Assembly (NCBI GenBank): GCA_016744655.1
Contig: JADGDY010000005.1
Coordinates: forward strand, 1 to 64,000
Reading direction: 5' to 3'
Source of the DNA: Bacteroidales bacterium
GTDB taxonomy: Bacteria; Bacteroidota; Bacteroidia; Bacteroidales; UBA12170
Length of the DNA: 64,000 nucleotides
Shown here: piece after piece, positions 1 through 64,000 of the stretch
How positions within the stretch are numbered: the stretch's first letter is position 1
How the letters are laid out: every line of letters starts with the position of its first letter
The notes under the pieces: generated by a model
Seen by the model: only the letters and a program-made list of their open reading frames with translations
The model's database searches: none
Told to the model about the DNA's origin: nothing
Made by a program: the position numbers and the translations under genes

Positions 1-2
1 AA

Positions 3-356
3 AAAAAGTTCTTTAAACATAGAGATTATCTTTTGTCATTACTACCAAAAAACAAATTGCAAAATGAAAATGAAACAGAAAACCAGGGTTTAAATGGAGG
101 CAAAATCATCAATAATTCCCCTAATCCATTTTCTAATTCAACCAGTATATTCATAGCGCTTGAAAAAGCAGGAAAGGTTAACTTAAGGATCTGTAATATA
201 AATGGAAAAGAGGTTAAAAATTTACGTTTTAAATTTGAGGAAGGAAAAAACCAAATTCCTGTTGATATGACAAATGAACCCGCAGGAATATATTACTATT
301 CAATTTTTGTGGATGGAGTATATGTAGAGTCAAACAAGATGTTATTGATTAGATAG
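3..356 (+). CDS. C-terminal end of a T9SS-secreted protein (partial at left edge)
   Basis: The reading frame is open from the first bases of the window, so this is the 3' end of a larger gene and not a small complete protein; a TTG at 33 is not needed as a start. The visible ~117 residues contain a T9SS type A sorting domain: the NSPNPFSNST entry motif, a VNLRICNINGKEV strand, an AGIYYY motif and a terminal basic KMLLIR. In this family the domain directs export through the type IX system and is usually cleaved at the surface. The function of the missing N-terminal part cannot be judged. Confidence 0.85.
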   Translation, partial: KKFFKHRDYLLSLLPKNKLQNENETENQGLNGGKIINNSPNPFSNSTSIFIALEKAGKVNLRICNINGKEVKNLRFKFEEGKNQIPVDMTNEPAGIYYYSIFVDGVYVESNKMLLIR

Positions 357-377
357 GGTGAAATTAGTTTTATAGAT

Positions 378-413
378 AAAAGGCCTGAACTATTATGTAA
401 TTCAGGCCTTTTG
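378..413. terminator. Bidirectional intrinsic terminator between convergent genes
   Basis: A perfect 9-bp stem, AGGCCTGAA at 381-389 pairing with TTCAGGCCT at 401-409, is flanked by an A-run on the left and a T-rich run on the right. It can therefore stop the rightward gene ending at 356 and the leftward peptidase gene ending at 421. Confidence 0.85.
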
Positions 414-420
414 TTTTAGT

Positions 421-3072
421 TTATTTGCTCCTCTTCTTACTAGAAGTAGCCTTATGTTCTCTATTCATTTCAAATATATCGGTGCTAATAGAATAATCAC
501 CAATTAAATGGCGGCAGAAATAATCTGCCTTGCGCCAGAAGAAATAATCACCATGTCCTCCAAAACCATGTCGCTGACCAGTCATAATAAACAAGTCGAA
601 GCGCTTATTGGCTTTAATTAAAGCATTGGCCATTCTTAAAGTATTTCCAGGATGTACATTATTGTCGATATCGCCAGTAACTAATAGCAAGTGACCTTTG
701 AGGTTTTTCGCTAAATCGCTATTTTTCTCAATGTGATATACAAAAGTGGTATCTCCTTTATCTGATACTTTTTCTTCTACGCCATGGTGTCTTTCACTCC
801 ACCAACGGTTGTAGATATTATTCTCGTGATTACCAGCGGAAGAAACTGCTACTTTATAGAAATCAGGATATTGTAATAGGGCGGCTGTTGACATAAAGCC
901 TCCACCAGAGTGACCTGAAATTCCTACTTTGTCAATATCGATAAAACCGTGACGATCAGCTAATTGCTCCACTACATATTTCTTGTCGGCTAAACCATAA
1001 TCTCTTAAATCGCCATAACCATAGGTATGGTACCACTGAGATCTTGCTGGAGAGCCTCCTCTGTTTCCTAGGGAAATTACAATAAATCCTAACTGCGCCA
1101 TTCTGTCGTTTCTATCCATACGAGGAGAGAATTTAAAGCTCATAGCCTCAGTTTGTGGACCAGGATACACATATTCCAAAATAGGATAAGTCTTGGTAGA
1201 GTCCATTTTAAATGGCTTATACATCACACCATGAATATCAGTAATACCATCTGCTGCTTTTGCCTTAAATGGCTCTGGGAATTTATATCCGGCAGCAAAT
1301 AATGATGATAAATCGGCTGTTTCTAATTCCATCACTAAATTTCCAGAACGGTCTCTAATTTCCGATTTAGGAGTAGTATTTACTCTAGAATAGTTGTTGA
1401 TGAAATAATTATAAGAATCACTTAATTTTGAGCTGTGGTAGTAATTTCCAGCATTTAATAATTTTGGCTGCCCACCTTTTAATGAAACACTATATTGGTG
1501 TGTGTAATATGGGTTTTCATTAGCTTCTTTTCCTTGTCCAGTGAAGAATAAGTTTCCAGATTTTTCATCCAACTTCGCAGAATATTCATCTGTTTTCCAT
1601 GGTCCTGAAGTTAATTGACGAACTAGAGTTCCATCAATATCATATAAGTAAAAATGTCCCCAACCGGTACGCTCCGACCAATGGATAAATTGTTTTTCAT
1701 TTTTGAATAGGATAGGAGTTCTGGTATCTAAATAGGTATTCATGCTTTCTTCTAGAATAACAGTTACTTCACCTGAGTTTAGATCAGCTACACAGAACTC
1801 AAACTTCTTTAAGTCACGGCTATTTCTAGTGAAATATAGTTTGTCAGATGATTCAGAAATCCATTGAGAAGCCATATAATCTGCTAACCTTTCCTTATTC
1901 GTTGTCGATTTTCTAGAAACACTAACCCACTGATTTTTGAATTTATTGGTTTGAATTCTTTTATGTTCTTTGGTTTCGGCATCAAAAACTAATAATTCAA
2001 CTTCAGTGGTGTCTTTCTCACCAGGCATTTGGTATTTGTAAGTTTCCAATTTAGGACGAGGATTCTTCAATACATCAATCACCCATAATTCGTTAAGGTG
2101 ACGGTCGTCGGAACGGGTTAAAGAGAATTTCTTAGAATCTTGAGACCAAGTGACCCAAGCCCCTCTTCTTTTCTTCATTTCTTTTTTAATCTCTTTCTCA
2201 GTGTCATTATTCTGAGCTGTATATCCACCTCCGTAGGCATAATTCTTTACACCATCGTTGGTTATTTGATGTTCAACAATTGTGGAATCTTTAAAATCCT
2301 CATCGTCTTTTTGTTTGTCCTCTTCTTCTTTTGCTTTTAGGTAATTGCTATAATCCATCCAATATAGATTATAGTTTCTAGCAAAGATGATCAAGCTATC
2401 GTTTGGTGAAATGTTAGCCCAGTCTGGGTTTTTAATCTCTTTTTTCCAATCTTCAACTTCTTTTAGTTCACCAGTTTCAATATTATATTCTAAATGAAAA
2501 ACCTTTTTCTTAGGTTTGTCTTTCTTGGCTTTCTTCTTCTTATCGGCTTTTTTGTCTCCCTTTTTCTCGTCTTTCTCTTTCTTCTCACCGTCTTCTATCT
2601 CCAACTCTTTTTCTTCTTTCTTCACGTCTGTTGTATCAGCAACATCCTCTTTCTTTTTTTCTTCAAACTGAGTACTGGTTACATCAAAACGGAAGGTTTT
2701 ATCGCCCTCTTGAAAATCTGGTTTGATTTTAGGAAGATGTTGAAGGTCGTAAGGATCTTTAGTAATTAAGGTCAACTGAGTAGCCATATGATGATTGTCG
2801 AAAAGAGGCTTTTTAGTTTTCTTTTCTAAATCAACAAGGTAATAGAAAGTACCTTTGGTTGTTTTGTATTGATACCAAAATTTGTCACCAGTTTCCAACC
2901 ATTTTGGTCTTACATCGAGGCTAAAAACCATGTTTTTAATTTTGGTAGGACTAAAGCGTTCTGCCATTCGATAATCAGCTTTGTCAATGGGTGTTTTTTG
3001 AGCGAAACTAGAAAATAGAAACAAGCTCAATAGCAAAGTAAGCACAATACTTTTGTAGAATTGTAAGTTCAT
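421..3072 (-). CDS. S9 family (dipeptidyl-peptidase IV-like) serine peptidase
   Basis: An exported prolyl-oligopeptidase-family peptidase of about 883 residues. The ATG at 3072 is preferred over an upstream TTG at 3117 because it directly precedes a signal peptide ending FLFSSFAQ. A DPP-IV-type beta-propeller region occupies roughly residues 30-620 and an alpha/beta-hydrolase domain the rest. The triad is Ser722 in GHSGGG, Asp803 in GDIDNNVHP and His835 in GQRHGFGG. Such enzymes usually trim peptides in the periplasm, often releasing dipeptides. Odd feature: a highly charged Lys/Glu/Asp insert at about residues 135-191 inside the propeller. It stands alone, converging on the gene to its left. 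Confidence 0.92.
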   Translation of the reverse strand: MNLQFYKSIVLTLLLSLFLFSSFAQKTPIDKADYRMAERFSPTKIKNMVFSLDVRPKWLETGDKFWYQYKTTKGTFYYLVDLEKKTKKPLFDNHHMATQLTLITKDPYDLQHLPKIKPDFQEGDKTFRFDVTSTQFEEKKKEDVADTTDVKKEEKELEIEDGEKKEKDEKKGDKKADKKKKAKKDKPKKKVFHLEYNIETGELKEVEDWKKEIKNPDWANISPNDSLIIFARNYNLYWMDYSNYLKAKEEEDKQKDDEDFKDSTIVEHQITNDGVKNYAYGGGYTAQNNDTEKEIKKEMKKRRGAWVTWSQDSKKFSLTRSDDRHLNELWVIDVLKNPRPKLETYKYQMPGEKDTTEVELLVFDAETKEHKRIQTNKFKNQWVSVSRKSTTNKERLADYMASQWISESSDKLYFTRNSRDLKKFEFCVADLNSGEVTVILEESMNTYLDTRTPILFKNEKQFIHWSERTGWGHFYLYDIDGTLVRQLTSGPWKTDEYSAKLDEKSGNLFFTGQGKEANENPYYTHQYSVSLKGGQPKLLNAGNYYHSSKLSDSYNYFINNYSRVNTTPKSEIRDRSGNLVMELETADLSSLFAAGYKFPEPFKAKAADGITDIHGVMYKPFKMDSTKTYPILEYVYPGPQTEAMSFKFSPRMDRNDRMAQLGFIVISLGNRGGSPARSQWYHTYGYGDLRDYGLADKKYVVEQLADRHGFIDIDKVGISGHSGGGFMSTAALLQYPDFYKVAVSSAGNHENNIYNRWWSERHHGVEEKVSDKGDTTFVYHIEKNSDLAKNLKGHLLLVTGDIDNNVHPGNTLRMANALIKANKRFDLFIMTGQRHGFGGHGDYFFWRKADYFCRHLIGDYSISTDIFEMNREHKATSSKKRSK

Positions 3073-3189
3073 GTTTAATCGTTTAAATTTGTAATCTGTT
3101 GTTGGTTGGCTTGACAAAAATCTCGATGTAAATCTATCAAAAAAAGGGAAAGGAACTGAATTTATTTTTAAATTATTTTCTTTTATAAA

Positions 3190-3224
3190 ACAAAACCCAT
3201 CAGTAGGAAAAACTGACAGGTTTG
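3190..3224 (-). terminator. Probable terminator of the M14 carboxypeptidase gene
   Basis: An imperfect inverted repeat, AAACC-2 nt-TCAGT against ACTGA-2 nt-GGTTT, lies just past the stop of the carboxypeptidase gene. Read on the minus strand it is followed by TTTTGTTTTAT. The two internal mismatches keep confidence moderate. Confidence 0.5.
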
Positions 3225-3247
3225 TAAATACAATATTTTTGGGGAGG

Positions 3248-5917
3248 TTATTGAATGAGCAATCTCTGAGCTTTATAATCGCCGTTTGAGTTTGAGATTT
3301 TCACCACATATACTCCGCTGTGATATCTTGAGATGTTTAATTCCAGGTTGTTTTGGTTTTCTATGAGTTGAATAGACTGAATAAGTTCGCCAGACATATT
3401 AAATATTTCTACAAATCGAGCTTCATTTTCCAATAGTGAAATGTTTACTCTTGTTTTAGCTGGATTAGGGCTTAAAGTAAAATTTGGAGCTTTTCTTATT
3501 GATTCAATCCCGGTACAAATATCAACAGTAAGTTTCATTTCATCTGTTGTTGTATTGCCACCTTCTGCTGAAATGCTAAGAATAACTTCTCCATTAGCAA
3601 TATCATTAGAGCCTGGTGTGTATATGGTTTCAGCTGTATTAGAACTACTAAATTCACCATCTCCGTCACTTGTCCAGCTAATACTTTCATAATTTGCAGC
3701 GAAGGCATTTAGATTTGCTGTTTCATTGCTACAGATAACTTGGTCTGGACCAGCATTTACAAGTGTGGTTAATACCGGTGGAATTTGAATAAAATCTACC
3801 CATCCTCTATCTTGTCCATCTGCTGTGTTTGCGTCTTTTTGGTAAGTCCACTGGAAACTGTGGTTTCCTTCGGTGATTTCAAATTCTGCAAAAGTCCAAT
3901 CTCCTTCACCACTCCAGCTGGCTTGTTCATTTCCATCAATGGAGAACTTGAGAAAGTCATATCCAGCTTCACTACTTATCTTAGTATAAAAATTTATTGC
4001 TCCAGCAGCTCTGTTTTCTATTTCTAAAGTCATACTGGTAGTTTGGTTATGTGGAATAGCTCCTGAAACCGCTGATTTATCATTGTCCCAAGAAATGTCC
4101 TCATCTATTGTCCAAGGATTGGTCGACATACTAAATTCTTCTCCAAATTCACCATCCTCAAAGCTGATGGCTTCAGCAGGTAATAAAGCAAAATTGAATA
4201 TATTATTGCCATCAGTAATATTTTGTTCCATATAAAGAGGAGCATAATCTTCTTTAGAAACTCTAATTTGGTAATTACTAAAGCTGACTTCAGTTACTTC
4301 GTAAACGCCATTTGCATCAGTATAGCTAGGAATAATAGGCGTATTCAGGATACTAATTTCTGCACCTTCAATATTTTCTCCTGTATTACCATCTATTACA
4401 CTACCATAAATAGGTCCACTTGCAGCACGTTCTAAATATACATCTTGAATGGTTATTTCATCTGCTAATATTTCTAATGACGTGAAAGTCTGAGGAATAT
4501 ATCCGTATGCGGAAAATGTAACATCGTATTCATCTTCTAATAATAAACGATAGTAAGCTCCAAAATTTGCATTGCTCTTATAAGGTTCTCTAAAATTACC
4601 TTGATCGTCGAGACCATCTATAAATACTTCTGCCACGACTGGTTCGTTAGTTTCAGCATCATAAACATGACCTCTAAGTGTTTGATGATTTGCTCTATTT
4701 AAAACCATGAGAGCGGCCTCAATATTATCTTCTACAATTTGAGGAACCTGGCTTGCAGAAGGAATGAATTGTTGAGCAAGCTCTACACAGTAACAGAAAA
4801 TTCCATGTTTACCATAGGCCCAATCATCTGTAATACCGGCCGCAGGATACAAATCATTTGATTGTTGCGGTAAATAATGGCCTGAACCAGTTATTTTAGG
4901 AATACTTTCTGCCATATTTACTCCAAGTTCTTGCATAGCAAAATGATCAGGAGCTTGTGCATTTGCAGAATATGCATATGGCCATAAAACTAGCTCACTA
5001 TAACTATGGTAGGAAATGCCTGCAGTGAAATGATGGCTAGCCATAAGCTCTTTCATGGCGTATAATTCAGGCTCAGAAAAGGCACTAGGACCATGATAAG
5101 TATCTTCGTTAGGATCTGCTGATGCTCCAGAGCTTCCAAATTCCCAACCATAGTTCCTGTTTGGGTCAACACCATCCGGGCCATCGCTAACATGTGAGAA
5201 CATTTCATCGCCATTATTATCTGCAGCGTTTTTTCTCCACCAGGTATTTAGTTGGTCGAGTACTACTTCGTGTCCGTCAGGGTTTACAATAGGTACAATA
5301 TAAATTTCTGAAGAGTTCACCATATTTGTGATTTCATCATCACTGCCATAGTTATCAAGCAAATGATTAATAATTCCCATGACCACTTCGGTAGAAATAG
5401 GTTCACGAGCATGATGAGCTCCCATATAAAAAACAGAAGGTTCATCTTCAGTTTCGTTCACATTATCCGATATTTTTAGCATCCAAACATCGTGTTGGTA
5501 ATCCTCATATTGCGTCATGCCGCTATCGAAATACTCTTTTCCATGACTGTCTGCTATGTCAGATAATGAACAGATTTCTGGATGATCAATTACAATCTGT
5601 TGCAATTCGACAACCACCTCATCATAGGTTCTATAGCCATCTATTTCTTTTGTTTGAGCTAAATGAGCTTTGTTTTTTTCTGCTGTTTGGGTAATGATTA
5701 ATTGAAAGCCCTCATTAATAAGTTCATCATGTTTTTCTTGACTAACCAAAGCATCAATATACAAGCCTTCTCTAAAAGCTGTTATTTCTAATTTCTTTTC
5801 ATTAAAGATTTTAAGTTCTGTAGTACCTGCATTTTCTAAGCGCACAATCAATTGATTTTGTGCGTAAACTTGAAAAGAAAATATTAAACTGATAGTAAAG
5901 AGTAAAATGTTTTTCAT
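3248..5917 (-). CDS. Secreted M14 zinc carboxypeptidase with T9SS sorting domain
   Basis: An 889-residue secreted metallocarboxypeptidase. It has a signal peptide (IFSFQVYAQ), a pro-region, and an M14 catalytic domain at about residues 105-410. The zinc ligands are His169 and Glu172 in HHARE and His304 in YHSYSE; the catalytic Glu is Glu379 in CVELA. After it come two carboxypeptidase-regulatory-like beta-sandwich repeats (about 415-585), a jelly-roll/MAM-like segment, an Ig/PKD-like segment and a type A sorting domain (LSPNPAKTRVNI to the end). It probably removes C-terminal amino acids from extracellular peptides and is exported by T9SS. It is monocistronic, with a -7 motif at 5979-5986. 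Confidence 0.93.
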   Translation of the reverse strand: MKNILLFTISLIFSFQVYAQNQLIVRLENAGTTELKIFNEKKLEITAFREGLYIDALVSQEKHDELINEGFQLIITQTAEKNKAHLAQTKEIDGYRTYDEVVVELQQIVIDHPEICSLSDIADSHGKEYFDSGMTQYEDYQHDVWMLKISDNVNETEDEPSVFYMGAHHAREPISTEVVMGIINHLLDNYGSDDEITNMVNSSEIYIVPIVNPDGHEVVLDQLNTWWRKNAADNNGDEMFSHVSDGPDGVDPNRNYGWEFGSSGASADPNEDTYHGPSAFSEPELYAMKELMASHHFTAGISYHSYSELVLWPYAYSANAQAPDHFAMQELGVNMAESIPKITGSGHYLPQQSNDLYPAAGITDDWAYGKHGIFCYCVELAQQFIPSASQVPQIVEDNIEAALMVLNRANHQTLRGHVYDAETNEPVVAEVFIDGLDDQGNFREPYKSNANFGAYYRLLLEDEYDVTFSAYGYIPQTFTSLEILADEITIQDVYLERAASGPIYGSVIDGNTGENIEGAEISILNTPIIPSYTDANGVYEVTEVSFSNYQIRVSKEDYAPLYMEQNITDGNNIFNFALLPAEAISFEDGEFGEEFSMSTNPWTIDEDISWDNDKSAVSGAIPHNQTTSMTLEIENRAAGAINFYTKISSEAGYDFLKFSIDGNEQASWSGEGDWTFAEFEITEGNHSFQWTYQKDANTADGQDRGWVDFIQIPPVLTTLVNAGPDQVICSNETANLNAFAANYESISWTSDGDGEFSSSNTAETIYTPGSNDIANGEVILSISAEGGNTTTDEMKLTVDICTGIESIRKAPNFTLSPNPAKTRVNISLLENEARFVEIFNMSGELIQSIQLIENQNNLELNISRYHSGVYVVKISNSNGDYKAQRLLIQ

Positions 5918-5978
5918 AGCATCTGTATTGCGATAGTGTTTAATGGATTATAAGACCAATAACTTAAATTTGAGTTGC

Positions 5979-5986
5979 CAAATATA
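5979..5986 (-). promoter_or_regulatory. Putative -7 promoter element for the M14 peptidase gene
   Basis: On the minus strand this reads TATATTTG, an exact match to the Bacteroidota sigma-ABfr -7 consensus TAnnTTTG, about 60 bases upstream of the start codon. No convincing -33 TTTG was seen. Confidence 0.5.
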
Positions 5987-6038
5987 TTGATATTTTTTCC
6001 TTTTATCACATTAGTATGCTTTTTTGTACTTTCGCCAA

Positions 6039-6806
6039 ATGAATCACGTAAGACCAAAAAAACAACTCGGACAACATTTTTTGACCGATAAAAGTATTGC
6101 AGCTAAAATTGTAAATGCCTTAGACAAGAATACTCAAAACCTATTGGAAATTGGTCCAGGAACGGGTGTTCTTACCGATTTTATATTGGAGAAGCCTATT
6201 GATAATTTTCAAATAATTGAAATTGATAGAGAATCAGTAGCCTACTTGTTAGAAGTTCATCCAGAACTAAAGGATCAATTAATTTTAGGTGATTTTCTTC
6301 GAATTAATTTAGAGGAGGTTTTCCCAGAGAAATACTCTATAGTTGGAAATTTCCCATATAATATTAGTTCTCAGATTTTATTTAAAGTTTGGGACGATAG
6401 ACATAAAGTTGACGAGGTGGTTGGTATGTTCCAGAAAGAGGTAGCAGAACGAGTGGCTGCTGGTCCTGGATCAAAAACCTATGGTATTCTTAGTGTATTA
6501 CTTCAAGCTTTTTATGACATTGAATATCTTTTCACTGTGAATGAAGATGTTTTTAACCCACCACCAAAAGTTAAGTCTGGTGTGATTCGATTGAAGAGAA
6601 ATCAGGTGAAAGAATTAGCCTGTAATGAAAAGCTCTTTAAAACTGTTATAAAAACTGCTTTTGGACAAAGAAGAAAAACCATTGCCAACTCCTTAAAAAC
6701 TATGGGTTTTAAAGATCATTTGGATGAATTGGGTCATTTGGCAATTAAAAGACCTGAACAACTTGGTGTTGCAGAGTTTATTGAAATTACCAATGTGCTT
6801 TCGTAA
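6039..6806 (+). CDS. rsmA: 16S rRNA (adenine1518-N6/adenine1519-N6)-dimethyltransferase RsmA (KsgA)
   Basis: A 255-residue cytoplasmic methyltransferase that dimethylates two adjacent adenines in the 3' terminal hairpin of 16S rRNA during 30S maturation. It begins with the family hallmark KKQLGQHFLTD, has the SAM-binding motif LLEIGPGTGVLT and the catalytic motif NFPYNISS, then the C-terminal helical domain with FGQRRKTIANSLK. The ATG at 6039 is chosen over an upstream TTG at 6024 because it gives the normal N-terminus. A TACTTTCG element (one mismatch to TAnnTTTG) ends only seven bases before the ATG, so the transcript may have almost no leader. Confidence 0.97.
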   Translation: MNHVRPKKQLGQHFLTDKSIAAKIVNALDKNTQNLLEIGPGTGVLTDFILEKPIDNFQIIEIDRESVAYLLEVHPELKDQLILGDFLRINLEEVFPEKYSIVGNFPYNISSQILFKVWDDRHKVDEVVGMFQKEVAERVAAGPGSKTYGILSVLLQAFYDIEYLFTVNEDVFNPPPKVKSGVIRLKRNQVKELACNEKLFKTVIKTAFGQRRKTIANSLKTMGFKDHLDELGHLAIKRPEQLGVAEFIEITNVLS

Positions 6807-6902
6807 GAAAAATGAAGTGCGAAGCTTGAAGCATGAAGTTGAAAGTCAGAAGTGAGAATCAAAAGCTAATTGCTAACAACAAAAGACTAACAGCCAATAC
6901 CT
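6807..6902. repeat. Degenerate intergenic mini-repeats
   Basis: The gap between rsmA and the convergent barrel gene contains GAAG-type iterations (GAAGTGCGAAGCTTGAAGCATGAAG) followed by CTAA-type iterations (GCTAATTGCTAACAAC, GACTAACAGCCAA). Such strings recur in Bacteroidota intergenic DNA. There is no open frame or hairpin terminator. Confidence 0.4.
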
Positions 6903-8630
6903 CTAAAAAGCAAAGTGTACACCACCCATAAATCCAATACTCTGTACTGGGTATTCATACCAAACATGGTACTGGTCAGAGAAAATATTGGTAACTTTCA
7001 AGAAGAATCCTAAGTCTTTATTAAGGTGGTAATCGGCCATTAAGCTGAAATCCATCCATGGTTCTACTGTTTTTTCTCCTTGATATAGGTTGTACATTTT
7101 TGATTGACCTAAAAGTAAAGCTGTTACTTTTAAATTTTCTAGCACATAATATCCAACTTTTAGCTTATAAGTAAAAGATGGTTTTTGCCAAGCTCTAGTA
7201 GCTGTGTCCATGGTGAAGGATTGATATTTCCCCATGAGTTCCACATTCCATCTTTCTGTTTTGAAATTTGCTTCTAATCCAGCTCCCAATTGTTGTCCAC
7301 CATCGTAAATTACAGTAAAGGTATTATGAAAAGGTGCTGATATATCAGTGACATACATGGGCATATTTTCAAAAGCTGCAGTTTCAATAAAAGCATGATA
7401 GTCGAGGAAACTCAAATAATGTCCTTTTAAACCTGCTTTTACTTGGTATTTATACTCAGTATACATCAATGGAACAACTGGGCTAATAAAATTGTTTTCA
7501 TTACTTAAACCATATACGCTATAGTTATAGATTCCTCCATTTAAATGAGCATAGAGCAATAGTTGGTCACCCATTAATCCTACTTCTAATTTAATTCTTG
7601 GGGCTACTCTAACATTAGAATTACTATCTAAGCCCATACTAAGTTTTGCGCCAACTTCAAGCAGTAGGTTTTCTTGCTTTATCTGGTAATATGGAGCAAT
7701 ATCATATAAGCCATGAAAATAACTCTCAGAACTATCAATAGAAGGAGTGAGGCCTGAAAAATTAAACTTGGTGCTGTAGGTTTGAGCTTTGAATGCAATT
7801 CCGATATGTTGTTGGTCTACATCAATCCATTCTACTGGATGTTCGTAATAAGCATCAATATCTATCAAGTGCTCTGAGGTTTTGAATATATCCCAAAAAT
7901 ACTTGTAACCCAATTGTATTTTCCAATCGCGATATTTGGTATCAAAGTTCCCAAGGATATCCATATTGAAGCCAATATGAGAAAACACCTGGTTAATATC
8001 ATCTTTGAAATCATTGGTAGTTTTGTCATGTTGTATGGGATAGTCTTCTAGTCTAAATCCATATTGGTGAATTTGATTTCTTTTATAATCGATAGCTAGG
8101 TTTGTAGTTTGTTTTCTTCTCACACTTTTTGTCCATACTTTAGCTGTAGTTAAAGAGCTTCCATTGTATGCATATTCATCTAAACCACCATTTGTGGAAT
8201 AATGACGAACATGTACTCCAACTTGTGAAGTTTTACTCATTTCGCTATTCACAAATAATTCTCCATAAATACTATTGTATAAGCCATAACCTGCTTTTGC
8301 AAAGTTTTGCGCATATTTGGGGTTTTTTCTATCGATGAATTTAGCCGCAGTTAATTTCTCTAAAGAATAATTAGTTTCAAATAGTTGAGCTGTGGTTAGA
8401 TAGTCTATTTTAATCTTCTGAGTTGTATTGGTATCTGCCTTTGGTTGGAAATTCAGCTTTTGAGCCTTGCTAATACTTGGGTTAAAAGGAGCAATTACCA
8501 TTACCTCTTCATCAGTCTCCATTTCTTCAACCTGTGCAGAAACAAAAAGAGGAGTGAGGAATAGAGCGGCTAATACAATTCTAAAGCCTATTTTAAAACT
8601 ACTGATATATTTTTGATGATATGTTTTCAT
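6903..8630 (-). CDS. Outer-membrane beta-barrel protein paired with a large TPR protein
   Basis: A 575-residue exported protein with signal peptide LAALFLTPLFVSAQ. A short conserved N-terminal stretch has the pattern VIAPFNPSISKAQK. The rest is alternating beta-strands with many aromatic residues, ending in a typical barrel terminus (GGVHFAF). This resembles the barrel part of TonB-dependent receptors without a recognisable full plug domain, and such genes are often annotated as TonB-dependent receptor-like. It lies 24 bp downstream of the TPR gene and is probably co-transcribed. The substrate is unknown. Confidence 0.75.
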   Translation of the reverse strand: MKTYHQKYISSFKIGFRIVLAALFLTPLFVSAQVEEMETDEEVMVIAPFNPSISKAQKLNFQPKADTNTTQKIKIDYLTTAQLFETNYSLEKLTAAKFIDRKNPKYAQNFAKAGYGLYNSIYGELFVNSEMSKTSQVGVHVRHYSTNGGLDEYAYNGSSLTTAKVWTKSVRRKQTTNLAIDYKRNQIHQYGFRLEDYPIQHDKTTNDFKDDINQVFSHIGFNMDILGNFDTKYRDWKIQLGYKYFWDIFKTSEHLIDIDAYYEHPVEWIDVDQQHIGIAFKAQTYSTKFNFSGLTPSIDSSESYFHGLYDIAPYYQIKQENLLLEVGAKLSMGLDSNSNVRVAPRIKLEVGLMGDQLLLYAHLNGGIYNYSVYGLSNENNFISPVVPLMYTEYKYQVKAGLKGHYLSFLDYHAFIETAAFENMPMYVTDISAPFHNTFTVIYDGGQQLGAGLEANFKTERWNVELMGKYQSFTMDTATRAWQKPSFTYKLKVGYYVLENLKVTALLLGQSKMYNLYQGEKTVEPWMDFSLMADYHLNKDLGFFLKVTNIFSDQYHVWYEYPVQSIGFMGGVHFAF

Positions 8631-8654
8631 AATGATGAATCTTAAAAATTAAGG

Positions 8655-11600
8655 CTATTGTTGATCTGATTCTATTGTTACGCTGTCTGTTTCCACTGGT
8701 GAACTCATTTCTCGTTCTTCTATGGCTTCTAATTCTTCCACCACTTTCTTTTTCTTAAGAGCCATATTTACAAGAACAGAATCCTCTTGGTTATCTATAA
8801 TGCTTTGCAGCGTCTGGCGTGCCTGGAATGTGTTTCCATATTTAACATAGATATCTGCTAATAAAATAAACCCCTTCGTTATCCATTCGTCATAGGAGCC
8901 ATGTTCGTTGATGAGTTCAAAAACGAGTTTTTCAGAATCTTTATAGTTTGTTAGTTTGTATTGAATTAAAGCTTGGTAATATTTTGCTTCAGCAGCACTT
9001 TCACCTTGCATTAAGTTCGAAACAATAGTGTATTCTCGACTAGCTAAACTCAAATCGCCAGTTTTTAGCGCTGCATGGGCCATATAACTGTGGGCTTTTT
9101 TCATAGTTGGTTCAGAAACTACTTTTGAAGTGAGTATGGTTTTTCCAATAACCAATACGCTATCATTTTGTCCCATTTGTTGGAAACATTCAAGCTGTCC
9201 ATCAAGACTTTCTGAAAGATAAATTTCGCTAGAAGCAATATTGAAAAGTTGTTGGTAATTCCTCAATGCCATTCCATAGCTTTTGTTGTATCTATAGATT
9301 CTAGCAGATTTTAGTAGTGAGGATTCTCTAAAAGCAGCTTTTGAGTTTTCGAGTACAAATTGATAATCTAGAAGAGCTAAATCATATTCAGTGCTTTTCA
9401 TTAAACACTCACCCCTATAGAAATGCGCATTAATACTGAAAGCCCCCTGAGGATACTTCTCTAAATAAGTATTAAAACCCGGGACAGCGGCTTGGCAATT
9501 CCCGTTCATGTATACATTTTCTGTTGCCATATAGGTAATGCTGTCTTGTTCGTTATTGGTGATATTCACAAAAGGAATATTCTTAACATAAACGAAGAAA
9601 TCATCTGCCGCATTTGATTCTACATATATATTTCTAATACTCACTAAGGCTTCTTTTGATTCTTTCGTTCCAGAATAGTTGGTAACCACTTGTTTTAGAA
9701 CTTTTAAAGCATCCTCATTTTTGTCCATATTGTAATAAGTCAAGCCGATCTTTAATAATGCTTGTCTTTTAAAAGGGCTATTGGGGTAATTGGTAACCAG
9801 ATTGTTAAAACTATTGATGGCTTTTTGATTGTGTTCGAAAATTAGAAATGTGGTTCCTAATTCATATAAAGCATCATCTGCTAAATTAGATTTTGGGTAA
9901 AGGGAATAGAAGTAGCTAAGCTCATCGGATTTTTGCTGTAGATTTCCATCTCCACCATAGGCCAATGCTCTTTGGTATAAAGCATAATCTGCATTGGATT
10001 GTTTTAAGTCGTAGGCCGAACCATAATAAGAAATGGCATTCCTAAAGTCTTTAAGCAAATAGTAACAATCGCCACTTCTTAGGTGGGCATCTGCTACTAG
10101 CTTCTTCTGTGACTTTCTATCGTTTATCACTTTTGAAAACCATTCAATAGCGTTGGTATAATCATCTAATCTATAATAAGCAAAAGCAATATTGTAGTTT
10201 AGTTTATCTGATTCACTTATTTGTTTGATTTTATAATCAGAAGCTAGTTCTTTCCAAGCTTTAATGGCTTTGTAATAGCTCTTCATTTGATATTGACAAT
10301 CTGCTGCCCAATATTTTGCTTGAAGATTCATCTTTTTATCCATTGGATATTTGGATGATTTCTTGAATAAATCAAAAGCATCTGCAAACCTAGATTCTTG
10401 ATAGAGTTCTGTAGCTCTATTGAAGGCAATTCTTTGGTAGGCTCTGTTTAAATCATCACTTCTATTTGGAATGCTCTCTATTGCGGTTAATGCACCTTTG
10501 TAATTCTTAGAGGAAAGGAATAAATTAACCAGATAGCCATAAGCTTCATTTTTTCTTGGTGAATTAGGGTAATTTGTAATATAAGTATCAATAGCAGTAA
10601 TGGCTCTGTTATATGGGTCATTGCTCAACTCAAAGGATATTTTTGCAAAGTTGAACATGGCGTCTTCTTGAATGGTTTTGTCAAAATCCATTTGATATGC
10701 TGCGTAGAAAGCTTTCCCGGCAAATTCTTTCTGATTTGTTTTTAGGTAACAGTTTCCTAAATTATATAAGGCATTTTGAGCCAATGCACTGGGTTTGTTT
10801 CTTACCTTTTCGAAATACTTAATGGCTTTCTCATAATTTCCAATTTCCATGTATGCATAAGCCAATTGGTAATAGTCCGATTTCTCATAGCCAGAGTTGC
10901 TATTCGACTTGTAATACTGGAGGTACTCCAAAGACTCATTATACTTTTCTTGCTTGAAATAAGCATCGCCAACTAATTTAGCTATTTCATTCTTTCTAGG
11001 TCCTTTAGCCTCCTCGAACAATTTTGGAGCTGTTTCTAATAGCTTGTCATAATTCTCTTCTTGATAGTATATTTGACAGATATAGTAGGGTACTATTGAT
11101 TTGAAAGTTGAGTTTTCTTGTAGACTTTCGAATCCTTTTAGTGCGGAAGGAAAATTCTTCTCATCATAGTTGATATGAGCATAATAGTATGTTGCTGATG
11201 GGGCATAAGACGATTTGCTATCTTTAACTTTATAGAAATTGGGTTTGGCTTTTTTCGACTTGTCAGTCATAAAGTAACTATAAGCCAACTTGAAGAAATA
11301 TGTTTCTCGATCTTCTTTTTCTAAATTTGCGGGGCGAACTTGTTCATATTCAACTACAGCATTTTTAAATTTCTTATGTTTAAAATAATAGTCTCCTCTA
11401 ACTTTTTTTAAAGTCTCTAGCTTACTATAATGAGGATAGTCATTTTCAAATTTCTCTACCAAACCAGGTCCTTCTCTAAGGTCTAATTTAAGAGAGATTA
11501 ATGCATTGTAATAGTTTAGATCTGCTGATTGGCTTAGATTATTTTCTTCTTTTTTTAAATCTCTTATAAGCGTTTGTGCCGCTAAAAGTCTATTGTTTTC

Positions 11601-11738
11601 AATCAAATCACTCAAAAGCAATTGTTGTGAAAGAAACTCTTTATCGGCCTGTGAACTTTGGGCAGATAGATTTGGAGCTACAAAAAGAATTAATGAAAAG
11701 CTTAGTATGCTATAGAATAATATTTTTCGCATGGTCAT
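8655..11738 (-). CDS. Large exported tetratricopeptide-repeat protein
   Basis: A 1027-residue protein with a signal peptide (FSLILFVAPNLSAQ) followed almost entirely by TPR-type helical hairpins; repeated motifs include AYFKQEKYNESLEYLQ, AYAYMEIGNYEKAIKYFEK and ALYELGTTFLIFEHNQKAI. It lacks a lipobox, so it is probably periplasmic. It heads a two-gene unit with the outer-membrane barrel at 6903-8630. TPR arrays usually hold protein partners, so a scaffold for that barrel is the natural guess, but I know of no assigned function. It is not the T9SS lipoprotein SprE/PorW, which would start with a lipobox Cys. A second ATG at 11732 is an equally plausible start. Confidence 0.82.
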   Translation of the reverse strand: MTMRKILFYSILSFSLILFVAPNLSAQSSQADKEFLSQQLLLSDLIENNRLLAAQTLIRDLKKEENNLSQSADLNYYNALISLKLDLREGPGLVEKFENDYPHYSKLETLKKVRGDYYFKHKKFKNAVVEYEQVRPANLEKEDRETYFFKLAYSYFMTDKSKKAKPNFYKVKDSKSSYAPSATYYYAHINYDEKNFPSALKGFESLQENSTFKSIVPYYICQIYYQEENYDKLLETAPKLFEEAKGPRKNEIAKLVGDAYFKQEKYNESLEYLQYYKSNSNSGYEKSDYYQLAYAYMEIGNYEKAIKYFEKVRNKPSALAQNALYNLGNCYLKTNQKEFAGKAFYAAYQMDFDKTIQEDAMFNFAKISFELSNDPYNRAITAIDTYITNYPNSPRKNEAYGYLVNLFLSSKNYKGALTAIESIPNRSDDLNRAYQRIAFNRATELYQESRFADAFDLFKKSSKYPMDKKMNLQAKYWAADCQYQMKSYYKAIKAWKELASDYKIKQISESDKLNYNIAFAYYRLDDYTNAIEWFSKVINDRKSQKKLVADAHLRSGDCYYLLKDFRNAISYYGSAYDLKQSNADYALYQRALAYGGDGNLQQKSDELSYFYSLYPKSNLADDALYELGTTFLIFEHNQKAINSFNNLVTNYPNSPFKRQALLKIGLTYYNMDKNEDALKVLKQVVTNYSGTKESKEALVSIRNIYVESNAADDFFVYVKNIPFVNITNNEQDSITYMATENVYMNGNCQAAVPGFNTYLEKYPQGAFSINAHFYRGECLMKSTEYDLALLDYQFVLENSKAAFRESSLLKSARIYRYNKSYGMALRNYQQLFNIASSEIYLSESLDGQLECFQQMGQNDSVLVIGKTILTSKVVSEPTMKKAHSYMAHAALKTGDLSLASREYTIVSNLMQGESAAEAKYYQALIQYKLTNYKDSEKLVFELINEHGSYDEWITKGFILLADIYVKYGNTFQARQTLQSIIDNQEDSVLVNMALKKKKVVEELEAIEEREMSSPVETDSVTIESDQQ

Positions 11739-11850
11739 AGTATTTGATATTGCTAAATTACCAACAAATAAAAACTAGCTCATGTCTAGTTTCTATAAAT
11801 GATAACATCATATTGTTGATAAACGAAAAGATTATGAAAATCGTATAACA

Positions 11851-11884
11851 AAAAAAGAGCCACTCTTTTGGAGTGGCTCTTTTA
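11851..11884. terminator. Strong bidirectional intrinsic terminator
   Basis: A perfect stem of about 13 bp (AAAGAGCCACTC with GAGTGGCTCTTT) and a 5-base loop, with A-run and T-run flanks. It ends the minus-strand operon whose last stop is at 11903. Confidence 0.9.
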
Positions 11885-11902
11885 GAATATGTTTAGAAGT
11901 AA

Positions 11903-13405
11903 TTATTTTACTAAGAATCTAATTACTTTACTTTCGTTATTTTGACTTAATTCTAAGAAATAGATACCTTCTGTTAAGCTTTCAATATTAATGGTTTCGT
12001 TAAACATTCCTGTATTAACATCAACTGATTGAGTAGAAATTGTTTTTCCTAAAACATCAGAAATAATAATGTTTAAGTTGCCACTTTCCTTAGCCAAAAA
12101 TGATAGAGCCATAGTAGTACTAGCTGGATTCGGGAATAAACTAACTTCACTAATATTAGTTAAATCTTCAACACCTACGTTGATTACATTGAAAGTGAAT
12201 GTTTCAGCAAATTCTGAATCATTATTCTCTCTCTTTGCTTTTACAGACCAATAATATGATGTGTTTCTATCTAACTCAGGAAGAGGGTAACTATTTGTAG
12301 TACCATTAGTAGTATAAGTTGTACCATCAGATAGATCTCCATTTTCACTTAAAATAATTTCATAACCATTTGCACCTTCAATTAATTCCCATTCTAATCT
12401 AGGTCTTAATGTATTTACGTTAGCATTGTTTTCAGGTTCAGTAAGTTCTGGTGCAACAATCATTGTGAATTTATTCACTTCAGACCAAGGAGATGTACTA
12501 GTTGGAGTAGTAGCTTTAACTTTCCACCAATAATCTAAACCAAATTTTAGAAAATCAGGTTCAGTTTCATCAGCTGGAGTTGTGATAATAATTGGTTCTG
12601 AAAAAGCTTCATCAGTACTTACTTCTACAGTATACTCGAATAGATCATTATCTTCACCATCTAGTTTGTATTCACCTAAGGCATCCCATTTTAGCAGTAA
12701 ATCAAATTCTTCATCAGTTGAATTATTATTTGGTTTGTCTAAAGTAACAGTAGGAACGGTTTCGAATTCTCTAATTTCCGACCAAGGTCCAAATCCATCA
12801 GCATGCATTGCTCTAACTCTCCAATAATGGACTTTTCCAAAAAGTAAATAATCTGTTTCTTTAATAAATACAACACCTTCAGCATTAATCATGCTATAAT
12901 AAGGACTATCAAAAGTATTTACTGTATCAATCTGGATATCAAATCCACCAACTCCATCAATATCTTCTCCATTACTTCTTGATTTCCACTTTAACTCTGC
13001 AAGAATATCGATATCGTCTTTACCATCGTTAGGTTTAGAGAGTTCAATTTCAGTAAAGATAGAAAATGAATATGTTTCACTCCAATCTGAAGCACCATTA
13101 TCATCTTTAGCTTTAACTCTCCAAAAATATTCTTGACCAAAAAGTAAATTGCTATTAAAATAAGCTGATAGTTTGTTTTGGTCTTCATCAACAACTAAGT
13201 CAGTGAAACTAGCGTCTGTTGCTAATTGTACATGATAGGTGATTTCTCCAATACCTGAAACGGCAACCCAGTTCAATATTGCATTAGGCATACCTGTTTC
13301 AAATTCATTTTCTGGTGATGTAAGTTGCGGTACTGTAACTTTTTGAGCGAATGTTAGTTGTACCACTAATAACATGATAAATATTCCGTAAAATTTCTTC
13401 ATCAT
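11903..13405 (-). CDS. T9SS-secreted protein with four fibronectin-III-like repeats
   Basis: A 500-residue secreted protein: signal peptide ending LTFAQ, then four similar repeats of about 95-100 residues. Each starts with a P..L..P-type motif (VPQLTSPEN, IELSKPNDG, VTLDKPNNN, APELTEPEN) and carries a YxWRV/YWWKV/YYWSV strand, typical of fibronectin type III folds. A type A sorting domain follows (LFPNPASTTMAL to VIRFLVK). No catalytic motif is visible, so a structural or adhesive surface role is likely. It lies 22 bp after the BNR-repeat gene in the same operon and is followed by a strong terminator. Confidence 0.85.
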   Translation of the reverse strand: MMKKFYGIFIMLLVVQLTFAQKVTVPQLTSPENEFETGMPNAILNWVAVSGIGEITYHVQLATDASFTDLVVDEDQNKLSAYFNSNLLFGQEYFWRVKAKDDNGASDWSETYSFSIFTEIELSKPNDGKDDIDILAELKWKSRSNGEDIDGVGGFDIQIDTVNTFDSPYYSMINAEGVVFIKETDYLLFGKVHYWRVRAMHADGFGPWSEIREFETVPTVTLDKPNNNSTDEEFDLLLKWDALGEYKLDGEDNDLFEYTVEVSTDEAFSEPIIITTPADETEPDFLKFGLDYWWKVKATTPTSTSPWSEVNKFTMIVAPELTEPENNANVNTLRPRLEWELIEGANGYEIILSENGDLSDGTTYTTNGTTNSYPLPELDRNTSYYWSVKAKRENNDSEFAETFTFNVINVGVEDLTNISEVSLFPNPASTTMALSFLAKESGNLNIIISDVLGKTISTQSVDVNTGMFNETINIESLTEGIYFLELSQNNESKVIRFLVK

Positions 13406-13427
13406 TATATCTTTTATATATTATTAA

Positions 13428-16271
13428 CTATTTAGAAATAACCAATTTTGTTTGGTATTGTTTTTGACCATCTGTTAGTCTAACAATATAAGAACCATTT
13501 TGTAATTCGTATAAATCAAGTTCTAAATTTGACTTGCTAGTTTGGTTATCGAATCGTTGACTTTTTATTAATTTACCACTCAGGTCAAATATATCTACAT
13601 GAACAAAAGTGTTGTTTGTAGAGTTATAAGCAATACTTATTTGGTTTTGAGCTGGATTTGGATAAAGTTCAATGCTACTCTCATTAGCACTAGGAGTATT
13701 AAATTCTTCAAATCCAATAAATTGTTTACTTACATAAGCACCATTACCAAATGTTCCAACATAGATTGCTCTATAATTATTTGCACCAGGGTAATATATG
13801 TATGAATCTCCAATTGGGTATGAAACTGTGGGCCAATTTACATTTTGTTGTTTTATTGCATATACTGGAACATTTCCAAACATTGCGTCTTCAAAAAACC
13901 ATTCTACATTATTTTCATTGAAAGAAGATGTAATAAACATTCCATTTTCAGTTCCAATAAAAACGAGACCGTCAGTGTCAACTTCAAAAGAAGATGTGTA
14001 GACAGGCATTTGAGGAAGGTTACCTTGAATACTAGTAAAAGCTGGAGAATCACTCATTCCATTTGTTGAAGCAAATACATAATCAGAATTACCATAGTTT
14101 CCTAATGTGAAAACAATATTTTCTGCATTTTTAGGATCAACTGAAATAGAAGTAACAGATTGAGATGTAGTTAAAACAATCTCAGTTGTAGCAATAATAC
14201 ACCCTGGACTATCGATATCTGCTTGTTCTTTTGAATGTGCTCTAGAAATATTTGATAACCTATATAATTTGCCTTCTAGTGTACCAACCCAAAGGTAATT
14301 AGCATCGGCAGAATAAGACATGCTTGATGGGATACCCTCGATTGCACCAATTTGCCACCAAGTAGGTACGGCAGTGTAATCAAGCATTCCTGTTGTCATA
14401 TGGACTCCATCTTCTGTCGCAATAAATGCTTTTGTAGTGACGATGTCACGTACTATTATTGTTTCAGCTGAATCAACATCCTGCTCCAAAACAGTAAGGA
14501 AAGGAAAGTCATATGTACTACTCAAAGCATAAACTTCTTCGCCTGCTTCATATGCTCTGGCTCTTGCAAAAAATTCTGCTGTATCTGTTGAATATGGGTC
14601 ATTTGTAGTTTCCCACATTAAAAATGGTGTTATAAATTCATTTCCTAATTTTACAGAACCTAAAATTGTAGGATCTTGGTTAACACCTTCGTCTTCTGAT
14701 CTCCAGAAATTTCCTGCCTCGTCGGAACAAACAACAAATTCTGGGTTAATAAAACTAATATGACTGTTACCACCCGTAGCGGCAGTAGCTGTTCCAAATT
14801 TACCTGTAAGCATTTCAATAGCTTGTTTGGAACCATTATCTTCAATTCTATGAATACCATTAAGTTGAGAACCAGCAAGTACACTGCCCCATTTTGAAGC
14901 ATTGATGTTAAAATACTCAGAAGTATTATATCCACGATTTATGATTTCAAGACTTGAAAAGTCATTTTTTGTAATACTTAAACCTCCATCACTGCCTATA
15001 ATAACATTTCCATCATTTGAGTAATCAAAAACTATGGTGTTGATACCAAAATGCACATATTTTGAAGTTGTACCTGTTGGATAAGGAGGGAAAAAACCAT
15101 TTGTTATTTGTGTCCAGTTATAGTAACCAGTTGGTTGTGATTCATATCCTTCGTATACATCATAAGCACCTAAATATACTTTCTTTTCGTTATTAGGAGA
15201 AACTGCAATGGCATTGTTTCTTAAACCATGACCATTGAATATATCAGCTAAATTAGATCCACCGGGATAAACGACTCTCCATGTTTGACCTTTGTCAATC
15301 GTAACATATACATTAAATAAAGCCCCATCAGCGTTAACATAACTAGCATAAATATAATCTGCATTAGTTCGAGAAATATCAAACTTGATGTTTCCAAATG
15401 TTCCCAATGGTAACATTCCATCTTCTTCACCAGATAATAGAGTGAAATCCGTAGAGCTACCTGAAGAAATATACGTATTTCCTGAAACTGCAGTAATTAT
15501 TGAACCATTTTTAACTACAATATCACAGCTGTTACCGGTTAATTCGGTGTCACCTGATTTGGCAGTTGACCAAGTAGATCCATTATAATACTTCAAACCT
15601 GTATTAGTTGCAGCATATATGTTTCCAGAACCATCAATAGCTAGTTTTTGAATGAAAGCCCAATCTCCTTCAATGTTTGTGCCATCAGGAGAAGTTCCTT
15701 CCATTAACTCAAATGTAGTACCATTAGTTGATTTGTAAATACCTTTACCAATTGTACTACCTTCTGATAATACATCAGCAGCAGGCTCAAGACTAACTCC
15801 TGTTCCAACATAGATTGTTCCATTGTCTGCTTGGCAGATAGTAGAAACATTCAATACTTCATCTAATTGAATCATGGACCATGTGGCACCATAGTTTGTA
15901 GATGTCCACAATCCTCCAGAAGTGCTTCCGGTGATAAATGTGTTGCCACTTGCATCTTGATTGTCGATGATAAATGCTTTTGTAGGTCCACTATAATTAA
16001 GAGGTCCCATCGAAGTCCATTCGTAAGTGGATGCTTGCGATTTATAATTTTTCATTTGCTGAACAGCTTCTCTTGCTGAAACCACATCTGCAACAGATAA
16101 TGTTTCTGTTTGCTGATTGTTCTTGATCTTAGCTAAATAATCGCTAGAAGTCATTTTTGATTTCTTGTTGGTAGGATTATTGTCATTTCCATCAACAGAA
16201 AAGGCCATCAAAACTGATGTTAAACCTGCAAGAAAAACTACAAAGGTAAATCGTAAAAATCTATTTTTCAT
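13428..16271 (-). CDS. T9SS-secreted BNR/VPS10-like beta-propeller protein
   Basis: A 947-residue secreted protein. The signal peptide is VFLAGLTSVLMAFS, followed by a short linker. Repeats with the BNR/sortilin-type signature come next (GGLWTSTNYGATW, GIYKSTNGTTF, VYVTIDKGQTW, FWRSEDEGVNQ, VFASTNGMSD), compatible with one or two beta-propellers, and the protein ends with a type A sorting domain (LYPNPAQNQISI to KLVISK). BNR propellers occur in sialidases, sortilin-like receptors and xyloglucanases. I see no sialidase catalytic arrangement and make no enzymatic call. It is the first gene of an operon with the fibronectin-repeat protein. Confidence 0.82.
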   Translation of the reverse strand: MKNRFLRFTFVVFLAGLTSVLMAFSVDGNDNNPTNKKSKMTSSDYLAKIKNNQQTETLSVADVVSAREAVQQMKNYKSQASTYEWTSMGPLNYSGPTKAFIIDNQDASGNTFITGSTSGGLWTSTNYGATWSMIQLDEVLNVSTICQADNGTIYVGTGVSLEPAADVLSEGSTIGKGIYKSTNGTTFELMEGTSPDGTNIEGDWAFIQKLAIDGSGNIYAATNTGLKYYNGSTWSTAKSGDTELTGNSCDIVVKNGSIITAVSGNTYISSGSSTDFTLLSGEEDGMLPLGTFGNIKFDISRTNADYIYASYVNADGALFNVYVTIDKGQTWRVVYPGGSNLADIFNGHGLRNNAIAVSPNNEKKVYLGAYDVYEGYESQPTGYYNWTQITNGFFPPYPTGTTSKYVHFGINTIVFDYSNDGNVIIGSDGGLSITKNDFSSLEIINRGYNTSEYFNINASKWGSVLAGSQLNGIHRIEDNGSKQAIEMLTGKFGTATAATGGNSHISFINPEFVVCSDEAGNFWRSEDEGVNQDPTILGSVKLGNEFITPFLMWETTNDPYSTDTAEFFARARAYEAGEEVYALSSTYDFPFLTVLEQDVDSAETIIVRDIVTTKAFIATEDGVHMTTGMLDYTAVPTWWQIGAIEGIPSSMSYSADANYLWVGTLEGKLYRLSNISRAHSKEQADIDSPGCIIATTEIVLTTSQSVTSISVDPKNAENIVFTLGNYGNSDYVFASTNGMSDSPAFTSIQGNLPQMPVYTSSFEVDTDGLVFIGTENGMFITSSFNENNVEWFFEDAMFGNVPVYAIKQQNVNWPTVSYPIGDSYIYYPGANNYRAIYVGTFGNGAYVSKQFIGFEEFNTPSANESSIELYPNPAQNQISIAYNSTNNTFVHVDIFDLSGKLIKSQRFDNQTSKSNLELDLYELQNGSYIVRLTDGQKQYQTKLVISK

Positions 16272-16709
16272 ACCCGCTTGTTTTTATTTTGAATTAATTT
16301 CGTAATATTTCTAAAATAGTGGCACAAGGTACATTAAATTTGATTGATTACAAACTTTAGAATTCAATTTATTTTAACATAAATTAAGGTTTTATTGATG
16401 TTTTACATCTATTTGTGTTAAAATTCATTAACAAACCTTAATTGACATCTGCTTGTGTTGCTTTATTGCTTTGTAACTATCAGAAAACAAGTGGAATGTG
16501 TTGGTTTGGGAAGTGGTTTTTGCTCTCGGTGTTTCGCTTAGTTGGAGAATTTTAAATTAGGGGAATCTTTTAAGTACAAATGGCTATAATCATACATTTG
16601 AGCCAATAATTAGGGGTAAAATGAATAAGAATTTATGATTTTGAAAGTGATTTTTGTAGTTAAAATGTCGTGTCAGCACTATTTAGTTGATAAAAATGAC
16701 CCAAAATCA
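16272..16709. other. 438-bp intergenic region between divergent transcripts' ends and starts
   Basis: No convincing gene. The region must carry the promoter of the leftward 16271 gene, but I found no exact TAnnTTTG. It contains an inverted repeat (AATTAAGGT at 16382-16390, ACCTTAATT at 16435-16443) overlapping a direct near-repeat (ACATCTATTTGTGTT at 16405-16419, ACATCTGCTTGTGTT at 16445-16459) spaced exactly 40 bp. A short rightward frame at 16635-16832 overlaps batE and lacks a start context. Confidence 0.45.
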
Positions 16710-17468
16710 CTAGATAATTTCGATGTTTTCACTCTCAATCCAACCAATGCTACCGTTCTGAATTTTGATTTTCTTCCACACGCCAACCTGATCAAGGATG
16801 CTTACTTTTGTTCCTTCATGAATCACAAATAAATCTACACTGCTTTTTGCGGGGGAACTTTTTACGGTAATACTGGGAGTGAAAATAATGGCTTCATCAT
16901 GTTGTTTAAAAGAATCGTATTTTTGATAAGTCATAAAGAACGTGAAAAATGAAAATCCTAAAAACAACATTGCAAACCAAAAACCTACTTTTTTTATAAT
17001 AGTTTTACTAGATAAGAAGTAAACTGTTAGTAGTAAGGTGAAAATGGCAAATAACACTAATCCAATTTTTGCCCAAGTATCTATGGGGAAATGATTGTAC
17101 AGACTTTTATACCATTCGATGAAGAATAATCTTGGGATTTCTTCAATTCTATCTGGAATCATTGAGTTACAGAGTTGAAGATTAAAAAGAATATTTTCAT
17201 CGCTTGGTTTCAGCTTTAATGCTTTCTCATAGTACAATATAGCACTTGGTATTTCTTGTAATTTGAAATAGGTATTTCCCAAGTTATAGTATAGCTCTGG
17301 TGATTGATACCCACTATCAATAATAGATTGATAGACTACAGCAGCAGTATCATATTTAGCTCCAGAATACAAATTTTGAGCGGTGGTTAATTTGCTCGAA
17401 AAATCTTGAGCAATAGACCCAATCGAGAATAAGAGCGCAAGACAAGTAATAATGATTTTCCCTTTCAT
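16710..17468 (-). CDS. batE: BatE: TPR and SH3-like membrane protein of the Bat operon
   Basis: A 252-residue membrane protein and the last gene of the Bat operon. It has a signal peptide, a TPR region at about residues 25-105 (ELYYNLGNTYFKLQEIPSAILYYEKAL), two transmembrane segments (about 130-155 and 160-180) and a C-terminal bacterial SH3-like domain (ITVKSSPAKSS, EGTKVSILDQVGVWKKIK). This is the standard BatE layout. Bat proteins were linked to oxygen tolerance in Bacteroides fragilis, but their molecular job remains uncertain. The gene starts 8 bp after the batD stop. Confidence 0.9.
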   Translation of the reverse strand: MKGKIIITCLALLFSIGSIAQDFSSKLTTAQNLYSGAKYDTAAVVYQSIIDSGYQSPELYYNLGNTYFKLQEIPSAILYYEKALKLKPSDENILFNLQLCNSMIPDRIEEIPRLFFIEWYKSLYNHFPIDTWAKIGLVLFAIFTLLLTVYFLSSKTIIKKVGFWFAMLFLGFSFFTFFMTYQKYDSFKQHDEAIIFTPSITVKSSPAKSSVDLFVIHEGTKVSILDQVGVWKKIKIQNGSIGWIESENIEII

Positions 17469-17476
17469 GTTTCTTA

Positions 17477-19330
17477 TTATTTTAATTGGTCTTCTATTTT
17501 GCTAATAATATTTAAGCCCTGCTGGTAGACTTTTTCCATCATGCTATCTTTATCGCCAGGTGCAAATCGTGCAAATTCACTATTGTTAAGTGTATCAATG
17601 AATTCTTTAATGACTTCTTCGCTTACTCCTTTTTCTGATAAACGTCCATTAACAGTGTCTATGGACAATTCTGCTACTGGTATATTGAATTTATCACTTA
17701 CATAACCCCAGAGCGCTTGACCTATCTCATTATAGAATTCAGCTTCTTCATGTGCTTTTAGAAATTCATGAGATTTTTTTAATCGCTTCTTGGCCACTTT
17801 AGTAGCGTTTTTGTTTTTCATTAAACTTGTGTTTCCTCTCCTTTTGCTTTCTCTTTTCCACAGCAAAACTATAAAGAACATAATAATGATAGGACTTAAT
17901 AAAAGTAAATAGAAAATATATGATCCAAAGAAAAAATGCTCATAAGGCTCCAATTCAAAAGGCATTAAAAATATATATCTAATATCTTTCCCTATATACC
18001 TAATGTCTTCTTTGGAGCTTCCTCCGTAAGTTACATTTTGCTGGTTCGAATTATTGGATTTTGTAACCTTAATTTCATAAGAATCACTAGTTAATTCTTT
18101 GTATTGTTTTTTAACGGGATCGAAATATGAGAACCCGACTGAAGGGATTTTGTAGGTTCCTGCACTTCTGGGAATTACAATGTATTCATATGTCTTGTAT
18201 CCAGATATTCCTTCTTTATTTTTTCTGGTTTTTGTGGAAACCTTTGGATCGTAAACTTCAAAATCAGGTGGGAATTTGATGTTTAAATCTGGTAATAAAT
18301 CGACATTTCCTTGACCGCTAATTGTATATTTTAAGGTAATAGCTTCATTAGCCATCAGTTCTCTGTGATCGATATTTGAACCTAAAGAATACTGTCCAAT
18401 AGCACCAGTAAAATTTGTTGGTTTATTTGCTTTAGGAAGGTCTTTTATTTGAATACTAAGTTTATTTGAGAATAGTGTTTTTTCAATGTTTCTAAAGTTA
18501 TTACTGAAAAATGGATCGTTGAAGAAACTGTCAAAGAATGGGTCGTTTGAAGAGGTTCTTTTTTTAGTCGTTTGAACCTGAACCACACAAGATAGTGACA
18601 TTGGTTCTATTTCTTGTGTTCCTGTTTTTTGAGAAAATAGAGCTGTTTTTTTTAAGTCAGCAACTATGTATTCTTCTCCGTTTATAATTTCGTTTCTCTG
18701 TTTAAGATTTCCATTGTTTTCCTGTAATTCAACATTCCAGAATCCATTAAAAGAAGATAATTTGTCAATACTTAAATTAGAAACCGGAACTTTTGTGTAG
18801 ATTCTATATGTTACAATGATTTGTTCTCCTAAATATGCAGATTTTTTATTAGTAAAAGCCTTTATATAAACATCATTAGCTTTTAATGTTCCATTCTTTT
18901 GACTTGATTTGTTTTGACCTTGCGAAGTCGAATTCTGATTCTGTTCAGCTTTAATAACGTTTATACTTTTTTGTTTCGTTTGATAAATTTTACCATTAAC
19001 TTTAACCTTAGCCGGTGGGATTTCTATTTTTCCCTCTTGTGAAGCAGCAAGTATATAGGTATAACTAATGTTTATATTTTGAGAAACCTTTCCGTTAACA
19101 ATTTGAATGCTGCTATTTTGACCTCTACTTGGACCACTTAAAATTTGAAATCCTGATAAGGTTGGAGGAGTAAATTGATCCACATCAGCATTAATTTGAT
19201 AAGTGAGTCTGAATCGCTCTCCAAGGCGCACTTGTTGAGGTGCAGATACCTTGAAGTCCACTTCGGCTGCTTGCATATCTATACTAGATAAGCCAAAGAG
19301 GAGGATGAAAAATATGATGATTCGCTTCAT
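17477..19330 (-). CDS. batD: BatD: envelope protein of the Bat operon
   Basis: A 617-residue BatD-family protein. A signal peptide precedes a long extracytoplasmic beta-sandwich region (about residues 22-430; VRLGERFRLTYQI and EAITLKYTISGQGN are typical BatD strands). A transmembrane segment follows at about 465-490 (YIFYLLLLSPIIIMFFIVLL), then a cytoplasmic helical tail. It belongs to the oxygen-tolerance gene set. It starts about 95 bp after batC, the widest gap between Bat genes in this operon. Confidence 0.92.
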   Translation of the reverse strand: MKRIIIFFILLFGLSSIDMQAAEVDFKVSAPQQVRLGERFRLTYQINADVDQFTPPTLSGFQILSGPSRGQNSSIQIVNGKVSQNINISYTYILAASQEGKIEIPPAKVKVNGKIYQTKQKSINVIKAEQNQNSTSQGQNKSSQKNGTLKANDVYIKAFTNKKSAYLGEQIIVTYRIYTKVPVSNLSIDKLSSFNGFWNVELQENNGNLKQRNEIINGEEYIVADLKKTALFSQKTGTQEIEPMSLSCVVQVQTTKKRTSSNDPFFDSFFNDPFFSNNFRNIEKTLFSNKLSIQIKDLPKANKPTNFTGAIGQYSLGSNIDHRELMANEAITLKYTISGQGNVDLLPDLNIKFPPDFEVYDPKVSTKTRKNKEGISGYKTYEYIVIPRSAGTYKIPSVGFSYFDPVKKQYKELTSDSYEIKVTKSNNSNQQNVTYGGSSKEDIRYIGKDIRYIFLMPFELEPYEHFFFGSYIFYLLLLSPIIIMFFIVLLWKRESKRRGNTSLMKNKNATKVAKKRLKKSHEFLKAHEEAEFYNEIGQALWGYVSDKFNIPVAELSIDTVNGRLSEKGVSEEVIKEFIDTLNNSEFARFAPGDKDSMMEKVYQQGLNIISKIEDQLK

Positions 19331-19425
19331 GTTATTTTAAGTATTCTCTAAAATTAGTTGGCAAAAATAAACATTACCTATATATTTCCTATACCAAAGC
19401 GCAAAGTTTCAATGTCTAAGCTGTT

Positions 19426-20220
19426 TTACCAGTCCTTTTCAGACTTTATTACTTTCGCGTTCTTCTTCTTTTCTTTCTTTAATTTCTCTAAGGTCTTTTT
19501 CTCATTATTCTTCAAAGCCTCAAGCATTCGTTCTGCATCTTTCTTGCTGATTTTTTGCGCTTGCTGCTCGTTTTGTTGACCTTGCTGGTTTTTCTGATCT
19601 TGTTGCTGCTGATCTTGATTTTTTTGATCTTGCTGCTGATCTTGGTTTTGCTCTTGTTGATCTTTATTCTGATCTTGCTGATCCTGGTTTTGGTCCTGCT
19701 GATCTTGATTCTGATCCTGTTTATCTTGATCTTTCTCTTGATCGTCTTTATTTTGATCTTGATTTTGCTGCTGTTGTTGCGCTTGCTTTTGTCGTGCGTA
19801 TTCCAAATTATAGCGTGCCTCTTCATTCCTTGGGTTAAACTTTAAAGATTGCTTAAAAGCAGCAATGCTTTCGTCTAGTTTGTTGTCCTTTAGAAATGAA
19901 TTTCCAAGATTATATAAGGTATTTGACTTGTCTGTATTCGAAGCCTTTTCTATATTGTTGCTCGCAAATACTTCTGCTGCTTTTTCGTAGTTTTCTTGTT
20001 CGTATAAAGCATCCCCTAAATTGAATTGCGCGGATGTTTTCTTAGGGTTTTTATCTAAGGCTTTACGGTAATTGATTTCTGCTTCGTTATAATTCCCACT
20101 TTGAAAGTCTTTGTTTCCTTGACGAACCAAATTTTTATCTGATTGCGCTATTGATATCGATGGTAAAATAATACCCAATATCATAAAAAACAAGACTATA
20201 TCTTTTCTTTGCTTATTCAT
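19426..20220 (-). CDS. batC: BatC: TPR protein with Asp/Gln/Asn-rich tail
   Basis: A 264-residue exported protein. A signal peptide (IILPSISIAQS) is followed by TPR motifs at about residues 35-140 (GNYNEAEINYRKALDKNPKK, YNLGNSFLKDNKLDESIAAF). A long Gln/Asp/Asn repeat tract follows (about 145-225), then a Lys/Glu-rich C-terminus. The TPR part is typical BatC. The gene overlaps the 3' end of batB by 8 bp, suggesting translational coupling. Frames in other phases across the repeat tract are by-products of its periodic codons. Confidence 0.9.
   Translation of the reverse strand: MNKQRKDIVLFFMILGIILPSISIAQSDKNLVRQGNKDFQSGNYNEAEINYRKALDKNPKKTSAQFNLGDALYEQENYEKAAEVFASNNIEKASNTDKSNTLYNLGNSFLKDNKLDESIAAFKQSLKFNPRNEEARYNLEYARQKQAQQQQQNQDQNKDDQEKDQDKQDQNQDQQDQNQDQQDQNKDQQEQNQDQQQDQKNQDQQQQDQKNQQGQQNEQQAQKISKKDAERMLEALKNNEKKTLEKLKKEKKKNAKVIKSEKDW
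19560..19790. repeat. Low-complexity Gln/Asp/Asn codon repeat inside batC
   Basis: Iterated units encoding variations of QDQ, NQDQ and NKDQQ give a periodic tract of about 230 bp. It is prone to slippage and produces spurious open frames on both strands. Confidence 0.85.
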
Positions 20221-21259
20221 TGTTGCTTGTTTTTGTTTCGAAAATATTTATTCTGCCAGATAATTTGCTGCGCTTATCGGAGATAAAAAGGTCTAATACT
20301 AGAATTAACAAGGCTAAGGCTAAGAATATCTGAAAGCGATCTTCATAATCAGAGAAGATTTTAGCTTCATACTTTTGTTTCTCCATTTTGTTGATGCGAT
20401 CAAAAACATCTTTTAAACCAGCAGTTGTATTGTTGGCTCTAACATATATACCCTTGCCAGCAGCGGCTACTTTTTGAAGCGTGATTTCGTCTAGCTTGGT
20501 AACTACAGTTTTACCACTGAGGTCTTTTTTGAAACCCGTCTTTTTCCCATTTGAAAAAGTTGGAATAGGAGCTCCTTCGGGTAGTCCAATACCAATAGTA
20601 TAAACGCTAATGTTATTTTTGACAGCCTCCTCAGCTGCTGCAACAGGATTATCATCATGATCTTCACCATCTGTTATCACAATAATCGCTTTATCGTGTT
20701 TGCTCTTTTCAAAAGCTTCCATGGAAAGATTGATAGCTTGGCCAATACTAGTTCCTTGAGTTGGCACCACATCGGTATCAATAGTGTTGATGAATAATTT
20801 AGCTGCACTGTAATCTGAGGTGATGGGTAATTGAGTATAAGCTCTTCCGGCAAATACTACGATTCCTATTCTGTCTCCTTCCAACTTGTCAACTAATTTA
20901 CTGATGGCTCGTTTTGCTCTTTCTAACCTGTTGGGTTTTATATCCTCAGCCAACATACTATTAGAAACATCCAAAGCAATCATGAGGTCTACACCTTGTC
21001 TTTCTACCTTTTCTAGTTTGCTTCCTACTTGAGGATTGGCCAAACCAATTATGATGAGTATATATATTAAGGAGTATACTCCGAATTTCCACCACAATTT
21101 CTGCTTGGGTTGTTCTGGCATTAATCTTTTAATCAATCCTAGTTCACCCAGCTTTTTCATTCTAGCTTTCCTTTGCAAAATCATATAATAGAAAAGCACG
21201 AAGAAAACCGGCAAGGCTGCGAGCCAATACAAAAAGCTTATGTCTTCAAATTTTATCAT
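20213..21259 (-). CDS. batB: BatB: von Willebrand factor A domain membrane protein
   Basis: A 348-residue membrane protein with two N-terminal transmembrane segments (about residues 8-27 and 57-76), a VWA domain at about 88-290 and a C-terminal transmembrane segment (LALALLILVLDLFI). The metal-dependent adhesion site is intact, with DVSNS (the DxSxS motif), the Thr of the TQGTS loop, and ITDGEDHDD. This matches the Bat VWA proteins. It lies 10 bp after batA, to which it is related, as expected of an old duplication. Confidence 0.93.
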   Translation of the reverse strand: MIKFEDISFLYWLAALPVFFVLFYYMILQRKARMKKLGELGLIKRLMPEQPKQKLWWKFGVYSLIYILIIIGLANPQVGSKLEKVERQGVDLMIALDVSNSMLAEDIKPNRLERAKRAISKLVDKLEGDRIGIVVFAGRAYTQLPITSDYSAAKLFINTIDTDVVPTQGTSIGQAINLSMEAFEKSKHDKAIIVITDGEDHDDNPVAAAEEAVKNNISVYTIGIGLPEGAPIPTFSNGKKTGFKKDLSGKTVVTKLDEITLQKVAAAGKGIYVRANNTTAGLKDVFDRINKMEKQKYEAKIFSDYEDRFQIFLALALLILVLDLFISDKRSKLSGRINIFETKTSNNE

Positions 21260-21269
21260 TTATAATTTC

Positions 21270-22265
21270 TTAAGGCAATGTTTTTAACCATGTATACTTT
21301 AATATAAGGAGTAAAAGAAATAATAAAGCAGCTGCAATAGCCCAAATATGAAATTCCTCTCCTTTTTTACTGAAAACCGTTACATCAATCTTCGACTTCT
21401 CTAATTCATCAATGGCCTGATAGATTTCCTGTAACTTTTTGTTACTGGTAGCTCTAAAATATCTGCCATCTGTTAATGCAGCGACTTGCTTCAGTAGCGG
21501 CTCATCAATTTTCACTTCCATTTGTTGCATTTGTGTTCCAAATGGAGTTTGAACTGGGTATGGAGCTGTTCCCATGGTTCCAACACCAATGGTATAAACT
21601 CTAATACCATACATCTTTGCAATTTCAGCAGCTGAAGAAGCATCTAAAGCTCCCATATTGCTTACACCATCAGTAAGTAGAATGATTACTTTGCTTATTG
21701 CTTTGCTGTCTTTTAATCGAGAAACAGCAGTGGCTAGTCCATCACCAATGGCAGTGCCATCCTCTATCATTCCACTTTTTACATTGCGGAATAAACTACT
21801 CAGAACTGTATGGTCAGTAGTTAGGGGACATTGAGTAAAAGCTTCTCCACTAAAAACCACCAATCCCATTCTGTCGTTAGGTCTACCTTTGGCAAAATCC
21901 ATGGCTACTTTCTTAGAAGCTTCCAAGCGGTTAGGTTTTAAATCCTGTGCCAACATACTGCTGGAAACATCAAGTGCCATCATAATGTCTATTCCTTCTA
22001 CGGAGACATCCTCTCTTTTACTGCTGGTTTGCGGACGAGCAATAGCAACAATGAGGAGTCCGGTCACTAACATTTTTAGTGCAAAAGGAAGGTGAATGAA
22101 TCTTTGACGAAGACTAACTGGAGCGCCTTTCAAATTATCTAAACCTGAAATAGTCATCTTAGCAAAGTTGCCTTTGTGTTTCCACCAATACCAAGCTGTA
22201 AGAGCTGGAATGAGTAAGAAGAGCCAGAAATATCCAGGATTTGCGAAATCAATATTATTGAACAT
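21270..22265 (-). CDS. batA: BatA: von Willebrand factor A domain membrane protein
   Basis: A 331-residue membrane protein with two N-terminal transmembrane segments, a VWA domain at about residues 85-290 and a C-terminal transmembrane segment (WAIAAALLFLLLLILKYTW). The metal-ion site is visible as DVSSS and LLTDGVSN, with the EDGTAIGDG loop. Bat VWA proteins are thought to act with the MoxR ATPase encoded upstream, by analogy with other MoxR-VWA chaperone pairs. The start overlaps the end of the preceding gene by 11 bp. Confidence 0.93.
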   Translation of the reverse strand: MFNNIDFANPGYFWLFLLIPALTAWYWWKHKGNFAKMTISGLDNLKGAPVSLRQRFIHLPFALKMLVTGLLIVAIARPQTSSKREDVSVEGIDIMMALDVSSSMLAQDLKPNRLEASKKVAMDFAKGRPNDRMGLVVFSGEAFTQCPLTTDHTVLSSLFRNVKSGMIEDGTAIGDGLATAVSRLKDSKAISKVIILLTDGVSNMGALDASSAAEIAKMYGIRVYTIGVGTMGTAPYPVQTPFGTQMQQMEVKIDEPLLKQVAALTDGRYFRATSNKKLQEIYQAIDELEKSKIDVTVFSKKGEEFHIWAIAAALLFLLLLILKYTWLKTLP

Positions 22266-23232
22266 CTTTATCCTCCTTTACTTCAACTTGTTTAGCTTCT
22301 TGTTCCACTTTTACCACCACTTTTTTGGTTTCGTTTACAAAGTCGGTACAATTATTTAAACTGGTATCGTTTTCTATGGCTGAAGCTCCTGATTTAGCAA
22401 ACTTCACCAAGTCAGATAATTGTAAGGAAGCATATAGCTTTTGAAGTGCTTCAGAATTCACGTTTTCTTTCTTTAAAGAATCCATAATTTCGTGAGTCAC
22501 CATTTCGGCTGCTTGAATTCCATATCGTCCTTCTATATAAACCCTAATGATATCAATTAACTCCGTATGATATTCTTTTAATCTATCTTGCTGCCAAAGC
22601 TTCTTCAAGCGTAGGGTTTCTAAATCTATAATGGCTTGTTCGTGAGCAGGAAGTGCAGGCTTTTCTTTCTTTTGGAATAAAGGCTTATTCTTTTTCCTTC
22701 TTTTAATGAAATAGAATATGGCAAAAATGGCTAAACCCAAAAAGAATACTCCAACAATCCATGGTAGGAATTCATCAATAGTATATGGTTCCGCCATGGG
22801 TCTTACTATTGGCTTGATATCTTTTGTGGTATCCACTTCAACGGTGAAAACATTTAAAAGAAGCGGCTGACTTTGTAATATTTGAAAGGTAGTATCTCCT
22901 TTTTCCATTAATCCAAATGGGAGAGGAGGGATGATATGATAACCTGTGTCGAATGAGGTAATCACCAATTGTTGTTGTAATAACTGCTGTCCGTCTTCAG
23001 TAAATGTAGTATCAATAGTTGATTTAGAGACAATCTCTAAATAGGAAGTAATGGTATCATTAAATACAGGGAAAAGTCCCAGTTTTTCAGCAGGGAGATT
23101 GTATTTTAAATCAAGCTTCACCTGCTCACCAATTAATATGGCATTGGTATCGGAACTCACCGAAACATTCTGAGCAGAACTAGTCCAGCTCAGTGCCAAA
23201 AATAATATGATTAGTATCCAGTTGTTTCTCAT
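22255..23232 (-). CDS. Bat-operon membrane protein of unknown function (BatD-like N-terminus)
   Basis: A 325-residue protein that always sits between the DUF58 gene and batA in such operons. It has a signal peptide (ALSWTSSAQ), an extracytoplasmic beta-rich domain to about residue 150 (ILIGEQVKLDLKYNLP resembles the BatD strand pattern), one transmembrane segment at about 155-175 (IVGVFFLGLAIFAIFYFI), and a cytoplasmic helical domain with a charged C-terminus. No catalytic motif was seen. Tight coupling (1-bp overlap upstream, 11-bp overlap downstream) supports action within the Bat complex. Confidence 0.8.
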   Translation of the reverse strand: MRNNWILIILFLALSWTSSAQNVSVSSDTNAILIGEQVKLDLKYNLPAEKLGLFPVFNDTITSYLEIVSKSTIDTTFTEDGQQLLQQQLVITSFDTGYHIIPPLPFGLMEKGDTTFQILQSQPLLLNVFTVEVDTTKDIKPIVRPMAEPYTIDEFLPWIVGVFFLGLAIFAIFYFIKRRKKNKPLFQKKEKPALPAHEQAIIDLETLRLKKLWQQDRLKEYHTELIDIIRVYIEGRYGIQAAEMVTHEIMDSLKKENVNSEALQKLYASLQLSDLVKFAKSGASAIENDTSLNNCTDFVNETKKVVVKVEQEAKQVEVKEDKDVQ

Positions 23233-24107
23233 TAGGCTCGTGCTTCTCGTTTTTTAAACATTGCCACCAATGGCTTAACATAATCTGTGCCAGTACTTAT
23301 TTCCGCCATATCTACTCCCGACTTTTTAAAAGTCTCTTTGGCAATTATCTCATTTTTTCTGGCTGATTCAGCATAGTATCTTCTAATAGCAGCACTGGAA
23401 GTATCTATCCACTTGGTTTCTCCAGTTTCAGCATCCTCCAATTGTATTAATCCCACATTAGGAATGTCATTTTCTCTTTTGTCGAAAATTCTAACGGCCA
23501 TTAAATCATGCTTATTGTTGGCAATTTTTAAGGCATCCTTAAAGTTAGGGCTTTTAAAATCGGAGAGCACAAAAGCTGTACAACGCTTCTTGATGGCATT
23601 AGTTAGGAATTTCAAGGCTTCAGAAACATCTGTGCCTTTGCTTTCTGCTTTAAAGTCAACTAATTCTCTAATGATTCTAAGAATATGTGTGCTTCCTTTT
23701 TTGGGAGGAATGAATTTTTCTATTTTATCGCTAAAGAAAATCACACCCACTTTGTCGTTATTCTTAATAGCTGAAAAAGATAGAACCGCAGCGATTTCCG
23801 TAATCACATCTTGTTTAAAAGACTCTATGGTTCCAAATTGGTGAGAGGCAGAAACATCAATCAATAACATTACCGTCATTTCACGTTCCTCTTCAAATAT
23901 TTTGATGTAGGGATTGTTGAAACGGGCAGTCACATTCCAATCGATATTTCGAACATCGTCGCCATATTGGTATTCACGAACTTCGCTAAACGCCATCCCT
24001 CTTCCTTTAAAAGAAGAATGATATTGCCCAGCAAAGATTTGATTACTCAAACCACGGGTTTTAATCTCAATCTTTCTAACCTTTTTAAATATCTCCTTAG
24101 CTGTCAA
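23232..24107 (-). CDS. DUF58 domain protein of the MoxR-Bat operon
   Basis: A 291-residue cytoplasmic DUF58 protein with the family signature GRGMAFSEVREYQYGDDVRN IDW near residue 40 and a VWA-like fold (LLIDVSASHQFG). The start is TTG at 24105-24107. An in-frame stop lies just upstream and the next ATG would delete the conserved KVRKIEIKTRGL segment that opens the family, so TTG is the likely real start. DUF58 proteins travel with MoxR ATPases and Bat proteins; their biochemical function is not settled. Confidence 0.9.
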   Translation of the reverse strand: MTAKEIFKKVRKIEIKTRGLSNQIFAGQYHSSFKGRGMAFSEVREYQYGDDVRNIDWNVTARFNNPYIKIFEEEREMTVMLLIDVSASHQFGTIESFKQDVITEIAAVLSFSAIKNNDKVGVIFFSDKIEKFIPPKKGSTHILRIIRELVDFKAESKGTDVSEALKFLTNAIKKRCTAFVLSDFKSPNFKDALKIANNKHDLMAVRIFDKRENDIPNVGLIQLEDAETGETKWIDTSSAAIRRYYAESARKNEIIAKETFKKSGVDMAEISTGTDYVKPLVAMFKKREARA

Positions 24108-24184
24108 ATTCGTTGTTTTTTAATTATTGAAAGGATATCCTAGAATTGAAAATTCATAAATCCTCAATCCTCAATCAATCTTCT

Positions 24185-25177
24185 CTATGGTACCTCAACA
24201 GTATTTAAAATCTCATTGATGATGTCAATAGAAGTAATGTTTTCCGCTTCTGCTTCATAAGTTAAACCAATTCTATGGCGCAATACATCGTGAGCTACTG
24301 CTCTAATGTCTTCAGGAACCACATAGCCTCTTCTTTTAATAAAAGCATAAGCTTTAGCGGCAAGAGCCAAACTAATACTAGCACGAGGAGAACCACCAAA
24401 TGCAATCATTGGTTCTAGTTTTTCCATTTTGAATTTAGCTGGATAACGAGAGGCAAAAACGATATCGGTTATATATTTTTCAATCTTTTCGTCCAGATAA
24501 ACTTCTCTAACTACTTCTCTAGCTTTGATGATATCTTCAGGTTTTACAACAGCATTCACAGTTTCAAAAGTATTGGAAATATTCTGACGAAGAATCTGCA
24601 TTTCTTCTTCTTGCTTTGGATAGTTAATCACCACCTTCAACATAAATCTATCCACCTGTGCTTCTGGCAATGGATAGGTTCCTTCTTGTTCAATAGGATT
24701 TTGAGTAGCCATTACTAAGAAAGGTAATGGAAGAGGGAAAGTTTCGTCACCAATGGTAACTTGACGTTCCTGCATAGCTTCTAAAAGTGCCGATTGAACT
24801 TTCGCCGGACTACGGTTGATCTCATCTGCCAATACGAAATTGGCGAAGATGGGCCCTTTTTTAATTTGAAATTCTTCTTTCTTTTGACTATAAATCATCG
24901 TACCTAAAAGGTCGGCAGGTAAAAGGTCGGGGGTGAACTGAATACGAGCGAATTTCCCATCCACAGCTTTTGAAAGCGTGGTAATGGCTAAGGTTTTAGC
25001 CAAACCAGGAACTCCTTCTAACAAAATGTGGCCATTGGAGAGCAAACCGATCATTAAGCTTTCGGTCATGTGCTTTTGCCCAACGATTACTTTGTTCATT
25101 TCGAGGCTTAAAACATCGATAAATGAACTTTCTAATCTAATTCTTTCATTCAATTCTCTAATATCTGTTTGCATCAT
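24185..25177 (-). CDS. MoxR-family AAA+ ATPase
   Basis: A 330-residue MoxR-type AAA+ ATPase, the first gene of the Bat operon. Walker A is GVPGLAKT, Walker B is LADEINR, the pore/sensor region reads ATQNPIEQEGTYPLPEAQVDRF, and the C-terminal lid contains SPRASISL. The family works as a chaperone that remodels VWA-domain partners, here probably BatA and BatB. The first two codons are both ATG. A -7 promoter element lies at 25204-25211. Confidence 0.95.
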   Translation of the reverse strand: MMQTDIRELNERIRLESSFIDVLSLEMNKVIVGQKHMTESLMIGLLSNGHILLEGVPGLAKTLAITTLSKAVDGKFARIQFTPDLLPADLLGTMIYSQKKEEFQIKKGPIFANFVLADEINRSPAKVQSALLEAMQERQVTIGDETFPLPLPFLVMATQNPIEQEGTYPLPEAQVDRFMLKVVINYPKQEEEMQILRQNISNTFETVNAVVKPEDIIKAREVVREVYLDEKIEKYITDIVFASRYPAKFKMEKLEPMIAFGGSPRASISLALAAKAYAFIKRRGYVVPEDIRAVAHDVLRHRIGLTYEAEAENITSIDIINEILNTVEVP

Positions 25178-25203
25178 TTTGCATTCGTTTTAATTATGAT
25201 GTG

Positions 25204-25211
25204 CAAATATA
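25204..25211 (-). promoter_or_regulatory. Putative -7 promoter element of the moxR-bat operon
   Basis: On the minus strand this reads TATATTTG followed by CAC, an exact TAnnTTTG match 27 bases from the moxR start, implying a leader of roughly 20 bases for the eight-gene operon. Confidence 0.6.
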
Positions 25212-25339
25212 ATCAGCCCAGTGGATTGTTGGAAAAATCCGCGGTTAAAATTTGTTAAGCTGTGTTTAGGAAAGGTTAAGGATTGCGATTTTGGGCTGGA
25301 TTAAATTAAATTAGCTTAAAACGGCATGGCTTTTATTAT

Positions 25340-26503
25340 TTAGCTCCGTTTTTTAAACCAGATAACAGAGCTCAAAATCAAGCCCAGAAAAACAGAAACC
25401 AAAAGAACACTAAAGCTAATTTGAAGACTAAAATGGTCAGCTAAGAATCCTAGAGCTACTGGACCTGTTAGAAATCCTACATAACCCACACTTGCCATAA
25501 ATGCTATTCCACTAGCCGGATTGACCCCTTCAATATTAGCTGAAAGACGATAGACTTCTGGTACAATGATGGAAAACCCTAAACCCACAACGAAGAAACC
25601 AAGAATACTAATCAGAGGATGGCCTAATAAAACCAATCCAAAGCCAAAAAATGCAAAAATATAGCCTGCAAGAATAATTTGCCAAGCTCCAAACCTGGAA
25701 CTTAGTTTGTCTCCACTAAATCGGCCAATGGTCATAGCTAAAGAGAAACCAGCATATCCTAATCCTAGGTAGTTCGAGTTGGTAAGTGCCACATCTTTTA
25801 AATACAAACCACTCCAGTCGGCAATAGCTCCTTCCGACACCATTCCTATGATGGCAATAATTCCGATCAACCAAAGTCTTTTGTTTTTAATAGCACTTTT
25901 GCTTGAAGTATTTTCTTCTTCAATACTGTTGTTGATGATGTGGTGAATTTTCTTTTTGTAGATAATTTGAAGCAAAATAACTAGTCCCAGTGCCAATAGA
26001 ATATGAAGAAGTGGATTGTTGAGAAGGACAACTAGTATGGTTCCAAATCCTGCAGAAATCATAGCGCCCAGACTGAAAAAACCATGACATGTGGACATGA
26101 TATTTATCTTTCTTTCTCGTTCCACTGTTGCTACCAAGGAGTTTATGGCTATTTGCATAATGCCTGAATTGAATCCAAATAGAAACATGAAAAAGCAAAG
26201 CCAATAATATGATGGTGCAATAAATAAAGTGGTAATGAAAATAGCTACGGTAAGAACACTGATTAAAGATGCTTTTCCTTCGCCTAAGAAAGCCACAATT
26301 ATTTTGCCAAATGGTAGCGATGAAATAGAACCAAATGCGGCAAAGAACAAGGCTATTCCAAGCTGCCCTTCATCCATATTTAACTTATCAGTAATATGAG
26401 GAATATATATGACCCATGTACCAAACATGATACTTAGAGATAGATATAATTGTGCAAAAGGAAGTATCTCTAACTTTTCCTTGATATTAAATTTAAGGTT
26501 CAT
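25340..26503 (-). CDS. Major facilitator superfamily transporter
   Basis: A 387-residue MFS permease with about 12 predicted transmembrane helices in two halves separated by a charged loop near residues 185-205. The pattern resembles the YbjJ/fucose-permease-like group (EGQLGIALFFAAFGSISSLPFG near the N-terminus, GEGKASL in the first cytoplasmic loop region). The substrate cannot be predicted. It lies downstream of the B12 operon on the same strand. The 186-bp gap and its own near-consensus -7 element (CATATTTG on the minus strand, 26525-26532) suggest an independent unit. Confidence 0.85.
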   Translation of the reverse strand: MNLKFNIKEKLEILPFAQLYLSLSIMFGTWVIYIPHITDKLNMDEGQLGIALFFAAFGSISSLPFGKIIVAFLGEGKASLISVLTVAIFITTLFIAPSYYWLCFFMFLFGFNSGIMQIAINSLVATVERERKINIMSTCHGFFSLGAMISAGFGTILVVLLNNPLLHILLALGLVILLQIIYKKKIHHIINNSIEEENTSSKSAIKNKRLWLIGIIAIIGMVSEGAIADWSGLYLKDVALTNSNYLGLGYAGFSLAMTIGRFSGDKLSSRFGAWQIILAGYIFAFFGFGLVLLGHPLISILGFFVVGLGFSIIVPEVYRLSANIEGVNPASGIAFMASVGYVGFLTGPVALGFLADHFSLQISFSVLLVSVFLGLILSSVIWFKKRS

Positions 26504-26615
26504 TCTTCGGTTCTAAATAAGCTGCAAATATGAAGTTTTTCTATGGTTTTGGAAAATATGCTTTAGAATTTTCAGTGAGCTGAGGATGATTAAAGGATGC
26601 AGATCCTGAGGGAAG

Positions 26616-26683
26616 AAGGGATTGTAGCTTTGATTACAGGAAAAAATCTCAGGGTTGAATGCTCTTAGAGGTTTCAATCCCTT
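26616..26683. repeat. Inverted repeat in the intergenic gap upstream of the MFS gene
   Basis: AAGGGATTG at 26616-26624 is matched by CAATCCCTT at 26675-26683, 50 bp apart. Between them are CTCAGGG and CTCTTAGAGG motifs. It looks like a decayed fragment of a palindromic intergenic repeat of the Bacteroidota kind, or a weak structure at the end of the B12 operon. Confidence 0.35.
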
Positions 26684-26689
26684 ACATTT

Positions 26690-27787
26690 TTACTCTATTT
26701 TAAAATAAAAACTCCCCGGATTCACACCAGCTTTAAAAGAATCCAGAAGATGACCTTGAGGATGGTATCTATAAATGATTCCGTTTTGTTGATAATCTAT
26801 GGCATCTGCAAGATAAACCTGAGAAGAAGTGGGATGGACGGACAAACTATAAAAGCCGCCATATACACCAGTGAAACTACTTTCAATAAAAGGCGTTTCT
26901 GGAAATTGAGCTTCCTCCACATCCATTCGAAACACATGGCGGTTGATAAAGTAAATGGTGTCTTGGCTCCCATTAATACATAATGCAGAAGGGTTTTCTT
27001 CTAACTTGAAACGAAACAATTTTTCTATTTCTAAATTTTGAGCATCTATTTTAACCAAAGCTGGTCTTTCATGGACATATGGGCTTTCAGGATATCCTCC
27101 ATCACATAAAACCCATAATTTGTTGTTCTTATCCATCACCATGCTGTTGGGCTGGGCTGGGACTTCTATGGAGTCAATTACTTGGTCGGTGTTAGAATCA
27201 ATTACTAATATTTGATTGTCAAAAGACCAGCAATTTGTGAAAACCAAATTCTCATACTGAATCATTTGTTCGGTACTATGCTGATAAAAATCAGGATTGT
27301 TATTATTAACATCAATACTTCCTGTTTTTTCATAAGTACTAGGGTTAATAATAGTGATGGCTTTAGCATATAAATCGCTGATATAGGCCTTTTGATCATT
27401 TAGAAAATGAATATAGCGAGGAGAACTTAAACCAGTAATACTTGCTGAGAACTCTATGGAATTTGCATCTGCCACATATACCTTCCCACTATTATTAACT
27501 ACAATAAAGGCTTGTCCGTTATGAATTTCCATCGATTGAGCCACATCACCTAAAGGGGCTGAATTTCTTGCATAGAAAATGTGATTATAAATTCGTTTTT
27601 TCTCAATATCATAAAAACTCAAAGAAGCATTTCCATACATGAAATTCCCTTCGTTTGTAATAAAAACTCCAGAGGTGTTTTCAAAATTAAAAAATACAGT
27701 TTCAACTGGATCTTTTTGACAAGAACTTGTACTAAGAAAAATAGATAGGAGTAGAATGAGGTTTAGAAGAGGGTTTCTGAAATTCAT
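26690..27787 (-). CDS. BtuG-like cobalamin-binding surface lipoprotein (YncE/DUF5074 beta-propeller)
   Basis: A 365-residue lipoprotein. The ATG at 27787 is chosen over one at 27880 because it starts a lipoprotein signal peptide with Cys23 (FLSTSSCQKD). The mature part is a seven-bladed YncE-like propeller opening with GVFITNEGNFMYGNASLSFYD, characteristic of DUF5074/BtuG proteins; ILVIDSNTDQVIDSI is a typical blade. Bacteroides BtuG binds B12 at the surface and passes it to BtuB. Position at the end of a cobalamin-riboswitch operon, 94 bp after the BtuB-like gene, strongly supports that role. The call is by motif and context; affinity is unknown. Confidence 0.85.
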   Translation of the reverse strand: MNFRNPLLNLILLLSIFLSTSSCQKDPVETVFFNFENTSGVFITNEGNFMYGNASLSFYDIEKKRIYNHIFYARNSAPLGDVAQSMEIHNGQAFIVVNNSGKVYVADANSIEFSASITGLSSPRYIHFLNDQKAYISDLYAKAITIINPSTYEKTGSIDVNNNNPDFYQHSTEQMIQYENLVFTNCWSFDNQILVIDSNTDQVIDSIEVPAQPNSMVMDKNNKLWVLCDGGYPESPYVHERPALVKIDAQNLEIEKLFRFKLEENPSALCINGSQDTIYFINRHVFRMDVEEAQFPETPFIESSFTGVYGGFYSLSVHPTSSQVYLADAIDYQQNGIIYRYHPQGHLLDSFKAGVNPGSFYFKIE

Positions 27788-27881
27788 GTGAAAATTATAA
27801 GATGGAGATTCTTTTTCTTTCCCTTTGGGGGTGGAGAAGATAAATAAGAATTTAGAAATGGTACTTATTTTCGATGTCATA

Positions 27882-29891
27882 TTATTTCCTCCATCCTATT
27901 TGCAAATTAACGGAATAATATCTTCCGGGCATAGCACGCCATAAAACACTCATATAGTCTGTGTCAAATAGATTTTCAACTCTTAATCCTAGTTTGGCAT
28001 TTAGTTTTTTCCAAGTAAAATCTTTTTCAAGATTTAAATTAGTTATGGCATAGGCTGAAAGATTGGATTCGTAATCAGATTCTATGTTAGAACTAGTCGT
28101 ATATCTTTTGCCAATGATGGAATTGTCAATGTTCAGTTCCCAGGATTTATAGCTTAAACCAATCATTAGGTTTGCCGTATGGCGAGGAATATAGATTAAT
28201 TGTTTCCCTCTGCTTTCGTCAACAGATTCCATAGCATCTACATTGGTAGTTGCGGTAAAAGCGTAATTGGCCACCGTTTTTAATTTCCAGTTTTTAAAGA
28301 AATCCAGATTATATTTTATATTCCATTCGATGCCTCTAGCAAAGACTTTTTTAATATTGTCTGCTTCCCAATAAAAAGCACCAGAGGAAGATGGGTGCCA
28401 AACTATCCAATTGTCGATTAATGATGCGTAGAAATTTAACTTGGATTCAAAGCTCCAATTGGGTTTTGGTTTTGAGTAAACTAAAGCCAATTCACCAGTA
28501 TAGCCATCTTCAGGAAGAAGGTCTGGATTGCCGCCCGGAATCCAATATAAATCATTGAGGTTTGGTTTGTGATAATTTCTAGATACATTAAATTTAGTAG
28601 TCCATGTATCTTTTTCATCCAAAGCATATTCTAGGCCCAATGATGGAATTAAAATGACAAAGGTATCATCATAAAACTCACTTCTTAGTAGGGCATATGC
28701 TGCTGCTCTATCACTGATTTGAATATTAAGCTGTGCTAAATAACTCAGTTCAAATCGTTCTTCTTTATAACCCGTTTTGTTGGTAGAGTCATAAATATCA
28801 ACTTGGTGAATATTCGCGTCCAAAGAGGTTTTGAAATGAAAAGATTCCTCTTTTTTATATCGATATTCTAGATGATTGAAACTAGATTTTTCTTTACTTT
28901 TAGAATTGAAATTTTCGAATCCTGATTCTGTTGAACTCCTGAAATAATGTAATTCGGTATAATTGATTCCGCTGGTGAATTCCCAATTAGAGTTTCCATT
29001 AAAATATTTCCATGCCCCAATAGCTCTTAATTGGTCATCTTCTTGAGATTCTATTCTATTATCACCCTGAAATGACATTAGTTGTGGAAGGTTTCTGAAA
29101 TTATGATGCCCCCATATTTTTAGAGAAAGCAAATGGTTTTTCTTTATTCTCCCATAAAACTCTTGAAGGAAACCATATTTCTCGTAATCCGCATTTTTCT
29201 GGACATCATCTTGGTATGGAAGAACTCCGTAATTATAAAATGGAAAATCATTTTCAGATTGGTCGTGAAATATTCTAGTTTTAGACTGAAAGTTGGAATT
29301 TCCCAAAGCTAATTCAGCAAACTCTTTATAAGTAGAAAAACTCTCAATGTGTTGAATGTATTTCACTGAAATACGATTGCTCCAATCTGCTTTGTTTTCA
29401 AGACTAATACTTCCTCCAAGTGCTCCACTACCATCGCTTAATGAGCTCCCGCCATGTAATAATTCCACTCTGTCGATAAAATAAACAGGAAATTGCGAAA
29501 AATCCACATCACCACGCATAGGGGAATTGAGACTCATTCCGTTCCAATTGACTTGGGTATGGGATGCTGCTGTTCCTCGAAATGAAGCAGTAGCTGAAGA
29601 ACCTCTGCCGTAGGATTTTATAAATACTGGTGTGCTGGCTGTCATTAAGCTCGCAAGGGATTTCGAGCTTAATGTTTGCAAAGCCATAGTGTCTACCCTT
29701 GACTTGCTCAATGCAACTTCTTCGATGGGTTTTTGAGCTTTTACCTCTACCATTTTTAGCTGAAAAGTGTCTTTTGTTATTTGAGCAGATATTTGATTTG
29801 AGCACAAAAAAGTAACCATGGTAAAAGCTATACCATAAAGAGCCACAAATGATTTCACAAAGAGCCGTATAGAATTAATATGTGATTCCAT
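27882..29891 (-). CDS. btuB: BtuB-like TonB-dependent outer-membrane cobalamin receptor
   Basis: A 669-residue TonB-dependent receptor: signal region ending NQISAQ, plug domain at about residues 40-165 (VDTMALQTLSSKSLASLMTA, the SFRGTAASHTQVNWNGM segment, FIDRVELLHGGSSLSDGSGA), then a 22-strand-type barrel ending in an aromatic terminus. It is about the size of BtuB and lacks the carboxypeptidase-like extension of SusC proteins. Its start codon overlaps the stop of the preceding gene by one base (TAATG). Location behind a cobalamin riboswitch and next to a BtuG-like gene identifies the cargo as cobalamin or a related corrinoid. Confidence 0.9.
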   Translation of the reverse strand: MESHINSIRLFVKSFVALYGIAFTMVTFLCSNQISAQITKDTFQLKMVEVKAQKPIEEVALSKSRVDTMALQTLSSKSLASLMTASTPVFIKSYGRGSSATASFRGTAASHTQVNWNGMSLNSPMRGDVDFSQFPVYFIDRVELLHGGSSLSDGSGALGGSISLENKADWSNRISVKYIQHIESFSTYKEFAELALGNSNFQSKTRIFHDQSENDFPFYNYGVLPYQDDVQKNADYEKYGFLQEFYGRIKKNHLLSLKIWGHHNFRNLPQLMSFQGDNRIESQEDDQLRAIGAWKYFNGNSNWEFTSGINYTELHYFRSSTESGFENFNSKSKEKSSFNHLEYRYKKEESFHFKTSLDANIHQVDIYDSTNKTGYKEERFELSYLAQLNIQISDRAAAYALLRSEFYDDTFVILIPSLGLEYALDEKDTWTTKFNVSRNYHKPNLNDLYWIPGGNPDLLPEDGYTGELALVYSKPKPNWSFESKLNFYASLIDNWIVWHPSSSGAFYWEADNIKKVFARGIEWNIKYNLDFFKNWKLKTVANYAFTATTNVDAMESVDESRGKQLIYIPRHTANLMIGLSYKSWELNIDNSIIGKRYTTSSNIESDYESNLSAYAITNLNLEKDFTWKKLNAKLGLRVENLFDTDYMSVLWRAMPGRYYSVNLQIGWRK

Positions 29892-32308
29892 TATCTTTTG
29901 ATAAGGGTTTTGGTGATTGATTGTCCATCACTAAACACTTGAATAAGGTAGATGCCACTTTCTAAATCACCAAGGTTTACTCGATTAAACTCTTTTACTT
30001 CTCTTACTAGTTGTCCTTGATGATTATAAACTTTCAGTAGCTCAATATTTCTATTTTCAGAGGAATCTATATAAATAACATCCTCAAAAGGATTGGGGTA
30101 AATAGTGAAATGGAGGGGATCGTGTTCTTGAATCCCTGTAGCATTAGCAATGACGATTTGTGCTTTTTGTTCTCCAATGGAAATGAAATGTTGACCAAGA
30201 TTTGAAAGTTTAAATTCTGCTTTCCCATCAGTATCTGTAGAAATATTTGCTCCATCTATAACCAATTGTTCATCATTTAGGAATAAGGAAGCGTTTGCAA
30301 TAGCATTTCTTTCTAATAGTTCCACAATTCCTGATTCAAAGAATTGACATCTTTCCTCTATATATTCGGCAGTAATGGTTTCATTTGGCTTTGAAGAATC
30401 CGCGCTGAGACTTAATTGTTTCACTATCCATTCTACTCTAGAATCTGAAACATGATAAACCAATATTTCGTCTTCATCTTGGATTTCAATTTGGTGCATA
30501 TTCCTAGCGAAACTATTGCCATTAAGATTTATGATCCATGTTCTTGATTTACTATCGTCACTATTATTTCCACCATAACCATAAAAATAGTTTAAACTGG
30601 AATTGTCTTCCTGAGGGACTTTCCAAAGATATAAAGCACTATTTGCAACTTCATCATCTTTAAATTTTAAATCATCAGGTAATCCGATATTATTGAAGGC
30701 AGTTGCAATGGCATGTGCCAAACTTATCTGTTCCACAGCTCCAATTCCGTAATCTTGATTTGGATTATCCACAAAAGGATTAAGGTCGAAATGGTCAATA
30801 TTAATGGCTTGTCGGGCTATGATGTTCTCATCTTCAGTTTGAACAGTGATATAAACTTTTTTACTGAGGCTTTCTGCAAGAATCTGAATTTGAACAGAAT
30901 CTTGAATTAGAGGAAAATCTTTAATTCTGGAATATAGGTAACAGGAGCCTTCTTCTAATCCTTTTATAAAAGTTAAGTTGTTTGCTTGAGTTATCTCAAG
31001 TAATTCAGGGTTTTGGCTTGTCCATTCGGTTTCTAAGCCTAAAACTACCTCATTGTTGAGGTCTTTAATTAATGATTGAACTTCAATCTTATTTAATGCA
31101 TGAATACTTTCTGATTCTAAAATAATCTCAATGGAGGATGGCTCCGAAACTTGAATTTCGAAATAATTAGAAATGTTTTCTTGGTTTTGAATTTTTGCAG
31201 TAATAGTGGCAAGGCCAGATTGATGAGTTTGAATGAGTCCGTGTGCATCTACGCTAGCGATATTTGTATTCGAAGAGCTCCACAAAATATTCTGGGTTTC
31301 AGCTGGGATGCCTGAAATAAAGTGTACGGCTTTGGCTTGTAAGTTATTGTTGATGGTAGTAGTTTTGGGCATATCTGCTAAGGCAAGTAAGTTTACCTCT
31401 CCTGTAATGCTGCTATTTGCTACGACATCGATAATTCCTGAGATTTCAGTAGAAATCTCCCCTAAGCCACCAGCAGTGGCATTAATAGCATTGGTGATTT
31501 TAATAAAATCTATTTTGTCTAATTCAATTCTATTTCCATTCTCATCTCTAGCCCAACTAATGTCCATGGCATCACCGCCAGAATTCTCAAGCTCAAGTGT
31601 GTACGGATTATCAGGAATATTATAAGGTTGGTTTCCTCTCATTCTGTTGTCAGCGAAACCAAAATATCTTTCATAGGATTTGACCATGGAAGGATTAGAG
31701 ATGTCAATGTTACCTTCTAATCTTTGTCCTGATAAAGTGTATGAATCAGGATTGATATTAGGAAATAAGCTGGCTTGAGGATAATAACTTTGTTGGTGGA
31801 AACTGTTTTTGTAAACGTATCCAGAATCTTGGTGGTTATCAATCCATAAAATATCTGTAGCAGAGGCTTCATGGGGATTATAGTAGGTAACAGAATAATC
31901 AACTTCGCTTTGGTCAAGATAATAATCGCTTCCAGCTAATAAATACCACTGGTCATCGGCTAATCCATTATTGTTTTCATCTTTCATGACTTCAACTGTG
32001 GCGGCTTCACTCCAATCGGGGAGTGCATTTCCGAGAATAGTAAAGTCAATTCCGAATGGATTGTCAGGATGATTTTCTACGCTTTCTTCCATTTTGACAA
32101 TAATATAACCACCATAAGCTCCGAGGGAAATTAAACCGCTGGTTCCACCAATAATGCTTTCGGTAGCTTCTGGAGAGCCAAAGGCATTGTCGTTGATAAA
32201 TTGACCTGGAGCTGGTCTGTAATCTATGATTTCCGATACATATTGAGCTTGACTAAACAAGCTAATGCTGAAAAGGAAAGCAAGGGATAAGCGCTTAATT
32301 ATTGTCAT
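29891..32308 (-). CDS. T9SS-secreted cobalamin-locus surface protein with Ig-like and DUF4430-like domains
   Basis: An 805-residue secreted protein. Signal peptide (FSISLFSQAQ) to residue ~21; an N-terminal domain (about 22-300) of the surface-protein type I associate with Bacteroides B12 loci (GAYGGYIIVKMEE, ADDQWYLLAGSDYY); a BIG2-like Ig domain at about 310-390 (ILWSSSNTNIASVDAHG); a second Ig-like stretch; a region at about 480-625 resembling DUF4430/transcobalamin C-terminal-like folds (YFYGYGGN, TWIINLNGNSF, DEDEILVYHV); and a type A sorting domain. DUF4430-like folds occur in transcobalamin, so corrinoid binding is a reasonable inference; it is not shown. Confidence 0.78.
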   Translation of the reverse strand: MTIIKRLSLAFLFSISLFSQAQYVSEIIDYRPAPGQFINDNAFGSPEATESIIGGTSGLISLGAYGGYIIVKMEESVENHPDNPFGIDFTILGNALPDWSEAATVEVMKDENNNGLADDQWYLLAGSDYYLDQSEVDYSVTYYNPHEASATDILWIDNHQDSGYVYKNSFHQQSYYPQASLFPNINPDSYTLSGQRLEGNIDISNPSMVKSYERYFGFADNRMRGNQPYNIPDNPYTLELENSGGDAMDISWARDENGNRIELDKIDFIKITNAINATAGGLGEISTEISGIIDVVANSSITGEVNLLALADMPKTTTINNNLQAKAVHFISGIPAETQNILWSSSNTNIASVDAHGLIQTHQSGLATITAKIQNQENISNYFEIQVSEPSSIEIILESESIHALNKIEVQSLIKDLNNEVVLGLETEWTSQNPELLEITQANNLTFIKGLEEGSCYLYSRIKDFPLIQDSVQIQILAESLSKKVYITVQTEDENIIARQAINIDHFDLNPFVDNPNQDYGIGAVEQISLAHAIATAFNNIGLPDDLKFKDDEVANSALYLWKVPQEDNSSLNYFYGYGGNNSDDSKSRTWIINLNGNSFARNMHQIEIQDEDEILVYHVSDSRVEWIVKQLSLSADSSKPNETITAEYIEERCQFFESGIVELLERNAIANASLFLNDEQLVIDGANISTDTDGKAEFKLSNLGQHFISIGEQKAQIVIANATGIQEHDPLHFTIYPNPFEDVIYIDSSENRNIELLKVYNHQGQLVREVKEFNRVNLGDLESGIYLIQVFSDGQSITKTLIKR

Positions 32309-32329
32309 TTTATTATTGTATTAGTCTTC

Positions 32330-32371
32330 GCAAAAACACCAAAAACTGTTTCTTTGTCTTTGGTGTTTTGC
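32330..32371. other. Intercistronic hairpin inside the B12 operon
   Basis: GCAAAAACACCAAA and TTTGGTGTTTTGC form a 13-bp stem with one bulged A, between the 910-residue and 805-residue protein genes. It could act as a partial terminator or as an RNA-processing or stability element that sets expression of the downstream receptor genes. Confidence 0.55.
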
Positions 32372-32428
32372 AAAAGACATTTGAAATATATAGTTTTTAT
32401 GGTTGTCAGGAAAAAACAGCCAAAAATA

Positions 32429-35161
32429 CTAGTTTTTAATTATCTTTTGAGTATGTGTTTCATTTTCAGAAATTACATGCAAGATATAAGTGCCTGATTC
32501 AAAATTATAGCTGTCAATTTGAGTGTTTCCAATGATGTTAGATTCCCAAATTAATTGACCACCTAAGCTGAAAATTTTAGCTTGAACTGTATTGTTGCTA
32601 TTGCTTTGAATATTAATGCTGTTGTTAAACGGATTTGGTGAACAGATGACATTGCTACTCAATTCTTCAGCAAGACCAACGCTATTGTGAATTGTCACAG
32701 GGATTTCAAAGTCTAAAATACGACCATTTGAAAGTGCTCGTAGACTTATTACTGTCTCACCTGAAACGTCTGGTACAAATTGTAGGTTTAATTTATCATT
32801 TTCAACTGTTGCTGTAATAATACCCTCCTCTGAAATATTAGTAATTTCATATTCTATACCAACTTCTAAATTGTCATTGTCTTCCACTAATAAAGCCAAA
32901 TCAATTTCAATATCTTCGTTATTCATGTTAACATCAACTGAGTATTCATCTTCAACTGAAGGGGCAAATTTATCAACCATTAAAGGCATTGCAGGAAACC
33001 AGTAATAATCTTCTAATTCGTTTGAGGATTCTATATTCCCAGATTCTCCATTAATAATAAATACACTATTATATTTTGAGTTCTCACCCCATCCAGGTTT
33101 GATAGCAGTTGCATAAACTTCATTGCTAACAGGATGAATTCTAAGCCCTGCCCCATAAAAAATCCAATCATCGGTTAGTGTAGCAAATGGAGTGTTTAGT
33201 GAGTTGATATCATCGGTTACGAATTTGTAAATCTCATTGCTACCAGAATATCCATTGGATTTAGAAAAGAATAATGCATTTTCAGTATTGCTTGCGCAAA
33301 AAGATCCAGCATTCCAAGCTCCTGATCCTCCTGCTATTACTAACTCATTCGACAGTGTGATTAATTCGTTTTCTAAAGTCTCGGGGGAGATTTTCAATAC
33401 TTTATTTCCAGCACTCACCCATACAAACCCATCTTTAGTTCTTGCAATTCCATTGATACCTTCAGCAGTAACCGTTTCTACAACGGTATTGTTTTCAAGG
33501 ATAGTTAGATTGCTTCCTTGACAAACAAAAACGTATTTTTCGGCTTTGAGCATTAATCCTGTTTCGCCACTTATTCCTGCGATGTTATCACCTAAGGTTA
33601 GAGTTTCAAGATTTAGAGTTTTAATTCCATTAGAAGTTCCAATATATGCTGTTTGTGCATCATATCCCATAAAAGCGCGTCCATCTCCTCCAATATCTTC
33701 AAAGCTTGCTTCTAATTCCAATGTTTCTCTATCGCAAACCACTAAACGATTTCCTTGTTTCGACATGAACACAACATGGTCGCCAAAAGAACTTGCAAAC
33801 TGCGTGGTTGTACCTAATGATTGTCCTTCGTTTTCATGACGGAATGCTCTATAAACCACATGGCCTTCGTTGGTTAAGAAGTTTACTGTTCCATTATCGT
33901 GGCCAAACCAATCCTCATTAACAATAAATGTCCCTTCGGTATAATTATAATCAAAGATTGTCAATTCAAACTCGTCACTTAAACTTTCACTTCCAGCAGT
34001 TGCAGTAATAGTGATTGAAGATGTACCAACTTCATCATCAGTAGAACTAATTGATAATATGCCCTCCTCTAATTCGATATCTAACAGAGGAGTGTTTGAG
34101 TTAGAAAAAGAAAAAGCTAAATCACCGCCAGCATATTCAAAAACATCATTAATATTAATTTGATAATTATTGGTGTTTTTTGGTAATTCTTTATCGGCAA
34201 TAGGGTTGATTAATTCAATAGTATTTTCAACTTCTTTTTTAATTTCAGCCACTGCTTGAGCATAAGCCATGGTGTAAAATTCTCCACCAGTATTTACATT
34301 TCCTGTAGCTTTTACAAAGGTTAACCATTCGGTTGTTGTACAAGAAGCGGTGTAGTTTTCAGTATTTCCTTCAGTTCCATTCCAGATGGCAACAAAACCA
34401 CCATTTGTAAAATCGTTGCAATTGAAAACTAGATTTTCATTATCATCCATGTCGCAATCATAAGCTCCAGCAGGTAAAGCTGAAAGCGTAGTGGCGTCTC
34501 CAAATGTTAGATTACTTCCTCCATTAATAACTGTTTCAATATCGCTAGCTGCAAATTTTACTACAGAATTATCATCAGCGGAAAAATAACTGGCATAGTA
34601 AATATTTCCTGATTCATCGCAAGCAATTCCAGCAGAGCTTCCTCCAGTTTCTACTATTTTGGCGTGATTGTTATCGCCAGAAATATCGAGGAGCCAAATA
34701 TTGTTAGGATCTCCCCATGTACCAGAGTTTAAGCCAGAGACGAAAATATGTTCTCCAGAAAATTCTAAGTCAAAATTAGCAGGAAGAGTGGCCAAGTGTT
34801 CCCAAGTTTTTAGGCTAAGATCGAAACGATAAATTCTATCGTCGGAATAGTCAGTTTTAGTAAATCCCATCCAAAGGAATTCCCCAGCTGGGTCAACTTT
34901 CATAAACCCTGGTTGTGCGGCATAGCCTTCGGGTTTTGTCTCGGTGTAAAGCTCGCTTCCATCACTTAAATCGTAGGCGTGAATCCCATCGGTATCGAAA
35001 CCATAGAGCTTTCCATCTTTTATTTCGAAAGAAGCGAAAAGCTTATCAGAGATAAGGTCTTTTACTAAAAATCCTTCAGAAGGAGTGAGGTAGTCTGATT
35101 GTGCAAAACTAGTGAAGCACAATGCTAAAAAGGTGATTAAAAGTGTAATCCTTGATTTCAT
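32429..35161 (-). CDS. T9SS-secreted double beta-propeller protein of the cobalamin operon (BtuG-like domain)
   Basis: A 910-residue secreted protein and first gene after the riboswitch. Signal peptide ends LCFTSFAQ. A first propeller spans about residues 22-310 (LYGFDTDGIHAYDLSDG, DDRIYRFDLS). A cadherin/Ig-like spacer follows at about 320-400. A second propeller at about 405-735 opens with GTFIVNEDWFGHDNGTVNFL, the same DUF5074/BtuG entry motif as in the lipoprotein gene of this operon. An Ig-like domain and a type A sorting domain (CSPNPFNNSINI) close the protein. Inference: a corrinoid-binding surface protein exported by T9SS. The first propeller's role is unknown. Confidence 0.82.
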   Translation of the reverse strand: MKSRITLLITFLALCFTSFAQSDYLTPSEGFLVKDLISDKLFASFEIKDGKLYGFDTDGIHAYDLSDGSELYTETKPEGYAAQPGFMKVDPAGEFLWMGFTKTDYSDDRIYRFDLSLKTWEHLATLPANFDLEFSGEHIFVSGLNSGTWGDPNNIWLLDISGDNNHAKIVETGGSSAGIACDESGNIYYASYFSADDNSVVKFAASDIETVINGGSNLTFGDATTLSALPAGAYDCDMDDNENLVFNCNDFTNGGFVAIWNGTEGNTENYTASCTTTEWLTFVKATGNVNTGGEFYTMAYAQAVAEIKKEVENTIELINPIADKELPKNTNNYQININDVFEYAGGDLAFSFSNSNTPLLDIELEEGILSISSTDDEVGTSSITITATAGSESLSDEFELTIFDYNYTEGTFIVNEDWFGHDNGTVNFLTNEGHVVYRAFRHENEGQSLGTTTQFASSFGDHVVFMSKQGNRLVVCDRETLELEASFEDIGGDGRAFMGYDAQTAYIGTSNGIKTLNLETLTLGDNIAGISGETGLMLKAEKYVFVCQGSNLTILENNTVVETVTAEGINGIARTKDGFVWVSAGNKVLKISPETLENELITLSNELVIAGGSGAWNAGSFCASNTENALFFSKSNGYSGSNEIYKFVTDDINSLNTPFATLTDDWIFYGAGLRIHPVSNEVYATAIKPGWGENSKYNSVFIINGESGNIESSNELEDYYWFPAMPLMVDKFAPSVEDEYSVDVNMNNEDIEIDLALLVEDNDNLEVGIEYEITNISEEGIITATVENDKLNLQFVPDVSGETVISLRALSNGRILDFEIPVTIHNSVGLAEELSSNVICSPNPFNNSINIQSNSNNTVQAKIFSLGGQLIWESNIIGNTQIDSYNFESGTYILHVISENETHTQKIIKN

Positions 35162-35365
35162 TCTTATGTGTTTTTACAATTAAAAATTAAAACCCAAGTC
35201 CGAAGAATTTCCCATATTCTGGGGATTCTCAGGTTTGTTATTTGTTAATGTCGCAAGTAAAAAACTGCTAAGATTTAAAAGCAGGTGAAAAGGAAATGTG
35301 TCAACCAGTCAAGGGAACCGGCAGATTATTTGCTTTTTTCTCCGAAAGCTATCAAATCTATGTCC

Positions 35366-35518
35366 ATTGGCAGGTCTTCTGACTTACTCCTTTCAGCGGA
35401 AGCCTTCCCGGTAGCGAACCAGTGGCAATGTTTCCGTGAAATATTTGGAGCTTACAGCAGCGGGAACTGTTCAGGATTTACACCCGATTCCCTATTATTC
35501 CAATAAGCTGGAACCAAT
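35366..35518 (-). promoter_or_regulatory. Cobalamin (adenosylcobalamin-type) riboswitch
   Basis: The minus strand carries the conserved core in order: GGGAATCGGGTGTAAATCC, a segment with CCCGCTGCTGTAAGC, the B12 box GCCACTGG (35419-35426), a CGGGAAGG arm and GTCAGAAGACCTGCC. A closing P1 helix is visible (CCAAT/ATTGG at 35514-35518 and 35366-35370). It lies about 205 bases upstream of the first gene of the B12 uptake operon and should repress it when cobalamin is abundant. No clear U-tailed terminator follows, so control may act on translation. A rightward open frame across it is a coincidence. Confidence 0.96.
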
Positions 35519-35525
35519 TTCGCTG

Positions 35526-35533
35526 CAAAAGTA
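35526..35533 (-). promoter_or_regulatory. Promoter of the riboswitch-controlled B12 operon
   Basis: On the minus strand this reads TACTTTTG followed by CAG, an exact TAnnTTTG match, with a TTG 18 bases upstream (35552-35554) as a possible -33 element. Transcription would begin near 35519, right where the riboswitch P1 helix starts. Confidence 0.7.
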
Positions 35534-35614
35534 AAAATATAAATGAATGGGCAATGTTAAAATAATAATTTATAATGAATTGATAGGGCAGGTGCTTAAC
35601 TGGTAGGATAAGAG

Positions 35615-36898
35615 TTATTTATCGCTTTTTTTTATGCTGTATATTGCATCGAGGTATAACATAGAATCTACAGAGATTCCCTTAGTTTTTGCTTTTTCAT
35701 GAACTTGATTGTACCATTTTTCATTGGTTTTTATATAGTTCATGAGATTTCTGATTTTTTCAGGATCAATTTTTTCAGGTTCATTATTTTCTAATGATTT
35801 TAAAAAACCATAAGGAAACTTATAGAGGTTAGCATCGGTAGCCATTAGAATAACGATATCAGAACTAATTAATTCTTTTCTTGTGTTAATATCTGCTACC
35901 TTAGATTCATTTCTAAGCTGATCAGGATATATTTGTTTATAATAATACCAAAATTCTCCATCTTCAAATACATGTTTTGAAATACCTGTATTGAATATTT
36001 GCCACCAAAAGCTATCGGCGATACTAATAATCTTGGCTTTTTCGAAATCGTTTCCTCGTTCAAAATGAAACTTAGGGTAAGACATTTGGGGAATGTCTAA
36101 GGGAAAAATAAGGTTAAGTCCTTTTTCGATATCTGAATCTTGTTTGTCAGCTTTCGAAACTGGATTTTGGTATTCCCATTTAACATTTCTAAGGTTTTTA
36201 CTTGTTAGAACTTCAGCTTTATTGATTATCGAATCCATAACAAAAGGAATTATACCTTGACTCCAGTGGATTCCTGTTTTTGGGTAAATGACAATAGAAG
36301 AAGTATCCTTCATTTTTAAGAATAAATTATTGAAATCAATATATGGGATCTCTGATCTCGAAAATGCATTTGAATAGGTTTGGTAGTTGGTTTGTGTACG
36401 GGTTTTTATCATAGAATCTGGAATAAATTCTGGGTAAAAGAACCCTTTCCCTGGCGCTAGTATAACAAGTAATTCTGTATGATTCTTTTTCAAAACCTTA
36501 CGTATGCTATCTATTGTTTTTACTTTTTGCAGGATTACCGATTCGCCAATAAAATCATCTCCCAAATAGGATTTTATATAGTTTCTTTCATACAAATATT
36601 GGTTCTTTCCAACGATGACACTATTTGCGTGAACTTTGCCAAATAGAGAATAATCTAATTGATTGTGAAGTCTTACGAATGGAGCTCTAAAACCAAAATT
36701 TTGATTAAAATAAGAATCAAATTGATTTTGAAAAGTGTTATCGAACCAGTCGTTAATAGAAAATTTAGGCAAAGTTGATTTTTCATAACTTCCATGTAAT
36801 CCTTTAACAATAACAATATTCGTTTTGTATTGTATTAAAGGAATAATTAGTCCTATAATAATCAGTATTAGTAATATTTTCTTTAAGGTTTTTTCCAT
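35615..36898 (-). CDS. AlgJ/AlgX-like SGNH-type acetyltransferase-related protein
   Basis: A 427-residue protein with an N-terminal membrane anchor (ILLILIIIGLIIPLIQY) and an extracytoplasmic SGNH/DHHW-type domain of the alginate O-acetylation family. Visible motifs are KNQYLYERNYI, LAPGKGFFYPE, TGIHWSQG (the conserved His) and IISIADSFWWQ (the candidate nucleophile Ser). It starts 1 bp after the stop of the MBOAT gene. In this family the SGNH partner transfers acetyl groups delivered by the MBOAT protein to a surface polysaccharide; the acceptor here is unknown because no glycosyltransferases flank the pair. Confidence 0.85.
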   Translation of the reverse strand: MEKTLKKILLILIIIGLIIPLIQYKTNIVIVKGLHGSYEKSTLPKFSINDWFDNTFQNQFDSYFNQNFGFRAPFVRLHNQLDYSLFGKVHANSVIVGKNQYLYERNYIKSYLGDDFIGESVILQKVKTIDSIRKVLKKNHTELLVILAPGKGFFYPEFIPDSMIKTRTQTNYQTYSNAFSRSEIPYIDFNNLFLKMKDTSSIVIYPKTGIHWSQGIIPFVMDSIINKAEVLTSKNLRNVKWEYQNPVSKADKQDSDIEKGLNLIFPLDIPQMSYPKFHFERGNDFEKAKIISIADSFWWQIFNTGISKHVFEDGEFWYYYKQIYPDQLRNESKVADINTRKELISSDIVILMATDANLYKFPYGFLKSLENNEPEKIDPEKIRNLMNYIKTNEKWYNQVHEKAKTKGISVDSMLYLDAIYSIKKSDK

Positions 36899-36899
36899 T

Positions 36900-38327
36900 T
36901 TAAAATCTAAAATATATAAATGGATTAAAACCTGAACTTGTGATTGAACTAACTGAGAGTATCATTAAAAAGAAGAAAATAAAACAAAAGAATAAATAGC
37001 CTTTAATATTGTATTTTTCGGCAAAGAATACTTTCTGCTCAATTCTTAAACCTAATTTACTCAATGTGAAAAAGGCAAACAAAAAGGCAAAAACCATCAT
37101 GGTCCAAAACTGAGGGCCATAAGCTTTAAGTTGAAGGCCATTGAAATTAAACATAGCTTCAATAAAATAAAAAGCCTGATTCATGCTTTCTGCTCTAAAT
37201 AATACCCAACCAATTATAGTGATAAAGAAAGTTAGAATGATACTGGGGTATTTACCGATTTTCTCACTAAACTTGAGTAAAAACAATCTATCAAGAATTA
37301 AAAAGAATCCGTGAAAAGCTCCCCATATAACAAAATTCCAAGCCGCACCATGCCATAAACCGGAAACTAAAAACACAAACCATAAATTGAAATACATCCT
37401 TCTGGTAGATACTCTACTACCACCAAGAGGAATATATAAATAATCTCTCATCCAACTTCCTAAGGTAATGTGCCACCTGCGCCAAAATTCTGTTATGCTT
37501 TGAGAAGTGTATGGATTGTTAAAATTCTCAGGGAATTTGAATCCCATGATTCTGCCCAAACCTATTGCCATGTCTGAATATCCAGAAAAATCGTAATAGA
37601 TTTGAAAGGTGTATGCGATGATGCCAATCCATGCCGCTGAAGTTGTTAACTCTCCTTCAGCTAGCGCAAAGGCTTGATCAGCTTCAGCCCCCATTACATT
37701 AGCTATTAAAACTTTTTTCGCTAAACCAATTCCAAATCTGAAAAATCCTAACAGTTTGTTGTCGAGGGTTTCTAGATGTTGACGATCCTCAATCTGATCC
37801 GCTATTTGATTAAATCTTACAATTGGGCCTGCAATCATTTGAGGAAATAGCATGATGTAAACTAAATACTGAAACGGGTTTTTTAAGGGTTTATGTACTC
37901 CTCTGAAAACATCGATAGAGTAGGTTAGGGTTTGGAAAGTGTAAAATGAAATACCTATTGGTAGGGCTACTTGTGTCCATTGTAAATTCTCAAAACCCAT
38001 GGATTGGAGCATGTAGTCTACATTTTCAACAAAGAAGTTCGCATATTTAAAGTAAAGTAATAATCCTACATTTATTGAAATGGAAAGAGCGAGTAAATAT
38101 TTTCGATGCAGAGCATTCGAAGATAAATACATATGATTGATGATATAATAATCAAGTATAACTGACCCTACAACAACAAATACAAAAATAGGAGCTCCCC
38201 AAGCATAAAAAAAGATGCTTGCAAAAAGTATAACCCAATTTTTATATGTGTTGTTCTTGAAAAAATGATAGAGCAACAAAAAGATTGGCAGAAAATACAA
38301 TAGAAATAAACTGCTACTGAATACCAT
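36900..38327 (-). CDS. MBOAT-family O-acyltransferase (AlgI-like)
   Basis: A 475-residue polytopic membrane protein with about 11 predicted helices and the AlgI signatures: PQMIAGPIVRFNQI, WRRWHITLGSWMRDYLYIPLGGSR, and GLWHGAAWNF, which contains the catalytic His. The family moves acyl groups, usually acetyl from acetyl-CoA, across the inner membrane to an SGNH partner for modification of polysaccharide or other surface polymers. It is the first gene of a two-gene cassette with the AlgJ-like gene and has an exact -7 element just upstream. Confidence 0.93.
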   Translation of the reverse strand: MVFSSSLFLLYFLPIFLLLYHFFKNNTYKNWVILFASIFFYAWGAPIFVFVVVGSVILDYYIINHMYLSSNALHRKYLLALSISINVGLLLYFKYANFFVENVDYMLQSMGFENLQWTQVALPIGISFYTFQTLTYSIDVFRGVHKPLKNPFQYLVYIMLFPQMIAGPIVRFNQIADQIEDRQHLETLDNKLLGFFRFGIGLAKKVLIANVMGAEADQAFALAEGELTTSAAWIGIIAYTFQIYYDFSGYSDMAIGLGRIMGFKFPENFNNPYTSQSITEFWRRWHITLGSWMRDYLYIPLGGSRVSTRRMYFNLWFVFLVSGLWHGAAWNFVIWGAFHGFFLILDRLFLLKFSEKIGKYPSIILTFFITIIGWVLFRAESMNQAFYFIEAMFNFNGLQLKAYGPQFWTMMVFAFLFAFFTLSKLGLRIEQKVFFAEKYNIKGYLFFCFIFFFLMILSVSSITSSGFNPFIYFRF

Positions 38328-38352
38328 TCAATTAATTTCAAATTTGAATGTG

Positions 38353-38360
38353 CAAAGCTA
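38353..38360 (-). promoter_or_regulatory. Putative -7 promoter element of the O-acetylation cassette
   Basis: On the minus strand this reads TAGCTTTG followed by CAC, an exact TAnnTTTG match, 26 bases upstream of the MBOAT start codon. Confidence 0.6.
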
Positions 38361-38425
38361 AAAAAAAGCTTTACAAGTAGTTGGTTTGAATTAAATTTGA
38401 TGAATTATTTTATTCAGGATATAAG

Positions 38426-38845
38426 CTAATAAATAAATTCAGGTGAACCTTGGTTACAATTAATTCTAATAGGTTCAAGAGGAACAGTGCAATCTGAACC
38501 AATTTCCCATTTCTTATTATAAATTTCTTGTTGATGGGTGTAGAATTTCACTTTGCTTAAAAATGAGGATTCATTAATTTTATTGTGATAAGCAATATAT
38601 CCTATTGGTCCCCCACATGCTTTGTGCCCATAGGGTATAAATTTCCAATCTGCTCCGTCTGTACACTCAATTGAAGAAGAAATGGTGATAAGTTCAATGA
38701 ATAAGTCAGACAAAAGTTTTAAATCTTCTCCCTGGCTACTGCTGTCCTTTATTTCTTCTTGAACAACCAGTTCTGCGTTGTTACTTTTATCACAAGCTGT
38801 CAATAATACCACTGCAAAAGTTATGACGATAAATAACCTTTTCAT
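38426..38845 (-). CDS. Small conserved lipoprotein of unknown function
   Basis: A 139-residue lipoprotein with a short signal peptide and lipobox Cys18 (VVLLTACDKS). The mature part carries a conserved pattern: CTDGADW, then KACGGPIGYIAYHNKI, and a C-terminal pair DC...INCNQG, giving four Cys beyond the lipid anchor that may form disulfides. Proteins with this CGGP pattern are common in Bacteroidota and lack an assigned function as far as I know. It is a single gene, divergent from the penicillin-acylase gene. Confidence 0.75.
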   Translation of the reverse strand: MKRLFIVITFAVVLLTACDKSNNAELVVQEEIKDSSSQGEDLKLLSDLFIELITISSSIECTDGADWKFIPYGHKACGGPIGYIAYHNKINESSFLSKVKFYTHQQEIYNKKWEIGSDCTVPLEPIRINCNQGSPEFIY

Positions 38846-38969
38846 TTGTTTTGTTTTTGATAGAGCTAAATTACTGAAAAATAGTTTGATTTTATCATTT
38901 TATATAGAAAATTTAATTCATATTCGTCATTGAAGCTTTTATATCTTTACCGATTATAAAATTGAAATT

Positions 38970-41351
38970 ATGAAAATCATCAAACGGATATTGATTATTC
39001 TTGGCATATTATTAATAATTGTTTTTGGATTATTGTTTGTTTATTTGGAATATCAAAGCCCAAAATATAAGGGTGGAAAAGTATTACAAGAGATGGAAGA
39101 TGAGGCAGAAGTAATATTTGATGAATATGGGATTCCGCATATTTATGCCAAAAATCAAAGAGATGCCTATTTTGCTTTAGGGTATGTGCAAGCTCAAGAG
39201 CGTTTGTTTCAAATGGAATTATACCGAAGATTAGTGCAAGGTAGAGCATCTGAGATATTTGGAGAATCTTTAATTCCTACGGATAAATATTTTCTCACTT
39301 TAGGACTTAATAAATTGGCAAAAGAAGCAGCTGAGAAACATTTCTATTCAGCAGGGCGCAAAGAATATCAGCAGCCAATTTATTCCTATTTAGAAGGAGT
39401 GAACTCTTTTATTATGAATGGTGTTTTGCCTGTTGAGTTTCAGTTATTAGGTCACAAGCCAGAACCTTTTGCAGTAGAAGATGTGTACGGGAGTTTAAAC
39501 CTTACGGCATTAGGATTTTCATTTGCACAAAATGAAGATTTATTACTCAATTACATTTATCAAGATCTGGGAGAGGAATATTTTGAGGATTTCTCCGAAG
39601 ATTTTATTCCAGAAAAAAATAATGAACTTGCCTTTGTGAATCAATTGATGAGTGAGAAGTTGGGCGAAGCCATGAGTAAATTGAGTTTACCAATCTGGGA
39701 AGGGAGTAACGGATGGATTATAGCTCCCCATAAAACAAAGTCGGGGAAAGCAATTTTAGCCAATGATACCCATATTGGGTTTAGTCAGCCTGCCATTTGG
39801 TATGAAGCCCACATTGAATACCCAGGGTATCAATTTTATGGGCATTTTATCCCCACTGTACCTTATGGAATTATTGGTCATCATAGTGACTTGGCTTGGG
39901 GTTTAACTATTTTTCCATTCGATAATATGGATTATGTGAAATTAGAATCTATTGGAGATCCATCTACCTATATTTACTTAAACGATACAGTGAAATTTGA
40001 TTTCGTGGATCATGAGATTCTGGTGAAAGACGGAGAAAGTGAAGAGTTTACACTTAAAAGTTCCAAACTAGGACCTGTTATTAACCATATTGAACCAATA
40101 ATAGATTCGCTTTATACATCAGAAGTGAGTTTGAATTGGTCTATTTATCATCTAGAACATACCGCTATTCAAGCCTTATATCAAATGAATCAAGCTCAAA
40201 ATATGGCAGAATTTGAAGACGCTCTTCCTTTGATAGATATAGTAGGGTTAAATGTAATGTATGCAGATAATAAAAACAATATAGCATGGTGGGGATGTGG
40301 GAAAATTCCACGAAGAGATAGCTTAAGCCAAAGTTTTAAGTTTTTAAATTCAACAAATGATGGTGAAATTAAAATGGATTTCTTAGGTTTTTCTGAGAAT
40401 CCTGCTGTTGTAAACCCTATTTCTGGATATATAGTTACCGCGAACAATAATCCTGTATTAAGCGGAGGTCGTTTTGTGAAAGGGAATTATTTACCATCGG
40501 ATCGTTTTGATATTATTAATGATGCTTTAAAGGAAAAAGACGATTGGGACTTGGATGCTTGTAGGGCTCTTCAACTCAATCACCAATCTATTGTAAAGAA
40601 GGATTTAGCTCAATTAGTATCCTCTCAATTAATCAATTTGCCTAGTCAAGGATTATATAAGGCAGCGGCAGAGAAGCTTATAAAATGGGATGGGAATTAC
40701 GATTTACACGCCATTGTACCGACAATTTTTTCAAGGTTATATTTTAATATTGCTCAGCAGGCCATGGCAGATGAATTGGGTCCTATTATGTTTGATAAGG
40801 CCTGTAAAACTTATTTACTTAAGAAAACCTTACCCACTATTATCAAAAACGAAAAATCACCATGGTGGTCGAAAAAAGGAGCTCATGAAATGCAATCTAG
40901 ATCACAGATTTTAACTTTAGCTTTTATGATGACTATTGATGAATTGAGTCAAGAGTTAGGGCCAAATATTCAGGATTGGAAATGGAGTAAGGTTCATACT
41001 TTAACTCATGAACATCCTATGGGGACACAAAAACCATTAGATAAAAGCTTTAATGTGGGACCGTTTCCTGTTCCTGGTGGGAATCAAGTTTTGAATAAAA
41101 TGGAATACCATATCAGTAATTCACCAATTCATTTTGTGAGTTCAGGCCCTGCTCTTAGAGTTTTACTCGATTTTGAGGATGTAAATGGAGCTTTAAATAT
41201 ATCTCCAACAGGTCAGTCAGGAAATTTCAGAAGCCCATATTATCAAGATCAAGCCGAAATGTTTGTGAGGGGAGAATACCGAGGAATGATTATCAATCGT
41301 AAAATTTTGATGTCAAAAGAACATCAGGTGCTTTACTTGTTGCCTCGCTAG
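38970..41351 (+). CDS. Penicillin acylase (S45) family N-terminal-nucleophile hydrolase
   Basis: A 793-residue member of the penicillin G acylase/acyl-homoserine-lactone acylase family. An N-terminal transmembrane or signal segment (ILIILGILLIIVFGLLFVY) is followed by the alpha-chain region (DEYGIPHIYAKNQRDAYFALGYVQAQERLFQMEL). The predicted self-cleavage site precedes Ser246 in GSNGW, the new N-terminal nucleophile. Beta-chain motifs include LANDTHIGF and, near the end, GGNQVLN and SGQSGNFRSPYY. It hydrolyses an amide bond of an acylated compound; the natural substrate is unknown, and quorum-signal or peptide-conjugate hydrolysis are both possible. It is monocistronic, with a TATCTTTA element upstream. 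Confidence 0.93.
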   Translation: MKIIKRILIILGILLIIVFGLLFVYLEYQSPKYKGGKVLQEMEDEAEVIFDEYGIPHIYAKNQRDAYFALGYVQAQERLFQMELYRRLVQGRASEIFGESLIPTDKYFLTLGLNKLAKEAAEKHFYSAGRKEYQQPIYSYLEGVNSFIMNGVLPVEFQLLGHKPEPFAVEDVYGSLNLTALGFSFAQNEDLLLNYIYQDLGEEYFEDFSEDFIPEKNNELAFVNQLMSEKLGEAMSKLSLPIWEGSNGWIIAPHKTKSGKAILANDTHIGFSQPAIWYEAHIEYPGYQFYGHFIPTVPYGIIGHHSDLAWGLTIFPFDNMDYVKLESIGDPSTYIYLNDTVKFDFVDHEILVKDGESEEFTLKSSKLGPVINHIEPIIDSLYTSEVSLNWSIYHLEHTAIQALYQMNQAQNMAEFEDALPLIDIVGLNVMYADNKNNIAWWGCGKIPRRDSLSQSFKFLNSTNDGEIKMDFLGFSENPAVVNPISGYIVTANNNPVLSGGRFVKGNYLPSDRFDIINDALKEKDDWDLDACRALQLNHQSIVKKDLAQLVSSQLINLPSQGLYKAAAEKLIKWDGNYDLHAIVPTIFSRLYFNIAQQAMADELGPIMFDKACKTYLLKKTLPTIIKNEKSPWWSKKGAHEMQSRSQILTLAFMMTIDELSQELGPNIQDWKWSKVHTLTHEHPMGTQKPLDKSFNVGPFPVPGGNQVLNKMEYHISNSPIHFVSSGPALRVLLDFEDVNGALNISPTGQSGNFRSPYYQDQAEMFVRGEYRGMIINRKILMSKEHQVLYLLPR

Positions 41352-41449
41352 TTTATCGATGCAACTTAATAGATCTGGAGCTGGTCTTTGTAAATATTAT
41401 TGAGAAAATCATTGTGTGAACCGCGAATTAATACATATTTGAGAATTCT

Positions 41450-43792
41450 ATGAGAAGATTAATTACCATGTTTTTTTTGGTTGTAGTTTCTGGTTTTGTT
41501 GTAGGACAAGAACCAATAATTAATGAATTGATGTCGAGTAATAGTTCATCCATTCAAGATTATGAAGGGTATTATTCTGATTGGATTGAAATATACAACC
41601 CAAGTAACGAAATTATAAACCTAGAAGGATATTATTTAAGCGATGAAATTGCAAATCCACAAAAATGGGTGTTCCCAGAGGTTCAATTAGCCCCATTTGA
41701 ATATTTAGTAGTTTTCGCCAGCGGGAAAGATTTGGTAGTTGGTGATGAAATTCACACAAATTTTAAAATCAAACAAAGTGGTGAACTACTTCTCTTTTCT
41801 AACCCCGGGGCTGAAGTTTTGCATGAGATTACTCCAATAGAAATTCCTACAGATTATACTCTTGCTTGCATCCCCGATGGAGATGTACAAAACATGTTGA
41901 TTTCTATCGCTAGCCCAAATTATTCGAATATTGAATGGTTTGATGTGGTTTCATCTCATATCTCAGGACATTATCAAAATGAAATCGAGTTGGTTTTATC
42001 CACAGAAAATCAGAATGTAGAAATATACTATACCTTGAATGGAGAATTGCCCAGTCAAAATTCTAATCTTTTTTCTAGTCCAATCATTTTAAATAAAGAA
42101 AATCATTTTCCAAGTCAATTTAGTTATATCCCTACAACTCCTTTGGAAGGCCCATGGCCATTACCTGCATTTATTTGGAATGAACCTGAGGATGTAAAGA
42201 GAGTCCATGTATTACGTTATGCCGTTTTTCAAAATGGAAGTTTAGTTGGGAAAGTAAAGTCCAATACCTATTTTGTTGAAGAAGATTCCGAAGAAGACTA
42301 TTCTTTTCCTGTGTTGTCATTAATAACCGATAGCTTGAATTTATTTCAATATGATACTGGTATTTATATTCCGGGAAAATTGTTTGATGAATTTGGATTT
42401 CAATGGTATCCCTACGGGAATTATCGGGAACGAGGAGAAGAATGGGAAAGAAATGTTCATGTTGCCTTTTTTGAAACCGACCATCATTTAGCCTTTGAGT
42501 CTGATGCAGGTATGCGAATAAGAGGTGCAGGCTCCACAGCGAATCCTCAAAAATCTTTTGCAGTATATTTCAAAAACAAATATGGGAAGAAGAAAATTGA
42601 ACATCAGGTTTTTCCAGAATCCGATTTAGAAGATTATAAAAGATTAATATTTAGAAGTTCTGGGAATGATTTTTTAAATACACATTTTCGTGATGCTTTA
42701 TTACAAGACTTACTTAGTTCGCTCGATTTAGAATTGCAGAGGTATAGACCTACAATAGTTTTTATGAATGGTGAGTATTGGGGGATTCATAATGTTAGAG
42801 AGAAATACGATGAATATTATTTTAAATATCATTTCGATATTCATGAAGATAGTGTAAATGTTTTGAATTCGGTAGATGGGTTGGAGGAAGGCCATGAATC
42901 AAATTACCCTGAAATTAATGAGTTTTTGGCTTCTAGTGATATGAGCTTGGAGTCAAGTTATCAGTATATAGATGAACGAGTTGATATTCCCAATTTGATT
43001 GATTTTCTTATAGCTGAAATCTATTATGCCAACTACGATTGGCCCTGCAATAATTATAGAAAATGGAGAACCAATGAGCCAGGTTCCAAATGGCGATTTT
43101 TAATTAATGATTTAGATCTTTCGTTTGGGTTTTCTAGTGATTCACCATGGGATAAAGAATCATTAGATCATGCGTTTGAAAATGGTGATAGCTGGCCTAA
43201 CTGCGGAGTATCAAATCACCTTTTTAGAAAGATGATGGGAAATCAAAGATTTGAAGATGAGTTTTTGGAACGATTTATTTATCATATGGAAAATACTTTT
43301 AACAGCAATACTGTAATTGATAAAATTGATGAATTTAAAGAACTGTTTGAACCTGAAATGGAAGAGCATATCTCACGCTGGTCTTATCCATCTAGTATAA
43401 CAGAATGGTATAGTGAAATTGAGGTGATGAAGGATTTTGCAAAACGGAGACCTTGTTTTATGAAGAACCATATAATGGAGTATTTTGAACTTGATGAGTT
43501 CGATTTTAATTGTGATAGTTTGAATGATATAGACCATAATTATATTACTGCCGATTTTAAGATTTATCCAAATCCAAATAATGGTGAGTATGTTTACCTT
43601 GAATATTTCAAAAAGGATGGTTCTCAATTTAATGTGGATATATTCTCAAGTCAAGGAACCTTAGTTTTTTCTCAGAATATTGAAAATAGAAAGACACCTA
43701 TTCATGTTTCTGGTTTGTCGAATGGAATATATTTGATGAGGGTTAGAAATTCAAAATATCAGTTTCAATACAAACTAGTGATTTCAAAGTAA
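41450..43792 (+). CDS. T9SS-secreted CotH-family protein with lamin-tail domain
   Basis: A 780-residue secreted protein. Signal peptide to about residue 19; a lamin-tail domain at about 22-130 (INELMSSNSS, YYSDWIEIYNPSNE, GYYLSDE); a chitobiase C-terminal-like beta domain at about 165-275 (EIYYTLNGELPS); a CotH kinase-like domain at about 285-640 (MRIRGAGSTANPQKSF, FRSSGNDF, EYWGIHNVREKYD, FLINDLDLSFG); and a type A sorting domain (IYPNPNNGEYVYLEY). Spore CotH phosphorylates coat proteins, but surface CotH proteins of Bacteroidota have no established substrate. The gene converges on the oxygenase gene, with the two stops separated by 2 bp. Confidence 0.9.
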   Translation: MRRLITMFFLVVVSGFVVGQEPIINELMSSNSSSIQDYEGYYSDWIEIYNPSNEIINLEGYYLSDEIANPQKWVFPEVQLAPFEYLVVFASGKDLVVGDEIHTNFKIKQSGELLLFSNPGAEVLHEITPIEIPTDYTLACIPDGDVQNMLISIASPNYSNIEWFDVVSSHISGHYQNEIELVLSTENQNVEIYYTLNGELPSQNSNLFSSPIILNKENHFPSQFSYIPTTPLEGPWPLPAFIWNEPEDVKRVHVLRYAVFQNGSLVGKVKSNTYFVEEDSEEDYSFPVLSLITDSLNLFQYDTGIYIPGKLFDEFGFQWYPYGNYRERGEEWERNVHVAFFETDHHLAFESDAGMRIRGAGSTANPQKSFAVYFKNKYGKKKIEHQVFPESDLEDYKRLIFRSSGNDFLNTHFRDALLQDLLSSLDLELQRYRPTIVFMNGEYWGIHNVREKYDEYYFKYHFDIHEDSVNVLNSVDGLEEGHESNYPEINEFLASSDMSLESSYQYIDERVDIPNLIDFLIAEIYYANYDWPCNNYRKWRTNEPGSKWRFLINDLDLSFGFSSDSPWDKESLDHAFENGDSWPNCGVSNHLFRKMMGNQRFEDEFLERFIYHMENTFNSNTVIDKIDEFKELFEPEMEEHISRWSYPSSITEWYSEIEVMKDFAKRRPCFMKNHIMEYFELDEFDFNCDSLNDIDHNYITADFKIYPNPNNGEYVYLEYFKKDGSQFNVDIFSSQGTLVFSQNIENRKTPIHVSGLSNGIYLMRVRNSKYQFQYKLVISK

Positions 43793-43794
43793 GA

Positions 43795-44742
43795 CTAAAC
43801 TAAGCCCAATTCTCTCAATCGCTCAAATAAGTATTCTCCTGCAGTAGTATCTTCAAACTGTTTTGGGTTTTTATCATCAACACAGCTTTCTAAACAATCT
43901 AATTTCATATCACTTACCGGATGCATAAAGAAAGGTACGGAGTAGCGTGAGCTTCCCCATAATTCTTTTGGCGGATTAGTAACTTGATGGATTGTGGATT
44001 TCAGTTTGTTATTGGTATGACGAGAAAGCATATCACCAACGTTGATCATTAACTCATCTGGCTGTGCAACCGCATCTATCCATTCTCCTTCGTGATTTTG
44101 AACTTGTAGACCTTTGCCATGAGCACCCATGAGGAGGGTGATTAAATTTATATCGGTGTGGGCTGCTGCTCTAACTGCTTCTTTAGGTTCTTGTGTGATA
44201 GGAGGATAATGAATAGGGCGTAAAATGCTATTCCCTTCTTTAATAAAACCATCAAAATAAAACTCATCTAAACCCACAAATTGCGCTAAAGCTCGTAAAA
44301 CATAGATTCCTGTTTTCTCTAGCTTCTCGTAAACCTCTTGTCCCACTTTATTAAACTCAGGTAACTCTTCCACGAGAACATTTTCGGGATATTCATCTTT
44401 ATATTTAGAATCCTCTGTTATCAGCTGACCAAAATGCCAAAACTCCTTTAAATCTCCTTCTGATCTTCCTTTTGCCGATTCTTTTCCAAAGCCAGTATAG
44501 CCCCTTTGTCCTCCAATTCCTTCAATTTCGTATTTTTGTTTTATCTCCAAAGGAAGCTCGAAAAAGTTTTTGCATTCTTCATATAAAGAACTCACCAATT
44601 GTTCTTCTAAAAAGTGCCCTTTTAAAGCCACAAATCCTATTTCTTGATATGCTTTTCCTATGGCTTGAACAAAGTTGTTTTTACGAGTGGAATCGCCAGA
44701 AATAAAGTCGCTAAGGTTTACTGAAGGGATAGTTTGAGTCAT
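43795..44742 (-). CDS. Isopenicillin-N-synthase-family 2-oxoglutarate/Fe(II) oxygenase
   Basis: A 315-residue cytoplasmic oxygenase of the isopenicillin N synthase-like group. The N-terminal DIOX_N-type region (IPSVNLSDF, YQEIGFVALKGH) is followed by the jelly-roll core with iron ligands HTD (in AAHTDINLITLL) and the distal His in STIHQVTNP, and the RYSVPFF motif whose Arg and Ser bind 2-oxoglutarate. The substrate cannot be predicted. Bacterial relatives of this length include ethylene-forming-enzyme-like and uncharacterised oxygenases. It is a single gene. Confidence 0.92.
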   Translation of the reverse strand: MTQTIPSVNLSDFISGDSTRKNNFVQAIGKAYQEIGFVALKGHFLEEQLVSSLYEECKNFFELPLEIKQKYEIEGIGGQRGYTGFGKESAKGRSEGDLKEFWHFGQLITEDSKYKDEYPENVLVEELPEFNKVGQEVYEKLEKTGIYVLRALAQFVGLDEFYFDGFIKEGNSILRPIHYPPITQEPKEAVRAAAHTDINLITLLMGAHGKGLQVQNHEGEWIDAVAQPDELMINVGDMLSRHTNNKLKSTIHQVTNPPKELWGSSRYSVPFFMHPVSDMKLDCLESCVDDKNPKQFEDTTAGEYLFERLRELGLV

Positions 44743-44914
44743 TTTGTATAGTTTTAATTTAAGAATGCTAAAGATATAAAATTCTAATAATTGCTAATGA
44801 CACTGTACTTGTGTGTATTAGAAATAGTAGCTTGTGGCTTATAACTAGCTTATTTTGAATAGTTCTAAGCTTCGGAAAACAGCTATTTTCTTTCTGTCAA
44901 TTCAAAATATTATG

Positions 44915-44922
44915 TACTTTTG
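44915..44922 (+). promoter_or_regulatory. Putative -7 promoter element of the ClC gene
   Basis: TACTTTTG followed by CACC is an exact TAnnTTTG match, about 50 bases upstream of the start codon at 44972. Confidence 0.6.
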
Positions 44923-44971
44923 CACCCCCTTAGAAAAGAGGAGTTTTAATTCTTAAAATCAGCTTGTTAGC

Positions 44972-46732
44972 ATGGTAAGTTTCCTTAGAAGATATAGTTT
45001 AAAAAATCTGAGTACCAAGCAGATCACTTATATAATAAGTATTGTCATTGGTTTTTTTGTGGGATTGGCCGCAGTAATTATTAAGCAAGCTGTACATTTA
45101 ACGCAATGGTTACTGACTCAGAGCTTTTCAGCAACAGTAGAAAACTATCTTTTCTTTATTTATCCAATGATTGGTATTTTCCTGGCTGTACTTTATATGA
45201 ACTTTATCATTAAAAGGAAAGTTGGGCATGGTATTCCTGCTGTACTTTATGCTATTTCTAAGCAACATGGTATTATTCCGAAACATAATATGTTTTCGTC
45301 CATTTTTACGGCGAGTTTTACTGTGGGTTTTGGTGGTTCAGTAGGACTGGAGGGACCAACAGTGTATACCGGTGCTGCTATTGGTAGTTATTTCGGTCAA
45401 ATATTAAAAACCAATTACCGACAAACCGTTTTTTATTTAGGATTTGCTAGTGCTGCAGCAATGGCAGCCATTTTTAAAGCACCGGTTGCTGGAATTGTAT
45501 TTGCATTGGAGGTGATTATGCTCGACCTTACTATGGCGGCTCTACTTCCTCTTTTGCTTTCATCTGTAACTGCTGTAATGGTGAGTTATTTGTTGATGGG
45601 ACAAGGTGCAGTTTATCATATCGATCAGGTTGATCCATTTATTTTAAAGGATGTAATATGGTATATTTTATTAGGCGTTTTTACAGGCTTAGTAAGTACT
45701 TATTTCACCAAAGCTTATATAAAAATTGAATCTATTTTTTCCTCTATGAAAAACTGGTATACCCGACTTTTAGTAGGTGGTTCTGTTTTAGGAGGTTTAA
45801 TATTTTTATTTCCATCTTTATATGGTGAAGGCTACGATGCTATTAACGCCGCTCTTCATGGAGAAGCTTCTCACCTTTTTGAACGATCTGTATTTTTTGA
45901 TTTAAAAGATCAAGTTTGGGTAGTGTTTGCAATGCTAGCACTTATCTTAATCACCAAGGTGATTGCTACTTCGGTTACATTTGGTGCAGGTGGAATTGGT
46001 GGTATTTTTGCGCCTTCATTATTTCTAGGAACCTATGCAGGATTGCTTTTTTCTAAAGCAGTAAATTTCTTTGGTTTTGAAAACCTGTCTGAAAAGAATT
46101 TTGCCTTAGTTGGAATGGCAGGAATTATTTCTGGAAATCTTCATGCTCCGCTTACAGCTATTTTCTTGATTGCTGAATTGACAACTGGATATACTTTATT
46201 TGTACCTTTAATGTTGACCTCCGCTTCTTCTTATGCTACCACAAAGATTTTTGTGACCAACTCAGTATATACCCATCAGCTTGCAAAACGTGGCGAATTA
46301 GTAACTCATGATAAAGATAAGGCCGTTATGCGTATGCTATCGGTTAAGGATTTGATAGAGAAAGATTTTAAATCCATTGAGCCTACTGCCACTTTAGGTG
46401 AATTAATTGAAGTAGTAGCTGATTCAAAACGCCATGTTTATCCAGTAGTTGATGATACCAATGAATTCCATGGAGCCATAACTTTAGATGAGATTAAACA
46501 CATCATGTTTAAGCCAGAATTATATGAAAAATATACTGTGGAAGACCTAATGTTTATTCCTGTATCAAAGGTAGATCCTGAGGAAAGTATGGAGGAGGTT
46601 GCTAGGAAATTTAATAAGTCGGGTTATTATAATATGCCAGTGATTAAGAATGGTAAGTATTGGGGTTTTGTGAGTAGAGCCAATGTGTTTTCAGCCTATA
46701 GAAAACTCCTTAAAGATTTCTCCGATGATTAA
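44972..46732 (+). CDS. ClC-family chloride channel or chloride/proton antiporter with CBS domains
   Basis: A 586-residue membrane protein: a ClC pore domain at about residues 15-440 and two C-terminal CBS motifs at about 460-580 (MLSVKDLIEKDF, HVYPVVDDTNEFHG, YNMPVIKNGKYWG). Selectivity-filter motifs are GHGIPAV, GSVGLEGP with the gating Glu127, and GAGGIGGIFAPSLFLG. CBS pairs usually sense adenine nucleotides. Whether it is a channel or an exchanger cannot be decided from the gating Glu alone. It is monocistronic and followed by a weak hairpin with eight T residues. Confidence 0.94.
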   Translation: MVSFLRRYSLKNLSTKQITYIISIVIGFFVGLAAVIIKQAVHLTQWLLTQSFSATVENYLFFIYPMIGIFLAVLYMNFIIKRKVGHGIPAVLYAISKQHGIIPKHNMFSSIFTASFTVGFGGSVGLEGPTVYTGAAIGSYFGQILKTNYRQTVFYLGFASAAAMAAIFKAPVAGIVFALEVIMLDLTMAALLPLLLSSVTAVMVSYLLMGQGAVYHIDQVDPFILKDVIWYILLGVFTGLVSTYFTKAYIKIESIFSSMKNWYTRLLVGGSVLGGLIFLFPSLYGEGYDAINAALHGEASHLFERSVFFDLKDQVWVVFAMLALILITKVIATSVTFGAGGIGGIFAPSLFLGTYAGLLFSKAVNFFGFENLSEKNFALVGMAGIISGNLHAPLTAIFLIAELTTGYTLFVPLMLTSASSYATTKIFVTNSVYTHQLAKRGELVTHDKDKAVMRMLSVKDLIEKDFKSIEPTATLGELIEVVADSKRHVYPVVDDTNEFHGAITLDEIKHIMFKPELYEKYTVEDLMFIPVSKVDPEESMEEVARKFNKSGYYNMPVIKNGKYWGFVSRANVFSAYRKLLKDFSDD

Positions 46733-46753
46733 GTAGTCTCTGCAAGAAAACTC

Positions 46754-46778
46754 CGATAACAGCGTTATGCTTTTTTTT
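46754..46778 (+). terminator. Weak putative terminator after the ClC gene
   Basis: ATAAC-AGC-GTTAT, a short 5-bp stem with a 3-base loop, is followed by GC and a run of eight T residues. The T-run supports termination, but the stem is short. Confidence 0.4.
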
Positions 46779-46903
46779 GAAAACAGTCATTGACAAGAGT
46801 CAACTCCTTAATTTTCATAAAACCAAGTCTTGTTCTCGAAGCTTTCTTACTAGAGATACAGGTAAATTGTGTAGTTTTTATATAAACGCTAAATATTTTT
46901 CAC

Positions 46904-46911
46904 TACATTTG
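46904..46911 (+). promoter_or_regulatory. Putative -7 promoter element of the tandem barrel genes
   Basis: TACATTTG is an exact TAnnTTTG match, 23 bases upstream of the first barrel start codon at 46935. Confidence 0.55.
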
Positions 46912-46934
46912 AGGAGTAAATCAAAATCTCTAAG

Positions 46935-47588
46935 ATGAAAAGAATATTTATCACTCTCCTCGTTTTATTTTCTGTTTCTACATTTGCTCAGAATCATTTT
47001 GTGGGAGCTCAGTTTGGAATGAATTTATCCAATGTTTATGGAGCTGAATGGTTGAAAAATACTGAATTTATGGCCTCTTTTTCTGCTGGCCTAACCTATG
47101 ATTATCAGATGAAAAATAATATTTTGCTTGGATCTGGTTTGCAATATGAAAGAAAAGGCTTCCAAGATGGTATTACTTTTACTAACGATGAAGGACATGT
47201 ATTTAGTGAGTTTAATTCTAAAGCAAAATATGCTTACCTCAGCTTACCCATAAAAGCCGGTTATCAAATTGGGCAGAAATGGACAGGCTATTTCTTTTTA
47301 GGTGTGGTTCCGGCATATTTGTTTCAGGCACATTTAACAGGGCCTGACATATCCAATACTCTAAAAGAGAAGGAATATGATATAACAGATGAAGTTAATG
47401 CTTTTGAATTGTCTGGGTTGTTAGAAGTAGGATCCAAATATAATTTGAATTCAAAATGGGCATTGTTTGTAAATGCCAGTTATTTAATGGGTTTTACACC
47501 AGTTTATAAGGAATCAGTTAGTCCACATCCAAAAAACCATCGCTTCAATATTTCCCTAGGAGTAAAGTATGCTCTCAAAGGAGAATAA
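46935..47588 (+). CDS. Outer-membrane beta-barrel protein, paralogue 1 of 3
   Basis: A 217-residue outer-membrane protein of the small PorT/OmpX-like barrel group. The signal peptide (LLVLFSVSTFAQ) is followed by about eight to ten amphipathic strands (GAQFGMNLSN, LLGSGLQYERKGF, YLSLPIKAGYQIG, FNISLGVKYAL). It is the first of three tandem paralogues, with only 10 bp between consecutive genes, so they are almost certainly co-transcribed. Function is unknown; such barrels often have structural or immune-facing roles. Confidence 0.85.
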   Translation: MKRIFITLLVLFSVSTFAQNHFVGAQFGMNLSNVYGAEWLKNTEFMASFSAGLTYDYQMKNNILLGSGLQYERKGFQDGITFTNDEGHVFSEFNSKAKYAYLSLPIKAGYQIGQKWTGYFFLGVVPAYLFQAHLTGPDISNTLKEKEYDITDEVNAFELSGLLEVGSKYNLNSKWALFVNASYLMGFTPVYKESVSPHPKNHRFNISLGVKYALKGE

Positions 47589-47643
47589 ATTTCAAAATAT
47601 GAAAAAACTATTTATCACTCTCCTCGTTTTATTTTCTGTTTCT
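47580..47643 (+). repeat. 64-bp exact direct repeat at the first gene junction (copy 1)
   Basis: This block contains the end of barrel gene 1, the 10-bp spacer and the signal-peptide codons of gene 2. It is identical to 48253-48316 at the next junction, 673 bp away, marking the duplication unit. Confidence 0.95.
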
Positions 47644-48261
47644 TCTTTTGCTCAGAATCATTTTGTGGGAGCTCAGCTTGGAATGAATTTATCCAATGTT
47701 TATGGAACCGACTACAGCAAAGAATTAGAGTTCTTGTCCTCTTTTTCAGCAGGTTTAACTTATGATTTTGAATTAAAAAATAATATTTTATTAGGTTCCG
47801 GATTGTTGTATGAGAGAAAAGGATCTCAAAGTGAATTGATAATAATCGACGATGAAGGTTATTCATTAGGGGAATACAGTTATAAAACTCGTTATTCTTA
47901 TTTAAGTCTTCCTCTAAAGACGGGTTATCAAATTGGGCAAGAGTGGACGGGATATTTTTATTTAGGATTGGTTCCGGCATACTTATTAGAAGCCCATAAT
48001 GCAGCACCTACATTTTATAATAATGAGGTTTCTGAAGGTGATAAGAAAACTGATATTACAGATATAGTCAATGTTTTTGAGTTGTCTGGATTGTTAGAAT
48101 TGGGTTCTGCTTATCGCCTAAATAGCAAATGGGCTATATTCATCAATTCAAGTTATTTAATGGGCTTTACACCAATTTATAAAGATTCTGATAGTCCACA
48201 TCCTAAAAACCATCGTATTAATATTTCTTTAGGAGTAAAATATGCTCTTAATGGAGAATAA
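47599..48261 (+). CDS. Outer-membrane beta-barrel protein, paralogue 2 of 3
   Basis: A 220-residue paralogue of the preceding gene, sharing the signal peptide (LLVLFSVSSFAQ) and barrel motifs (GAQLGMNLSNVYG, LLGSGLLYERKG, YLSLPLKTGYQIG, INISLGVKYAL). The ATG at 47599 is chosen over one at 47569 because it begins the signal peptide and leaves a 10-bp gap after gene 1 instead of an overlap. DNA identity to gene 1 is nearly complete over the first ~105 bp, then drops sharply. Confidence 0.85.
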   Translation: MKKLFITLLVLFSVSSFAQNHFVGAQLGMNLSNVYGTDYSKELEFLSSFSAGLTYDFELKNNILLGSGLLYERKGSQSELIIIDDEGYSLGEYSYKTRYSYLSLPLKTGYQIGQEWTGYFYLGLVPAYLLEAHNAAPTFYNNEVSEGDKKTDITDIVNVFELSGLLELGSAYRLNSKWAIFINSSYLMGFTPIYKDSDSPHPKNHRINISLGVKYALNGE

Positions 48262-48316
48262 ATTTCAAAATATGAAAAAACTATTTATCACTCTCCTCGT
48301 TTTATTTTCTGTTTCT
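48253..48316 (+). repeat. 64-bp exact direct repeat at the second gene junction (copy 2)
   Basis: Identical to 47580-47643. It covers the end of barrel gene 2, the spacer and the start of gene 3. Confidence 0.95.
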
Positions 48317-48937
48317 ACTTCTGCTCAAAATCATTATTTGGGTGCTCAAGCAGGAATGAATTTTTCAAGTTTGTATGTTCATAGTAGAGATGCCAATGCA
48401 GGGTTTATAGAAACCTTTTCGATTGGCTTGACTTATGATTACAAGATGAAAAATGGGATATTATTGGGCTCAGGTTTGTTATATGAAAGAAAGGGATTTC
48501 AGAATGAATTCTATACTATAGGGGTCGGATTTAATGAAGCATTTGGATCCCCAGGTTCTAAAGTTAATTATAATTATTTAGAAATACCTTTAAAGGCAGG
48601 ATATCAAATTGGTAAAAAATGGACTGGGTATTTTTATTTAGGAATGGTTCCTGCATATCTGTTAGATGCAAATTATAAACGAGAAGAGCAGACCGGACCA
48701 TTTGATGCTGCAACAGAAGTAAAATATGATATAACAGATGAAATTAATCGCTTTGAATTATCTGGTCTGATAGAATTAGGTTCAGCATACAATTTTAATA
48801 AAAAATGGACATTGTTTATAAATGCAAGTTATTTATTGGGACTTACTGCGATCGATAAAGAATCAGAAAGCCCACATTATAAAAACCACCGCTTCAATAT
48901 TTCTCTAGGAGTAAAATATGCTCTAAAGTCAGAATAG
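48272..48937 (+). CDS. Outer-membrane beta-barrel protein, paralogue 3 of 3
   Basis: A 221-residue paralogue with signal peptide LLVLFSVSTSAQ. It is more diverged in the mature part than copies 1 and 2 (GAQAGMNFSSLYV, extra loop FGSPGSK, YLEIPLKAGYQIG), but the C-terminal strands are conserved (FNISLGVKYAL). The ATG at 48272 is preferred over 48242 for the same reason as in copy 2. Divergence is concentrated in segments likely to be surface loops. Confidence 0.85.
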   Translation: MKKLFITLLVLFSVSTSAQNHYLGAQAGMNFSSLYVHSRDANAGFIETFSIGLTYDYKMKNGILLGSGLLYERKGFQNEFYTIGVGFNEAFGSPGSKVNYNYLEIPLKAGYQIGKKWTGYFYLGMVPAYLLDANYKREEQTGPFDAATEVKYDITDEINRFELSGLIELGSAYNFNKKWTLFINASYLLGLTAIDKESESPHYKNHRFNISLGVKYALKSE

Positions 48938-48982
48938 CACCAATCTTTTGGCTAGCCTCAAATACACAAAATACTAATCTTT

Positions 48983-49048
48983 TTATCTTTTGTGGTCCTT
49001 TGTGCCATCCCTGTCTGACAGCAGGCAGGCTTTGTGTTTTTTGGGGTA
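48983..49048. repeat. Dispersed intergenic repeat fragments
   Basis: The 341-bp gap before pdxJ contains a CTTTTGTGGTCCTTTGTGCC segment and a palindrome-like CTGTCTGACAGCAGGCAGG segment, followed by CTTTGTGTTTTTTGG. Strings of both kinds are common in Bacteroidota intergenic DNA. No gene is seen in the gap, and the rest holds the pdxJ promoter. Confidence 0.5.
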
Positions 49049-49158
49049 TAGCTTTCGTTTATTTCAATAAAAATGCAAAAAAAACTATTACTTTTGATAT
49101 AGCTCGCATCTGAATGTTTGTACTGCAGTAATAAATGTATTTTCGAACATTTTCTTAT

Positions 49159-49166
49159 TAACTTTG
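49159..49166 (+). promoter_or_regulatory. Putative -7 promoter element of pdxJ
   Basis: TAACTTTG followed by CAG is an exact TAnnTTTG match, 113 bases upstream of the pdxJ start codon. Confidence 0.55.
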
Positions 49167-49278
49167 CAGTTCAATTCTTGGCGAAATCATTTGTTTTAGA
49201 ATGCAAATCTTGCACTATATTATATCAATAAATGAATATAGTGTGAGCAAAAATAATACATTGAAAAACAATATTTTA

Positions 49279-50007
49279 ATGGAAAACCAGACAAAGTTAA
49301 GTGTAAATATAAATAAAGTAGCCACCTTAAGAAATGCCAGAGGTGGTAATATGCCTAATGTTTTAAAAGTGGCTTTAGATTGTGAGAGATTCGGAGCGCA
49401 AGGTATAACTGTCCATCCTCGTCCAGACGAGCGCCATATTCGTTATGCCGATGTGTTTGAACTCAAGCCTCAACTCACTACCGAGTTTAATATTGAAGGA
49501 TATCCAAACGAGAGCTTTATGAAATTGGTATTAGATTCAAAACCTGCTCAGGTAACCCTCGTGCCAGATCCTCCAGGAGTATTAACTAGCAATGCAGGTT
49601 GGGATACCATAAAGCATGAATCCTTTTTGAAAGAAGTAGTGGATGAGTTTCATGCCAATAAAATCAGAACTTCTATATTTATAGAAACAGATGCCAAGCT
49701 GATAGAAAATGCAGCTAAAATAGGAACAGATAGGGTGGAGCTTTATACAGAAAGTTATGCCTCTGATTATTCTAAAGGAAAAGAAGAAGCTGTGAAGCTA
49801 TTTGTAGAAGCTGGGAAAGTAGCTCAAAAAGTAGGTTTGGGATTAAATGCAGGTCATGACTTAAGCCTAGAAAATCTTCGCTATTTTGCTCAAATGGTAC
49901 CAGGTTTATTAGAGGTGAGTATTGGTCATGCTTTAATCAGCGATGCCCTTTATTTTGGTTTGGAAAATACCATTCAGATGTATCTCAACCAACTCAGGAA
50001 TATTTAA
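49279..50007 (+). CDS. pdxJ: Pyridoxine 5'-phosphate synthase PdxJ
   Basis: A 242-residue TIM-barrel enzyme that condenses 1-deoxy-D-xylulose 5-phosphate with 3-amino-2-oxopropyl phosphate, the last ring-forming step of the DXP-dependent vitamin B6 pathway. Family motifs: [17 protein letters not shown] at the N-terminus, [13 protein letters not shown], the TLVPDPPG strand, and GHDLSLENL and [13 protein letters not shown] near the end. The ATG at 49279 gives the standard N-terminus; an earlier ATG at 49201 would add 26 non-homologous residues. It is a single gene with its own promoter. Confidence 0.97.
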
Positions 50008-50023
50008 ACATTAACAATTGGTA

Positions 50024-50115
50024 ACTGAGCTTGGTCCCTGAGCGGAGTTGAAGTGAATCAAGAAGAACGGATTTTAATTTTTAAACTTTAAGTACTCCAA
50101 GTACTCTAAATATTT
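50024..50115. repeat. Dispersed intergenic repeat fragments between pdxJ and a hydrolase gene
   Basis: CTGAGCTTGGTCCCTGAGCGGAGTTGAAG is present in two parts (50024-50052); the CTGAGCGGAGT-GAAG string is a very common dispersed intergenic repeat in Bacteroidota and some other bacteria. It is followed by AAGTACTCCAAGTACTC iterations at about 50089-50106. No promoter match was found here. Confidence 0.5.
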
Positions 50116-50130
50116 TTAAGAACTAATTAC

Positions 50131-50910
50131 ATGCAACTATTCTATAGAAAATTTGGCCAAGGAAAGCCACTAATTATACTTCATGGGTTATTTGGAATCT
50201 CAGATAACTGGGTCAGCTTTGCAAAGAAAATTGCTGAATTAGGTTATGAAGTTTTTATTCCAGACCAAAGAAATCATGGACAGTCTCCCCATAGTTCTGC
50301 TTTTAATTATTTAGCCCTTGTTGACGATTTGTTCGAATTTATTGATGAACACGAACTAGAGGATGCCATCATTTTAGGCCACAGCATGGGCGGGAAAGTA
50401 GCTATGCGATATGCATTGGAGAATCCCCACTTTTTGTCCAAGTTGATAGTAGTAGATATTAGTTTACGAGCCTATGAAGCACGTCCACATCATAAGAATA
50501 TTATTCGTGCCATGAGGCAAGTGGATTTTTCAAAAGTTAGTTCAAGAAAACAAGTAGAGGAGATTTTAGCAGAGAGTATTGAAGATGTAAAAATCAGGCT
50601 ATTTGTAATGAAGAATCTTCATAGGATCAGCCAAACAGAATTCGAATGGCGTTTAAACCTCGATGGGATATGTGATAACCTAGATTTAATGTTTGATGGC
50701 ATTGAAATACCTGAGCCATTTACCAAGCCAAGTTTGTTTATTCGTGGTGGTGCTTCTGATTATATTATCGATGAAGATATTCAACCCATTAATGAGGCGT
50801 TCCCAGATAATCAGCTTTTTACAATTGATGGAGCAACACATTGGGTACATGCTGAAGCTCCCGACTTATTCTATCAATATGTATCCGAATTCCTACACAA
50901 AGACCAATAA
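50131..50910 (+). CDS. Alpha/beta-hydrolase, YbfF-like esterase
   Basis: A 259-residue cytoplasmic alpha/beta hydrolase resembling the YbfF/ABHD11 group. It has the oxyanion motif ILHGLFGISDNW, PDQRNHGQSPHS, nucleophile Ser85 in LGHSMGGKVA, and the C-terminal acid and His in RGGASDYI and GATHWVHAEAP. YbfF-type enzymes cleave acyl-CoA or short esters in vitro; the natural substrate is uncertain. It lies 123 bp after pdxJ and 64 bp before the arginase-fold gene. Confidence 0.88.
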   Translation: MQLFYRKFGQGKPLIILHGLFGISDNWVSFAKKIAELGYEVFIPDQRNHGQSPHSSAFNYLALVDDLFEFIDEHELEDAIILGHSMGGKVAMRYALENPHFLSKLIVVDISLRAYEARPHHKNIIRAMRQVDFSKVSSRKQVEEILAESIEDVKIRLFVMKNLHRISQTEFEWRLNLDGICDNLDLMFDGIEIPEPFTKPSLFIRGGASDYIIDEDIQPINEAFPDNQLFTIDGATHWVHAEAPDLFYQYVSEFLHKDQ

Positions 50911-50974
50911 ATTCGACATTTACCAATTTATCAAAACCTTTTCGTAAAAATATAGTATAAGAAACAAAACTATT

Positions 50975-52156
50975 GTGATGGATTTGTCGATTTATTTTGA
51001 CCCAATTAATATTGAGGATTTTAAGTTTATGAGGAGGAGCAGCCGCAAATCCTTCGGTGATATGATACTGAAGAATTTGGAAGGTAGCTATTTCCCTGAA
51101 CTAGAGGAGGTGCAGATTGCACTCATTGGTGTGCCAGAAGAACGTGGTCAGGTAGGAAATCCTGGTTGTGGTTCAGGCGGTGGTGTTATTCGTGACTATT
51201 TCTATGATTTATTCCCAGGTAATTACCAAGCTAGAATTGCCGATTTAGGTAATCTCAAAGCAGGTCATACCATTCAAGATACCTATTATGCTCTTACTGC
51301 TGTTTGTTCTGAATTATTGAGTAAGCAAATTGTTCCTGTGATAATAGGAGGAAGTCAAGATTTAACTTATGCTAATTATAGAGCCTACGAAGATTTAGGT
51401 CAAATTATAAATATAGCTGCCATCGATAACCAATTCGATTTAGGCGAAAATGATGAAGAGCTCAATTCACGCTCTTATCTTTCTAAAATCATACTTCATC
51501 AACCCAATTTCTTGTTCAATTATACCAATTTAGGTTATCAGACTTATTTTGTAGATCAAGAAGCCATTCGCTTGATGAATAACCTCTTCTTCGATACCTA
51601 TCGTTTGGGTAATGTTCGTGCCAATATGCAAGATGTGGAGCCAATGGTAAGAAATGCAGATATGATAAGTATTGATATTTCTGCCATCAGACAAACTGAT
51701 GCTCCCGGTAATATGAATACCACCCCTAATGGCTTTTTAGGCGAAGAAATGTGTATGATTACGCGCTATGCTGGATTAAGTGATAAATTAAGCTCTATTG
51801 GTTTTTATGAGTATAATCCTGATATGGATTTTAATGGGCAAACTGCTCATCTTATAGCTCAAATGATATGGTATTTTGTGGATGGTTTTTATAGCAGAAT
51901 GAACGACTATCCAATTGACAAGAAGAGCTTAGATTATAAAAAATTCATGGTGAAATTGAGTAATCAGCAGGACGAGTTGGTCTTCTACAAGAGCAATAAA
52001 AGCGATCGTTGGTGGATGGAAGTGGATTGTACCGCAACAGTAAAAGCCAAATATGAACGTCATTATTTAGTGCCCTGTAGTTATCATGACTATGAAAAAG
52101 CCTTGTCTGACGATGTTCCTGAAAGGTGGTTGCAAGCCTATCAGAAACTGATGTAG
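50975..52156 (+). CDS. Arginase/agmatinase-fold protein with altered metal-binding site
   Basis: A 393-residue protein of the ureohydrolase superfamily, the type usually annotated in Bacteroidota as formimidoylglutamase. The fold is recognisable, but metal ligands are changed: the GGDHS-type motif reads GGSQDL (His to Gln128), the DAHxD motif reads DNQFD (Asp151 and Asp155 kept, His to Gln153), and the SxDxDxxDP motif reads SIDISAIRQTDAP (Asp234 kept, second Asp to Ser236). Three of six usual manganese ligands are missing, so classic ureohydrolase activity is doubtful. It could be a regulator or use another chemistry. It converges on the next gene with a 1-bp gap. Confidence 0.85.
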   Translation: MMDLSIYFDPINIEDFKFMRRSSRKSFGDMILKNLEGSYFPELEEVQIALIGVPEERGQVGNPGCGSGGGVIRDYFYDLFPGNYQARIADLGNLKAGHTIQDTYYALTAVCSELLSKQIVPVIIGGSQDLTYANYRAYEDLGQIINIAAIDNQFDLGENDEELNSRSYLSKIILHQPNFLFNYTNLGYQTYFVDQEAIRLMNNLFFDTYRLGNVRANMQDVEPMVRNADMISIDISAIRQTDAPGNMNTTPNGFLGEEMCMITRYAGLSDKLSSIGFYEYNPDMDFNGQTAHLIAQMIWYFVDGFYSRMNDYPIDKKSLDYKKFMVKLSNQQDELVFYKSNKSDRWWMEVDCTATVKAKYERHYLVPCSYHDYEKALSDDVPERWLQAYQKLM

Positions 52157-52157
52157 A

Positions 52158-53573
52158 TTAAATCAATTCTTTAAGTTCTGATTTAGAAAATAAGTCAGGA
52201 AGGAAGCCGTTGAGCTCAGAGTGTAACTCTTTTAATTTCATGTTGATATACTTGTTGTTGGGTACTTCCTTTGAGGATTGAATGATGATATCTTTAAATT
52301 GTGCTTCACTAATAATTCCTTCCATGTACTTGGCTAAGCTTTGATACCAAAGTATAGTAGGAACATATCGCGCTTTACCTAAATATTCTTTTTCTTTAAA
52401 AGCCAGATTGTATCTTTTTTCTAATTGTATAACTTGAATATATTTTTCCTGTTTCAAAAGAGACATAAAGTATGGGCAGAAGAAAATATGCCACCTTACT
52501 TTAAATATATCTTTTCTATAGGCACCAAGAAATGTTTCTCCATAACTTTCAGCACATGAGTGTTTATAGCATTTGTTTAATACTCTCAAGTATACCGATA
52601 CAAAGCCAATTCTAGTATACATACTATTGGTTCTTTTTAATAGCGGAATGCTTTCTTGCATTAGGTTTAATGCTTCAGTATTTTTGTTGTTGATGATGAG
52701 GATGTTACAGAGCTTTATTAAGTAGAATAAAAAATCTGAATTCTTTTGTCTTACACTTAGATAAGCATATTTTTCAGCTAGATCCATTTCTCTTAGCATG
52801 GAATGCATCATTGCTCTATTGGAATAATAATTAGCTAATATACGTTTTGAATAAAATTTGCTAGTTTGTATTTCTTTGTCTAGTTCTTCATAAATGCCTC
52901 GCAATTTTCCAAATTGCCGGTAATTATAATGTATATATGTGATGCGAATAAAAGCTTTATACCTTGTGAAGCCATCAATAGCTTTATTCTGGAAAGTATG
53001 TAGTAAAAATTCTTCCCATTGTATAGAATCCCCAAGGGAAGTAGTATGTTGGTTTATGATATCTACAGCTGAAATATTCATTTTTCTATTGAGCTCTATG
53101 GCTTCTAGATGTGCTGATTCGTACTTCTGAAGATATTCTTGAACTGATTTATAATAGAAAATCCGTGTTCGAATGAGAAGAAAATCTCTATAAGAATTTA
53201 ACATCTCATAAAAACGAATGAAATTGAATGAAGATGGAGTGATTGTTTTTGAGAATTTTAAAAGATTTTTCTCGTCACCTGGAAGTAAGTTATCCATATT
53301 GATTTTCATCTCCATTTCCATAATCCACTCAAAAAAAACATCTACATCAACGCTATTAAGTTTTCCTTTAACCCATTTCATTAAATTGGAATATCTTCTT
53401 TTATCAATATTCAAAGGGAAATCCTTGGTGCTTGAAGGGTGGCTAACATTGTACCTGATAAACTCTAAAATTTTCAACACCTCTTGATTCTCAAATTTTT
53501 GTATGGAATCTATATATGCCAACTCGTGGGGATATAAGAGGTTTGCAAATGTTGAAAATTTATTTAGTTGCAT
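52158..53573 (-). CDS. Hypothetical cytoplasmic helical-repeat protein
   Basis: A 471-residue protein without a signal peptide, membrane segment or recognised catalytic motif. It is rich in helices, Tyr, Lys and Leu. The region at about residues 195-400 has a TPR-like rhythm (YYSNRAMMHSMLREMDLAEKYAYLS, LNLMQESIPLLKRT). I do not recognise a family. Such proteins often hold partner proteins. It is a single gene with an exact -7 element at 53602-53609. Confidence 0.7.
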   Translation of the reverse strand: MQLNKFSTFANLLYPHELAYIDSIQKFENQEVLKILEFIRYNVSHPSSTKDFPLNIDKRRYSNLMKWVKGKLNSVDVDVFFEWIMEMEMKINMDNLLPGDEKNLLKFSKTITPSSFNFIRFYEMLNSYRDFLLIRTRIFYYKSVQEYLQKYESAHLEAIELNRKMNISAVDIINQHTTSLGDSIQWEEFLLHTFQNKAIDGFTRYKAFIRITYIHYNYRQFGKLRGIYEELDKEIQTSKFYSKRILANYYSNRAMMHSMLREMDLAEKYAYLSVRQKNSDFLFYLIKLCNILIINNKNTEALNLMQESIPLLKRTNSMYTRIGFVSVYLRVLNKCYKHSCAESYGETFLGAYRKDIFKVRWHIFFCPYFMSLLKQEKYIQVIQLEKRYNLAFKEKEYLGKARYVPTILWYQSLAKYMEGIISEAQFKDIIIQSSKEVPNNKYINMKLKELHSELNGFLPDLFSKSELKELI

Positions 53574-53601
53574 AATATTAAATTGCTTTATAAGAGAGTT
53601 T

Positions 53602-53609
53602 CAAAATTA
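53602..53609 (-). promoter_or_regulatory. Putative -7 promoter element of the hypothetical helical-repeat gene
   Basis: On the minus strand this reads TAATTTTG, an exact TAnnTTTG match, 29 bases upstream of the start at 53573. Confidence 0.5.
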
Positions 53610-53640
53610 TATTATTTTACTGATATTTCATCTTCCATGA

Positions 53641-53672
53641 TAAAAACCGCTTTCTCATTTGAAAAAGCGGTT
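53641..53672 (-). terminator. Intrinsic terminator at the end of the nine-gene acyl-CoA locus
   Basis: A perfect 9-bp stem (AACCGCTTT with AAAGCGGTT) and a 10-base loop. On the minus strand it is followed by TTTTTATC, 23 bases beyond the stop of the hydrolase lipoprotein gene. Confidence 0.85.
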
Positions 53673-53694
53673 GAGAATTAAGGACTTTTAAATA

Positions 53695-54642
53695 TTATTT
53701 GATAAACAATTTCATTTCTTTTATTACAATTCCTGGTTTCTCAAACATAAGGAAATGACCACATTTAGGAATCATTACTAATTTACTGTTACTTATGTTT
53801 TCATGTCCATATTCAGCTATTTTTATTGTGGCTCCAGGATTAAGGTATCTATTAGGAATGAGATTGTCGTTCTCTCCAAAGAAAATTAATGTTGGAACTG
53901 TCAATTGATTAAGTTTGTCGATAATAGGTTCGTTAATCATTCCTCCTACAGATTTACTAACAGCGTAACAATAGCCACCAAAATCTTCAGCATCTCTCAT
54001 GGCCATTCTATCGGTCATCATAAATTCAGCATCCTTAGGCATATTGTAAAAGTTGAAGGCTAAATTAGTTTCAATACTTTCGTAAGTAGTATTATGAACC
54101 AGTATAGGGGTCATAATGTCTTCGAACCATTCTTTTTGTCCAGATGTGAATCGTTCAAATCCTGCTGGAGCAAATAGTATTAAGTGGTTCAGTTGTTCGG
54201 GCCAGCTTAGGCCATATACTACACTTATTTGTCCTCCCATGGAATGACCAGCCAGAGAGAATTTCTCTATTTCAAGCTTTTGAGCTATCTCATGGATGAT
54301 ATCTGCATAGAAACTCATCATACCACTGTGCGGAGCTTTACTTGACTTTCCATAACCAGGAAGGTCAATAGCAATACATCTGTAATTCTTGCTTAGTTCT
54401 GGAATAATTTTGTTGTATGCAGGTATGTAAGAACCCAGACCATGTATAAAGATTATGGTTTCTGAACCATTTCCCTCATCTGTATAAGCTATTTCTATGC
54501 TATTTTTAAGCTGTAATTTTTTCACAGGAACCCTATAGCTTAAATCTTGAAAACTCTCAAGTTTGGGGATGTTTTTATAAGGAGCGCAAGCTGTTATGCT
54601 CATAATGGCGAATAATAGAATGCTATATTTTATCATTTTCAT
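53695..54642 (-). CDS. Alpha/beta-hydrolase lipoprotein
   Basis: A 315-residue envelope lipoprotein. The ATG at 54642 is chosen because it begins a lipoprotein signal with Cys19 (FAIMSITACAPYK) and avoids overlap with the preceding gene; an ATG at 54636 is also possible. The alpha/beta-hydrolase core has the oxyanion loop IFIHGLGSYIPAY, the GHSMGG nucleophile elbow, an acid in FFGENDNLIP and His in KCGHFLMFEKP. It is the last gene of the acyl-CoA locus, 11 bp after the barrel gene and before a strong terminator. I infer an esterase that releases a short acyl acid outside the inner membrane; the substrate is unknown. Confidence 0.85.
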   Translation of the reverse strand: MKMIKYSILLFAIMSITACAPYKNIPKLESFQDLSYRVPVKKLQLKNSIEIAYTDEGNGSETIIFIHGLGSYIPAYNKIIPELSKNYRCIAIDLPGYGKSSKAPHSGMMSFYADIIHEIAQKLEIEKFSLAGHSMGGQISVVYGLSWPEQLNHLILFAPAGFERFTSGQKEWFEDIMTPILVHNTTYESIETNLAFNFYNMPKDAEFMMTDRMAMRDAEDFGGYCYAVSKSVGGMINEPIIDKLNQLTVPTLIFFGENDNLIPNRYLNPGATIKIAEYGHENISNSKLVMIPKCGHFLMFEKPGIVIKEMKLFIK

Positions 54643-54653
54643 ATTTCTAAATT

Positions 54654-56273
54654 TTAAAATAATAACCATTTGTAAACGATAAATACGGTCCAAGGATTTG
54701 GAGGTCTTACGTCATAGCTACCATTAATATCCGAGCTATAATTACTGTCGTTGCTATCAAAGAATTCACCCAGCCACATATTGGCTCCATGCAGCTCTAC
54801 ACTCATGAATGCACCTAGTTTGTATTTAACAGCGGCGTTTACTTCTGTTCCAATATTGCTTCCACCATTTTGAGGTACTACATTACTAAACCCTTGTGCC
54901 ATTCCTATTTTCACATTCAATTTATGAGGAATGATATCGTGATGAGCATTTATTGTGAAGGCGTTTAATCCGTATCCCATGTTTGATAAATCAGAAACAA
55001 CGGGGGTGAATCGGTTCACCACATATGAGTGTGGGAATAGAAGATAAGCACCAGAGCTAATAAAAATAGAAGCAGGTAATCCCCATGTATTTCCTGTTAT
55101 TACACCAGTATATTTTCCATCGCTTATCCCATTTTGATCTCCACTTGAGTAAACGTAATCTACAGATATGAAATCGTTTAGGGTTTGTCCGTATCTATAG
55201 GCTCCTCTTGTGTTTAGAGCAAATCCACTAATGTCAACTCCATCTTCCCAGCCTTCTTTGTTTACGTTAACATGACCAAGATTGTAGTTGAAAAATCCAG
55301 ATAACTGAAATCTATCCATAATAAAATCAGGATTTCTACTAAAGAAGGTACCCAGCCAAACTATATCAGCAGTGTAATCATTGGTCTCGAAATTAAACAG
55401 ATAAGCTCCGTTATAAGTTGTTAATACACTAGTAAGACCTTGCCCAAACACAGAGACTCCCCCAGTATTTTTTCCTCTGTCCAGTATGCTATATACCGAT
55501 GCACCAACATTCCAGTATTTAGGTAGTTTTCTACGATAAAATGCTTCTAAGAGTGTGACATCATCACTGAGTTCAGTATTGTTTTCGTAAAGTTTGTAAT
55601 AACCTAGTTTAAATTTAGACAAGTCAGTATTTTTTCTCACTGAAATACCAACAGCATCAGAACCCCAATAAGCTAGTCTATATCCTGTATAAGTCATCTT
55701 GTCGAAGAATGTTCTGTATGGATTAAAAGGAGTGTCATATAGCCTCTGTAGGCCTAAGTTTATGGCCCATCCCTTTGAGGGGATGTACTCAACTTCAACA
55801 TTTTGTGTTTGGATGTTTACTTGGTCGCCGGAAAGGGCTCCACCTTTGTTTCCGCCAACACCATATGCTTGATCTCCCCATGTCCAATCAATTTCGAATG
55901 ATGCTCTTAGTAGCGCTTTGCCTTTAAATAACTTGGGTTCGTATATAAAAAATGGAATGAGCCTTTGTTCACCATAATACGAAGTTTTACTAGATGAGGT
56001 AGTTGATGAGTTTTGGCCAAATAATCGACCTACTAACTGTCCGTTAAATAGACTACTTTCGGGGTACATATTGGTTGACACACCTTGGGTTATGAAAAAA
56101 GCATAGAAGGTAAGCTCTTTATTGAGGCCAGCTTCATAAGGAACGTCTTGTGAGAATATGTTAGACGAGGAAGAGGCGTTTTGTGATTGCTTTTTGTCGT
56201 AATTGGCTACTTGTGAATGGCTGGATAGACCTATGAAAATGGCCGCAATAATCAGCAGAAGTTTCCGTTTCAT
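54654..56273 (-). CDS. Outer-membrane beta-barrel (porin-like) protein
   Basis: A 539-residue exported protein with signal peptide IFIGLSSHSQ and a beta-barrel body rich in alternating aromatic and polar residues, ending in a typical barrel terminus (VFIVYKWLLF). The strand layout (ALLRASFEIDWTWGDQAYG, VEYIPSKGWAINLGLQRLYD) is reminiscent of alginate-export-type 16-18-stranded porins, though I would not name a family. Between the lipocalin-like lipoprotein and the hydrolase lipoprotein, it probably admits the substrate of the locus. It has a stable hairpin 20-57 bp upstream. Confidence 0.75.
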   Translation of the reverse strand: MKRKLLLIIAAIFIGLSSHSQVANYDKKQSQNASSSSNIFSQDVPYEAGLNKELTFYAFFITQGVSTNMYPESSLFNGQLVGRLFGQNSSTTSSSKTSYYGEQRLIPFFIYEPKLFKGKALLRASFEIDWTWGDQAYGVGGNKGGALSGDQVNIQTQNVEVEYIPSKGWAINLGLQRLYDTPFNPYRTFFDKMTYTGYRLAYWGSDAVGISVRKNTDLSKFKLGYYKLYENNTELSDDVTLLEAFYRRKLPKYWNVGASVYSILDRGKNTGGVSVFGQGLTSVLTTYNGAYLFNFETNDYTADIVWLGTFFSRNPDFIMDRFQLSGFFNYNLGHVNVNKEGWEDGVDISGFALNTRGAYRYGQTLNDFISVDYVYSSGDQNGISDGKYTGVITGNTWGLPASIFISSGAYLLFPHSYVVNRFTPVVSDLSNMGYGLNAFTINAHHDIIPHKLNVKIGMAQGFSNVVPQNGGSNIGTEVNAAVKYKLGAFMSVELHGANMWLGEFFDSNDSNYSSDINGSYDVRPPNPWTVFIVYKWLLF

Positions 56274-56292
56274 TTTTAAGGATTTAGATGAT

Positions 56293-56330
56293 AAAGAACC
56301 GCGACTAAGTATATGCTAGTGCGGTTCTTT
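56293..56330. other. Stable hairpin between lipoprotein and barrel genes
   Basis: AAAGAACCGC and GCGGTTCTTT form a perfect 10-bp stem with an 18-base loop. On the plus strand it has a T-run like a terminator, but the genes here run leftward, where only TTTAT follows. A partial terminator or mRNA-processing site seems likely. Confidence 0.6.
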
Positions 56331-56349
56331 TTTTTAAATACTATATGAA

Positions 56350-57156
56350 TTAATATCTTACATATTTTTGGATATTGGTTTCGCCTAATGTGCCACCATT
56401 TGTGCTTCCAAATCCTTGAGCTGCGGTAGGAGGAATGTTTTGTGTGCCTGATGTTTGAACCACCTCGTACCATAATGTTTCAGGGTCTTGTTTTACTTGA
56501 AAGATACCAGATACATCTGCGATATATGGTTCTACTTGAGCAATTGCAATATTCCATAGGTCTTCAACTTCTGATCTTTCAATAGTAAAAGTTCCATTGA
56601 AAATAATGTCGGGAGTTGTACTGGTATTGCCATTGCTGTATTGGTGAACTAAATAAGTAAAGTCATCATTGAATTCAGCATAAATAGAATCAACTAAGAA
56701 ATAGGTAACCAATAATGGAGCAACGTTGTCACCTGTAGAATACCATTTTCCAATAATTCCTAGTTCGGCCGCTAGATCTGCGCTTTTTGAAGCACCTGAA
56801 GCTAAAGCTTCTCCTTTATCATCATATACCGAAGTTTTTGTTGTAACACTTATTTTGGTGTTTTCAGGTATGATAGAGGTGTAATCTAATGTAATATTTA
56901 CTGATGAGCTTCCGGCAGTATGTTCAATAACAGAAGTGAAATCCACACCAGGAATGGTGACTTCAATATTTGCATCTGTTAAGTTACCTGTTGCTCCTGA
57001 ATTTGCATATACACCTTCTGAAAATGTTAGTGTAACTAGATTTCCTGCTGCATTTAGACCACTCATGCTAGGAGCTGGGTTTTCGGTGTCTTTAGAGCAA
57101 GAAGCAAAAGAGATAACCAATAATACGAGTAAAGAAACTAATAGATTGTTTTTCAT
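56350..57156 (-). CDS. Lipoprotein with Ig-like and lipocalin-like regions
   Basis: A 268-residue lipoprotein with Cys20 (LLVISFASCSKD). Residues ~28-130 resemble a bacterial Ig-like (SbsA-type) domain (NLVTLTFSEGVYAN, ITLDYTSIIPENTKISV). Residues ~135-250 look like a lipocalin-like domain: GKWYSTGD is the typical GxW entry motif, followed by short strands. If lipocalin-like, it would bind a small hydrophobic molecule, which would suit an acyl-substrate locus. It lies within the same-strand gene series but has its own -7 element in the 177-bp gap upstream. Confidence 0.7.
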   Translation of the reverse strand: MKNNLLVSLLVLLVISFASCSKDTENPAPSMSGLNAAGNLVTLTFSEGVYANSGATGNLTDANIEVTIPGVDFTSVIEHTAGSSSVNITLDYTSIIPENTKISVTTKTSVYDDKGEALASGASKSADLAAELGIIGKWYSTGDNVAPLLVTYFLVDSIYAEFNDDFTYLVHQYSNGNTSTTPDIIFNGTFTIERSEVEDLWNIAIAQVEPYIADVSGIFQVKQDPETLWYEVVQTSGTQNIPPTAAQGFGSTNGGTLGETNIQKYVRY

Positions 57157-57194
57157 TTTATTGTAAGTTTTATGATTGATTTATTGATATTTTT

Positions 57195-57202
57195 CAAAAT
57201 TA
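57195..57202 (-). promoter_or_regulatory. Putative internal -7 promoter element for the envelope genes
   Basis: On the minus strand this reads TAATTTTG, an exact TAnnTTTG match, 39 bases upstream of the lipoprotein gene. It suggests the three envelope genes can be transcribed separately from the enzyme genes. Confidence 0.5.
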
Positions 57203-57333
57203 ATTAATTGTAACTTTTTCTTGTCGAGTTATAAGAAAATTAAACTGTGGATATTTATGTATAATTATGAATTATAATCATTTAATAACTATTAAATCAG
57301 GTGGTTGTGGTGATTTAAAACAGGCCTGACAAA

Positions 57334-58365
57334 TTAAGCCAATTCTCCCCAGCTTATTACATTTGCTGCCCAAGCATATCCTATTCCTGCCGATATCATG
57401 GAAATAACACTTCCGTTTTTAACTTGCCCTGTTTTTAAGGCAAGATGAAGAGATAAAATCTGATCGATTTGTCCAAGATGTCCATAGTTTTCAAGATATA
57501 TACTGTTTTCTTTTTTTAATTGAAGTTCTTCTATGATATAATCGTGCATTGATCGTTTGAAATGAAGCACAGCTAAATAATCAAGTTTATTCTGTTTTAT
57601 GCCCGATTTTTTAAACGCTTGATCAATGCATTTCAACCAATTTTTCATCGAGACTTCATTTAGCCTGTTCTTCATATGTTCAACATCAAATACCTGGAGT
57701 GACTTATAGGCTTTGTCAACGTTTTCTTTTGTGATGGGTTGACAGGTTCCTCCATATAAAACACCAACATCTCGTGCTAGGCTTCCATCGGTAATGATAT
57801 GAGAACTGTGTAATAAATTTTTATTCATGCCTTGATGTAGGATGATAGCTCCACCTCCTGCCCCAAGGTTGAACATCATCGACATGCTAGCGTCTGTATA
57901 GTCTACAAAGTCGCCGTTTCTATATCCACCTGCAATAAGTACTGTATTGATAGCAGGGTCAGATATCATCATGTCTTTTGCTACTTTCATTGCTGAAACA
58001 GTGCTGCAGCATCTTTGTTGTAAGTCGAAAGCCCAGGCTTTGTCCGCGCCAATTTTTTCTTGAATATAAATGGCTGTGGTGGTGAGTGGATATTCTTTCC
58101 ATTCTTCGCCAATACTTATGATGAGATCAATATCTAAAGGATTTACTCCAGTGTTTCTAAGTGCATCAAAGGCAGCCCAAACACCCATTTCTTGAGTGCC
58201 ATCCTTTATACCAGGGATAGGTTTTTCAATAATCCCTAGTTTTTTAATAACGGCATCCTCTGTCCAAGTTCCTTGTGTGGAATCTGCGATTTCTTTGGCT
58301 GTCATCTTGTTTTCTGGAATATATATCCCAGTTCCAAGTATTCCTATATTGTTATTTGTATTCAT
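57334..58365 (-). CDS. Ketoacyl-synthase-III-like protein B (Cys-His, no Asn)
   Basis: A 343-residue thiolase-fold protein of the FabH/KAS III group. The nucleophile Cys119 lies in DLQQRCCS (equivalent to DLQAACSG of FabH). The His position is kept (His268 in VLHFKRSM, normally HQAN), but the Asn of the GNTSA motif is His296 (YGHLGQ). The Arg/Lys-rich motif after His268 differs from FabH. Loss of Asn with a Cys-His dyad recalls PqsC-type enzymes that transfer acyl groups without typical decarboxylative condensation. It lies 24 bp after its paralogue, suggesting a heterodimer. No function is proven. Confidence 0.82.
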   Translation of the reverse strand: MNTNNNIGILGTGIYIPENKMTAKEIADSTQGTWTEDAVIKKLGIIEKPIPGIKDGTQEMGVWAAFDALRNTGVNPLDIDLIISIGEEWKEYPLTTTAIYIQEKIGADKAWAFDLQQRCCSTVSAMKVAKDMMISDPAINTVLIAGGYRNGDFVDYTDASMSMMFNLGAGGGAIILHQGMNKNLLHSSHIITDGSLARDVGVLYGGTCQPITKENVDKAYKSLQVFDVEHMKNRLNEVSMKNWLKCIDQAFKKSGIKQNKLDYLAVLHFKRSMHDYIIEELQLKKENSIYLENYGHLGQIDQILSLHLALKTGQVKNGSVISMISAGIGYAWAANVISWGELA

Positions 58366-58389
58366 AATGCTTTGAGTTTGTAGAACTTT

Positions 58390-59397
58390 TTAATAGGTGA
58401 ATAAATTGCTTCCTACAGCAAGTCCAGCTCCAGACGCAATGAACATTACTTTGTCCCCTCTTTTTATTTTTCCTTCATTAATGGCGTGATGAAAAGCAAT
58501 TGGAATACACGCAGATCCTGTGTAGGCGTATTTATCCATGATGCAGGTGGTTTTCGAATAAGGAAGACCTAATTCATCCATTACCTTAAGAATAACAGAC
58601 TTGTTAATTTGGGTAAAAATGAAATGATCAACTTCTTCAAGTTTTGTATTAGATTTTTCCAGTAACCTATGGGCTACCTTGGGCCAAAGTCTTACATTTC
58701 TGTCGCCAGGCATGGGTTTTAGGCTCATCAATCCAAATTCCTTATTTTTTAATTTCTCTTCAGTGATAGGTTTTTTTGCAGCTCCAGAATAGATGCCAAT
58801 AAAATCCCATTGTGTTCCATCGCTCAGGAGTTGACTGTTGATATAGTCAGAGCTGTCCTGATTTTGGTTTTGTATAATAATAGCGCCTGCTCCATCGGAG
58901 AATATAGGGTAAGAAAACACATCATCTTCACGAATAAATGCAGGCATATTGTAAACACCAATTACCAGAGCGTATTTAATGCTAGAATCGGTTTTTAATA
59001 TCCTTACCGCATTATCATAGGCAATGGTAAAGCTGGCACAAGAAGCCGAAACATCAAAAGTACTGGTCCATTTCTCATGGCCTTGTATTCTTCCTTGCAC
59101 TAAAATGGAAGTAGCTGGAGTGATAAATTCTGGGGTGTCGGTTCCCACAATGATTAATCCGATGTCCTCTGCATTTATTTCACTATTAGTAATTGCATCC
59201 AGTCCTGCTTTGGTTGCGAAATCAGCTGTAGTTTCTTTTATACCTCTTAGTTTGGCAATATGCCTTTGTTTGATGCCTAATTTTTGCTCCATCTTTTCTT
59301 CATCGAAGCTAATGGCTGCAAGATTCATGAGCTCTTTGTTAGTGATGGCTTCTCCAGGAACATACATTCCTGAGGCTATAATTTTTGTCTTATTCAT
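58390..59397 (-). CDS. Ketoacyl-synthase-III-like protein A (Cys only; His and Asn replaced)
   Basis: A 335-residue thiolase-fold protein related to FabH. Cys120 sits in DVSASCASF. At the usual HQAN motif the sequence reads FTQIN, so His is Thr262, and at GNTSA it reads AYTGSA, so Asn is Tyr292. The SDGAGAIII motif and the GSNLF C-terminus are normal. With only Cys left, ordinary FabH chemistry is unlikely; it may carry an acyl group or be the structural half of a heterodimer with the neighbouring protein. It starts 9 bp after the CoA-transferase stop. Confidence 0.82.
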   Translation of the reverse strand: MNKTKIIASGMYVPGEAITNKELMNLAAISFDEEKMEQKLGIKQRHIAKLRGIKETTADFATKAGLDAITNSEINAEDIGLIIVGTDTPEFITPATSILVQGRIQGHEKWTSTFDVSASCASFTIAYDNAVRILKTDSSIKYALVIGVYNMPAFIREDDVFSYPIFSDGAGAIIIQNQNQDSSDYINSQLLSDGTQWDFIGIYSGAAKKPITEEKLKNKEFGLMSLKPMPGDRNVRLWPKVAHRLLEKSNTKLEEVDHFIFTQINKSVILKVMDELGLPYSKTTCIMDKYAYTGSACIPIAFHHAINEGKIKRGDKVMFIASGAGLAVGSNLFTY

Positions 59398-59406
59398 TTC
59401 ATTTAT

Positions 59407-60717
59407 TTATATAAATCCTACTTTCTCCGCATCAGTCCTTAACTGTGTTCTGAAATCTGGATGTGCTATTTTTATCAATTCTTGTGTTCTTTCTTTTATT
59501 GATTTGCCTCTTAAACTTGCGATTCCAAACTCTGTAACTATATAATCTGTATTGCTGCGGTGTAATGTGATTGCTGTTCCCGCAGGTAGTACAGTAACAA
59601 TAGTGGATACGCTTCCTCCCTTAGCAGTAGAGCGACATGCAATTATCGATTTTCCTTTGCCGTCTGTGCCTTCTACAGCTCCTATAGCAGTATCTGCTTG
59701 CCCTCCGGTTCCAGAATATTGGCTAGTTCCAATAGATTCGCTAGCTACTTGACCCATTAAATCTACCATGATACAGGTGTTAATGGAAACCATTTTTGAG
59801 TTGAGTTTAATTAATGCAGGATCATTAGCGAATTTTCCTCGAATAAATTCTACTGAGGGATTATTGTCAAGCCATTCGTATAGCTTAGGAGAGCCCATAG
59901 CAAAAGTGCAAACGAATTTATCTTTATAATAGGATTTCTTCTTATTAGTGATGACGCCAGCTTCGTATAGTTCCATCATGCTGTCCACCAACATTTCAGT
60001 ATGAACACCCAAATCTTTTTTGCCTTTTAAAGAAAGAGCTGCTGCATTTGGGATATCCCCAATTCCTAATTGAATGGTAGAGCCATCTTCCACTAATGAT
60101 GCAATATAGTTTCCAATCTGCAAAGCTGTATCATCAGGTTCGGGGGATGGTAATGAAGGAGTTTCTTGTGTATTTTCTACAAAATAGTGCACGTCATTAA
60201 TATGAATATGGGTGTCACCTAGGGTTCTGGGGAGTTTTTCATTTACTTCTAGAACTACAGTTTTAGCAACTTCTAGAATGTCTTTTTCGTAAGTAATGCC
60301 TAAAGACAAGGATACGAACCCATTCTTGTCTGGAGGAGTGCAGGTGCCAACAAATAGATGTGGAGGTCTGTTGAATATCCTATCAATTCCGGCTCTATGT
60401 AGCATATTGGGAACATAGGTTACAGTTCCTGATTTTTCTTTTAAAGCTTTTCTTGACCCAGGTGCATGAAACCAACTGCAAAGTTCAAAATGACCTTTCA
60501 TTTCTGGTTTCATATAAAAATCATAGGGCTTTAGAGTAAGTACAGAATATACTTTTACATTTTCAACCCTATCTTTTGCTAGATGAAATTTCTGCATGCA
60601 ACCTTGTGGTTCACTGGCGCATTGTCCCACGATAATGTCTGTATTTGATTGGATTAGGTTTGCAACATCTTGTGTCGAAATAACTTTGTCCTTATATGTT
60701 TTTTGATAATCTATCAT
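59407..60717 (-). CDS. Acetyl-CoA hydrolase/CoA-transferase family protein
   Basis: A 436-residue enzyme of the 4-hydroxybutyrate/butyrate:acetyl-CoA CoA-transferase group. Motifs: VGTCTPPDKNGFVSLSLG, LGIGDIPNAAALSL, catalytic Glu241 in GVHTEMLVD, GTGGQADTAIGA, and FGIASLRGKSIKERTQELI near the C-terminus. It would move CoA between acetyl-CoA and a short carboxylic acid, activating an imported acid without ATP. Its ATG overlaps the stop of the symporter gene by 4 bp (ATGA), which implies coupled translation and links the two functionally. Confidence 0.93.
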   Translation of the reverse strand: MIDYQKTYKDKVISTQDVANLIQSNTDIIVGQCASEPQGCMQKFHLAKDRVENVKVYSVLTLKPYDFYMKPEMKGHFELCSWFHAPGSRKALKEKSGTVTYVPNMLHRAGIDRIFNRPPHLFVGTCTPPDKNGFVSLSLGITYEKDILEVAKTVVLEVNEKLPRTLGDTHIHINDVHYFVENTQETPSLPSPEPDDTALQIGNYIASLVEDGSTIQLGIGDIPNAAALSLKGKKDLGVHTEMLVDSMMELYEAGVITNKKKSYYKDKFVCTFAMGSPKLYEWLDNNPSVEFIRGKFANDPALIKLNSKMVSINTCIMVDLMGQVASESIGTSQYSGTGGQADTAIGAVEGTDGKGKSIIACRSTAKGGSVSTIVTVLPAGTAITLHRSNTDYIVTEFGIASLRGKSIKERTQELIKIAHPDFRTQLRTDAEKVGFI

Positions 60718-62273
60718 GTCTGAGTTGGTTTATTTGCGAATTTGTTTTGGTAGGTTATTACTAAAAGTCCAGTAGCTATAGAAACAATAATAGCCGTGGA
60801 AGAAGCTATAGCTGGGTTTCTAATACTTCCTTCTAAATATTGGGTATACCAGCCAAAGCCAATGCTATATTTACTCACCAAAACAGGAAGGAGATAGTAT
60901 ACCGTAAAATGAGTGATAAATGCTGCGATAGAAGCGAGTAAGGCAGGTTTTATATTTTCTTTCTTTGAGAATATTCCATATAGGATAGGGAAGAAGGCCA
61001 CAGAAAAATAGGCGTAGACTCCATTTTGTGCTAATATTGCAACGCTGAGTTTGGGATGAAGAATTTGATCGTAGGTAATGTAAAAAGCACTAAAGCCTAA
61101 TCCTATAATTACCAATCGATTAATGGTAATCAACGATTTGTCCGATTTGATATGTTTCTTAAAAAGAACTTCTATTATATCGTTGGTAATACTAGTAGAT
61201 ACAGATTGTATTAAGCCTTCTAGTGTTGACATGCCAGCTGAAATTAATCCAAGAATAACTATTAATCCGAGGATTACAGATATAAGTCCGTTAGAGAAGA
61301 TCTGGAGTACATAGGCAGGTATAATGCCATCTGTTTTAAGCACTTGGTCTTCTATTGATAAATCTGGAAATGTAAGACGAGCATATAATCCTACTATGAT
61401 AACGGAGTAGAAAATAGTTTGTGCTATAAGGGCTGTGGTAAGGAACTTGTTGACATCTTTTTCTTCTTTAAGCAGAAGCGATTTGGTAATGATATGAGGT
61501 TGGCACACCACGGCAATTCCAACGATGATTTGAGCAAAAATAATTTCATAATAATCACGAAATAAAATGCTGCTGGGATTAGGGCTGCTGGCTAAAGCAG
61601 GATCTATGGTAGATAATTTATGAAAAAAAGTATCTATACCGCCTTTGAAATGCTCATATCCTGAGCCCAGTAGAATAAAGGCTACTAAAATCATGATAAT
61701 GGCTTGGATCGTATTTGTATAAACCATGGAGTTTGCTCCTCCGAACATCATATATCCAAACACGAAAATGATTAATCCAATTAAGATATATAACTCATCT
61801 ATATTTAGTGATTTTGAGAGTACCTTGGTGATGGCAACCAGAATAAGAACAATAAAAGTAAGTAAAAATGTGGAGAGAAAGGCCATCATTAATGCGTAGT
61901 TTTTACTTTTATATCTAATTCCTATCCATTGTGCTAGAGTTAATGCATTAACTGATTGCCCGTATTTTCTAAATGCCTTGGAGAGTATGACTAATGAGAC
62001 CATGGATGCAAAGGGGAAAAATATACCAAAAGAAAGTACCCCGCTGAATCCATAAATAGCTATTAGGCCTGGGTTAATCACAAATGTGGCAGCACTAGTA
62101 ATGCTTGCAGCCAATGATAAGCCAACAGCAATGGGTGAGAAGCTAACGTTTCCCACGGCATAATCGGAAATATTTTTGATGGAGAGGGCTCCTTTAATTA
62201 CAAAATATAATACCATAATGGCATAAATTGAAATTAAAATCCATGTTCCTGTAACTTGTAGTGAGGTGGCCAT
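60714..62273 (-). CDS. Sodium:solute symporter (SSS family), probably for a short carboxylic acid
   Basis: A 519-residue polytopic protein with about 13 transmembrane helices and SSS-family features (LSLAASITSAATFVINPG near helix 2, AQIIVGIAVVCQPHI, GLISAGMSTLEGLIQSVSTSITNDI). The family imports solutes such as acetate, proline or pantothenate with sodium. Translational coupling to the CoA-transferase and proximity to the SDR and thiolase suggest an acyl acid, for example 3-hydroxybutyrate or acetoacetate, as substrate. That assignment is inferred from context only. Confidence 0.9.
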   Translation of the reverse strand: MATSLQVTGTWILISIYAIMVLYFVIKGALSIKNISDYAVGNVSFSPIAVGLSLAASITSAATFVINPGLIAIYGFSGVLSFGIFFPFASMVSLVILSKAFRKYGQSVNALTLAQWIGIRYKSKNYALMMAFLSTFLLTFIVLILVAITKVLSKSLNIDELYILIGLIIFVFGYMMFGGANSMVYTNTIQAIIMILVAFILLGSGYEHFKGGIDTFFHKLSTIDPALASSPNPSSILFRDYYEIIFAQIIVGIAVVCQPHIITKSLLLKEEKDVNKFLTTALIAQTIFYSVIIVGLYARLTFPDLSIEDQVLKTDGIIPAYVLQIFSNGLISVILGLIVILGLISAGMSTLEGLIQSVSTSITNDIIEVLFKKHIKSDKSLITINRLVIIGLGFSAFYITYDQILHPKLSVAILAQNGVYAYFSVAFFPILYGIFSKKENIKPALLASIAAFITHFTVYYLLPVLVSKYSIGFGWYTQYLEGSIRNPAIASSTAIIVSIATGLLVITYQNKFANKPTQT

Positions 62274-62376
62274 TTATACCTTTTTAAATTGTTGATTATA
62301 TTAGCTTATTTACCTTTTAAAATTACGCTATAATATTTTTGTTTGAGATCTAAATTCTGAATTTTATAAACAGGTA

Positions 62377-62433
62377 AGCTGTCCATTTAAAGTGTAAAAA
62401 TCATTGAAATAAAAACACCTTATTCGGACAGCT
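62377..62433. other. Long imperfect hairpin between SDR and symporter genes
   Basis: AGCTGTCC at 62377-62384 and GGACAGCT at 62426-62433 are exact inverted repeats around a 41-base loop, with a weaker internal AGTGT/ACACC pairing. It may separate expression of the SDR and symporter genes; no T-run follows on the minus strand. Confidence 0.35.
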
Positions 62434-62445
62434 CAAGGTATGGGT

Positions 62446-63189
62446 TTACACCGTCATTCCGCCATCTACACTAATCACAGTGCCGTTTACATATGATGAA
62501 TCCTCAGAGGCTAAGAATAAATAGGCTTTTGCTATTTCCTCTGGATTTCCAAGTCTTTGTAAAGGTACTTTTGATTTCATGGCATCCAAAACATTCTCTG
62601 GCATTTTCATTACCATTTCAGTGGCTATGAAACCTGGTGCTACAGCATTTACATTGATGCCTTTTCTCCCCAATTCTCTTGCCCAGGTTTTGGTCATGCC
62701 AATTAAACCAGCCTTGGTGGCTACATAATTGGTTTGCCCAAAATTACCATATAATGCAACTACCGATGATGTATTAATAATGCGCCCTGATTTGTTGGCC
62801 AACATATGTGGTATTGTGCATTTTGTACAATTGAAAACTCCTGTAAGATTTACGTCAATCACCTGATCCCACTGCTCTCTCGTCATCTTGAGGAGTGTAG
62901 AGTCGCGAGTAATTCCTGCATTATTGACTAGTATGTCTATTTTAGTGTATTTAGAAATTACTTCAGTTATACTTCTTTCTACCTCTTCGTAGTTAGCTGT
63001 ATTTACTTTCATGAAGCTAGCTAATCCACCTTTTGAATTGATCTCATTTACTGTTTCGTTAGCTTTCTCTTCGTTTAAATCCCAGATGATTACAGTAGCG
63101 CCTTCTGCTGAGAAAATTTCAGCTCCAGCTTTTCCAATTCCGCTTGCGGCTCCCGTTATTATGGCAACTTTATTTTCTAATTTTTTCAT
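62446..63189 (-). CDS. Short-chain dehydrogenase: acetoacetyl-CoA / 3-oxoacyl reductase (PhaB/FabG-like)
   Basis: A 247-residue classical SDR with cofactor motif GAASGIG, the NNAG strand, and the triad Ser142, Tyr155 and Lys159 (GNFGQTNYVATKAG). The FGQTNY stretch and the length fit NADPH-dependent acetoacetyl-CoA reductases (PhaB) and FabG. Downstream of a thiolase gene (67-bp gap), it is best read as converting between acetoacetyl-CoA and 3-hydroxybutyryl-CoA, in either the synthetic or degradative direction. A role in fatty acid synthesis cannot be excluded. Confidence 0.88.
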   Translation of the reverse strand: MKKLENKVAIITGAASGIGKAGAEIFSAEGATVIIWDLNEEKANETVNEINSKGGLASFMKVNTANYEEVERSITEVISKYTKIDILVNNAGITRDSTLLKMTREQWDQVIDVNLTGVFNCTKCTIPHMLANKSGRIINTSSVVALYGNFGQTNYVATKAGLIGMTKTWARELGRKGINVNAVAPGFIATEMVMKMPENVLDAMKSKVPLQRLGNPEEIAKAYLFLASEDSSYVNGTVISVDGGMTV

Positions 63190-63256
63190 ATGATTGTTTT
63201 TTCTTGATTTAAGATGGATTTTAAAGACCCTGACTTATGATGTTTTATTTTAAAAA

Positions 63257-64000
63257 TTATTCCATGTTTTCTACTATGAGTGCAGTCCCTTGGCCCCCTC
63301 CGATACATAAAGTAGCTAAACCTTTTTTAGCATGGCTTCTTTTCATTTCATATAATAGAGTAGTTAGTATTCTTGCTCCTGATGCTCCTATGGGATGCCC
63401 TAAGGATATAGCCCCTCCGTTTACATTGATTTTATTGACATCGCATTTTAAATCTCTAGCTACAGCAATAGATTGTGCCGCGAATGCTTCATTGGCCTCA
63501 ATAAGATCAATTTCGTCAATATGCATATTTATCTTTTTCAAAGCTTTTTCTGTAGCTGGAACAGGACCATAGCCCATAATTGCTGGATCGAGTGCTGCAC
63601 TGGCGTAGGAAAGAATCTTTGCCATTGGTTTTAAACCAAGCTCTTGAGCTTTGTCGGCTGACATGATAATTAGCATTGAAGCTCCGTCGTTGATACCTGA
63701 AGACGATGCTGCTGTTACAGTGCCATCTTTTTTGAATGCAGGTCTCAGTTTTTCTAGTTTTTCTAATTTAACGCCAGGTTTAGGGAATTCATCTGTGTCA
63801 ATCACAATAGGATCTCCTTTTCTTTGAGGAATTTCAATGGGGACTATCTCATCTTTAAACTTTCCGTCATTTTGAGCTTTTTCAGTTTTATTTTGACTTT
63901 TAACAGAGAACTGATCTTGTTCCTTTCGGCTAATATTCCATTGTTCAGCAATGTTTTCCGCAGTAATGCCCATATGATAATTGTTTATGGCATCAGTAAG
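63257..64000 (-). CDS. Acetyl-CoA C-acetyltransferase (thiolase), partial at right edge
   Basis: The reading frame continues through the right edge, so only the C-terminal ~247 residues are present ([21 protein letters not shown] onward); an internal ATG at 63973 is not the start. Motifs include NEAFAAQ, the [10 protein letters not shown] active-site His region and the CIGGGQG second catalytic Cys near the C-terminus. It matches biosynthetic-type thiolases (PhaA/ThlA), which interconvert two acetyl-CoA and acetoacetyl-CoA. The first catalytic Cys lies outside the window. It is the first visible gene of the leftward locus; more genes may lie upstream. Confidence 0.93.

Follow-up and report, generated by a model that had tools for sequence, protein, structure and literature searches.

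The locus described here raises the question of whether proteins that capture corrinoids for uptake can be delivered by the type IX secretion system (T9SS), rather than being carried to the cell surface as lipoproteins. Within the window, by which we mean the whole 64-kb stretch of DNA that was analysed, a cobalamin-riboswitch operon encodes two such candidates, here called S910 and H805. We favour the reading that these riboswitch-controlled proteins are T9SS-exported corrinoid binders supplying a BtuB-BtuG uptake pair, and we give it a probability of roughly 0.78. Its starting points are directly established: the domain identities, the sorting domains, the structure of the operon, the riboswitch, the T9SS genes and the recurrence of the arrangement in many genomes.

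Structure and control of the operon

An earlier note on this DNA had read in it a promoter, a full cobalamin riboswitch, two T9SS type A proteins, a BtuB-like receptor and a BtuG-like lipoprotein. All of these elements stood up to closer analysis. They lie on the minus strand in the order promoter, riboswitch, S910, H805, btuB and btuG, with the following coordinates.

35526..35554 (-), Bacteroidota-type promoter, TTG-18-TACTTTTG; consensus match, no mapped start site
35352..35533 (-), full-length RF00174 aptamer, a cobalamin riboswitch; covariance model, 107.3 bits
32429..35161 (-), S910, a predicted T9SS type A cargo of 910 aa
32324..32378 (-), AT-rich hairpin in the S910-H805 gap; folding only
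29891..32308 (-), H805, a predicted T9SS type A cargo of 805 aa with an N-terminal BtuH domain
27882..29891 (-), btuB, TonB-dependent corrinoid receptor; E 2.1e-98 to BtuB2 of Bacteroides thetaiotaomicron (B. theta)
26690..27880 (-), btuG, surface lipoprotein with a seven-bladed propeller; BtuG2-type structures match at E about 1e-107

The promoter fits the Bacteroidota consensus, TTG/TAnnTTTG, and immediately precedes the aptamer; the -7 box overlaps the opening bases of the RF00174 match. Because only 6 matches of this type occur on the minus strand of the 64 kb, a chance placement abutting the aptamer seems unlikely. A scan for E. coli-type promoters and terminators gave no excess over shuffled sequences, as expected for the phylum Bacteroidota. 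The riboswitch match spans positions 1-189 of the 189 in the model, lies far above the cut-off of 31.5 bits and is the sole Rfam match in the window; the element would place expression of the operon under cobamide-responsive control. A home-made regular expression for riboswitches was discarded after producing many false matches in the window control, and all riboswitch results reported here come from RF00174.

The four genes share a strand, with a 1-base overlap of H805 and btuB and a gap of 120 bp between S910 and H805. The operon is probably transcribed as a single unit; the hairpin between S910 and H805, possibly a partial terminator or an mRNA-processing site, counts against this. The receptor, for which the comparison structure is BtuB2 of the B. 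theta BtuB2G2 complex, has a plug domain (2e-14), and its best NCBIfam match is TIGR01779, with a score under the cut-off of that family. The true start of btuG is likely 27787, with 27880 as the other possibility, and its lipobox reads ...LSTSSC.

In S910 and H805, TIGR04183 is found at the extreme C-terminus and scores 48.4 and 49.3 bits, respectively, over a curated cut-off of 23. The source genome encodes SprA and GldM of the T9SS machinery and holds dozens of matches to the sorting domain of H805. These sequence features point to T9SS-dependent export of both proteins. The genome also encodes MetH, the B12-dependent methionine synthase; a search for TIGR01467 (cobI/cbiL) came back negative in the assembly, which is 87% complete, and auxotrophy is not thereby proven.

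Four cobalamin riboswitches are present in this genome. Downstream of one of the others, on contig C155, lies a further protein with a T9SS sorting domain (L006:6563-7867; TIGR04183 1.5e-13), and the same pairing of riboswitch and T9SS protein recurs in two more genomes of the genus. Sequence comparison matched this orphan protein on C155 to neither BtuG nor DUF5074.

Domains of S910 and H805

S910 consists of a signal peptide, an N-terminal propeller, an Ig-like part, a DUF5074 propeller, a further Ig-like part and the T9SS sorting domain. The domains of the two proteins map as follows.

34235..35074 (-), S910 N-terminal six-bladed propeller, aa 30-309
32972..33949 (-), S910 BtuK-like DUF5074 propeller, aa 405-730; Pfam E 3.7e-91
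32432..32638 (-), S910 T9SS type A sorting domain, aa 842-910; TIGR04183 3.5e-13, PF18962 1.7e-9
31421..32245 (-), H805 BtuH B12-binding domain (predicted), about aa 22-296; phmmer and predicted structure
30875..31396 (-), H805 two Ig-like (Big_2-type) domains, aa 305-478
29894..30103 (-), H805 T9SS type A sorting domain, aa 736-805; TIGR04183 7e-13, PF18962 7e-12

The N-terminal propeller of S910 compares with six-bladed Pizza designs at a Z of about 24; in relatives, this domain also makes up a T9SS protein by itself or is joined to DUF4465. For the DUF5074 propeller, the best solved match is 9s6c (phmmer 3e-15; VIA Z 35.3, 2.5 A, 309 residues), an entry titled 'B12 Binding protein - BtuK1', and BtuG structures come next (Z 31-33). 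Unlike B. theta BtuK1 and BtuK2, S910 has a signal peptide without a lipobox, and it carries a T9SS sorting domain. BtuK1 binds cobalamin and its close relative BtuK2 does not (PMC12751083), so homology to DUF5074 alone is no proof of corrinoid binding. Sequence and modelled structure support assigning the S910 propeller to the BtuK1 type, and corrinoid binding by it is predicted.

The N-terminal domain of H805 matches 8blw_B, the H-domain of BtuGH, with E 2.5e-39 and 7biz, BtuH2, with E 1.2e-30 (phmmer). Its AlphaFold model (mean pLDDT 85) superposes on 8blw_B with a VIA Z of 29.2 (1.9 A, 246 residues) and on 7biz, in which BtuH2 is B12-bound, with a VIA Z of 29.1 (2.4 A, 255 residues). The residues of BtuH2 that contact B12 are Q333, N399, F401, H476, Y510, W511, W577 and L578 (PMC8941943). 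Four are kept in H805 (Q333 as Q36, N399 as N94, H476 as H171 and L578 as L282), and Q36 and N94 are invariant across 39 diverse relatives. The other four are changed (F401 to L, Y510 to M, W511 to V and W577 to G) in an alignment that is uncertain in the loops; owing to the last three changes, as aligned, the B12 affinity of H805 may be reduced.

The signal peptide of H805 (...SLFSQAQ) also lacks a lipobox. Because a sorting domain is present instead, we regard H805 as a BtuH-domain T9SS protein and not as a BtuH lipoprotein. A DUF4430-like identity for the middle of H805 proved unsupported, aa 480-720 giving Ig-like matches only, and Pfam returned no DUF4465 or DUF4430 match in either H805 or S910. 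Membership of the N-terminal domain in the BtuH family is supported by the alignments and the model, and corrinoid binding is predicted here as well. The two proteins had been proposed as corrinoid-capture candidates from their position in the operon, a guess borne out in that both appear, by sequence and predicted structure, to carry domains of proven-B12-binder families (BtuH and BtuK1-type DUF5074).

Recurrence and delivery routes in relatives

We surveyed BtuH in 295 genomes of the order and found the domain in 65 of them. Among the 80 BtuH proteins from the order that were read full-length, 31 carry TIGR04183. These T9SS forms pair an ordinary signal peptide with a C-terminal sorting domain, and their BtuH domain usually lies close to the N-terminus; most of the non-T9SS proteins combine a lipobox with a C-terminal BtuH domain. 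In relatives, the T9SS forms belong to operons of the type (S910-like)-BtuH-btuB-btuG, and in the 22 genomes for which the distance was measured, the T9SS BtuH gene lies 0 to 6.3 kb downstream of the cobalamin riboswitch. The earlier note had held that its reading would fail if such proteins were found mostly away from B12 riboswitches; in the relatives examined, T9SS BtuH genes are downstream of them, usually together with btuB and btuG. Full BtuH domains are rare outside the order, and weak Flavobacteriales matches to the BtuH profile, which cover aa 41-95 only, were not counted as BtuH.

T9SS BtuH occurs in 36 of 60 SprA-positive genomes versus 0 of 7 SprA-negative ones (Fisher p 0.003). 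A tree of 81 BtuH domains needs 9 changes of route, 5 of them forced by well-supported branches. With at least 5 changes so forced, the delivery route of BtuH has switched several times. Both forms lie within one locus in Coprobacter secundus and in Bacteroides nordii, whose genomes are SprA-positive. Some SprA-positive genomes keep a lipoprotein BtuH, so having a T9SS does not by itself determine the route.

The phenomenon extends beyond what the earlier note held and includes DUF4465/BtuJ across Bacteroidia. Outside the order, riboswitch-btuB operons carry DUF4465 (BtuJ) proteins. DUF4465 was found in 111 of 395 Bacteroidia genomes, and TIGR04183 in 101 of the 110 DUF4465 proteins read from Bacteroidia, two of which are cut by a contig end. 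When 40 DUF4465 genes were checked with RF00174, 38 had a same-strand cobalamin riboswitch within 3 kb upstream; by our own estimate, the chance of such proximity for a random gene is of the order of 0.1%. Eight distant DUF4465 members bind B12, and F2I9N3 of Fluviicola taffensis is a tested binder (PMC13398666). In that study, over 70% of the DUF4465 family is predicted to consist of lipoproteins, with periplasmic signals on the remainder, and type IX secretion is not mentioned for the family. The discrepancy with our 101 of 110 may be a difference in sampling, because our proteins were drawn from across Bacteroidia and theirs from the entire family.

No DUF4465 protein is encoded in the window. 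In relatives, at nine loci, a fusion of the S910 N-terminal domain, DUF4465 and a T9SS domain is encoded directly upstream of the T9SS BtuH gene, and at four loci DUF4465, BtuH and a T9SS domain form a single chain. Because relatives have DUF4465 in that place, the DUF5074 propeller of S910 occupies the slot of a proven B12-binder type. The domain swaps and single-chain fusions support a shared capture function.

Proposed mechanism and comparison with known systems

Ligand binding, T9SS dependence, anchoring and hand-over by S910 and H805 are what we infer. Under cobamide shortage, the riboswitch would permit expression of the operon, as the RF00174 match suggests. S910 and H805 would cross the inner membrane by Sec and the outer membrane via T9SS, using their C-terminal type A domains. 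Judging from the sorting domains and the T9SS genes, they would then be retained at the surface, probably by attachment to lipopolysaccharide, or be partly released. By homology with B. theta, the surface proteins would bind corrinoids and hand them over to BtuB-BtuG for TonB-driven uptake.

S910 and H805 could instead be released as diffusible corrinoid carriers, siderophore-like or vesicle-borne, with no anchoring at the surface. Vesicle-borne BtuJ serves B. theta as such a carrier (PMC12751083), and type A domains are cleaved on export, with retention of the cargo depending on the lipopolysaccharide of the species. However, type A cargo of P. gingivalis is anchored to A-LPS (PMC5562754 and PMC9143113), and we consider release as the main fate unlikely. 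A structural or adhesive role at the cell surface, with corrinoid binding lost from the BtuH-like and propeller domains, would fit the Ig-like modules of both proteins, the loss of the Trp577 equivalent in H805 and the example of BtuK2, which lacks cobalamin binding (PMC12751083). Such a role seems improbable, given that the Q and N contacts and the riboswitch control are strictly kept over many families and that DUF5074 and DUF4465 replace each other at the same gene position. Finally, that the sorting domains are vestigial, or that the proteins remain periplasmic, as PMC13398666 takes non-lipoprotein DUF4465 members to be, and T9SS plays no part, is very hard to credit against a domain retained at the extreme C-terminus of 31 of 80 BtuH and 101 of 110 DUF4465 proteins, SprA and GldM in the genome of the window and at least 5 route switches forced on the BtuH tree.

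Beyond the favoured reading of surface capture by T9SS-exported binders, it is tempting to generalise, although we do so tentatively and at less than even odds. In Bacteroidia with T9SS, the type IX system could be the usual route for accessory cobamide binders (BtuH, BtuJ/DUF4465 and BtuK), the lipoproteins of gut Bacteroides could be one of several derived or swapped states, and cleaved cargo may be partly shed as diffusible corrinoid binders. What is known of B12 capture in Bacteroidota comes from gut Bacteroides, whose accessory binders are all lipoproteins. If T9SS delivery of such binders holds in marine, soil and gut relatives, a system studied for proteases, gliding and virulence would also serve vitamin acquisition. 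DUF4465 proteins that have been read as periplasmic (PMC13398666) would then more likely be at the surface, and a function could be offered for many proteins annotated merely as 'T9SS type A sorting domain-containing protein'.

The cobamide loci of B. thetaiotaomicron contain btuB, btuG, btuH, btuJ and btuK (PMC6143338, PMC8941943, PMC10404256, PMC12751083). Common to these loci and the window are a cobalamin riboswitch, BtuB, a BtuG lipoprotein, and BtuH-type and BtuK-type domains in one operon. All accessory binders of B. theta are lipoproteins, whereas the BtuH and BtuK forms of the window have an ordinary signal peptide and a T9SS domain, and the BtuH domain is N-terminal in H805 but C-terminal in B. 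theta. The closest solved relative of this domain, the H-domain of BtuGH (formerly BtuG1), belongs to a lipoprotein in which it is fused to a BtuG propeller; that protein has no T9SS domain, in contrast to H805. DUF4465/BtuJ proteins are likewise accessory B12 binders in riboswitch-btuB loci (PMC13398666). Relatives carry DUF4465, mostly with a T9SS domain, at the position of S910, where the window has DUF5074.

With a signal peptide, a C-terminal sorting domain and a host that encodes SprA and GldM, S910 and H805 resemble T9SS type A cargo (TIGR04183/PF18962). Known cargo of this type consists mainly of proteases, adhesins and degradative enzymes. Our literature search covered open-access papers; it returned no case of vitamin capture by such cargo and no description linking T9SS to cobalamin riboswitches, BtuB, DUF4465 or B12 uptake. 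The earlier note likewise knew of no description of this variation. All the parts belong to known families; the comparison suggests that the delivery route differs from the B. theta paradigm and appears new, and that T9SS delivery of B12 binders is common across Bacteroidia.

A lone T9SS protein and two further riboswitches

The second cobalamin riboswitch of the window's own genome (contig C155) is followed by a lone T9SS type A protein of 434 aa, whose N-terminal part is propeller-like and has no match in Pfam or PDB. The pairing of riboswitch and 434-aa-type protein is kept in three genomes of the genus:

L006:6299-7867, the C155 pair
L286:1292-2599, pair in a second genus member
L287:1425-2696, pair in a third

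We regard this protein as a candidate further corrinoid binder.

Downstream of the third riboswitch (contig C20; locus L005:3522-5479) lies an AspT/YidE-type transporter (Asp-Al_Ex, TrkA_C), which is not obviously a B12 gene; an efflux or exchange function under cobamide regulation is possible. The fourth (contig C76; locus L007:8980-11081) is followed by genes for an ATPase resembling diphthamide synthase (PF01902) and for a BtuF-like binding protein.

Surroundings of the window operon

32324-32378 (-), long AT-rich hairpin between the two T9SS genes, S910 and H805
35615-38327 (-), O-acetylation gene pair, AlgX-like and MBOAT-type

The hairpin may act as a partial terminator and so fix how much S910 is made relative to the proteins encoded after it. 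The O-acetylation pair shares the riboswitch's strand, lies immediately upstream of it and is an unrelated neighbour.

T9SS proteins in other B12 loci

In Flavobacteriales-type B12 operons, DUF4465 and btuG are separated by a second T9SS protein, about 325 aa long:

L156:913-1917
L165:1291-2265
L167:1270-2220
and similar loci

It has no Pfam domain except the sorting domain and matches the BtuH profile only briefly and weakly (aa about 75-130); possibly, it is an unrecognised corrinoid binder.

Elsewhere, lipoprotein BtuH and a 1400-aa T9SS BtuH protein share a single locus in two genomes, both of which contain SprA, a T9SS core component:

L256:4264-11558, Bacteroides nordii
L255:4290-11534, Coprobacter secundus
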